A stretch of 35,573 nt of DNA from Desulfurococcales archaeon (GTDB lineage Archaea > Thermoproteota > Thermoprotei_A > Sulfolobales > Acidilobaceae): assembly GCA_015521115.1 (NCBI GenBank), contig WAOT01000025.1, forward strand, positions 1 through 35,573, given 5' to 3'. The notes beneath the pieces were generated by a model. That model did no database searches. It had not been told where the DNA came from and saw only the letters and a program-made list of their open reading frames with translations. Positions 1 through 35,573 of the stretch are shown in pieces (position 1 is the stretch's first letter; every line of letters begins with the position of its first letter). Position numbers and translations under genes: made by a program.

Positions 1-1
1 G

Positions 2-976
2 AGTGGGGTTGATAAGATCGGTCTACTAGTTCCTTTTGAAGCGAGGAAGGTCTCCCGGCTGGGTTTTCAATATGTAGCTGTCGAAATGCTTGTCCGCGAG
101 TATAGCGTTGTCAATAGGCCACGGGTTGGGAGACTCCTTTTCGAATGTGGGGGACACGGCATCGTCGGCGGGAGGGACGGGGTTCCGGCCGGTTTCTCTC
201 TTGTTAAAGAGGGGGGCTCCCCCACTCTAACCTTTAGAGACCTTGAAAGGCTTCTCCCTGATCCTCCACTACCTATATTCGCAATAGATCTCTCACTGAT
301 GCCTATCCACAGCAAGGAAGAGCTTTCCAGTCTGAGACTACAGTTGGCACTATCATTATCTGTGGTTCGCGAATACCTCTGGGATCGCCATCTCCTCCTA
401 TCAAGCGCTCCCTCAAACACTAGGGAGTGGTTGTGGCCAGTGGCCGGTAATAATAAGATGATAATCGTTAAGGAGAAGGCGGGAGAGGCTCTTTGGAGGT
501 TGAAGGCTGATCGGGTTGTGATTCTGAGGCCTGATGCTCAAGAGGTTTTGAGCCCCAGTGACGTGTTGGAGGCCGATGCCTTCCTAATAGGGGGAGTTGT
601 GGATAGGATCCCGAGGCCTGGTATCAGTAGGGTACTAGATACTCTAGTTCCATGGGGGAGGCCTAGAAGGATCATGCTCCGTAACAGTATAATTGGTGTC
701 CCCCAGAGAATTAACAGGATCGTTGAGATCCTACTAAGGGCTAGGTACCTCTACCTAGGCGATGTTGAAAGGGCGATATTGGATGTTATGACGAGAGCGG
801 ATAAGGTCTTGAGGCTCTTCTATGAACTCCAACGATCTCGGGTTAAGAGGATAAGCCTTTGTGAGGCTATGAGAGAGTATTCATGGCTAAGGGTCGATGA
901 GAGAGATATACTACTCGCAGCTAAAAAGGCTAAGGTTGAAGTAGACAGATCCTGTATGGGGAACACTTGGAGGTAG
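2..976 (+). CDS. trm10: tRNA (adenine-9-N1)-methyltransferase, Trm10 family (5' end cut by window)
   Basis: SPOUT-family methyltransferase expected to methylate N1 of A9 (possibly G9) in tRNA using SAM. The C-terminal half carries the Trm10 signature IGGVVDR, followed by a run ending in RNSIIGVPQRINRIVEILL, which forms the SAM-binding trefoil knot in this family. The first ATG is at 86, but the frame is open to the left edge with no start codon. The upstream residues (GLLVPFEARKVSRLGFQYVA) fit the N-terminal region of crenarchaeal Trm10, so the true start probably lies outside the window. The stop overlaps the ribosome-binding site of the next gene. Assignment rests on remembered family motifs and is fairly secure; the modified base is inferred. 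Confidence 0.82.
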   Translation, partial: SGVDKIGLLVPFEARKVSRLGFQYVAVEMLVREYSVVNRPRVGRLLFECGGHGIVGGRDGVPAGFSLVKEGGSPTLTFRDLERLLPDPPLPIFAIDLSLMPIHSKEELSSLRLQLALSLSVVREYLWDRHLLLSSAPSNTREWLWPVAGNNKMIIVKEKAGEALWRLKADRVVILRPDAQEVLSPSDVLEADAFLIGGVVDRIPRPGISRVLDTLVPWGRPRRIMLRNSIIGVPQRINRIVEILLRARYLYLGDVERAILDVMTRADKVLRLFYELQRSRVKRISLCEAMREYSWLRVDERDILLAAKKAKVEVDRSCMGNTWR

Positions 977-978
977 GA

Positions 979-1857
979 ATGAGACTGAGAATACTGGCCG
1001 CTGACAGTATGGGAGTGAGGAGTTTAGCCCTCGCGGTCGAGACTAGTGAGGGTCTCATCGTCATAGATCCGGGAGCATCCTTAGCACCCCGCCGCTTCGG
1101 CTTACCGCCCCACGAGTTGGAAAAGCGGGAGCTCGAGCTGGCTTTGGATAGGATTAGGGATGCTATGGGGGAGGCTAGTGTGGTCGTCATAACACATTAT
1201 CACTACGACCATTATATAAGGGGTGAGCCGGATCTCTACCGTGGGAAGCTACTCATAATCAAGCACCCCCGCAGGGATATCAACAGGAGCCAGGCTATAC
1301 GGTCTTACAGGTTACTCAAGAAGGAGGGTGTCGCCGAGATCGCAAGAGACATCGTCTACGGTGATTCGCAAACGGTATCCATTGGGCGTTTGAGGGTGGA
1401 TCTCTCTCCCCCTGTCTGGCACGGGTATCCTGGCACGCGGGTTGGACGGGTCATAATGGTTAGGATAGTTGATAGGGACGAGAGCCTGGTCTACACTAGT
1501 GATGTGCAGGGCCCTGCTGATCCGGCGGCCCTGGAGATACTCAGGTCGTGGTCGAGGCCTAGGCCTAGAGTTATGGTTGTCGACGGCCCTCCAACTTACT
1601 TTGCGGGCTTTAAAGTTCCTGTTGAGCACGTCGAGGAGGGGCTTAGGGGCATGGCTGAGGCTGTGAGGCTCGTAAAACCGGAGGTTTTGGTCGTCGATCA
1701 CCACCTCTTACGTGATATAAGGTATGCGGAGAAGATCAACGATACCATGAGGGCTTCTAGAGAAGTTGGCGTCAAGGTGCTGACCGCCGCCTCCTATATG
1801 GGGGTGGAGGAGAGGCTCCTAGAAGCTAGGAGGAGGGAGTTGTGGAGGGAAGGTTAA
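979..1857 (+). CDS. UPF0282 family metallo-beta-lactamase-fold hydrolase
   Basis: Predicted metal-dependent hydrolase with the metallo-beta-lactamase fold. The metal-binding motif is THYHYDHY (HxHxDH), preceded by a beta strand ending in IVIDPGAS. Later metal-ligand candidates are the His in WHGYP, the Asp in YTSDVQG, and VVDHHLLRD. This spacing and the N-terminus RLRILAADSMGVRSLA match the archaeal UPF0282 family, which has no established substrate. Start chosen at ATG 979 because GGAGGT lies at 969-974; a TTG at 967 is in frame but precedes that site. The gene overlaps the Nep1 start and follows Trm10 immediately, so the three are probably one transcript with RNA-modification genes. Confidence 0.85.
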   Translation: MRLRILAADSMGVRSLALAVETSEGLIVIDPGASLAPRRFGLPPHELEKRELELALDRIRDAMGEASVVVITHYHYDHYIRGEPDLYRGKLLIIKHPRRDINRSQAIRSYRLLKKEGVAEIARDIVYGDSQTVSIGRLRVDLSPPVWHGYPGTRVGRVIMVRIVDRDESLVYTSDVQGPADPAALEILRSWSRPRPRVMVVDGPPTYFAGFKVPVEHVEEGLRGMAEAVRLVKPEVLVVDHHLLRDIRYAEKINDTMRASREVGVKVLTAASYMGVEERLLEARRRELWREG

Positions 1858-2519
1858 GGTTTCTCCTAGTAGAGGCGTCCCTTGAGCTAGCCCCTAGGCA
1901 CCTGTGGGGTCACCCTGAGATCGTTGCCACCGCTCGGAGGTACGGCCTCTCCCCAGGAGATGTTCTCCTCGATAAGAGCCTCCATTATGACGCCCTCAAG
2001 AGTTTGCCCTATAAGTGGAAGCGTGGGAGGCCTGATATCCTCCATATAACACTCCTTAACATCCTAGACTCCCCCCTCGCAGAGGATGGGAGGGTGGAGG
2101 TTCTATTCCACACTATAGAGGGTAGAGTGTTCGCAGTAGACCCTGCCACTAGACTGCCAAAACACTACGACCGCTTCAAGGGGCTTATGGCGCAGCTCCT
2201 CAAGACAGGGAGAGTGCCACCAGAGGGGAGACCCCTTATCTGGGAGCTGAAGAGGCCTCTCGAAAGCGTTATCGATTATGCTGTCCTCCTCGAAGAGGAT
2301 GGGAGGGACATGAGCGTTGTCGACGTTGCCAGACTGAGCTTAAAGGAGGGGGCATGGCTGGTTATAGGAGTGTTCCCTAGGGGGAGAGTCTCGAAGAGGA
2401 TTAGAGGGTTAGCTGGTGAAGTTGTGAAGATCTATGGGGGTAGACCGATGAAGGCCTGGACTGTGGCTTCGAGAATAGTATGTGCTGGCGAGTATCTTCT
2501 CGGCTATGGCTTTGCTTAG
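1842..2519 (+). CDS. nep1: 16S rRNA pseudouridine N1-methyltransferase Nep1/Emg1
   Basis: SPOUT methyltransferase that methylates N1 of a hypermodified pseudouridine in the small-subunit rRNA and assists 30S/40S assembly. Recognised by DKSLHYDALKSLPYKWKRGRPDILHITLLNILDSP, spread over residues about 43-77, where the Nep1 family has its conserved (K/R)RGRPDI.H.TLL block. The C-terminal half (residues about 160-220) holds the SAM-binding knot segment. 225 residues is normal for archaeal Nep1. The GTG start overlaps the previous gene by 16 nt and is preceded by AGGAGGGAG at about 1831, so translation is probably coupled. It converges on rpl2 with 47 nt between stops. Confidence 0.88.
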   Translation: MEGRLRFLLVEASLELAPRHLWGHPEIVATARRYGLSPGDVLLDKSLHYDALKSLPYKWKRGRPDILHITLLNILDSPLAEDGRVEVLFHTIEGRVFAVDPATRLPKHYDRFKGLMAQLLKTGRVPPEGRPLIWELKRPLESVIDYAVLLEEDGRDMSVVDVARLSLKEGAWLVIGVFPRGRVSKRIRGLAGEVVKIYGGRPMKAWTVASRIVCAGEYLLGYGFA

Positions 2520-2566
2520 ATGGCTGACAGGCTGGTCACCTGGAGAAATATTTGGAGTAGGGCCGG

Positions 2567-3283
2567 CTACCTCTTCCTCCTTCCTGTCCTCCTTGCTGCT
2601 ATGTGACCTACCTTCCTTCCTGGTGGGGTTTCTCTTGCTACAGTTGAGGGGTGGCTCCTCCTCTGGTGGCTTCCTCCGCCGAATGGGTGGTTTACTGCGT
2701 TCATTGCTACACCTCTCACTCTAGGCCATTTCCTAGCCTTCACCTTCCACTTGTAGTATGCGTTTCCTGCCCTCATTAGGGGCTTCTCTGTTCTCCCCGC
2801 TCCCGCTGGGATCCCTATGGTTACTCTTGAGCCGTTTGGTATGTCCTTCTCCTTCCCACTCGGCAGTTTGATACGTGTTTTCGCTCCCGTTCTTCCAACT
2901 ACTAGGGCATAGCTCCCTGCCTGTCTTGCGAGTTTTCCTCCGTCTCCCGGTCTTATCTCTATGTTGAACACCTCTGTCCCTTCTGGGACGTTCTCTATTG
3001 GGAGGATGTTGCCGGGCTCTGGCTTGGCGTTTGGGCCTACCTCTATTATTTGTCCCACGTAGCTACCCTCTGCTGCTGGTGTTAGGAATTCTACTCCATT
3101 CTCAAGTACTACCCTTGCGAGGGGCACATAACGGCCTGGGTCGTGTAGTAGTTCGACGATCTTGCCCTTATAGGTCTCGTTCGATAGTGGTGGGTAGCGT
3201 GCTGGGCCTGGGTGTATGTGCTTTGGGCTTCTGTACGTGGGAGATCCTTTACCTGCTCTCTGCTGTCTCAGCCTTTTACCCAT
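2567..3283 (-). CDS. rpl2: 50S ribosomal protein L2 (uL2)
   Basis: Large-subunit protein uL2, which binds 23S rRNA close to the peptidyl-transferase centre. The sequence begins MGKRLRQQRAGKGSP and includes the conserved loop MNAVNHPFGGGSHQ with the functionally important His, then a basic C-terminus ending GRRKR. It has 238 residues, usual for archaea. A longer frame reaches back to 3358, but ATG 3283 gives the family N-terminus and has GGGGGAAG just upstream. It lies 55 nt behind cedB on the same strand and has a TATA-like box of its own at 3340-3348. It is separated from rpl3-rpl4-rpl23, which are on the other strand 5 kb away, unlike the usual L3-L4-L23-L2 order. Confidence 0.97.
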   Translation of the reverse strand: MGKRLRQQRAGKGSPTYRSPKHIHPGPARYPPLSNETYKGKIVELLHDPGRYVPLARVVLENGVEFLTPAAEGSYVGQIIEVGPNAKPEPGNILPIENVPEGTEVFNIEIRPGDGGKLARQAGSYALVVGRTGAKTRIKLPSGKEKDIPNGSRVTIGIPAGAGRTEKPLMRAGNAYYKWKVKARKWPRVRGVAMNAVNHPFGGGSHQRRSHPSTVARETPPGRKVGHIAARRTGRRKR

Positions 3284-3338
3284 TAGTTCTTCCCCCGGGA
3301 GTATCCTCTGAGGCCACACCCTATTGGCGCGTTCCCGG

Positions 3339-4673
3339 TTATTTAAGGTATTCCGCAAAGTTGAACGCTTTCAGTCTCACAGGAATAGAGCTCCTCTTCC
3401 TTACAACCGCTGACCCGACAGGCAGGTACCTGACCATCTGAGACGGGACTCCAAGCCTATCGGCTTTTTCGGTGTATGATTCCGAGTCTGACCCGAAGAC
3501 TATGAGTGTCCCAGTGTTCTCCACTATGTTGCTGTTCACATCGCTGAATGCCTGGGTTGCATATACTATATGGAGGCCGAGGCTTCTCCCCTGCCTGATG
3601 CTCTCCTCCAGGTAATGTTCTGCCACATCTATGAACTTCCAGGCCTCGTCTATGAAGATTACGGTTCTCCGTCTAGGCTTATCCTTATAGTAGCATTCGA
3701 GAAGATCTGAGATGAGTCTTCTCCCGGCTTCTATATCCGGGTTTTCTATAATGTGTATGGCTGGGCGTGTGCATAGCTCTCTAATTTCGACTCTTGGTTG
3801 GTGGATCTCTATGCTTGAATGGGGTATCCTTGAAGCGTATGCTGCCAGGTCTCCTTTGGGGTCGATGACTATGATGTTGGGCTCCCCTGTCTCCTCCTGG
3901 AGCATGGATAGCTGGAGCATTATACCGGCCATTAGGACTGTCTTCCCCTTGCCTGTAGGGCCGAATACTCCTATATGTGTCTCGAAGTCCTCGGGCCACT
4001 TTAGGGTTACAAGGCTGTTATATTCGGGGTTAACTCCGAGGACTACGGAGTTGTCTCCTGTCTCCTCGAGCCAGGGGACTGCGATCTCGATATGTGACGA
4101 GCCTGTCACGGTAAGGGGTTTTAATAGGGCGTCTATTATGCTCGATGATACACGTTTAAACACGAGGCCGGTCTCCGCCTCAATTAGTGTTTTGAGGGCC
4201 TCCGCTCCGGGGTGCCTTGGGGGGTGCCATATTATTAGGGTGGTAGCACCAGTATAGGGTCGGGTACTTCTTAGCACGTCTGAGTAGAGGGCCTCTAGTG
4301 TTTTGAGCTTCTCACCATACTTCTTCGACTTTGTGGCCTCATATGCTAGGGAGACTTTTTCTATTTCCTTTTCTAATCTTTTTATTAATTTAGATTTATC
4401 TGCCTTCACTAGTGTAAATGCTAAGGTGACGTTCAGGCCGGACTGCCTTATGAGGGTTGTGAGACGCGCACCCAGTGTGGGGTCGGGATCTCCCCGTGGG
4501 AGCTGGGCGATATAGATTGTAGGCTCTAGTCTGACTCCTTGGAGGATCACTTCCTCTGAACCGCACTTTTTAAGTGGTCTTAGCCCCTGGAGTCCCGACT
4601 CGTTAAGATTTCTAAACATTAATATTATTGTTATTATTGCTAATATTCCTATACTAATATCGAACAAGCCCAT
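3339..4673 (-). CDS. cedB: CedB, VirB4/HerA-like DNA-import ATPase
   Basis: Membrane-anchored ATPase of the crenarchaeal DNA-import (Ced) system. Residues about 6-20 form one hydrophobic anchor (ISIGILAIITIILMF), followed by a cytoplasmic region with a charged coiled-coil-like stretch at about 93-130. The RecA-type motor then has Walker A GPTGKGKT at 238-245, DPKGD at 271-275, Walker B VIFIDEAW at 338-345 and QGRSLGLH with a candidate arginine finger at 361-368. This pattern is that of VirB4/TraC and HerA/CedB motors. Assignment to CedB rather than another HerA-like protein rests mainly on the adjacent cedA-like and cedA1-like genes. It starts 11 nt after cedA stops, with GGGAGATCC before the ATG. 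Confidence 0.82.
   Translation of the reverse strand: MGLFDISIGILAIITIILMFRNLNESGLQGLRPLKKCGSEEVILQGVRLEPTIYIAQLPRGDPDPTLGARLTTLIRQSGLNVTLAFTLVKADKSKLIKRLEKEIEKVSLAYEATKSKKYGEKLKTLEALYSDVLRSTRPYTGATTLIIWHPPRHPGAEALKTLIEAETGLVFKRVSSSIIDALLKPLTVTGSSHIEIAVPWLEETGDNSVVLGVNPEYNSLVTLKWPEDFETHIGVFGPTGKGKTVLMAGIMLQLSMLQEETGEPNIIVIDPKGDLAAYASRIPHSSIEIHQPRVEIRELCTRPAIHIIENPDIEAGRRLISDLLECYYKDKPRRRTVIFIDEAWKFIDVAEHYLEESIRQGRSLGLHIVYATQAFSDVNSNIVENTGTLIVFGSDSESYTEKADRLGVPSQMVRYLPVGSAVVRKRSSIPVRLKAFNFAEYLK
3340..3348 (-). promoter_or_regulatory. Putative TATA box for rpl2
   Basis: On the minus strand this reads CCTTAAATA, overlapping the cedB stop codon. A transcript starting about 26 bp downstream would begin near 3318 and leave a leader of roughly 35 nt before the rpl2 ATG. 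It suggests that rpl2 can be transcribed independently of the ced genes. Sequence-based prediction only. Confidence 0.5.
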
Positions 4674-4684
4674 GGATCTCCCCT

Positions 4685-6064
4685 CTAGAAGACCCTTAAG
4701 GGGAACCTTTCCCTTCCTCCCAGTAGCCTGGCCACACCTAGGCTGGCTGAGGTTAGTATCGCTATGTAAATCGTGGGGATCGTGAACCAGTACGCTATGA
4801 ACGCTTGGATAACGTTTATGTCATAGTAGGCTGCGATCTTCTTCGCTATGTTAACATAGTCCTTTGTATCATATGAGATGTGTAGTTGTGGGCAGTCCGC
4901 TGTTACTTGGAAGTGGTAGTCTCCAGCGTCTGGTGCCTCATACTTAATGGCCTGGCCGTGAAGGTCTCCCCACTGCCATTCCGATTCTCCTACTTCCTGG
5001 AGGCCTCCAGGGTCAATGTCAATAGTACACCCGTCGACATACCTTACTGATACGTATTGGCCTTGTTGTAGGTGGATTACACCTTCAACTGTCCCACCAT
5101 TTCTTGAGGCTGAGAGGATCTCCCCGTTCGTGTAAACTGCTATCCCGTTCCGCGCTGTTAGTGCATATGATGTTTTGAGGTCTATGCTCCACGCTCCTTC
5201 TACTATCTTGTAGTCGGTCTTGTTGACAGGATATGGTTCCAGGTAGAATGTGACGTTGAGGTATACTAGTTTATAGGCGAGGTTTGGCTTGCTAGGTATT
5301 GTGACGATCGTGGAGCCGTGATCGTTCATTATGGTTCCATTCTCGGCCAGGTATACCGCGTATACTTCACCCGTGTCCGCGTCTGTTACCAGAATGACAC
5401 CGTCCGCAGGGCCCTCCATTGTTGACACGTTCCCTTTGAGGAGTGCTAACCCCTTCTCAGCTATCGGCCCTATCCCTATCGGTTGGGGGGTTCCTCCTAT
5501 TGCTGTGGCAAATACGGGAAGTGCTTGGAGTCCTGCTGTGAATACTAGTATGAATGATAGTAGCCATGCTCCAGCGCTTCTTGCCACGCGGAAGGGGGCG
5601 GCGTAGAGGGCTACGCCTATCGCTGCTAGGAGGCGGCCGTACACTTTCACGATCTCGGCTAGCCCTACTATGAAGGCTATGAAGAATAGTGCCGTAGTTG
5701 CTAGCCTGTCTAGGGGCTTTACGACTACCTGTGCACCACGGAGGACTCCCAGAGGGTCTGGGAGGACGTTAAGGAGTGCTGCTACAGCTTTGATTGTGAG
5801 GAACTCCGCTATGCCCCCCATTGCCCATGATTCTAGGAGCTCCCATGAGCCTCCCGCCATGGCTGCCAGTGTGTTAGCGAGCTGGAAGAGTGCCTCAAAG
5901 ACTAGGACTATGACTAACGCCCCTATACCGTCCGCTAAGAGGCGGGGTGCCCATCTTTTCAAGCCCTGATAGGGTATGGGGAGCGCGTAGATGAGTGCTC
6001 CTAGGTAGAATGTTAGGACTGAGAGACGGTAGGCTAGGATGAGGTAGTCAACCTCTCCCGCCAT
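4685..6064 (-). CDS. cedA: CedA, polytopic membrane channel component of the Ced DNA importer
   Basis: Integral membrane protein of 459 residues, proposed as the VirB6-like channel of the Ced system. Hydrophobic segments occur at about 7-30, 42-68, 120-158 (probably two) and 163-190, with a final one at about 418-446. Between them, residues about 205-412 form a hydrophilic, probably beta-rich domain predicted to face outside. It carries four N-x-S/T sequons (N212, N242, N270, N281) and two cysteines (346 and 391) that could pair. The extracellular domain makes it longer than I would expect for a simple 6-7-segment CedA. Sequence similarity alone is weak: the call depends on topology plus its place between cedA1 and cedB. 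Confidence 0.75.
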   Translation of the reverse strand: MAGEVDYLILAYRLSVLTFYLGALIYALPIPYQGLKRWAPRLLADGIGALVIVLVFEALFQLANTLAAMAGGSWELLESWAMGGIAEFLTIKAVAALLNVLPDPLGVLRGAQVVVKPLDRLATTALFFIAFIVGLAEIVKVYGRLLAAIGVALYAAPFRVARSAGAWLLSFILVFTAGLQALPVFATAIGGTPQPIGIGPIAEKGLALLKGNVSTMEGPADGVILVTDADTGEVYAVYLAENGTIMNDHGSTIVTIPSKPNLAYKLVYLNVTFYLEPYPVNKTDYKIVEGAWSIDLKTSYALTARNGIAVYTNGEILSASRNGGTVEGVIHLQQGQYVSVRYVDGCTIDIDPGGLQEVGESEWQWGDLHGQAIKYEAPDAGDYHFQVTADCPQLHISYDTKDYVNIAKKIAAYYDINVIQAFIAYWFTIPTIYIAILTSASLGVARLLGGRERFPLRVF

Positions 6065-6094
6065 CCTAGGGGCACCCCGGGCTACTCTATTCCC

Positions 6095-6346
6095 TTAGCC
6101 TCCCGTCACAAGGTTCACCAGGTACACGATGAGGTTGAACACGGTGCTACCGACCGCAAGCCAAAAGGCTGCCCATACAGAGTCTTCTACGAGGCTCCCG
6201 CCCATTCTCTTGAGTTTACCTATTGGTATTGGTGAGCCCCTGAGTGTCCAGCCCAGGCTCCATGTGAATAGGAATAACGCCCATGCTAGTGCTGTCACCT
6301 TGTTGGTAGCGTCCTGAACCAGCGCTAACAGGTCTTGGAAGGCCAA
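6095..6346 (-). CDS. cedA1: CedA1, two-helix pilin-like subunit of the Ced system
   Basis: Small membrane protein of 83 residues with two hydrophobic helices (about 17-36 and 56-80) joined by a short basic loop, GSPIPIGKLKRMGG. That hairpin architecture and size match CedA1, which has been reported to form the conjugation-type pilus in Aeropyrum. No cleavable signal peptide is obvious. The start is TTG at 6346, supported by GGGTGTG a few bases upstream and a TATA-like box at 6378-6386. It is the first gene of the cedA1-cedA-cedB set, 30 nt before cedA. A separate cedA2 is not visible nearby. Call based on topology and context. Confidence 0.76.
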   Translation of the reverse strand: MAFQDLLALVQDATNKVTALAWALFLFTWSLGWTLRGSPIPIGKLKRMGGSLVEDSVWAAFWLAVGSTVFNLIVYLVNLVTGG

Positions 6347-6377
6347 GGCTTCACACCCGTAGGAGATGAGATGAGGC

Positions 6378-6386
6378 CTATTTAAG
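6378..6386 (-). promoter_or_regulatory. Putative TATA box of the ced operon
   Basis: The minus strand reads CTTAAATAG here. It is about 35 bp before the cedA1 TTG start, placing the transcript start near 6356 with a leader of about 10 nt. The same TTAAATA core occurs before rpl2. Prediction from position and composition only. Confidence 0.5.
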
Positions 6387-6419
6387 AGGGGGTGCGAGAG
6401 GGTAGTGAGTGTAATATTC

Positions 6420-7259
6420 CTAGTCCCGGAAGTATTGTGATATCGAGGAGAGGGATGCCAGAATAGCTTCCTCAGTCCTCACAGTCCTTGTACCCTGGAT
6501 CGGGATTGTATTAACTATGACGTCCATCACGTTCCTATCCACGGAGTCCCATACATGGCCTCTGGGGCCACCGAATATTAGGAGGAAACCTTTCGCAGCC
6601 CTCATACGTTCACTTATCCACTCACCAACACATCTCCCAAGGCGGCTCGTGCCTATTATCAGAAAACCTTGCTCCGACAAACTCCTTGCTAGTCTGGTAA
6701 TGTTCCTGCTACCCTCCACGTTGAGGTTCCAGTAGTGTGATGGCCGGTAGTATCTGAGTCTTATGACACCGTTCTCCACCCTCTCTACCTTGAATGTTGC
6801 AATTGTTCCAGGCCTTGCACCTCTAAATTCCTGGGTGAAGCCCTCCCTGTTTACTCCTAGGAGTATCCTGCACGTCCCTTGGCCGCAGCTCTCTACTACT
6901 CCGTCGAGCACTGTTCCCGGCCTTATTTTATCTGGAACCATGTGAGCAGGTGTTTGTAGGGGCTTGATGAGGCCTGCAAATCTCAGTTTAGGATCTTTTG
7001 GGAAGACAAGTTTCTTCAGATGCGGCGGTGTCACTATGTATTCGAGGAGCGTCTTGAGCAGTCTATAATCCTTCCACGTAGAATACGGGTCTCTGTATAC
7101 TATGAGTTTATCAGCTCTGTAGATTGCTGCGGCCCTAGCTATCTCGGACGCCTTTATCGTCTTCAGGGGGAGAGTGGGCTCAGTATTCAGAACCGAGGCT
7201 GCAACAGCCAGGTAAAAAGGCTTGGATCTCCTTGGTGGAGGCCATTTCGTACATGACAA
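6420..7259 (-). CDS. COG2106-family SPOUT RNA methyltransferase (putative rRNA uridine-N3 methyltransferase)
   Basis: Predicted SAM-dependent RNA methyltransferase of the DUF171/COG2106 family (human relative SPOUT1/C9orf114). Family hallmarks are IYRADKLIVYRD at the end of the first Rossmann strand and YIVTPPHLKKLVFPKDPKLRFAGLIKPL. An OB-like inserted domain follows at about residues 115-175, then the knot segment FLLIFGGPRGHVWD near residues 228-241. In many archaea this family lies directly upstream of rpl3; here it is close to rpl3 but divergent. The TTG start is 2 nt after the stop of the 34-codon gene and is preceded by GAGGAAG. The substrate in archaea is inferred, not shown. Confidence 0.8.
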   Translation of the reverse strand: MSCTKWPPPRRSKPFYLAVAASVLNTEPTLPLKTIKASEIARAAAIYRADKLIVYRDPYSTWKDYRLLKTLLEYIVTPPHLKKLVFPKDPKLRFAGLIKPLQTPAHMVPDKIRPGTVLDGVVESCGQGTCRILLGVNREGFTQEFRGARPGTIATFKVERVENGVIRLRYYRPSHYWNLNVEGSRNITRLARSLSEQGFLIIGTSRLGRCVGEWISERMRAAKGFLLIFGGPRGHVWDSVDRNVMDVIVNTIPIQGTRTVRTEEAILASLSSISQYFRD

Positions 7260-7261
7260 TT

Positions 7262-7366
7262 CTACTTCCTCTTCTTATAACCCTTCTTGGCCTTAGTGGC
7301 CTGAGCCTGCTCCTCCTCCTTTCTTCCCTTCTCCATAAACAGCGAGGTTCTCTGCCTCCCACCCAT
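7262..7366 (-). CDS. Small basic protein, 34 residues, unknown function
   Basis: A short reading frame beginning MGGRQRTSLFMEKGR and ending KKGYKKRK, strongly basic at its C-terminus with an acidic/glutamine patch in the middle. It is preceded by GAGGAGGTGA, an almost exact complement of the crenarchaeal 16S rRNA tail, six bases before the ATG. A symmetric TATA element lies at 7403-7408. The stop is 2 nt before the SPOUT methyltransferase start, so the two are probably co-translated. Composition resembles small ribosome-associated proteins, but I do not recognise a family. The quality of the ribosome-binding site is the main evidence that it is a real gene. Confidence 0.65.
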   Translation of the reverse strand: MGGRQRTSLFMEKGRKEEEQAQATKAKKGYKKRK

Positions 7367-7402
7367 ACCGCTCACCTCCTCGATAGCATTCTCAGTCTAC
7401 AG

Positions 7403-7408
7403 TTATAA
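7403..7408. promoter_or_regulatory. Symmetric TTATAA element shared by two divergent genes
   Basis: The palindrome TTATAA sits between the 34-codon gene (minus) and the prpB-like gene (plus). About 26 bp either side gives transcript starts near 7379 and 7432, each a short distance before the respective ribosome-binding site. It could therefore serve both directions. Confidence 0.45.
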
Positions 7409-7448
7409 GTAGAGCTACCCGTGTACCTAAACCTTTGGGGTGGACTGT

Positions 7449-8387
7449 ATGGCATTCCTCTACAAGTCGAGACTCGAGAACCCGGGCGCCGAGCTTAGGA
7501 GGATTATTAAGGAGAAGGAGATTATAGTTGCCCCCGGCGTGTTCTCTCCTAGCGTCGCGCTTCTCGCCGAGAGCATGGGGTTCGATGCTGTGTATCTTTC
7601 TGGCGCCGCCCTCACGGGACTGCTGGCTATGCCTGATCTCGGCATTATTACTCTCACTGAGCTCGCTATGATGACTAAATATATAACGAATGTTATCAGC
7701 ATACCCCTTATAGTAGATGCAGACACAGGCTTCGGGGAGGCGATAAACGTCCAGAGGACTATCCGTGAGTTGGAGGATGCTGGAGCTGCTGCGGTTCAGA
7801 TAGAGGATCAGGTACTCCCTAAGAAGTGCGGGCATCTTGCTGGCAAGAAACTAGTACCGCCTGAGGAGATGGTGAAGAAGATCATTGCAGCCACTGAGGC
7901 GAGGAGAAAGGACATACTGATCGTGGCAAGGACGGATGCGAGAGCCATCGAGGGGTTAGAGGGTGCAATAGAAAGGGCTAGGATGTACGTGGAGGCTGGG
8001 GCTGACATAATATTTCCGGAAGCTCTCCGTAGCCTGGAAGAGTTCAAAGAGTTTGCTAGGGCCCTCCCCAACGTGCCTCTACTCGCCAATATGACGGAGT
8101 TCGGGAAGACACCCTACCTGACGGTGGAGCAGTTTAAGGAGGCCGGTTTCAAGATTGTGATCTTCCCCGTTACCTCATTTAGAATGGCGATGGGTGCTGC
8201 CAGGACTGCTTTTGAGACCATACTAAAGCATGGCACGCAGAAGCCTCTCATAGATAATGCTGTCCCTGTTAAGATCATGACGAGGAGAGAGTTCTACGAC
8301 CTCATAGGTTACTACACGTATGAGACCGTAGATAAGAGTATAGCGGAGAAAGCAGAGAACCTCCTATCGTCTCGAAGGGGAGAATAA
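7449..8387 (+). CDS. prpB: Methylisocitrate lyase / isocitrate lyase family protein
   Basis: Enzyme of the isocitrate lyase/PEP mutase superfamily, probably cleaving 2-methylisocitrate to pyruvate and succinate. Signatures are GVFSPSVALLAESMGFDAVYLSG at the N-terminus, the metal-binding DADTGFGE, and IEDQVLPKKCGHLAGK, which contains the K(K/R)CGH catalytic motif with its active cysteine. ARTDA follows later. About 312 residues fits PrpB rather than the longer true isocitrate lyases. ATG 7449 is favoured because GGGGTGG lies just upstream; GTG 7440 is in frame. No methylcitrate synthase or dehydratase is adjacent. An oxaloacetate decarboxylase-like or other C-C lyase activity remains possible. 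Confidence 0.82.
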   Translation: MAFLYKSRLENPGAELRRIIKEKEIIVAPGVFSPSVALLAESMGFDAVYLSGAALTGLLAMPDLGIITLTELAMMTKYITNVISIPLIVDADTGFGEAINVQRTIRELEDAGAAAVQIEDQVLPKKCGHLAGKKLVPPEEMVKKIIAATEARRKDILIVARTDARAIEGLEGAIERARMYVEAGADIIFPEALRSLEEFKEFARALPNVPLLANMTEFGKTPYLTVEQFKEAGFKIVIFPVTSFRMAMGAARTAFETILKHGTQKPLIDNAVPVKIMTRREFYDLIGYYTYETVDKSIAEKAENLLSSRRGE

Positions 8388-8407
8388 ACACTGCGAGTGG
8401 GGCTCAA

Positions 8408-8416
8408 CTTTTTAAC
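8408..8416 (+). promoter_or_regulatory. Putative TATA box of the rpl3-rpl4-rpl23 operon
   Basis: CTTTTTAAC is followed at about +26 by a likely start near 8438, leaving a leader of about 50 nt before the rpl3 ATG at 8491. An inverted repeat (GTCTCCC at 8427-8433, GGGAGAC at 8443-8449) straddles the predicted start site and could be an operator. Confidence 0.45.
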
Positions 8417-8490
8417 TCTGTATCCCGTCTCCCCTGGAGGGAGGGAGACCCGTATAGGATTCAAGACACTACTAGAGTCGGGGATCTACA

Positions 8491-9558
8491 ATGGGAGCAC
8501 GTAAGAAGAGCGCACCTAGAAGAGGGAGCCTAGGGTACTCGCCGAGGAAGAGAGCCAGCAGGCTAGTACCAAGAGTGAAGAGCTGGCCACAAGTGGATCT
8601 AGGCGAGCCAAAGCTACTTGCATTCCTCGGTTACAAGGCAGGCATGACCCATGCCTATATTATCGAGGACAGGCTGGGGAGCCCTTGGAAGGGCCAGGAG
8701 GTGTTTGTCCCCGTCACTATAGTCGAGACCCCTCCCGTCTTCGTGTTCGGCATTAGGCTTTACGGTTACGACCCAAACAGGGGCCTCTACAGTATGGGCG
8801 AGGCCTGGGCAGAGCCTCCGAGCGAGTTAGAGCTCCACAGGAAGATACCCACCCTAGGAGGCTTCTCAGAGGAGAAGATCAAGAGGCTCGAAGACATGCT
8901 CGATAAGGCTAGAGACGTTAGGGTCATAATAGCTACACAGCCTAAGCTTGTCGGAGGACTGAGCAAGAAGAAGCCTGACCTGCTCGAGGTCAAAGTGGGA
9001 GGCGTCAACGATATCCAAAAGCTCTTCGAGTACGCAAAGGGGATTCTAGGCAAGACGGTATCCGTCAAGGACGTATTCTACCCTGGGCAGCTTGTTGACG
9101 TAATAGCAGTCACGAGAGGCAAAGGGTTCCAAGGGCCCGTGAAGAGGTGGGGAGTCAAGGAGCTCCCCAGATGGCACAAGCACAGGAAAGGTAGCAGAAG
9201 GGTTGGCGCAAGGAGCCATGGAAAGGGTACCTGGTGGGAGATCCCACAGGCAGGTCAGACCGGATATCATAGGAGGACAGAGTATAACAAGAGGGTTCTA
9301 GCTATAGGCGAAAAGGGGTATGAGGTCACACCTGCCGGCGGATTCCTCCACTACGGTGTTGTGAAGAGCAGCTATATGCTGCTAGCAGGGAGCATACCAG
9401 GCGTTCCCAAGAGACCCGTAGTGTTGAGGTGGCCCGTCAGGGTGCCCAGGTGGTATATGAAGCTGCTTGAGGAGCAGAGGAAGAGCGAGAAGACGCTCGT
9501 CGCCCCACACCCGCCCAGGATCACTTATCTAAGCCTCTCAAGTAAGCAGGGCAACTAG
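8491..9558 (+). CDS. rpl3: 50S ribosomal protein L3 (uL3)
   Basis: Large-subunit assembly protein uL3 with a long extension reaching the peptidyl-transferase centre. Archaeal features are the basic start MGARKKSAPRRGSLGYSPRKR, LLAFLGYKAGMTH, and VIAVTRGKGFQGPVKRWGV followed by KHRKGSRRVGARS, which covers the rRNA-contacting extension. 355 residues is typical for crenarchaea. The ATG follows GGGGATC at a workable distance and lies downstream of a TATA-like box at 8408-8416. It is the first gene of rpl3-rpl4-rpl23. Confidence 0.97.
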   Translation: MGARKKSAPRRGSLGYSPRKRASRLVPRVKSWPQVDLGEPKLLAFLGYKAGMTHAYIIEDRLGSPWKGQEVFVPVTIVETPPVFVFGIRLYGYDPNRGLYSMGEAWAEPPSELELHRKIPTLGGFSEEKIKRLEDMLDKARDVRVIIATQPKLVGGLSKKKPDLLEVKVGGVNDIQKLFEYAKGILGKTVSVKDVFYPGQLVDVIAVTRGKGFQGPVKRWGVKELPRWHKHRKGSRRVGARSHGKGTWWEIPQAGQTGYHRRTEYNKRVLAIGEKGYEVTPAGGFLHYGVVKSSYMLLAGSIPGVPKRPVVLRWPVRVPRWYMKLLEEQRKSEKTLVAPHPPRITYLSLSSKQGN

Positions 9559-9574
9559 CTGGGGGTGGTCTAGG

Positions 9575-10393
9575 ATGGTATACACGGTAGCAGCACTCTA
9601 CCTCCGCGAGCCCCTCTCAGTCCCTGTATACACGTGGGAGGGGGGAGACGCGGGCCAGGCAGTACTCCCGGACGTGTTCAGGCTACCCATAAGGAAGGAT
9701 CTCATAAGGAGAGTATTCCTCAGCGAGTTCACAGCACGCCTACAGCCAAAAGGACGAGACCCAATGGCAGGCAAAAGGACGAGCGCGAGGAGCCTAGGTG
9801 CACACCACGGTGTCTCGAGAGTGCCTAGAATAAGGGGTACACTCAGGGGAGCACTAGTAAACATGACTAGAGGGGGAAGACTGGCACACCCACCAAGGGT
9901 TGAGAAGGTCATTCACGAGAGAGTGAACAGGAGGGAGAAGATCCTTGGAACAATGAGCGCGCTCGCCGCCACAAGCGTTCCAGAGATAGTCAAAGCTAGG
10001 GGCCACCTGTTCAACACACAATACCTCCCCATAGTGGTCGAGAAAGAAGTTCTAACTAAGATAACAACAACGAAACAGGCTCTAGCACTCCTTGAGAAAC
10101 TCGGAGTAATCGACGATATTATCCGGGCTAAGGAGAAGATAAGGCAGAGAGCCGGCAAGGGTAAGAGGAGAGGTAGGAGGCTGAAGAAGCCTAAGAGCAT
10201 ACTCTTCGTGCTAGACGACCACAACAGCCCCTTCGCCAAAGCGGTCAAGGGGCTCCCAGGAGTTGACGTTGTAGAACCAGCCCATATCAACGTGCTTGTA
10301 CTGGCACCGGGAGGAGAACCTGGTAGGCTAATGTTCATAACCGACACCGCACTAAGGGAGCTTGGTGAGAGGTATAGGGTGATAGTGCCTTGA
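9575..10393 (+). CDS. rpl4: 50S ribosomal protein L4 (uL4)
   Basis: uL4 lines the exit tunnel. The protein has the archaeal/eukaryotic pattern: the rRNA-binding loop (residues about 60-100) includes [28 protein letters not shown] and [13 protein letters not shown]-terminal globular part begins at SILFVLDDH and ends in [14 protein letters not shown]. It starts 16 nt after rpl3 and overlaps the rpl23 start by four bases (TTGA). 272 residues is usual for archaeal L4. Confidence 0.97.
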
Positions 10394-10650
10394 GGAATGA
10401 GGAGGTAATCATCAGGATACATATGAGCGAGAAAGCCCTCCAACTCATAGAGGAGCAAAACACACTCACCCTCATAGTAAGGAGGGACGCAACAAAGCAC
10501 CAGATAAAGAAGGCTGTAGAGGAGATCTATGGAGTTAAAGTCGACAAGGTCAGGACACTGATAACACCTAGAGGGGAGAAGAAGGCCTACGTAAAGCTAT
10601 CAAAGGAGTATAAGGCCAGCGAGCTAGCCACTCGCCTCGGACTCATTTGA
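10390..10650 (+). CDS. rpl23: 50S ribosomal protein L23 (uL23)
   Basis: uL23 sits at the tunnel exit and is a docking site for SRP and chaperones. The 86-residue protein has the family order: [18 protein letters not shown], then [27 protein letters not shown] and a final [11 protein letters not shown]. The TTG start overlaps the rpl4 stop as TTGA and is supported by AGGGTGAT about seven bases earlier. The usual next gene, rpl2, is absent; instead the stop region overlaps the end of a convergent Mrp-family gene by 27 nt. Confidence 0.95.
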
Positions 10651-11523
10651 CCCTCTTTCACCGCTCTCAACTATTTCTATCACTTTCTTAGCGGCCTCAA
10701 GGAAAGCTTTAGAGGCCTCACTGTCTGGGTACTCGAGGAAGAACAGTTTTCCTCTATCGTTGGCCTCCCTTATCTTGGGGTCTATCGGTATCCTCCCCAA
10801 GAACCTTATGCCGTACTCCTTTGCCAGCTCCTCTGCGGCTCCTTTCCCGAATATGTACTGTATACTCCCGTCTGGGCATCTAAAGTAGCTCATGTTTTCA
10901 ATTATTCCAATGATCTTCTTGTTTAACCTGTTAGCGAAGGCTATCGCCTTCTTCACTATGACCTTTGACACTTCACTTGGTATCGTTACTAGTATGAAGC
11001 CTGTTAGGTTAGGGATGATCTGGGCTATTGTGAGCTGCTCATCACCAGTCCCAGGAGGTAGGTCTATTAGGAGGTAGTCCAGCTCGCCCCAGTCAGTATA
11101 TGCTAGGAGCTCCCTCAGGGCGGTAGTCTTAAGGCTCCCCCTCCAGATTATTGGCGTCTCATCCTCAGGCAATAGAAGGCCCATGCTTGCCAGCTTGATA
11201 CCTGGAGGCACCTCTACGGGGAAGATTGTCCCGTCACTCCTTGCAGGCATACCAAGGCCTGTTGGTAGCCCTAGCATTTTATGGATCGTTGGCCCGTGAA
11301 TATCTGCGTCGAGCACACCGACTCTTCGACCGTTTATCGCTAAAGCTCCTGCGAGACTGACTGTTACGAAGCTCTTTCCGACACCACCCTTGTTGCTTAG
11401 TATCGCTATTTTGTACTTTATTTTAGACATTCTCCTAACTATAAGCTTCTGCTCCTCCTGTATTTTCTTCATGCGCTCTGCGACCTTCCTGTACTCGCTC
11501 TGACTTATTCTCCTAGCGGACAT
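10624..11523 (-). CDS. Mrp/Nbp35/ApbC-type P-loop ATPase, putative Fe-S cluster carrier
   Basis: MinD-superfamily ATPase of the Mrp/Nbp35 group, thought to hold and transfer Fe-S clusters. It has the deviant Walker [10 protein letters not shown] (residues about 43-51), [14 protein letters not shown], and [13 protein letters not shown] (Walker B region). [10 protein letters not shown] is where the family usually has CxxC. Here only the first cysteine is present, the second position being Gly, so dimer-bridging cluster ligation may be altered. A basic coiled N-terminal 35 residues precede the ATPase core. The 3' ends of this gene and rpl23 overlap by 27 nt. Confidence 0.88.
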
Positions 11524-11572
11524 CTCTCATCCCTCAGAGACCTTGTAGTTCCAGCTTGTAAATCTCTTTAGC

Positions 11573-11580
11573 CTATATTT
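11573..11580 (+). promoter_or_regulatory. Putative TATA box upstream of a candidate small RNA
   Basis: TATATTTA occurs with its centre about 30 bp before the left arm of the candidate C/D-like RNA, so a transcript start around 11603-11608 is expected. Read in reverse (TAAATATA) it could also serve the Mrp-family gene starting at 11523. Confidence 0.45.
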
Positions 11581-11607
11581 AACGCCTGTCCAACACCCGA
11601 TCCAACA

Positions 11608-11686
11608 TGCGGGATGATGAATTTACCGAGTACCGACGGAAGCCCTCTGGGAAGGGCCATGTGGAGTGAGGACCTCACCGACCGCA
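11608..11686 (+). ncRNA. Candidate box C/D-like small RNA with CCGA boxes
   Basis: A 79-nt element closed by TGCGG (11608-11612) and CCGCA (11682-11686), which pair perfectly. Just inside the stem is ATGATGA (11614-11620), a consensus C box. Exactly 12 nt later comes CCGA (11633-11636, D'-like). A degenerate C' (ATGTGGA, 11659-11665) is again followed by 12 nt and CCGA (11678-11681, D-like). CCGA keeps the GA needed for the kink-turn but differs from the usual CTGA. The spacer between D' and C' folds as GCCCT/AGGGC. The guide before D is self-complementary, which is unusual and lowers confidence. A TATA-like box lies at the right distance upstream. Confidence 0.45.
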
Positions 11687-11693
11687 CCTTTAA

Positions 11694-11721
11694 CCCTTAG
11701 AGGGTAGACTTTCTCTAAGGG
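11694..11721 (+). promoter_or_regulatory. 9-bp perfect inverted repeat before the XPB operon
   Basis: CCCTTAGAG (11694-11702) and CTCTAAGGG (11713-11721) are exact inverted copies separated by 10 nt. They end six bases before the ATG at 11728 and lie near the transcript start expected from CTTTAA at about 11689-11694. It could be an operator, a leader hairpin covering the ribosome-binding region, or the end of the preceding small RNA. Confidence 0.5.
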
Positions 11722-11727
11722 CCGGCG

Positions 11728-12177
11728 ATGAGCTGGGTATTAAGAGCTGAGGTGGATACATTGAGCAGTGATGAGGAACCCACGCCTGGAGTCGGCCCCT
11801 GCCTTGAGGACTGGGAGATCGTCCGGGAAGAGGAGGCTAGGGTTCTCTTCGGGCTCCTCGAGCCTTTAGAAGTCAACTACGTGGATCTCATCGTGCCTCA
11901 CGAGGTATACGAGGTTTTCCTTAGAGTATTTATAGGCCTAGACTGCCTCCACCTGGTCGAGATCCGCGTTAGAGGATGCGGCGATCATGTGAACGATATA
12001 AAGGAGTTATACAATAACCCGGAATTCACCAGGATAGTCCTAGAGGGTAACTGTATCGAGATCGGTGCCCCGGGAGATAATAGAATTAGAGTATTACGCG
12101 CTCTTAATCACTTGGGCCTTAAGCCCCCTCTAGAGCCAGTGGCCTACAGGCTGGTGAAGAAGCTTGTACTGGACTAG
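11728..12177 (+). CDS. Hypothetical protein upstream of XPB, 149 residues
   Basis: Acidic protein with no family I recognise. It is leucine-, valine- and glutamate-rich with no membrane segment, and has two mixed alpha/beta stretches (about 40-85 and 90-149) including a conserved-looking VRGCGDHVNDIKEL. Its end overlaps the XPB helicase start by 14 nt, and XPB's ribosome-binding site lies inside it, so the two are translationally coupled. In other crenarchaea XPB is often paired with the nuclease Bax1; this protein is too short for Bax1 and shows none of its nuclease motifs. A partner or regulator of XPB is a reasonable guess only. Confidence 0.7.
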   Translation: MSWVLRAEVDTLSSDEEPTPGVGPCLEDWEIVREEEARVLFGLLEPLEVNYVDLIVPHEVYEVFLRVFIGLDCLHLVEIRVRGCGDHVNDIKELYNNPEFTRIVLEGNCIEIGAPGDNRIRVLRALNHLGLKPPLEPVAYRLVKKLVLD

Positions 12178-13783
12178 CAGAGCACCAAGGTTCCGGGTCA
12201 AGAAATGGCTTGAGAACGAGGAGTTCCGAAGGCTTCTCGATATAGCCCGCTACCTCGGTAGGATAGACGGATACTCTATCTTCGAGATCGACCCTGAGAG
12301 GATAGAGAGGAGCGGGTATACGATAGATGATGTCAGGGCGCTCCTGAGTAGTGTTGACGGTATAGTAGAAGAGGACGTTGAGGCCGTGTTAAGTTTTCTA
12401 GCCGAGTCGAAGAAGGTCACAATCCGCCTCGGCGAGGACGGGTGGCTCCGAATAGGTGGTAGGATAAGGCTCAAGCCCCTCATAGCAGAGCTAGGCCTTT
12501 ACCTCCCCTACGACAGGGAGACACGAGAATATAAGGCACCCGCCCACCTCTATAGGAAGCTCGTAGAACACTTCCGGAGCAAAGGTCTAGTAGTGGAGGA
12601 TAAGGTAGGTCTCCTAGAGGGGAGAAACCTCCCCCGTAAGGTCGAGTTCAAGGGTGAACTACGCCCCTACCAAGAGGAGGCGCTCAAAGCTTGGAGGGAG
12701 TCAGGCTATAGGGGGATAATAGCACTACCAACCGGGGCCGGCAAAACTGTAATAGCAATTGCAGGCATTGCAGAGCTATCAAAATACACGCTCGTCGTCG
12801 TCTACACTGTAGAACACATCAGGCAGTGGTCTGAGGCCATTGCTAAATTCTCCAATGCAGGAGGACTCGTAGGAGCATACTATGGGGGAGAGAAGAGGAT
12901 CGCTCCTATTACAATAACAACCTATCAGACCGCATTCAGGAAAGTCCGGCTCTTCGCACCCCTCTTCCCCCTTATAATATTTGATGAGGCCCACCACCTC
13001 CCAGCAGATAAGTTTAGAGCGATAGCCACAGGCATGCCCGCCCCCTATAGACTAGGACTGTCAGCCACGCCCGAGAGGCCGGACGGAAGACATGAAGAGC
13101 TCTTCCCCCTCCTAGGGGGAGTCATCTATAGGACAACGCCCGGAGAGCTCACACGCCAAGGGTACCTGGCTCCCTTCAAGGTTAGGAGAGTAAAAGTTGA
13201 GATGGAACCCGATGAGAGGAAGCGGTATGAGCAGTTAAGGAGGCGTTATCAGCTACTAGCTGCAGGCAGAACATTCCAGGAACTTCTAGATGCTGCTAAA
13301 AGAGGTGATCCCACCGCTATAGAGGCCCTCAGAGTCAACGCTCAGATGAGAAACCTAATTCAGTATAGCGAGGCGAAGCTTAAGGCCGTCAATGAAATAG
13401 TAAGAAAGGAGCTGGCTAAAGGGTCAAAGATAATCGTATTCACCCAGTACCGTAAGCAAGCTGAGGAGATCGCTAAGAGAGTTGGAGGACTCCTTCTACA
13501 TGGCGGCCTCGACAAGAGGAGGAGGGTAAGAATACTTGAGACGTTTAAAAGGATGAAGAGTGGAGTCCTAGTTCTAACAACCGTAGGTGACGAAGGCCTA
13601 GACATACCCGACGCAAACGTAGGAATACTGGTCTCAGGCACGTCCAGCCCGCGACAGTTTATTCAGAGGCTGGGGAGACTCCTACGCCCCAGCCCCGGTA
13701 AGAGGGAGGCCATCTTATATGAGGTCGTAATGGCTGGGACAAGCGAGGAGTTCCAGAGTAGGAAGAGAAGAATGTTGAGATGA
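12164..13783 (+). CDS. xpb: XPB/Rad25-family DNA helicase
   Basis: Superfamily 2 ATPase related to XPB of TFIIH, acting in DNA repair or transcription-linked opening. An N-terminal region of about 160 residues precedes the motor. Then come ELRPYQEEALKAW, Walker A LPTGAGKT (188-195), DEAHH (274-278) and LSATPERPDG (299-308). The second RecA domain has IIVFTQYRKQAEEIAKR, VLTTVGDEGLDIPDANVG and QFIQRLGRLLRPSPGK. A charged insertion between the two domains (about 350-390) corresponds to the thumb-like region of archaeal XPB. The TTG start overlaps the upstream gene and is preceded by GGTGA. It converges on sucD with 37 nt between stops. Confidence 0.92.
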   Translation: MYWTSRAPRFRVKKWLENEEFRRLLDIARYLGRIDGYSIFEIDPERIERSGYTIDDVRALLSSVDGIVEEDVEAVLSFLAESKKVTIRLGEDGWLRIGGRIRLKPLIAELGLYLPYDRETREYKAPAHLYRKLVEHFRSKGLVVEDKVGLLEGRNLPRKVEFKGELRPYQEEALKAWRESGYRGIIALPTGAGKTVIAIAGIAELSKYTLVVVYTVEHIRQWSEAIAKFSNAGGLVGAYYGGEKRIAPITITTYQTAFRKVRLFAPLFPLIIFDEAHHLPADKFRAIATGMPAPYRLGLSATPERPDGRHEELFPLLGGVIYRTTPGELTRQGYLAPFKVRRVKVEMEPDERKRYEQLRRRYQLLAAGRTFQELLDAAKRGDPTAIEALRVNAQMRNLIQYSEAKLKAVNEIVRKELAKGSKIIVFTQYRKQAEEIAKRVGGLLLHGGLDKRRRVRILETFKRMKSGVLVLTTVGDEGLDIPDANVGILVSGTSSPRQFIQRLGRLLRPSPGKREAILYEVVMAGTSEEFQSRKRRMLR

Positions 13784-13820
13784 ATTACGGGAAAACATGG
13801 GGGGATGATGAGATCCTGGA

Positions 13821-14699
13821 TTACCTCTTTAGGGCCTTCTCGATGAGATCTGGTATTTCAAAGGGAGTCTTAGCCACACTGACGCCGGCATCCTCTAGTG
13901 CTTTCACCTTGCCCTCATATGTTCCGGTTCCCATCATTATTATTGCTCCAGCATGACCCATCCTCTTGCCTGGGGGTGCTGTCCGGCCCGCTATGAAGGC
14001 TACAACTGGTTTTGTGAACTCACCCTTCTTTATCATCTGAGCGGCCCTCTCCTCCATGTCCCCTCCAATCTCTCCCACTAGTACTACCGCTTCCGTCTCC
14101 GGATCCTCCTGGAATAGTTTTAGTGCCTCAGTGAACGTCAGACCGACTACGGGGTCTCCACCTATTCCTATAACGGTGCTCTGACCGTAGCCTCTCTTGC
14201 TTAGAGCGTAGCCTATCTCATAGGTTAATGTCCCGCTCCTTGATACAATGCCTATCTTGCCAGGTTTGAACACGTGTCCCGGCATTATACCTACCTTTGA
14301 CTTCCCTGGCGATATTATGCCTGGACAGTTGGGGCCGATTATCGTTGTTCCCTTTTGTTTCGCGTAGTTCACGAACTTCAAGGTCTCATGGACTGGTATG
14401 TGCTCTGTTATGACCACGACAAGCTTCATCCCAGCGTCTATAGCCTCGTAGACCGCGTCTGGCGCGAACCTTGCTGGGACGAATATTATGGATGTGTTAG
14501 CATCTGGGTGCTCCGATACCGCCTCCTCCATCGTGTCATATACGGGGACTCCGTGTACTTCCCTGCCTCCCTTTCCGGGTGTCACGCCTGCTACAATTTT
14601 CGTCCCGTACTCTAGCATTAGCTTGGTATGGAATGAGCCCTCACGACCAGTTATACCTTGGACGATGACCCTCGAGTTCTCGTCTAGGAGTACCGCCAT
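13821..14699 (-). CDS. sucD: Succinyl-CoA ligase alpha subunit
   Basis: Alpha subunit of succinyl-CoA synthetase, which interconverts succinate and succinyl-CoA with NTP. It has the CoA-binding Rossmann start [15 protein letters not shown] and [35 protein letters not shown] and GIGGDPVVG follow, then the phospho-histidine loop GHAGAI. ATG 14699 has a perfect GGAGGTGAT five bases upstream; a GTG one codon earlier is disfavoured. It follows sucC with an 18-nt gap. About 292 residues is typical. Confidence 0.96.
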
Positions 14700-14717
14700 C
14701 ACTTATCACCTCCACCC

Positions 14718-15854
14718 CTAAAGCTCCATGAGGCGTTTAACCGCCTCGATCGGGTCAACGAAGGCCTCTATACCGGCCTTCCTAAGTATCTCTCTACCCT
14801 CCTCCTCGTTCGTGCCTGCCAGCCTCACAACTAATGGTTTAGGTAGCTCGCCTAGCTCCTCTAGAGCGCTCACTATGCCTTTGGCTACCTCGTCACACCT
14901 TGTTATTCCTCCGAATATGTTCATAAATATCTTCTTAGTCTTTGGGAACTCTATAAGGAATGACACTGCCTTCTTCACGAGCTCCGCACTCGCACCGCCG
15001 CCTATGTCGAGGAAGTTGGCGGGCCTCCCTCCATACTCGTACACTAGATCCATTGTTGTCATTGTCAGGCCGGCACCGTTCCCTATTATGCCGATATCAC
15101 CGTCTAGCTCTACGAAGGCTAGGCCCATCCTCCTGGCCTTGACCTCCCACTCAGTATACTCTCCGCTCTCCTCCAACCTCTCCCCGGCCAGCTCGGGGTG
15201 CCTGTATAAGGCGTTGTCGTCGACTATCAGCCTGGCGTCGAGAGGTATCACCTTGTCGCCGACTAGTGCTAGAGGGTTAGACTCGGCCAGATCTCCGTCG
15301 TACTCCATGAAGACCTGATATAGGGCGCTGAGGAATTTGGCAAAGCTTGATAGGGCTTTCCCTGTTAGACCTATCTTCTTACCGATAAGCCTCGCCTGGT
15401 ACCCCTTAAGTCCTATGAAGGGGTCGACATGTACTCTCACTATGCTCTCCGGCTTCTCTCTGGCAATCTCTTCTATGTCCATTCCGCCGTACCTGCTCGC
15501 TAGTATTACGGGCTTTCTCTCACTCCTATCTATGACGATACCGACGTATAGCTCGACCTTGTGTGGGATCGCTTCTTCTATGAGGAGGAGCTTCGGCTTG
15601 ATCCCTTTGATGGACTTCTCGAAAAGTTCGACAACAAGCCTTTTTACGTCATCCCAGGTCTTGGCCATCTTAATACCGCCGGCTTTACCCCTACCCGCAA
15701 CTAGTACCTGGGCCTTCACGACAACTGGGGGCTGTAGTCCTACTTCCTTCATCTTCGCTATAGGATCCTCTCCTTTACGCACTAGCACACCCTTAGGGAT
15801 CTCAACACCGTGCTTCTGCAGGAGCATCTTAGCCTCGTACTCAAACAGCTTCAA
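14718..15854 (-). CDS. sucC: Succinyl-CoA ligase beta subunit
   Basis: ATP-grasp beta subunit of succinyl-CoA synthetase. Features in order: N-terminal KLFEYEAKMLLQKHGVEIPKG, the lid/nucleotide segment VKAQVLVAGRGKAGGIK, ESNPLALVGDKVIPLDARL for metal/nucleotide binding, and LDIGGGASAELV with MNIFGGITRCDEVAKGI for phosphate transfer. The frame is open back to 15947, but the family N-terminus starts at TTG 15854. AGGTGAGGGATGGG lies just upstream and a TATA-like box at 15893-15901. That gives about 378 residues, the normal size. GTG 15869 is the alternative, but it overlaps the ribosome-binding region. Confidence 0.95.
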   Translation of the reverse strand: MKLFEYEAKMLLQKHGVEIPKGVLVRKGEDPIAKMKEVGLQPPVVVKAQVLVAGRGKAGGIKMAKTWDDVKRLVVELFEKSIKGIKPKLLLIEEAIPHKVELYVGIVIDRSERKPVILASRYGGMDIEEIAREKPESIVRVHVDPFIGLKGYQARLIGKKIGLTGKALSSFAKFLSALYQVFMEYDGDLAESNPLALVGDKVIPLDARLIVDDNALYRHPELAGERLEESGEYTEWEVKARRMGLAFVELDGDIGIIGNGAGLTMTTMDLVYEYGGRPANFLDIGGGASAELVKKAVSFLIEFPKTKKIFMNIFGGITRCDEVAKGIVSALEELGELPKPLVVRLAGTNEEEGREILRKAGIEAFVDPIEAVKRLMEL

Positions 15855-15892
15855 CTTCCCATCCCTCACCTCAGACTTGGCCCCCTTGTTAA

Positions 15893-15901
15893 GTTTAAAA
15901 C
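15893..15901 (-). promoter_or_regulatory. Putative TATA box of sucC-sucD
   Basis: The minus strand reads GTTTTAAAC here, about 40 bp before TTG 15854. The expected transcript start near 15870 would place AGGTGA at the beginning of a short leader. This supports the shorter start chosen for sucC. Confidence 0.45.
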
Positions 15902-15957
15902 GGTAAGTTATGCCGGCATTACTGCAATAAGCCTGGGACAGGCTCATATTTCCAAGT

Positions 15958-16036
15958 GGCCCCCCGGGCGGTGAGGAAGGCTGTACTCGCTGAGTATATC
16001 GATGGAGAGACCTTTAAGTCCCTAGCCCGGGGGGCC
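15958..16036. other. Structured element with a perfect 12-bp inverted repeat
   Basis: GGCCCCCCGGGC (15958-15969) and GCCCGGGGGGCC (16025-16036) are exact inverted copies flanking 55 nt. Inside, TGTACTC (15982-15988) and GAGTATA (15992-15998) form a 7-bp hairpin with a 3-nt loop, and GGA/TCC plus AGG/CCT can extend it. GTGAGGA at 15971 is followed 12 nt later by CTGA, C/D-like spacing, but no second box pair is clear. A 28-codon GTG frame (15956-16042, VAPRAVRKAVLAEYIDGE...) also crosses it. It is not a tRNA. It may be a structured RNA, a small gene or remnant, or a termination structure for the minus-strand gene ending at 16087. Confidence 0.4.
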
Positions 16037-16086
16037 TGGTAGGATACTGAGAGGGGATGAAGAGCTGTGTAAGGGGGGAGCCTAGT

Positions 16087-16422
16087 CTACGGGGATGCCC
16101 GATAACCAGGCTCCTGACCCTCAATCTCAGGCTCACGCTTCGCCAAGGCGTAACACCTTCTCCTCCTACTCTCGGAATACTGCTCTGCTGTCTCAGCTAG
16201 AACCTCTTCTGCACTTCGTGCCTCGATGATCAGCGTACCATTCCCCGCCTTAATCTTGACGAGATGGAGACGTTTCAGCCTCTTTATCACCCTCCTAGCA
16301 GCACGCTTAGTCATGCACAGATTCTCGGAGAGGAGTTCAATAGCCCCTCCCAGTTCCATGCTGCCCCGGCGGAGAAGTAGGTAGTAGGAGACGAGCTCCC
16401 TCTTACTAAGCTTATGGAACAC
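16087..16422 (-). CDS. Predicted winged-helix DNA-binding protein
   Basis: A 111-residue basic protein. Residues about 4-65 fit a winged helix: KRELVSYYLLLRRGS, then a recognition-helix region CMTKRAARRVIKRLKRLHLV and a beta wing KIKAGNGTLIIEA. The tail is charged and arginine-rich with no recognised domain. GTG start with GGGTGCAT upstream. It lies 82 nt downstream of an unknown gene on the same strand, so the two could be co-transcribed. The regulated genes are unknown. Confidence 0.72.
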   Translation of the reverse strand: MFHKLSKRELVSYYLLLRRGSMELGGAIELLSENLCMTKRAARRVIKRLKRLHLVKIKAGNGTLIIEARSAEEVLAETAEQYSESRRRRCYALAKREPEIEGQEPGYRASP

Positions 16423-16504
16423 GGGCGATGCACCCCGTTTGAATGCTCAGATAGGTCAGTGCTCTTCACCCCCCAGGGTTTGGGGTCTGTGTAGGGTAGC
16501 TTCA

Positions 16505-17068
16505 TCACCATTTGCATCTACGTGCCAGTAGACCGTAATATTTGAGCCTCAAAAGCGCCTCTCCACTCACTATCGTGTGTACTAGTTGACTATGCGATTT
16601 GTACCAGATTACAGGATCCCTATCTATGTAGCCCACAACCGCTATAGGCCTCTCACTCGTGATCACCGCACGCCCGTATGCCCCAGCTAGTGCGAGCTGA
16701 AGGGGCCCATCTATTCCCACAGGCACAATCCTACCCTCCACTACGCCTTCACCCGGTATAAATTGGATCTCGGAGCCGCTCTCAGCCCCTACTATACAGC
16801 CGTCAACCCATTCAGGAGCTGAGAGTTCAAGAAGAGCCCTACCCCACCGCCGCTCCTCTCCTAGTTTGGGCGGGAAGACTAGGCTCCCAACCCCTAATGT
16901 TATTCTGAGAGGTCTCCCTGACACCCAAGCGTTCACGATTGAGGGCTTGGTCACGGCTATCGCTCTATACGACTCTGCATCTTCCAATAGGTCTTTCCAT
17001 TGCTCTTCTCCGAGGCTAAGGATATAGGCTATATCAAGTGCCAAGCTCCCCCTATCGACTCTCGGCAT
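16505..17068 (-). CDS. Hypothetical protein, unknown family
   Basis: About 187 residues if started at ATG 17068 (MPRVDRGSLALD); in-frame ATGs at 17083 and 17095 and a start at 17125 are possible. The sequence looks globular and soluble, with alternating beta strands (ITLGVGSLVFPPK, GRIVPVGIDGPLQLALAGAYGRAVITSERPIAVVGY divided over about 110-150) and a basic end RRCKW. I do not recognise a family. The gene diverges from thioredoxin reductase across a short, AT-containing interval (AAATATCC at about 17104-17111 on this strand) and precedes the winged-helix gene at 16087-16422. Confidence 0.72.
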   Translation of the reverse strand: MPRVDRGSLALDIAYILSLGEEQWKDLLEDAESYRAIAVTKPSIVNAWVSGRPLRITLGVGSLVFPPKLGEERRWGRALLELSAPEWVDGCIVGAESGSEIQFIPGEGVVEGRIVPVGIDGPLQLALAGAYGRAVITSERPIAVVGYIDRDPVIWYKSHSQLVHTIVSGEALLRLKYYGLLARRCKW

Positions 17069-17150
17069 TATCGTACCCTTCATAGAGCGGTACATGTAGT
17101 GAGGGATATTTCCTTTCGCACCCACCTCCCATCCTCTGGTGAAGACCGAT

Positions 17151-18182
17151 ATGTCTATGAGGTTAGGTCTGGCTAGGATGCCTAAGAAGGGAGAAGAGTA
17201 CGATGTAGTAATAGTCGGTGGGGGCCCTGCCGGGCTTTCAGCAGCAATCTATACTTCGAGATTCCTATTAAGCACCCTTGTAGTGGCAGAGCAAATAGGC
17301 GGTCAACTTAACCTTACGGATTACGTTGATGACTATCCAGGATTGAAGAAGATACAAGCCAGCGCCCTCATAAGGAGCTTCAAAGCACACGCTGCAATGT
17401 TCAACCCCCGCATACTTGAGCTCGTAAGGGTCACCAAGATAGAGCCAGACAACTCGAAGCCCTATCCTAGGTATAGGGTCAGGGGTACGCGGGGCCTTGA
17501 TGTATATGCTAAGACTGTGATAATGGCTGTTGGAAGTAAGAGGAGAAAGCTGGGAGTGCCTGGTGAAAGAGAGTTTGCAGGCCGGGGGGTAAGCTATTGC
17601 AGCGTATGCGACGCCCCCTTCTTCCGCGGCTCAAAAGCTGTGGCAGTTGTTGGAGGCGGTGATGCCGCATTTGAAGGGGCCCTCATGCTGAGCGGGTACG
17701 CCCAAAAAGTCTACCTTATACACAGGAGGAATCAATTCAGGGCAAAACCCTTCTTCGTGGAGGAGGCAAAGAAACGCGATAACATAGAGTTTGTCTTGAA
17801 CTCTATTGTTATAGAGATAAAGGGTGATAAAAAGGTCAGGAGTGTCGTTGTGAAGAACAAGGTAACGGGCGAGGTAAAAGAGTTGGAGGTCGACGGCGTG
17901 TTCATAGAGATAGGCTTTGAACCCCCAAAGGAGTGGTTCCAAGAGATAGGTCTTGAAACGGACGAGTACGGATACATTAAGGTAGACGAGTGGATGAGGA
18001 CAAACCTGCCAGGAGTCTTCGCCGCAGGCGACTGTACTAGCATGTGGAGAGGCTTCAGGCAGGTGGTAACAGCCTCGGCTATGGGCGCTGTTGCAGCGTA
18101 TAGTGCATACAACTACCTAGCTGAGAGAGGCCTATATGAGCCTAAACCCCTAGCATTGAAGAAAGCAGGCCTCTCCCACTAA
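17151..18182 (+). CDS. trxB: Thioredoxin reductase (NADPH-disulfide oxidoreductase)
   Basis: Flavoprotein that passes electrons from NAD(P)H to thioredoxin or a glutaredoxin-like partner. It has the FAD-binding [17 protein letters not shown] and the redox pair CSVCDAPF (cysteines near residues 150 and 153). The NADPH domain has [14 protein letters not shown] (GGGDAA instead of the common GGGDSA) and HRRNQFRA; the final FAD site is GVFAAGDCT. About 343 residues is slightly long because of the N-terminal extension before [15 protein letters not shown] 17151 is chosen since GGTGA lies eight bases upstream; GTG 17139 and ATG 17178 are alternatives. T-rich CTTTTTAAT follows the stop and may end transcription. 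Confidence 0.92.
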
Positions 18183-18250
18183 CTTTTTAATAAAGCTACA
18201 AACTCTGGGAGCGTTTAGATACTAGTCCTTATACCCTTTCGATATCCCGT

Positions 18251-18259
18251 CATATTAAC
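18251..18259 (+). promoter_or_regulatory. Putative TATA box of taw1
   Basis: CATATTAAC about 26 bp before a predicted start near 18281. The leader would then be only 10-20 nt and consist largely of GAGAGGAGGGATG, the ribosome-binding region. Confidence 0.4.
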
Positions 18260-18290
18260 CGCGTAGCATAAGGTAAGCCTGAGAGGAGGG

Positions 18291-19388
18291 ATGATAGGGG
18301 TGGGTAGACAACTCAGCAGTTACGCCCTCAAAATGCTTGAGCAGATACCAGAGAAGTACAGGCCTCTAGCTGAGAGAATGATTAAGCAGAAGTATCATTT
18401 CGTCGGAAGACACACTGTAGTGAAGAAATGCTACTGGACTCATATGGCCATGGTTCAGGGGAGGTTCTGTTATAAGTGTAAGTTCTACGGGATAGAGAGC
18501 CACAGGGACATCCAGATGAGCCCTGTCGCCTTCTGGTGCTGGAATGCATGCCTCCATTGCTGGAGAATTAGGCCACAGGATCTAGGGCTAGATGTTGATG
18601 AGACGAGAATGCCCTTCTACGACCCTCCAGAGCTTATCGTTGACGGCATAATAGATGTTCAGAGGAGGATTATGAGCGGCTACAAGGGGCATCCCCGGGT
18701 AAGCAAGAAGATGCTCGAGGAGGCACTAAACCCTGTGCATGTAACAATGAGCCTCACCGGAGAACCTACCCTATACCCCCTCCTTGGAGATCTCATCGAG
18801 CTTATACACAAGCGTGGGATGACGACCTTCCTAGTCACTAGGGGGATACGTCCAGACGTCCTCGCAGGCCTAAGCGAGGAACCGAGTCAGCTCTACATAA
18901 GCCTCGAGGCATGGGATAAGAAGAGCTACAACTACTTCAACAGGCCTCTAGTCCCCAGAGGCTGGGAGCTAACACTTGAGACGCTTGAGATGCTACAGAG
19001 CTTCTCCACGCCCACAGTTCTAAGGATAACCCTAGTCCAAGGATTCAACGATACCCCCGAAGCAATCAAAGGATTCGCTACACTCATAAACATGTCAAAC
19101 CCGACATATGTCGAGATAAAGGCGTATATGCATGTAGGGGCGAGCAGGGAGAGGCTGGGCAGGATGAACATGCCGAGACACGAGCGTGTTAGAGAAGTGG
19201 CCCAGAAGCTATTTGAGCTCACAGGATACCCGATATATGGTGAGAGCGTCCCGAGCAGGGTCGTCCTCCTAAGCTCAATACCAAAGCCTATCAGACACGG
19301 GAAGGGCTGCCCAGGCGGCAAGGATAGGATAGATATAGGAGGCCCCGGTGAATACGATAACCTAGACAGTGATGAGGTAAACTATTAA
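18291..19388 (+). CDS. taw1: tRNA 4-demethylwyosine synthase Taw1/TYW1 (radical SAM)
   Basis: Radical SAM enzyme that builds the tricyclic 4-demethylwyosine from N1-methylguanosine-37 in tRNA-Phe, with pyruvate as carbon donor. The radical SAM cluster motif is CWNACLHC (C83, C87, C90). A second cluster is suggested by C47 and the pair CYKC (C60, C63). The barrel segment includes HVTMSLTGEPTLYP and FLVTRGIRPDVL, and PTYVEIKAYMHVGASRERL is characteristic of archaeal Taw1. 365 residues. ATG 18291 touches the GAGGAGGG site, so GTG 18300 may be the real start. The 3' neighbour Alba starts about 60 nt later on the same strand. Confidence 0.95.
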   Translation: MIGVGRQLSSYALKMLEQIPEKYRPLAERMIKQKYHFVGRHTVVKKCYWTHMAMVQGRFCYKCKFYGIESHRDIQMSPVAFWCWNACLHCWRIRPQDLGLDVDETRMPFYDPPELIVDGIIDVQRRIMSGYKGHPRVSKKMLEEALNPVHVTMSLTGEPTLYPLLGDLIELIHKRGMTTFLVTRGIRPDVLAGLSEEPSQLYISLEAWDKKSYNYFNRPLVPRGWELTLETLEMLQSFSTPTVLRITLVQGFNDTPEAIKGFATLINMSNPTYVEIKAYMHVGASRERLGRMNMPRHERVREVAQKLFELTGYPIYGESVPSRVVLLSSIPKPIRHGKGCPGGKDRIDIGGPGEYDNLDSDEVNY

Positions 19389-19449
19389 GATACCCTGACT
19401 TCACAGGCTACCTCAAACTTGGCCGGCGTCTTATGAACAGGTGTACGCC

Positions 19450-19722
19450 ATGGTGAACGAGCATAGGCTTACAATCGGAGAACAGGGGAGTAGGAGAGAC
19501 TACGTCTATGAGGTAGTAGATTTAGTGAACCACGGAATTGATAGGATCAAGCTCATCGCAGTCGGCGACAATATCTGCAAGCTAGTTGATGTTGTCGCCG
19601 AACTCGAGCACATGCTTCCTGGGAATGTAACCGTTAAAGGGTGGAAGATAGATAGTAGGAGGGTGAAGGGGGAGCGAAAGACTGTTCTTGAGCTCGTCAT
19701 AGAGTATAAGCCGCCTATATAG
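19450..19722 (+). CDS. alba: Alba-family DNA/RNA-binding chromatin protein
   Basis: Small dimeric nucleic-acid-binding protein. The fold is visible as RLTIGEQGSRRDYVYEVVDLVNHGIDRIKLIAVGDNICKLVDVVAELEH, spread over residues about 6-55, followed by strands VTVKGWKIDSRR and TVLELVIEYK. The usual lysine pair near the N-terminus (as in IGKKPV) is absent: the site reads IGEQGSRR. This points to an Alba2-type or divergent paralog. ATG 19450 is preferred over GTG 19441 because AGGTG lies in between. Its end overlaps the convergent reverse gyrase stop by 8 nt. Confidence 0.87.
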   Translation: MVNEHRLTIGEQGSRRDYVYEVVDLVNHGIDRIKLIAVGDNICKLVDVVAELEHMLPGNVTVKGWKIDSRRVKGERKTVLELVIEYKPPI

Positions 19723-22700
19723 CCTCAGCTGATACTATCTCCAGACCACTCCCTTCGACCAAGGTTGAGATCTTCGATGCAATATCCTCGAGGGCTTCTG
19801 CTGCGTCCTCCTCCCCCATAGCAATCCTATCTAAAAGCTCCTCTAACCTTCTGCTCGTCTCAAGCGATACTAGCTCTGAGAAGTTGGTTGAGAGGTATTC
19901 ATATACCTGGATTCCGAGTCGGGTGGGGACTACATATTGGAGCTTCTTGGATAGTATGATATAACCGTGTCTCCTGTTGGCCTCGATAGCTTTTGCATAG
20001 GTGCTTGGCCTTCCAATTCCGGCTTTCTTCATTAGCTTGACAAGATCTCCAGCCTTGTAGAGCCTGACTCTGCTCGACCTTTTGACGCTCCAAACTTTTA
20101 GAGTAGCCTTTCCCTCAACCACTAGGGTCTTAAGCACTTTATCTACTAGCGGGGGACTAACTCTCGCAAAACCCTTTGGGCCATACTCTATTATCCCTTC
20201 TCTCTCGACCTTCAGGCCGCTAACGCTGGCTACTACCCTTGCTCTCTTAACGTTTGAGGACTTCATCTGGCTTGCTATGAACCTCCTAAATATTAAGTCG
20301 TATAGTTTGAAGTGTGCCCAAGTCAGTTTAGTTTGGACTCTTAACGTTCCCTCTAGGATCTTCCTCCTCAGCTCAGTAGCGTCCAATGGTTTTGTTGGCC
20401 TTATAGCCTCATGGGCGCCTCCCTCCCCCCAGGGGCGTGGGGCGTGCTCTTCGATCATCCCGACTTTCTCGAGGTATTCTTTTGCAATACCTATCCCTGT
20501 GGGGCTAACCCTTGTAGAATCTGTCCTATGATATGTTATTAGGCCGCTCTCGAAGAGATCCTGGGCTATCTTCATTGTCATGGAGGCTGAGAAACCTAGC
20601 CTTCTGCTCGCCTCATACAATAGCTCGTCCGTAGTAAATGGTGGAGGGGGCGTCACCTCTTCAACCCATTCCTCGTAAGATTCTACTACGGCCTCAACTA
20701 TATCCCCCGTCTTCCAATTGGGTTTATCTTCTGTGAACACGTATAGTCTGCCGCCTGAGGGTTCGTGTTTTAGGAGTGTCGCGTACCCCTTGTTGTCCTT
20801 CCATTCCTTGTACCTCTCTATAGCCCATCCAAGTACTGGGGTCTGAACCCTCCCTGCCCCCAGCCACTGTTTCCCATATACTGCCCAGAGGTGGCTGCTG
20901 AGAGAGAACCCTATCCATCTGTCTTCTATTCTTCTAACTATCTGAGCCGTAACTAAGTTCTTCTCAATGGCCTGTGGGTTGCGTAGGGCCTCCATAATAG
21001 CTCTTCTAGTAACCTCGTGGAATTTCCCTCTCTTAATGTTCCTATTGTATGGTCTTAGCGCTAAGTAGATGTCCCATGCTATTTTCTCTCCTTCCCTATC
21101 CGGGTCTGTTGCTATGATTATTTCATCAACCTCCATAGCCATCTTTCTGAGCGCCTCAATAACTGCCATACTATCTGACACACTTGTTGAGCCGCAGCGT
21201 GGACAGGGGCCTTCTCCCGCATAGGTATAGCCGCAGACATGGCACCGCTTTATCGTGGTGTAGACGGGCTTGAAGACGCCATTGTCATACCTTACACCGT
21301 ATAGAGATCCCTCTTCATCTACCGCGAGCTCCAGCACATGTCCCCTGCTTGCCGTTATAAGTAGAAGATATACATCTCCCGTCTCGGGATCCGCAGTACT
21401 AGCCTCATAGACGGTTAGCTTACCCAGCCTCCTCTTACCAGGCCTGCCCCAGAACCATGCGATAGTCCGAGCTTTAGTTGGGGACTCGACAACTAGGAGT
21501 ACCGTCTTCACCCTTACCTTCTTACCCTTACCTTTCCTAGTAGCCTCTATCTTCTCAGCGGCTCTCTCTATAATCTCGTCTGTCAGCTTGTTGAAACTGC
21601 TATTAGTATACCACTTAAGCCTTTCAGCAAGTGCTTTCACGTATTCCTCGCTGCTCGATACAACGACGCTCAGACCATGGGTCATAACACCCTTCAATAG
21701 TCTACTCGTCCTGCCACTTGCCTGTAGATAGGTTGGGGCATCCGGTATTATCAAGTAGATTCCACTGTCTTCTTGTCTAAGTACTGAGCCTCCGATCCTC
21801 CATGTGCCTCCCTCTACCCTGAGTATTTCGGCGACATGCTTCTTAATAACATTGGCTGCCTCTTTCATTGCTTCTACTAGCTCGGCTAGAAGGCCGTCAA
21901 CACTGATCTTACCCTTATATGCGAGTGTGGCAATCCTAGTATCAGGGAGCTTTTCGACTAGTTTTGCAAGCTTTTTGATATGCGCTTCAACTTCATAGCC
22001 CTTCTCTTCTAGTGACAGCAAGAGCGCAAGCTGTCTTCTCGGGCTGGCTAGGGCGTCCTCGAGCCTCATTTTCCTAGCCGGGATCTCGATGAAGACCGCG
22101 TACTTGATCTTCTCGGGGAGATCAATTCCCCTCACAATGACTCCGTACCTAGATGCGACCCCCACAACCACATCGGCTTCGCCCGTTACGAGTTTGCTTA
22201 TTGCCCTCCTACTGCCCGCCAGGGCTAGGACTACTTTAACTCCCCTCATCTTCAGCTTCTCAGCTATTAACTTCGCGGTTTGTTTGCCAAGAAGCTGAGA
22301 TACGAAGACAATCGTACCCGATCCTAGCCTCTCTACCAGGCTTACCGCCTCATCTACCGGATTGGTTGATATAACGTATGCGTCGTCAACGCTCCTCATA
22401 TAGTCGCTGCCTCCTCCGACCTCGAACCCTAATAGTTCCTTGAAAAGGTAGTGTTTGATCCCTCGAGGCCTTCCTGTAGCGGATGCAATGACTAGCTGGC
22501 TCATTACAGGCTCTCCGCTGACTATTAACTCGGTTTCAAGTTCGGCTAGCTTTGACTGTAGCTCTCTTATCTTCTCTTCCTTCCCCTGGGAAAGTGCTTC
22601 GTAAAACTTGAACCTCGTCTTTACTAGCCTCTCGGCCGTTTCTATTGTCCTGTCACTAAAGCCCATAAGCCTTAAAACTCTATCTACATTGGTTCCACTC

Positions 22701-23338
22701 TTTAGGAGGCTATCCACGTCATCCACTATGATCAACTGGAATGGGGAGTTCCTCTCGAGTAGGGTGAAATTTCTTGAGAGGAAGCTCGTTGTAATGACGA
22801 GTATTCTAAAATCTCCGTTCTGGATCCTGCTGAGTGCTTCCTCTCTCAGCTTCTTAGACATTGAACCCGTGTAGTAGACAACACTGTCTGTCAGTTGTGA
22901 CAGCCGCTGTGCTACCTGTCTGACGAGGTTCTGCGTTGGGACAATGTATAGTACCCTCCATCTGTCGTTCTCCGATCTATAAGCTGCATATACCTCAAGC
23001 AGTGTGGATTTCCCAACACCTGTAGGGGCTATGATTGCTATACTTTCGAGCATTAGGAGCCTTTTCGCCCAGCTTGCCTGTGCGCTCCATAGGTTGGAGC
23101 CGGTCTTTTCATAGAAGAAGCTTGCGAACTTCTCGAACTGTATTTCTAGGTTATAGAGCCACGCGTACCTCTTAAGCTTCCCCTTCTTCTTGAGCGCTTC
23201 CCCAATCTCCTTAACATCATAGTAAGTGTCCTCCTCGAGACATGCAGCACAGGGGAGCCCCCTCTCCAGTCTGGATGCCTCAATAGGGCCTCCACAGTTT
23301 GGGCACATGTGCCTTATAATCGGCTGTATTCTTGTCAT
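19715..23338 (-). CDS. rgy: Reverse gyrase
   Basis: Hallmark enzyme of hyperthermophiles that introduces positive supercoils into DNA. Order of parts: N-terminal zinc finger CPNCGG...CAAC (C12, C15, C30, C33), SF2 helicase-like module with Walker A APTGVGKS (104-111) and DDVD (206-209), and helicase domain 2. The topoisomerase IA half starts near residue 610 with the TOPRIM start VVESPTKARTI. A second zinc finger (CHVC...CPRC) lies near 700 and DPDREGEK near 741. The catalytic tyrosine is Y936 in LITYHRTDS. At 1207 residues it is full length with all key residues present. A strong inverted repeat precedes the ATG (23348-23382), and superoxide reductase lies upstream on the same strand. Confidence 0.98.
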   Translation of the reverse strand: MTRIQPIIRHMCPNCGGPIEASRLERGLPCAACLEEDTYYDVKEIGEALKKKGKLKRYAWLYNLEIQFEKFASFFYEKTGSNLWSAQASWAKRLLMLESIAIIAPTGVGKSTLLEVYAAYRSENDRWRVLYIVPTQNLVRQVAQRLSQLTDSVVYYTGSMSKKLREEALSRIQNGDFRILVITTSFLSRNFTLLERNSPFQLIIVDDVDSLLKSGTNVDRVLRLMGFSDRTIETAERLVKTRFKFYEALSQGKEEKIRELQSKLAELETELIVSGEPVMSQLVIASATGRPRGIKHYLFKELLGFEVGGGSDYMRSVDDAYVISTNPVDEAVSLVERLGSGTIVFVSQLLGKQTAKLIAEKLKMRGVKVVLALAGSRRAISKLVTGEADVVVGVASRYGVIVRGIDLPEKIKYAVFIEIPARKMRLEDALASPRRQLALLLSLEEKGYEVEAHIKKLAKLVEKLPDTRIATLAYKGKISVDGLLAELVEAMKEAANVIKKHVAEILRVEGGTWRIGGSVLRQEDSGIYLIIPDAPTYLQASGRTSRLLKGVMTHGLSVVVSSSEEYVKALAERLKWYTNSSFNKLTDEIIERAAEKIEATRKGKGKKVRVKTVLLVVESPTKARTIAWFWGRPGKRRLGKLTVYEASTADPETGDVYLLLITASRGHVLELAVDEEGSLYGVRYDNGVFKPVYTTIKRCHVCGYTYAGEGPCPRCGSTSVSDSMAVIEALRKMAMEVDEIIIATDPDREGEKIAWDIYLALRPYNRNIKRGKFHEVTRRAIMEALRNPQAIEKNLVTAQIVRRIEDRWIGFSLSSHLWAVYGKQWLGAGRVQTPVLGWAIERYKEWKDNKGYATLLKHEPSGGRLYVFTEDKPNWKTGDIVEAVVESYEEWVEEVTPPPPFTTDELLYEASRRLGFSASMTMKIAQDLFESGLITYHRTDSTRVSPTGIGIAKEYLEKVGMIEEHAPRPWGEGGAHEAIRPTKPLDATELRRKILEGTLRVQTKLTWAHFKLYDLIFRRFIASQMKSSNVKRARVVASVSGLKVEREGIIEYGPKGFARVSPPLVDKVLKTLVVEGKATLKVWSVKRSSRVRLYKAGDLVKLMKKAGIGRPSTYAKAIEANRRHGYIILSKKLQYVVPTRLGIQVYEYLSTNFSELVSLETSRRLEELLDRIAMGEEDAAEALEDIASKISTLVEGSGLEIVSAEAI

Positions 23339-23347
23339 ACTGTCATC

Positions 23348-23382
23348 GCCCCTGGGGTGAAGTGTTTGCTCCCCCAGGGGGC
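23348..23382 (-). promoter_or_regulatory. Inverted repeat in the reverse gyrase leader
   Basis: On the plus strand GCCCCTGGGG (23348-23357) and CCCCAGGGGGC (23372-23382) are inverted copies with one extra G, enclosing 14 nt. On the minus strand, the sense strand of rgy, the second arm ends ten bases before the ATG and contains the only G-rich ribosome-binding candidate. It could fold in the message and mask that site, or be an operator if transcription starts near 23374, as TATTAAGA at about 23397-23404 would suggest. Confidence 0.5.
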
Positions 23383-23453
23383 TCTCCTTAGGAGGATCTT
23401 AATAGAGAGGAGGTAGGCGTGGTATTACTCCGGTAAAAAGAGAGGAGGGGCGC

Positions 23454-23831
23454 TTACTCCACAGTGATCTCCTTCCTAGCCTCCCAGATCCCGTGGAGGT
23501 TACAGTATTCTAGAGCGTAGAGAACCCCGCTCTTCTTTAGCTTCAGTGTGAGTGTTATGTCGGGCTCCGCGTATTCCGGCTCAAGGGTTATCTTGGCCAG
23601 TGTTATCGGGTTGAACGCCCTTCCTTCCTCATAGAAGTAGACCTCGATCCACCTGATCGAGTGCTGTACAGTGTTGGGATGAGGCCCTACTTTTATTGTC
23701 ACCTTGAAGGGCTCTCCAGCCTTAACTTTATCGGGAGCCTCTATCTTTGGAGTGTGTGTCTCAGCCTTAGATATGACCTGTTCCGGAGCCTCCTCCTGGC
23801 TGTAGATTAGGTCGCCGAACTTCTTGGCCAT
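23454..23831 (-). CDS. Superoxide reductase (neelaredoxin type)
   Basis: Non-heme iron enzyme that reduces superoxide to peroxide without making oxygen, typical of anaerobes. All five iron ligands are present: H26 (in ETHTP), H51 (HPN), H57 (HS), C110 and H113 (CNLHG). The usual EKHVP loop reads ETHTP, so the conserved Glu is kept (E24) but the Lys thought to attract superoxide is Thr25. From memory, Ignicoccus hospitalis has a natural variant of this kind. No N-terminal desulforedoxin domain. ATG 23831 is chosen because GGGAGGTGG lies just before it; a GTG at 23840 overlaps that site. 125 residues. Confidence 0.95.
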   Translation of the reverse strand: MAKKFGDLIYSQEEAPEQVISKAETHTPKIEAPDKVKAGEPFKVTIKVGPHPNTVQHSIRWIEVYFYEEGRAFNPITLAKITLEPEYAEPDITLTLKLKKSGVLYALEYCNLHGIWEARKEITVE

Positions 23832-23937
23832 TCGTACCACCTCCCTGTTTACGGTCGATTGATATGTTGTACATGTGAGGATACTAAGCTTGATCTATGT
23901 ATTCCGAATTTTTCTTATTATATTTTAAATTTTATTA

Positions 23938-24591
23938 TTATAATAAATTTTTATATCTTTCTATCACAAGCCATACGATATAAATTGATATGAGAGGTAT
24001 TGCTACTAGTACGTATACCCCGTAATTGTTCACATTGAAGGCTAAAGGAGGTATTAGCAGCACCATTGATATTGCTGCTATAATCATTCCGTACGGCATG
24101 TACACTATGAATAACGAAGATAAAGCTAAAGAAATGCTAAGTATTGATAATATAATATTAATATTATAAATTTCAATATTAGTTAATATTATGAAATTTA
24201 TTGATAAAATTGATAAAAATATCACTAATCTTCCAATTGCTAAACCCGTCTTCACTACGCGAATAACAGGATACTGCTTCTTCACTTCCTCTTCAAGGCG
24301 GGATAGGTACTCGATAGCAGCTTCCAGATTTCTGTTGTCAATCGCTTTATCCAGGAGCCGCCCATAGTATGATATCCTGTCCGGCAGATCTTTTCCGAGT
24401 CCCGAAATAGTAACTATATAGTCTCTGAGCATCCGGATCTGGTCATAGAGCCTCTCACTTACTACTCCCCACTCCTCATACCTATCAGCTAGTGCTGAGG
24501 ATTTAGAGAATGCCCTGTATAGCGTGTCTAGCTCTTCGTAGAGGGTGTTATCATACAATCTAAGCCCCCCGGAGACTTGCTCCGGGATCAC
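23938..24591 (-). CDS. Membrane protein with N-terminal helical domain, unknown function
   Basis: 217 residues. Residues 1-110 are hydrophilic and helical (EELDTLYRAFSKSSALADR, EAAIEYLSRLEEEVKKQY), perhaps a cytoplasmic coiled-coil. The remainder has about four hydrophobic segments (about 118-136, 142-163, 165-182 and 190-210). The membrane half is written in extremely AT-rich codons (ATT/ATA/AAT) unlike the G+C-rich neighbours. The GTG start follows the Lhr helicase stop by 3 nt, so the two are probably co-transcribed. No family recognised. Confidence 0.75.
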   Translation of the reverse strand: MIPEQVSGGLRLYDNTLYEELDTLYRAFSKSSALADRYEEWGVVSERLYDQIRMLRDYIVTISGLGKDLPDRISYYGRLLDKAIDNRNLEAAIEYLSRLEEEVKKQYPVIRVVKTGLAIGRLVIFLSILSINFIILTNIEIYNINIILSILSISLALSSLFIVYMPYGMIIAAISMVLLIPPLAFNVNNYGVYVLVAIPLISIYIVWLVIERYKNLL

Positions 24592-24594
24592 ACC

Positions 24595-27459
24595 CTAATA
24601 TATTATGCCTCGTCTGCTCTGAAATACTGCCGCCGCATTTAATATAAGATATTTTAATACTTTTTTAGGAACATTGTAATAAGTTATTGTAAGGTCTTTA
24701 CTGTAGTTACTGAATGCCGGCTGAATTCTGACTATATGCACTTCATCTGGTAGATCTGCAGCTATTCTCTCCCACATTTTCTCGATGATCTCTGGCGTGA
24801 CAATAATCTCCCTATTCGAGCCCCCACTTATCGATTGGACAACTACTCGTACAGGCTCATTTCGTCTACGTGGTGTGAAGCTTGGTTTGAAGTCTTCCAT
24901 CGCAGCGATTTCCTCTACCTCTTTAACAAGAGCCCACCTACACTCGTTCCCGTAGACGTCAATGAAACAGAAGACCCTGTTTTCACCATATTCTTGTTTT
25001 CTCATTTCTTTGATTTTATTCTCTATAGTTTTATCAGATACTTCTAAGATGTCTGCAAGCTCTAATATTGTGAAAGCATAGCCTGAGAGCGCCCTAGCTA
25101 TCCTTCCAACTAGATCCGGTATCCAGGGCCTGTTTGCGGGTAGACGTATAATATACCTAGCCAGTGGTGTAGGCGTCCTTGTCCTCAAGACCTTTATATT
25201 CCCGCTCCGTAACCTCTCGATGAAGTCTGCTGCTCCGTCTATGTCAAGATAGTCTTCGATTACCTGCTGTCTTGCCTCCCTTACTATCAGATCCGTGCTA
25301 TCCAGCTCTCTCAGACCTCCCAGCTTCCCAAAGGATAGTTGAATCTCTCTTAAGACCTGGTGGAATATCGGGCTTTTTTCAAGCGATGCCTCCACTATCC
25401 TTTTAATCCGGGTCTTTGTTAGCCCTAGATACATCTCTATAAGGTCAACACCTGTTCTGTTAAGGACACTAAATCCTATGAAACTCACCCTGGAATATGT
25501 GTTTAAGCCCTGTACTTTAACTAAGAGGAACTGTGCTACTAGTGCTAGTGTTTCGCTCAGCCTTGACCCTAGCGGAGCTACAATTATATGTTCATCACCT
25601 ATTCTCTCATATATTATTGTGTTCTTTAGGTCACTGAGTTTTTCCCCCACGGTACTTCGAACCTGCTGGGAGAATTCTTCGACGACATTTCTGACTTCAT
25701 CATCTATTATTACTCTAAATGATATCTTATTTGCACCTGATAGGGCTATTTCTAATGTCTTTTCAGCCACGCGCCTGTTCCTCTTGAGGGTTTCCCCTCT
25801 CCAGAGGGGGATTTCCCCTTCCTCATCCGATGGCTCGACTTCTACCTTAGCAGAGGTTGCGTCAATCCTCCTGACTCGCCATGCCCTCCCCGATAACCTT
25901 ATGACGTCTCCTGGCCTCAGGTAGCGGTACACGAAAGCACTGTCAAGCTGGCCTATAAGTCTATCATTATACCGGACTGTAAAACTGTCCCTGTCAGATA
26001 TGAGGGAGAAGAACTCTGCAAAGTCTCTAGACCACCATGCTCTTGCTCCTCGGGAGTACCCTTTGAATTGCCAGATCTTATAGAACTTGCCCCCTAGCCA
26101 TATGTTATGGCCGTCACCCCTTATCAGGCCATTTGACTCCAGATAACTTACTAGCTCTTCAAAGTCATCCCTTGATATTTGGGCGAGGGGGTGTGCTGAT
26201 ATTATCTTGTAGACTTCCTCTTTGGGTACTTTCTTCCTTCCCTTCTCCTTACTCCTCTCAAGGAGTATCCCCTGTAATGCTCTAGCTATCACGTCTAGGG
26301 GAATCCTCTTGATCCTGGCCGGCTCCACATAACCCTCATAGGATAGGCTCGCTATCGCTACGCTCTCAATAGTGTCCAGCTCCCCTATTGCAATAATAGC
26401 ACCTTTCGGGGGTATGCCGAGCCTGTGACCGCTCCTCCCTACCCTCTGGATGAGGCTCGAAACCTGTCCGGGACTTTTGACCTGTATTACCTTTGTGATC
26501 TCGCCTATGTCGATCCCGAGCTCGAGAGTTTTGGTTGCCACAATCGCTGAAAGCTCGCCCCTCCTTAGGCGCTCCTCAGCCTCCCGTCTTACATCTGGGG
26601 ACACACTACTATGGTGCACGAATACGTCTTCAACACCTATCTCCTCTAGTGCGTACTTCAACTTCTCCGCCATGTACCTGCTGTTGACAAAGACTATGCT
26701 AGGCTTCTCTATTTCCTGTGTTATTGCATCGGCGGCTTTAAACCAGAGATCCCCGTTTTCATCTACATATCTAACTTTTATTATTGCATTCTCATGGTGT
26801 GTAGTCGAGGTGACTAGAGACCTCTCCCTCCTGCTTGACCCTGAGAGGAACTCTAGGGCCGCATGAGGGTCTCCGATTGTAGCAGAAAGACCTATACGCT
26901 GGAGATCCCTACCTGCTATGTAGGTTAGCCTCTCAAGTTGTATCGCTAACTGAGCACCCCTCTTACTACCTATGAACTCGTGAAGCTCATCAACTATAAC
27001 CCATCTTAGGTTTGAGTAATACTTCCTAAACCTGGGAGCCCAGTCTAGGTCTATCTCGAGACTCTCTGGCGTTATTATAAGGATGTGCGGTACCTCCCGG
27101 AGCCGCCGGCTTCTTTCCTCGCTGCCTACATCTCCATGCTTTCTAGCGACTCTAAAACCAAGTTTCTCAGCCCACCACTTTATCCTAATGTAGAGGTCAT
27201 TGATTAGGGCTTTCATAGGTGTAATGTAGAGGAGGCTCACAGGCTTTACGTTCTCATCAAGCATCATTGATAGAACAGGGAGGAGGGCGGCTTCTGTCTT
27301 CCCCATGCCTGTTGGGGCCGTTATTAGAACGTTTTTACCTTGGAGTATTTGCGGTATTGCCTTAATCTGCACCTCTGTGAGCCTGTTCCATCCTCTCTCC
27401 TTTATCAGCTTTATCAGCTCACTTCTCAGCGGTAAACCTCCCCACAATTCGCTCTCCAT
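24595..27459 (-). CDS. Lhr-family SF2 ATP-dependent helicase
   Basis: Large superfamily 2 helicase of the archaeal Lhr group, implicated in DNA repair and nucleic-acid remodelling. Motifs with the ATG at 27459: RLTEVQIKAIPQIL (Q-like), Walker A APTGMGKT (48-55), TPMKALINDL, DELH (157-160) and GLSATIGDP. The second RecA domain has FVNSRYMAEKL, TKTLELGIDIGEI and QRVGRSGHR. A winged-helix and Lhr-core C-terminal region follow, and near the C-terminus is a helix-turn-helix-like FTILELADILEVSDKTIENKI. About 954 residues. The chosen ATG has GGTGA five bases upstream; an ATG at 27477 is in frame. It belongs to an aLhr1/aLhr2-type, but which subtype cannot be decided by eye. Confidence 0.92.
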   Translation of the reverse strand: MESELWGGLPLRSELIKLIKERGWNRLTEVQIKAIPQILQGKNVLITAPTGMGKTEAALLPVLSMMLDENVKPVSLLYITPMKALINDLYIRIKWWAEKLGFRVARKHGDVGSEERSRRLREVPHILIITPESLEIDLDWAPRFRKYYSNLRWVIVDELHEFIGSKRGAQLAIQLERLTYIAGRDLQRIGLSATIGDPHAALEFLSGSSRRERSLVTSTTHHENAIIKVRYVDENGDLWFKAADAITQEIEKPSIVFVNSRYMAEKLKYALEEIGVEDVFVHHSSVSPDVRREAEERLRRGELSAIVATKTLELGIDIGEITKVIQVKSPGQVSSLIQRVGRSGHRLGIPPKGAIIAIGELDTIESVAIASLSYEGYVEPARIKRIPLDVIARALQGILLERSKEKGRKKVPKEEVYKIISAHPLAQISRDDFEELVSYLESNGLIRGDGHNIWLGGKFYKIWQFKGYSRGARAWWSRDFAEFFSLISDRDSFTVRYNDRLIGQLDSAFVYRYLRPGDVIRLSGRAWRVRRIDATSAKVEVEPSDEEGEIPLWRGETLKRNRRVAEKTLEIALSGANKISFRVIIDDEVRNVVEEFSQQVRSTVGEKLSDLKNTIIYERIGDEHIIVAPLGSRLSETLALVAQFLLVKVQGLNTYSRVSFIGFSVLNRTGVDLIEMYLGLTKTRIKRIVEASLEKSPIFHQVLREIQLSFGKLGGLRELDSTDLIVREARQQVIEDYLDIDGAADFIERLRSGNIKVLRTRTPTPLARYIIRLPANRPWIPDLVGRIARALSGYAFTILELADILEVSDKTIENKIKEMRKQEYGENRVFCFIDVYGNECRWALVKEVEEIAAMEDFKPSFTPRRRNEPVRVVVQSISGGSNREIIVTPEIIEKMWERIAADLPDEVHIVRIQPAFSNYSKDLTITYYNVPKKVLKYLILNAAAVFQSRRGIIY

Positions 27460-27555
27460 GCCATTCACCGGTGTCATATGGTTCCGGACTGCTCTAGCAG
27501 AGGTTGTTCGAGTGGTTGCAGCTTGGAAATGCCTGATGTTCGTGTGTGAAGCAGT

Positions 27556-27568
27556 CTATTTATTTTTT
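27556..27568 (+). promoter_or_regulatory. Putative TATA box for the zinc protein-moaDE genes
   Basis: CTATTTATTTTTT lies about 40 bp before GTG 27600. A start about 26 bp downstream would be near 27586, leaving a short leader with GGTGT. This favours the shorter reading of the downstream gene. Confidence 0.4.
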
Positions 27569-27599
27569 GAGTGAGACCTGCCCGTTATGGTGTACTATA

Positions 27600-27842
27600 G
27601 TGGCTGGGAAGTATTATGTGTGCATTGTGTGTGGGAGGAAGTTCCCTGAGGGGCAGGGAATCATCATTAGGAAGGCAGGGTTTACACTCGCTTTCCACAG
27701 TAATCGCTGTGCTTCCAAGTTTTTCAGGCTCCTACTCGAGAGGGTTGATGACTCCTGTGTGAGGCCTGCCCTTAGAGAGATTATAGACGAACTGAAAAAA
27801 GCCCTGGAGATTAAGGCCGCTAAATCGAAGAAGGTGATCTAG
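27600..27842 (+). CDS. Small L24e/TRASH-like zinc-binding protein
   Basis: 80 residues from GTG 27600. The N-terminal half, CIVCGRKFPEGQG then GFTLAFHSNRCASKFF, follows the layout of the L24e/TRASH treble clef (C-x2-C, PG.G, aromatic, C-x3-C). The third ligand is His33 instead of Cys (C8, C11, H33, C37). The C-terminal half is a charged helix ending in KAAKSKKVI. A longer frame back to 27546 adds hydrophobic residues that overlap the likely promoter, so the short form is preferred. It ends 3 nt before the moaDE fusion, whose ribosome-binding site lies in its last codons. Possible roles are nucleic-acid binding or metal sensing. Confidence 0.75.
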   Translation: MAGKYYVCIVCGRKFPEGQGIIIRKAGFTLAFHSNRCASKFFRLLLERVDDSCVRPALREIIDELKKALEIKAAKSKKVI

Positions 27843-27845
27843 GAC

Positions 27846-28565
27846 TTGAAAGTCACTGTTAAACTATATAGTATTCTAAGAGATCTAGCGGGAAGGAGCA
27901 ATATTGTGGTCGAAGTGGGCCCGGGTCAGAGAGTCGAAGAAATAGTCAACTCCGTCCTTAACCGGTTAGGCATACTGGACGAGATCCAGAAAATGGGCCT
28001 TCAAATTGTTGTACTCTCTAACAGGGGGGAGAGGCTTAGACAGGAAGATATCATTGACGGTAATCTCGAAACCCTACATTTAATGCCGCCCTCTAGCGGT
28101 GGCGAGGATGTGCTAGCACTGGTCGCGGAACAAGAGGATCCTAATAAGCTAATATCTCAAGTTCTAGAGTTCCTTGTGGAAAGCGCTGGTGAGGACAGTG
28201 ATGTTGGCGCCGTCCTGTTATTCGTTGGCGTTGTAAGAGGGGTTAACCAGGGGAAGAGGGTAAACGAACTATTCTACGAGGACGCTGGTGAACTTACGGA
28301 GAAGAAACTCTCGGAAATAGCTTTGGAAGCCTTGAAGGCAGAAGGGGTGAGGAGAGTAGCGGCAATACATTACAAAGGCTCTAGGAGGCCGGGTGACGTT
28401 ACAATGGTCGTCGGAGTAGCTGGTGCTAGCCGAAAACACGTATTCCCCGTCTTATCCGGCCTTATAGAGAGAATAAAGCATGAGCTCCCTATATGGAAGC
28501 TGGAGAAGAGGGAAGACGGGGACTACTATATATTTGGCGATAAATTCTACAGGAAGAGGGCCTAG
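27846..28565 (+). CDS. MoaD-MoaE fusion, molybdopterin synthase
   Basis: One chain containing both subunits of molybdopterin synthase, which inserts the dithiolene sulfurs into precursor Z (cPMP). Residues 1-86 are a MoaD/ThiS-like beta-grasp ending LHLMPPSSGG, whose last Gly should become a thiocarboxylate. MoaE follows at about 88-239, with VGAVLLFVGVVRG, LFYEDAGELTEKKL, HYKGSRRPGDVTMVVGV and the catalytic-lysine region LPIWKLEKRED. Because the Gly-Gly is internal, the protein must be cut after Gly86 or work unconventionally; Mycobacterium MoaX is a described fusion that is cleaved. TTG start with GGTGAT seven bases upstream. Confidence 0.9.
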   Translation: MKVTVKLYSILRDLAGRSNIVVEVGPGQRVEEIVNSVLNRLGILDEIQKMGLQIVVLSNRGERLRQEDIIDGNLETLHLMPPSSGGEDVLALVAEQEDPNKLISQVLEFLVESAGEDSDVGAVLLFVGVVRGVNQGKRVNELFYEDAGELTEKKLSEIALEALKAEGVRRVAAIHYKGSRRPGDVTMVVGVAGASRKHVFPVLSGLIERIKHELPIWKLEKREDGDYYIFGDKFYRKRA

Positions 28566-28768
28566 CATTTAAAGTATTTTGCAATCATGACCTTGAGCTT
28601 CTCTAGTGCCTCACCGACTTCGTTGGCTCCAACGTTGAACACTAAACCCTTACCATCCGACCTTCTAACCTTGAAGCGGTATCTTTTCGTGAAGCCTTCA
28701 ATCTCGACTACCTCCAGTAGTTCTGCCTCACACTCACCAATGTTAACCCTAGTCACACCGGTCTCCAT
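28562..28768 (-). CDS. Small hypothetical protein, 68 residues
   Basis: Short protein beginning METGVTRVNIGECEAELLEV, with predicted beta strands (RYRFKVRRSDG, LVFNVGANEV) followed by a helix EALEKLKVMIAKYFKC. No family recognised. Its stop overlaps the end of moaDE by 4 nt on the opposite strand. ATG 28768 follows GGTGGCTGGC; a TTG at 28783 is also possible. Codon pattern and protein composition look like a real gene, but the function cannot be guessed. Confidence 0.6.
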   Translation of the reverse strand: METGVTRVNIGECEAELLEVVEIEGFTKRYRFKVRRSDGKGLVFNVGANEVGEALEKLKVMIAKYFKC

Positions 28769-28845
28769 GCCAGCCACCAACACTTACTTGAGCTGCCCCT
28801 GGATTTTAATTGGAGGATCCTCTACTGGGGGGACGGGTGCTAGAG

Positions 28846-30213
28846 ATGGAGTCTGGAGGGGCGGTGAAGGAGGTACCCCTTGTAAGAGTCGAGCCTCCAG
28901 GGCCTAAGGCGTTGCAGGTTTTAGAGGAGGATAGGGAGTTTCTCATGCAGTCATTTGTAAGGTGGTATCCCCTCGTCGTCGAGAAAGCTAAAGGCTCTCT
29001 AGTGTGGGACGTTGACGGTAACGTATACATAGACCTGAATAGCGCCTTGGCGGTCGCAAACGTGGGGCATACTCATCCTAGAGTGGTTGACGCCATAAAG
29101 AAGCAGGCCGAGAAGTTCCTCCATTTCTCTCTAACAGACTTCTACTATAAGGAGGCGGTCGACGCAGCTCGCGACCTTGTAGGGATTTCACCATTCGACT
29201 CGGCTAAGGTATTCTTTGCTAATAGTGGGGCCGAGAGTATTGAAGGGTCGCTGAAGGTGGCTAGGGGCTTCTTCCAGGGTAAGCGAACCTATATCATTGG
29301 TTTCCTAGGGGCATTTCACGGTAGAACAATGGGAGCCCTAAGCATAACGAGTAGTAAGCCTGTTCAGCGTAGGTGGTTCTCCCCCCTGGTGCCTAACATT
29401 ATACATGTACCCTACCCTTACCCTTACAGGTGTCCCTTCAAGTCTGAGACCCCCGAGGAGTGCGGCGAAGCGGTCTTAGGCTATATAGAGGAGTGGATCT
29501 TAGGAAAGATCGTGGATCCCTCAGAGGTTGCAGCTTTCATATTCGAGCCCATCCAGGGTGAGGGCGGCTATATTGTTCCCCCGGATAACTTCTTCAGAGG
29601 CCTCCGAAAACTTGCTGACAAGCATGGCATACTCCTCATCGACGACGAAGTTCAGGCCGGCATGGGTAGGACGGGGAGATGGTTCGCTATAGAACATTGG
29701 GGAATTACGCCAGATATTATAGCTGTGGCTAAGGGAATCGCAGGAGGCTTACCACTCGGAGCTATAATTGGTAGTAGCGATGTAATGACACTACCCGGAG
29801 GCAGTCATGCATCGACTTTTGGAGGCAACCCTGTAAGTCTGGCCGCTATGAGAGAGGTCATAAATATAATCAAGGAGGAACGCCTGCTAGAAAGAGCGTC
29901 AAGGCTTGGAGAGGAGGTAATCAAGTTCTTCAACGACATGTACGAGGAGACTGAGATCATAGGGGACGTGAGGGGTAAGGGCTTCATGATTGGTGTAGAA
30001 CTCGTCAAGGACAGGAAAACAAAAGAGCCTGCCAAGAAGGAGCTAGCCACTCTCATCAATAGATGCTTCAAGAGGGGAGTTCTAGTAATAGGTGCCGGTC
30101 TTAGCGTGCTGAGAATTGCGCCTCCACTATCTATACCGGAAGAGCACCTGTGGAGGGCGTTGGAAATAGTCGGTGACGAGATTAGGAGACTGGACAAAGA
30201 GGTTAGGGCCTAG
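28846..30213 (+). CDS. Class III PLP-dependent aminotransferase (GABA/ornithine type or amino-acid racemase)
   Basis: Fold-type I PLP enzyme of the acetylornithine/4-aminobutyrate aminotransferase family. Motifs: GNVYIDLNSALAVANVGHTHP, the cofactor-binding FFANSGAESIEGSLKVA, FHGRTMGALS, FEPIQGEGGYIVPP, LIDDEVQAGMGRTG (Asp binding the pyridine nitrogen) and AVAKGIAGGLPLGA with the Schiff-base lysine. HASTFGGNPVS follows. Archaeal members of this subgroup include broad-substrate amino-acid racemases and omega-aminotransferases, so the substrate is uncertain. ATG 28846 is chosen with GGGTG just upstream and ATTTTAAT at about 28803-28810 as TATA; TTG 28810 would overlap that box. About 455 residues. 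Confidence 0.88.
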   Translation: MESGGAVKEVPLVRVEPPGPKALQVLEEDREFLMQSFVRWYPLVVEKAKGSLVWDVDGNVYIDLNSALAVANVGHTHPRVVDAIKKQAEKFLHFSLTDFYYKEAVDAARDLVGISPFDSAKVFFANSGAESIEGSLKVARGFFQGKRTYIIGFLGAFHGRTMGALSITSSKPVQRRWFSPLVPNIIHVPYPYPYRCPFKSETPEECGEAVLGYIEEWILGKIVDPSEVAAFIFEPIQGEGGYIVPPDNFFRGLRKLADKHGILLIDDEVQAGMGRTGRWFAIEHWGITPDIIAVAKGIAGGLPLGAIIGSSDVMTLPGGSHASTFGGNPVSLAAMREVINIIKEERLLERASRLGEEVIKFFNDMYEETEIIGDVRGKGFMIGVELVKDRKTKEPAKKELATLINRCFKRGVLVIGAGLSVLRIAPPLSIPEEHLWRALEIVGDEIRRLDKEVRA

Positions 30214-30238
30214 ACCAGTCTACCCTCTCATTCATAGG

Positions 30239-30508
30239 TCATGATGCTGGCAGGGAGAACAAGATTTTCCTTCTCTCATAGTCTACACGTCTTACAACAA
30301 CCCCTCTTTTAACGAGTTCTGCTAGGATTCTCCTTAGCAAGCGAGCATCTACCCCCTTACTATGGTAGGTCTCAGTGACTCTCTTCATGATCTCTTCCGA
30401 GGTGCATGGTGAGCATTCTCTGAGTGTTTTTATTATGATCTCCTCTATTTCCTCCCTAACCCTATGCACTGTGTAACACCCTATGCTAGCCGGGCCAATG
30501 TTATGCAT
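30239..30508 (-). CDS. Small winged-helix-like protein
   Basis: 89 residues. EEIEEIIIKTLRECSPCTSEEIMKRVTETYHSKGVDARLLRRILAELVKRG, spread over residues about 19-70, is consistent with a winged helix, and VVVRRVDYERRKILFSL would form the wing. The first 13 residues may not be part of the protein: GTG 30469 (MHRVREEIEE) is a plausible start. AGATATAG at about 30526-30533 on the minus strand could be the TATA box, giving a leaderless or nearly leaderless message. Likely a transcription regulator; target unknown. Confidence 0.65.
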   Translation of the reverse strand: MHNIGPASIGCYTVHRVREEIEEIIIKTLRECSPCTSEEIMKRVTETYHSKGVDARLLRRILAELVKRGVVVRRVDYERRKILFSLPAS

Positions 30509-30546
30509 AATTTGTTGTCGCCTACTATATCTTGTGGAGAGATGTG

Positions 30547-30774
30547 ATGGAGAGGAGGGTTAAGCTGGTAAGAGCTGTCAAGGTTTTTGCTATAGCTGTC
30601 ATCATTGTATCTTTAATATCAATAGCTCTTAGTATTATTGCTTGTCAACGGCTCGATGCCAGGAGATATTGTCTCACTATCCCGATCTGGATCCTCACTC
30701 TCGTTTACGCCATATCTTCCTACGTGGGAGTAGGGGACAAGCCTGTAGTAGCTCCTACTCCACCGGATAGCTAA
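30547..30774 (+). CDS. Small membrane protein, two predicted helices
   Basis: 75 residues starting MERRVKLVRAVKVFAIAV. Hydrophobic segments at about 10-34 and 46-60 are separated by a basic/cysteine-containing loop, CQRLDARRYCL, with a proline-rich tail. GGAGAG lies six bases before the ATG. Its last 156 nt overlap a predicted winged-helix gene on the opposite strand. Because the overlap is long, only one of the two may be fully expressed. No family recognised. Confidence 0.5.
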   Translation: MERRVKLVRAVKVFAIAVIIVSLISIALSIIACQRLDARRYCLTIPIWILTLVYAISSYVGVGDKPVVAPTPPDS

Positions 30775-30936
30775 GCCGATCTTCTCCATCATTGATAGGA
30801 GTCTCCCTGCGGCCCTTCTATCGATTCCTAAGATTCCTCCTAGCTCCCTAGCACCCAGGTACTCTATGCCCATAAGAACTCTCAGACTGTAGTGTAGGCG
30901 TAGCAGGTTCACAGTTACCCTAGCATGAACCCTCAT
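30619..30936 (-). CDS. Predicted helix-turn-helix protein
   Basis: 105 residues from ATG 30936, which follows GGGTGG by five bases. Residues about 18-65 (SLRVLMGIEYLGARELGGILG, then RRAAGRLLSMMEKIGLAIRW) look like a winged or tri-helical HTH, with SRSYYRLVPY as a wing. The C-terminal 40 residues, polar and unstructured, fall inside the antisense membrane-protein gene at 30547-30774. The helix-turn-helix part, outside the overlap, is the better supported. Divergent from the gene at 31018. Confidence 0.62.
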   Translation of the reverse strand: MRVHARVTVNLLRLHYSLRVLMGIEYLGARELGGILGIDRRAAGRLLSMMEKIGLAIRWSRSYYRLVPYSHVGRYGVNESEDPDRDSETISPGIEPLTSNNTKSY

Positions 30937-31017
30937 CTCTGCCACCCATTAGCAGTGAACATAGCCTTTTTATGCCCGGGAGAGAGGCCTCTGGATTTAT
31001 AGCGGGTGGAGCCGGCA

Positions 31018-31329
31018 ATGGTCTCAAGGAAAGTCTACACGCCATACAAAAAGGTGGTTCAGGCACTCCAGCTAGTCCAGCTAGACGTTTATAGGGTGAA
31101 GGATAAGGAGGGTCGTACACGAGACATTCTACGCCTTTTCAGTCCTGCAAGTGGCCGAACATTTCTGGTAGATTTAGGGGCACCTAGAGAGGCGCTCAGC
31201 TTACGCGACTTCTTCCATAAGCTGCTCGACGCCCTGAAGGAACAGAAAATCAGTGTCCCTGAGAGGGCAGTAAGGAGGCTCGAAGAGAGTCTTTCCAAGC
31301 TTGAGGCTAAAGAGGAGACCCCTCAATAG
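31018..31329 (+). CDS. Hypothetical protein, 103 residues
   Basis: Soluble protein beginning MVSRKVYTPYKKVVQALQLV, with a small beta region (LDVYRVKDKEG, RDILRLFSPAS, RTFLVDLG) and a helical C-terminal half ending in a charged, possibly coiled-coil segment. No family recognised. GGGTGGAG is located shortly before the ATG; a GTG at 31006 is less likely because it lies in that site. A palindrome AGAGGCCTCT (30983-30992) and TATA-like CTTTTTAT (about 30966-30973) lie upstream. The 3' end overlaps the convergent PfkB kinase gene by 23 nt. Confidence 0.7.
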   Translation: MVSRKVYTPYKKVVQALQLVQLDVYRVKDKEGRTRDILRLFSPASGRTFLVDLGAPREALSLRDFFHKLLDALKEQKISVPERAVRRLEESLSKLEAKEETPQ

Positions 31330-32257
31330 CAACTTTCTGTAGGCGAGCTTCCACTTCCTCCCTACTAGGCATGTTAGCACTACCTCTCCTTGCTACTTTA
31401 GCCATACCCGCAGAAACTGCTGCCCTAAGAGCTTCACTCAACCCCCTCCCCTCCAGTAGCCAAACGTTAAAGGCTGCATCAAAGGCGTCACCCGCCCCTG
31501 TAACGTCAACAGGTAGTGGCGGAGACTCTCTAATTATTGCCTTCACGATCTCGTCTACAGTGAACATGAGCGCCCCCCTCTCTCCCTGTTTTACAACAAT
31601 TATTTTTGGCCCGGCCTTGAGTAGTTGCAGTGGATCAGCCGTACCTGCAGCAGCTGCGATCGCCCTATACTCCTTCTCGTTGACCATAAGTATGTCTATG
31701 CAACCGAGAGAATTGTAAACCGAGACCGGATACCTATAAACTTCACCCCCTGGGTCGTATGAGACTATAAACCCGTTCTTCCACCACTCCTTTCTACATA
31801 GTTCCTCTATTATTCGTGGTTTTACGCTCGCCAGATGGTATATGCGGGCCTCTCTGTCAAGGGGAATATGCTCAGATGATAGTAACTCGTTAGCACCCCT
31901 TATTGTTATCATGGTTCTAGTCCCATTGGAGGGCACTAGAACAACTATAACAGCCCCCATAGGCTCCTCAGGCGCTATGCTAACGTACTCCACAGATACG
32001 CCTGCCTGTATTAGCCTATCTAGGAGGCCGAGCTTCACTGCGTCTCCTCCTGCCCTCGCTACGAGGCTTACTCTGTGACCTAGCTTCGAGGTTGCTATCG
32101 CATAGTTTGTCGCTGCCCCTCCCAGCCCTATCCATGCCTCTCTAGCAAATACGTGTGAGTCCTCCTCGGGATAGGAGTCTAAGGCTACGCTTATGTCTAG
32201 GTTTAGGTTGCCTATTGCTATATGTTTAGGTCTTTCATCATTGAGATAGACGCCCAT
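31307..32257 (-). CDS. PfkB-family carbohydrate/nucleoside kinase
   Basis: Ribokinase-fold kinase. The N-terminal strand IAIGNLNLDISVALD and WIGLGGAATNYAIATSKLG form the substrate-binding region. The ATP loop is DVTGAGDAFDAAF with the catalytic Asp, and VNEKEYRAI and IIVVKQGERGALMF are typical family positions. 316 residues. It overlaps the end of the nucleoside phosphorylase gene by 40 nt, which argues for a common pathway. In archaea a PfkB enzyme phosphorylates ribose-1-phosphate (ADP-dependent) or nucleosides in the pentose-bisphosphate route, a possible role here. The start could be slightly shorter. Confidence 0.85.
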   Translation of the reverse strand: MGVYLNDERPKHIAIGNLNLDISVALDSYPEEDSHVFAREAWIGLGGAATNYAIATSKLGHRVSLVARAGGDAVKLGLLDRLIQAGVSVEYVSIAPEEPMGAVIVVLVPSNGTRTMITIRGANELLSSEHIPLDREARIYHLASVKPRIIEELCRKEWWKNGFIVSYDPGGEVYRYPVSVYNSLGCIDILMVNEKEYRAIAAAAGTADPLQLLKAGPKIIVVKQGERGALMFTVDEIVKAIIRESPPLPVDVTGAGDAFDAAFNVWLLEGRGLSEALRAAVSAGMAKVARRGSANMPSREEVEARLQKVAIEGSPL

Positions 32258-33054
32258 CTCTTCCCAGCCTCCCTCTTCTTCTTGTCTATTAGATTGAGTA
32301 TGTGTACTGCCTCACTTGCTACCTTTGATGCATCAAGAACGCCTCGACCTGGGATGAACTCGTTGGTTACCCTGTTAGCGATGGCCGCACAAACACATCC
32401 TGCACGTGCACCGTAAATGCTAGATACTGTGAATATAGCGGATGCCTCCATTTCAAATCCTAGCACGCCGGCCTCCACGAGGTCGGGCAGCCTCCTAGCT
32501 GACTCACTATTCATGTACCCGCCGAGGCCTGGCCTTGTTTGGCCTAGATAGAAAGTGTCTGTACTGGCTACAACACCGAGGTGGTAACGTACTCCAAGCC
32601 TCTCAGCGGCCTCCACGAGGGCAAGTATAACCTCATAGTTAGCATGCGCCGGGTACTCAGGCCTTACATAATCCTTAGAAGCACCCTCCAGCCTTACTGC
32701 GGCGACCCCTATAACTATGTCTCCGACGCGGACTCCCGACTGTATAGCCCCCATCGTGCCAACGCGAATAAACGTGTTTGCGCCGACTCTGAGCAGCTCC
32801 TCCACCGCTATGACTGCACTCGGTGCACCTATACCAGTACTCGTAACTGATATGGGTGTGCCCTTGTAGCGACCAGTATATGTTTTGAACTCCCTATGGT
32901 ATGCGATAAGCTTCGCATTATCCCATAGCGACGAGATTATATCCGCTCTCTGTGGATCGCCCGGGAGAAGGACATATGGAGCGACATCGCCGGGTCTTGC
33001 TTGAATGTGGTACTGTAGGCCGCCCTCTCCCATAGCGAGTGAGGCGCTCCTCAT
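32218..33054 (-). CDS. Nucleoside phosphorylase (uridine/purine type, PNP_UDP family)
   Basis: Phosphorolytic cleavage of nucleosides to base and ribose-1-phosphate. It shows YVLLPGDPQRADIIS with the phosphate-binding Gly-Asp-Pro, TYTGRYKGTPISVTSTGIGAPSA, and IRVGTMGAIQ. VGVVASTDTFYLGQ and the ribose-binding FEMEASAIFTV lie further on. The pattern resembles archaeal uridine phosphorylases, but the base specificity is not certain. ATG 33054 is preferred (GGAGGAGAG just upstream); an ATG at 33033 would also give a complete enzyme. It is upstream of the PfkB kinase and divergent from the gene at 33124. Confidence 0.9.
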   Translation of the reverse strand: MRSASLAMGEGGLQYHIQARPGDVAPYVLLPGDPQRADIISSLWDNAKLIAYHREFKTYTGRYKGTPISVTSTGIGAPSAVIAVEELLRVGANTFIRVGTMGAIQSGVRVGDIVIGVAAVRLEGASKDYVRPEYPAHANYEVILALVEAAERLGVRYHLGVVASTDTFYLGQTRPGLGGYMNSESARRLPDLVEAGVLGFEMEASAIFTVSSIYGARAGCVCAAIANRVTNEFIPGRGVLDASKVASEAVHILNLIDKKKREAGKRWASISMMKDLNI

Positions 33055-33123
33055 CCTCTCCTCCAATACCCACACCTACTGCACCTCTAGGGAACACACC
33101 CACTCTTTAAAGGAGGTGCTCCG

Positions 33124-33360
33124 ATGATAGAATGGGGGAATGGGTTGGACAGGAGGAAGGCTGTGGGGGCAGTTCTCATCGCACTGGGAACAATTCTGGG
33201 AGTAGGCTACTCGTATGTCCTCCTTTCAGCGCCCCCTAATGAAGCAATGAGGATATTGATAATCAGTGTCGTCGTCATTGCTCTACTCACTGGAGCACTA
33301 ATTGGAGCTGTGGGGCTCATATTACTTAGAGGGTTTAGAGTAAGCGGGGACGAGAGCTAA
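33124..33360 (+). CDS. Small two-helix membrane protein
   Basis: 78 residues. Two hydrophobic segments, about 14-34 (VGAVLIALGTILGVGYSYVLL) and 44-68, form a simple hairpin with short charged ends. An exact AGGAGGTG lies seven bases before the ATG, strong support for translation. TTTAAA at about 33104-33110 is a symmetric TATA candidate that may also serve the divergent phosphorylase gene. It lies 57 nt upstream of tyrS on the same strand. No family recognised. Confidence 0.75.
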   Translation: MIEWGNGLDRRKAVGAVLIALGTILGVGYSYVLLSAPPNEAMRILIISVVVIALLTGALIGAVGLILLRGFRVSGDES

Positions 33361-33383
33361 GCCTTTATCTCTAATCTACCAAC

Positions 33384-33413
33384 CACACCCAGGGCTGGGA
33401 AGGGCGGGGTGTG
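33384..33413 (+). promoter_or_regulatory. Hairpin masking the tyrS ribosome-binding site
   Basis: CACACCC (33384-33390) and GGGTGTG (33407-33413) are perfect inverted copies separated by 16 nt, ending four bases before the TTG start of tyrS. The second arm contains the GGGGTG site expected to bind 16S rRNA. In a message read through from the upstream gene, it could control translation of tyrS. Confidence 0.45.
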
Positions 33414-33417
33414 CTAA

Positions 33418-34503
33418 TTGGATGTTGAGGAGCGGCTCAAGCTCATTACTCGGAACACGGTTGAGATCATAACCGTGAAAGAGCTAAGAGAGAAGCTCGA
33501 GACGGGCTCAAAAATTAAGGGCTACATAGGGTATGAGCCTAGCGGGCTCACACACGTCGGTTGGCTTGTATGGATAATGAAAGTCCGTGACCTCGTGGAA
33601 GCGGGTGTGGACTTCACAGTACTCGAGGCAACATGGCATGCCTACATTAATGACAAGCTAGGCGGAGATATGAATCTTATAAGACAAGCGACAACTATAA
33701 TAAGGAAAACAATGGAAGCTTTAGGAGTACCGGTAAACAGAATTAAGTTTGTTGACGCTGAAGAGCTAGCCTCGGATAAGAGGTACTGGGAGATCCTCAT
33801 AAGGGTAGCTAAGAAGAACACGCTGGCGAGGATCAAGAGGGCCCTAACCATTATGGGGAGAAAAATGGAGGAGGCAGAGCTAGACTCTTCCAAGATCATA
33901 TACCCCCTCATGCAGGTTTCAGACATATTCTACTTAGACCTAGACCTGGCACTAGGCGGGCTTGACCAGAGGAAAGCACACATGCTAGCCCGCGACACTG
34001 CCGAAAAGCTCGGATTCAAGAAGCCTATAGCTATTCACACACCGATAATAAGCAGTCTCAAAGGTATAGGTCGAATGGATACAAGTGGACTTAGTAAAGA
34101 CGAAATAGCGGCCCTATTCAAAATGTCTAAGAGTATCCCAGAGTCTACAATATTCCTCCACGAAGACGACGATACCATTCGCCGCAAGATTAGGAAAGCC
34201 TACTGCCCCCCAAGACAGACTGAGAGGAACCCGATAATCGAGATAAACAAATACATCCTCTTCGCACAACCCAACTTCAAACTAGTAGTAGACAGGCCAA
34301 AGAAGTACGGTGGTAGGGTAGTCTACGAGAGCTACAGTGACCTAGAGAGGGACTACATCGAAGGGAGACTGCACCCCGCAGACCTAAAGAACGCTACAGC
34401 AGAGGCTCTAATAGAGCTATTGAGACCCGTGAGAGAAGCACTACTAGGAGATCCAAAAATTAGAGAGTACATTGAGATGATTATGGGGAGTGTGTCGAAG
34501 TAG
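33418..34503 (+). CDS. tyrS: Tyrosyl-tRNA synthetase
   Basis: Class I aminoacyl-tRNA synthetase of the archaeal/eukaryotic TyrRS type. The HIGH-equivalent is GYEPSGLTHVGW (residues about 38-49). YPLMQVSDIFYLDLDLALGGLDQRKAHMLARD, over residues about 160-195, contains the tyrosine-binding residues. KMSKS lies near 235. The C-terminal region (YESYSDLERDYIEGRLHPADLK) recognises the anticodon. 361 residues. TTG start with GGGGTG six bases upstream; no better start is nearby. DnaG follows about 120 nt later. Confidence 0.96.
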   Translation: MDVEERLKLITRNTVEIITVKELREKLETGSKIKGYIGYEPSGLTHVGWLVWIMKVRDLVEAGVDFTVLEATWHAYINDKLGGDMNLIRQATTIIRKTMEALGVPVNRIKFVDAEELASDKRYWEILIRVAKKNTLARIKRALTIMGRKMEEAELDSSKIIYPLMQVSDIFYLDLDLALGGLDQRKAHMLARDTAEKLGFKKPIAIHTPIISSLKGIGRMDTSGLSKDEIAALFKMSKSIPESTIFLHEDDDTIRRKIRKAYCPPRQTERNPIIEINKYILFAQPNFKLVVDRPKKYGGRVVYESYSDLERDYIEGRLHPADLKNATAEALIELLRPVREALLGDPKIREYIEMIMGSVSK

Positions 34504-34625
34504 GAGGATACCCTATTACATTACATTTAACCCGCGCTAGCTATCCTTCTTCCATTTGAGGATGCCGATTCACAAGGTCAAGAAAGCGCTCCCTACTAGG
34601 AAAGAGTTTAGAGGTGGATGAGAAG

Positions 34626-35573
34626 ATGAAGAGCAAGCCTGTGAAAACGGGTATGAAGTATCTCATAGTAGCTAGCTTCGAAGTCAATGGCCGGGTTGAC
34701 GAACATGACATCATAGGAGCAATATTTGGCCAAACAGAGGGTCTTCTCGGCGAGGAGTTTAACCTCGAAAAACTACAGAATAAAGATAAGATTGGAAGAG
34801 TATATGTTGAGCTTAAGAGGCAGGGGACAAAAACAGTGGGCAAGCTTTACATCCCAAGCAATCTAGACCGTGTAGAAACCGCCATCTTAGCAGCCATGTT
34901 AGAGACGGTTGATAGAATAGGCCCCTACGATGCGATGATTAAAGTTGAAGAGATCAAAGACCTACGTGAGGAGAAGATAAAGAAGATAATAGAGAGGAGC
35001 AAGGAGCTCCTCCAGCTCATGAAAGCCCAGGAGCCTGATATTAAAGAGATAATCAGAGAGGTAGCAGGCATCGAAGTGGCTAAACCCCGCAAAATAAAGG
35101 TTATAGAGTATGGGCCTGACCGGCTGCCAGCCGCCCCCAGTGTTGACAAGAGCGACACTATTATACTAGTCGAGGGAAGGGCTGATGTTATCAACCTAAT
35201 GAGATACGGATATGACAACGTCATAGCCTTAGGCGGGGCAAAGGAGAAGATCCCAAAGACAATACTAGACCTAGCTAAGAAGAAGAAAGTTATAGCGCTA
35301 GTAGATGGCGACCGGGGAGGCCTCCTCATACTTAAAACACTACTTAGCCAGGCAGACATAGACTATGTAGCGCGTGCGCCGGAAGGCATGGAGGTAGAGC
35401 ATCTCACAGGTAAAGAAATAGCTGAAGCACTCGCAAAAATGAGGCCTGCTGAGGAGGTAAAGAAGGAGCTTGGACTAGTAGAGAAAACTGCACCGCCGGA
35501 AAAAGAGCAGGCAGCACAGCCACCTCCAACTCCTGTGGAACAGCCTGCCGAGGTAACCCCACCCCCACCAGCC
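34626..35573 (+). CDS. dnaG: Archaeal DnaG primase-like protein (3' end cut by window)
   Basis: TOPRIM protein of the archaeal DnaG family, reported both as a primase in Sulfolobus and as a component of the archaeal exosome. 316 residues are visible before the right edge. N-terminal KYLIVASFEVNGRVDEHDIIGAIFGQTEGLLGEE matches the family start. The TOPRIM core has ILVEGRADVINLMRYG (E183) and LVDGDRGG (D227 and D229), the metal-binding acidic residues. After about residue 285 the chain becomes a proline/glutamate-rich linker. The reading frame has no stop before the edge. ATG 34626 has GGTGGAT six bases upstream. Confidence 0.95.
   Translation, partial: MKSKPVKTGMKYLIVASFEVNGRVDEHDIIGAIFGQTEGLLGEEFNLEKLQNKDKIGRVYVELKRQGTKTVGKLYIPSNLDRVETAILAAMLETVDRIGPYDAMIKVEEIKDLREEKIKKIIERSKELLQLMKAQEPDIKEIIREVAGIEVAKPRKIKVIEYGPDRLPAAPSVDKSDTIILVEGRADVINLMRYGYDNVIALGGAKEKIPKTILDLAKKKKVIALVDGDRGGLLILKTLLSQADIDYVARAPEGMEVEHLTGKEIAEALAKMRPAEEVKKELGLVEKTAPPEKEQAAQPPPTPVEQPAEVTPPPPA

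Follow-up and report, generated by a model that had tools for sequence, protein, structure and literature searches.

A three-gene Ced locus beside rpl2 in a Desulfurococcales archaeon

Three adjacent minus-strand genes of the window (the whole stretch of 35,573 nucleotides analyzed here) very probably specify the central components of a chromosomal Ced (crenarchaeal DNA exchange) apparatus, a domesticated relative of type IV secretion systems in which CedA1 would form the pilus, CedA the channel, and CedB together with CedD the motor, with DNA imported for repair. The locus adds one more example to a known system, its layout matching that of A. pernix. Its genes, and the downstream neighbor that lies outside Ced, are as follows:

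6095..6346, minus strand: cedA1, 83 aa, two-helix pilin, TTG start
4685..6064, minus strand: cedA, 459 aa, VirB6-like channel protein with a predicted extracytoplasmic insert
3339..4673, minus strand: cedB, 444 aa, membrane-anchored FtsK-HerA-superfamily ATPase
2567..3283, minus strand: rpl2 (ribosomal protein L2), start at 3283, PF03947 at 8.5e-42

The original prediction had described a tight minus-strand unit composed of a two-helix protein of 83 residues, a polytopic membrane protein and an ATPase with a membrane anchor, followed directly by rpl2, and this description is accurate. ORF coordinates, strands and sizes are correct, with gaps of 30 nt between cedA1 and cedA (6065-6094) and 11 nt between cedA and cedB (4674-4684); hydropathy scans give two helices in CedA1, six hydrophobic stretches in CedA and a single N-terminal stretch in the ATPase (residues 2-20); and the PF03947 gene lies on the same strand, 55 nt past cedB. 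Homology and the occurrence of the same gene order in many genomes establish that the gene set is more than a chance assembly.

From the functions of relatives (PMC9905601, PMC11868833) a working scheme can be outlined. CedA1 would polymerize with membrane lipids to give a hollow pilus, as it should if it behaves like its A. pernix orthologue, with CedA as a VirB6-like membrane channel at the pilus base. The N-terminal pilin-like hairpin of CedA probably docks or nucleates the pilus, and the extracytoplasmic beta-domain of the same protein would point towards the S-layer. CedB, which has a single N-terminal anchor helix, would pair with CedD as a VirB4-type motor that pulls DNA inward, where it would enter recombinational repair. 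We infer the partnership of the two ATPases, the direction of transport and the role in repair from relatives, import for repair in particular deriving from Sulfolobales genetics; DNA transfer itself has been demonstrated in Sulfolobales, outside the family of the window.

The gene for CedD lies on a different contig of the same genome (C31:68.4-69.9 kb, 492 aa, NF053655 at 2.3e-66) and its product groups with other CedD sequences in a tree. Since CedD, a second Ced ATPase, is thus encoded elsewhere in the genome and import in Sa. islandicus cannot proceed without it (PMC11868833), the earlier idea that the window holds a minimal Ced machine is wrong and is corrected here. A rather unlikely reading of these genes is a T4SS-like system whose main role is the export of DNA or protein, or one that works in both directions: bacterial relatives do export, and deletion of CedA1 halves DNA export in Sa. 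islandicus, but deletions of CedA, CedB and CedD abolish import and leave export unchanged (PMC11868833).

Pilin, neighborhood and ATPase

CedA1 scores 116.9 bits against NF041797 (NCBIfam), above the cut-off of 100, and aligns with the solved A. pernix pilin (PDB 8dfu) over 76 residues with an E value of 1.4e-30; a PIP..LKR-type loop is seen across an alignment of 41 CedA1 orthologues. When the three proteins are compared with the CedA, CedA1 and CedB models it is CedA1 that passes its curated cut-off, CedA and CedB falling below theirs. The assignment as a Ced locus, proposed originally from the letters of the window, is borne out by this CedA1 score, by a match of CedA to NF041796 and by the position of the ATPase on the CedB side of a tree. 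A scan of named genomes for orthologues of the ced genes returned two loci only, both unrelated.

The order cedA1-cedA-cedB is found in six families (f1, f4, f7, f8, f9 and f10, where f1 is the family of the window), usually beside rpl2 and/or rpl3-rpl4. The CedA1 of locus L076 (genome G027) is identical to 8dfu throughout the matched part, and on the basis of that sequence the locus is taken to be A. pernix. Proximity to ribosomal-protein genes is common and, in much of the order, probably an ancestral trait, which speaks against a mobile origin of this ced copy. It is very improbable that the three genes come from an integrated conjugative element or plasmid and are not the host's own: VirB2-, VirB4- and VirB6-like parts are typical of conjugation systems, but the gene order beside rpl2 or rpl3-rpl4 is shared by six families, the flanking genes are orthologous within the same genus (L063, L065) and no element-type genes were recognized among the window ORFs read.

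Other features of the window may be recorded here. The S10-type ribosomal cluster is split, with rpl3-rpl4-rpl23 on the plus strand (8491-10650) and rpl2 on the minus strand behind cedB. At 27846-28565 a protein with a MoaE domain (residues 114-213) is encoded whose N-terminal part appears MoaD-like by eye, a possible MoaD-MoaE fusion, and the 217-aa protein encoded at 23938-24591 has no match in Pfam and is hydrophobic in parts of its C-terminal half.

The ATPase matches AAA_10 and DUF87 in Pfam and contains the P-loop VirB4/HerA core. Against the CedB model NF041017 it scores 43 bits, where the curated cut-off is 700, and the values for VirB4 (41) and CedD (38) are nearly equal to this one, so that its identity was tested by means of a tree. 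This tree comprises 63 sequences (the window protein, the cedA neighbors of other families, curated Sulfolobaceae CedB, CedD and HerA-like proteins) and leaves out Thermoproteales TedB and bacterial VirB4. A branch with 100/99 support has all 32 CedB rows, the window ATPase among them, on one side and CedD (99/94) and the HerA-like rows, including the HerA of the same genome, on the other; the clustering with HerA-NurA motors that would have spoken against the original reading is not seen. That the ATPase instead serves HerA-NurA repair and has nothing to do with DNA import is scarcely credible. Pfam does give it DUF87 and HerA-type matches, but a separate HerA is encoded in the genome at C52 (411 bits), the branch just described sets HerA and CedD apart from the CedB group, and cedB starts 11 nt after cedA. 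An AlphaFold2 single-sequence model of CedB has a mean pLDDT of 42.6.

A divergently oriented FtsK-HerA-superfamily ATPase gene, for a protein of 619-652 aa, lies upstream of cedA1 in f4, f7, f8 and f9 (L045, L052, L057, L058, L080, L081; e.g. L080:13161-15020). These proteins form a clade of their own (SH-aLRT 98), apart from CedB, CedD and HerA, and are not CedB. In f7 genomes with no strong CedD the upstream ATPase may act as a stand-in for it.

CedA domains and CedA2

Two regions of CedA deserve separate description:

5861..6040, minus strand: N-terminal hairpin, homologous to the CedA1 pilin (PIP..LKR loop), from tblastn, BLASTP and profile matches
4820..5488, minus strand: beta-rich domain of ~220 aa, predicted to be extracytoplasmic, about residues 193-415, an insert with respect to the 259-position CedA model

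The membrane core of the protein (residues 4-192) matches NF041796 at 3.5e-41, and the score of 141 bits lies under the curated cut-off of 330, a value that fits the short Sulfolobaceae CedA. The CedE model is matched at 2.7e-25, and orthology of CedA is transitive through 40 loci. Similarity of the hairpin to the CedA1 pilin is found by tblastn of the genome (E 0.017) and by BLASTP (3e-5), and with CedA1 as the query the CedE and CedA models are hit at 8.9e-8 and 2e-6, respectively. Homology of the CedA N-terminus to the pilin has already been published (PMC9905601) and was dropped as a point of novelty.

The extra domain separates the last two membrane stretches. Its location is suggested to be outside the cell by four N-glycosylation sequons, by the positive-inside rule and by a Cys346/Cys391 pair that 16 of 18 f1 sequences share. 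It is the faster-evolving part of the protein, with 23% identity to the window sequence within f1 as compared to 39-45% for the membrane parts. An AlphaFold2 model, which is good in the later half of the ectodomain only, shows a confident beta-sandwich there, and a Foldseek search with the ectodomain model gave no match below E 1e-3. Outside f11 CedA nearly always carries this domain: the length of the protein is 444-534 aa in every sampled family except f11, where it is short in 19 of 19 loci (252-310 aa), and one f3 genus. No mention of the ectodomain was found in the Ced papers searched, and since the original description of Ced lies beyond that search its novelty is uncertain.

The f3 genus with a short CedA is g50, with proteins of 281 and 326 aa at L190 (G092) and L252 (G121), respectively; other f3 members have the long form. 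At L190 an intact short CedA is followed by a small two-helix ORF.

Seven small ORFs situated behind cedA in Sulfolobaceae-like genomes, regarded as CedA2 because of their size, position and two helices, served to build a CedA2 profile. Searched genome-wide, this profile finds no CedA2 in the window genome at E <= 0.1, and confident matches among 197 genomes are confined to f11. The statement that no cedA2 is nearby is thus true, and extends to the whole genome, but is not peculiar to this locus: CedA2 is not conserved (PMC9905601) and, by that report and our profile, its absence is the norm outside Sulfolobaceae. Close behind cedA in most f2, f3 and f11 loci there is a two-helix ORF of 44-63 aa, and in these families cedB is located elsewhere, whereas in f1, f4, f7, f8, f9 and f10 it directly follows cedA. 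Such an ORF was not found in the four f5 loci. As the f11 profile does not pick up the f2 and f3 ORFs, kinship of these ORFs to CedA2 is no more than a lead. The papers searched do not mention that the small ORF is restricted to families with cedB elsewhere. The idea that CedA2 and the CedB anchor are related through a VirB3-like split or fusion was rejected, as there is no clean swap between the two: the N-terminal helix of CedB is present in f1 and f11 yet missing from f4 and f9.

It is conceivable, although we regard it as doubtful, that Ced occurs in two builds. Throughout most of the order the CedA beta-domain would meet the S-layer or the partner cell; f11, and in part one f3 genus, would have lost the domain and make contact through Ups pili. 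A small two-helix CedA2-like protein would stand behind cedA where cedB has moved (f2, f3, f11) and be missing where cedB comes next, as if CedA2 performed a docking task that otherwise falls to a co-encoded CedA-CedB pair.

Predicted promoters and a damage-response element

Identical TATA-like elements precede the ced unit and rpl2:

6379..6386, minus strand: TATA-like CTTAAATA preceding the ced unit, 33 nt ahead of the TTG that starts cedA1
3340..3347, minus strand: TATA-like CTTAAATA assigned to rpl2, lying across the final codons and the stop of cedB

The TATA box that had been predicted for the ced unit is present (CTTAAATA at 6386-6379), and many relatives have an A/T-rich box 25-40 nt before the cedA1 start. 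A separate promoter for rpl2 had been proposed as well and is supported by conservation of the TATA-like box in the cedB coding tail. TTAAA(A/T) is found at a similar place upstream of rpl2 in all 13 examined f1 loci in which rpl2 is next, and two further f1 loci have a weaker TTAAT; among 11 f1 loci without rpl2 next, only two contain an exact TTAAA within the final 75 nt of cedB. The loci share descent, and the motif is mostly written by codons of an EYLKK- or LLKK-type cedB ending, so that constraint on the protein is a possible contributor to these counts. A TATA box for rpl2 in the cedB coding tail was not found in the papers searched.

ANTTTC is the Orc1-2 DNA-damage element (PMC9738581). 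In 11 of 11 f9 genomes it is located 52-62 nt before cedA1, where shuffled sequences lead one to expect 1.3; both f10 genomes have it at 56-58 nt and 5 of 11 f7 genomes contain it. Occurrence of the element at a fixed distance from cedA1 thus extends beyond Sulfolobaceae-like genomes, and its presence in f9, f10 and partly f7 was not found in the papers searched. For the window family there is no clear enrichment (7 of 32, at scattered places, with 4.4 expected), and none was seen upstream of the window cedA1. Pili are seen in A. pernix, whereas ced genes of Sulfolobales need UV (PMC9905601), and the absence of ANTTTC may explain this difference.

Significance and comparison with known systems

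The locus adds another genus beside Aeropyrum with what is predicted to be a full pilus-forming Ced locus and suggests that the rpl2-adjacent arrangement is old. It also provides leads on unstudied parts of the system, namely the CedA ectodomain and the role of CedA2, and on why Aeropyrum-type pili appear without deliberate DNA damage when those of Sulfolobales are damage-dependent.

The A. pernix locus (L076) has cedA1-cedA-cedB-rpl2 in the same order and on the same strand, with no CedA2 found, CedD elsewhere and proteins of 452 aa (CedA) and 461 aa (CedB); its CedA1 is 62% identical to that of the window, and its CedB about a third identical. The Ced system of Sulfolobales (S. acidocaldarius, Sa. 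islandicus) shares orthologues of CedA1, the CedA core, CedB and CedD, but there CedA is short, CedA2 comes after cedA and cedB is elsewhere. Thermoproteales Ted (TedA, TedB, TedC) likewise combines a pilin, a channel and a VirB4-like ATPase; no recognizable sequence similarity between Ced and Ted components has been reported (PMC9905601), and TedC is cleaved by signal peptidase whereas CedA1 is uncleaved. With the bacterial conjugative T4SS (VirB2, VirB4, VirB6) the Ced apparatus has in common a lipid pilin, a channel and an ATPase, and it differs in being chromosomal and domesticated, with neither relaxase nor outer-membrane core. Rickettsia is known to have VirB6-family proteins that additional sequence has made larger (PMC2653234).
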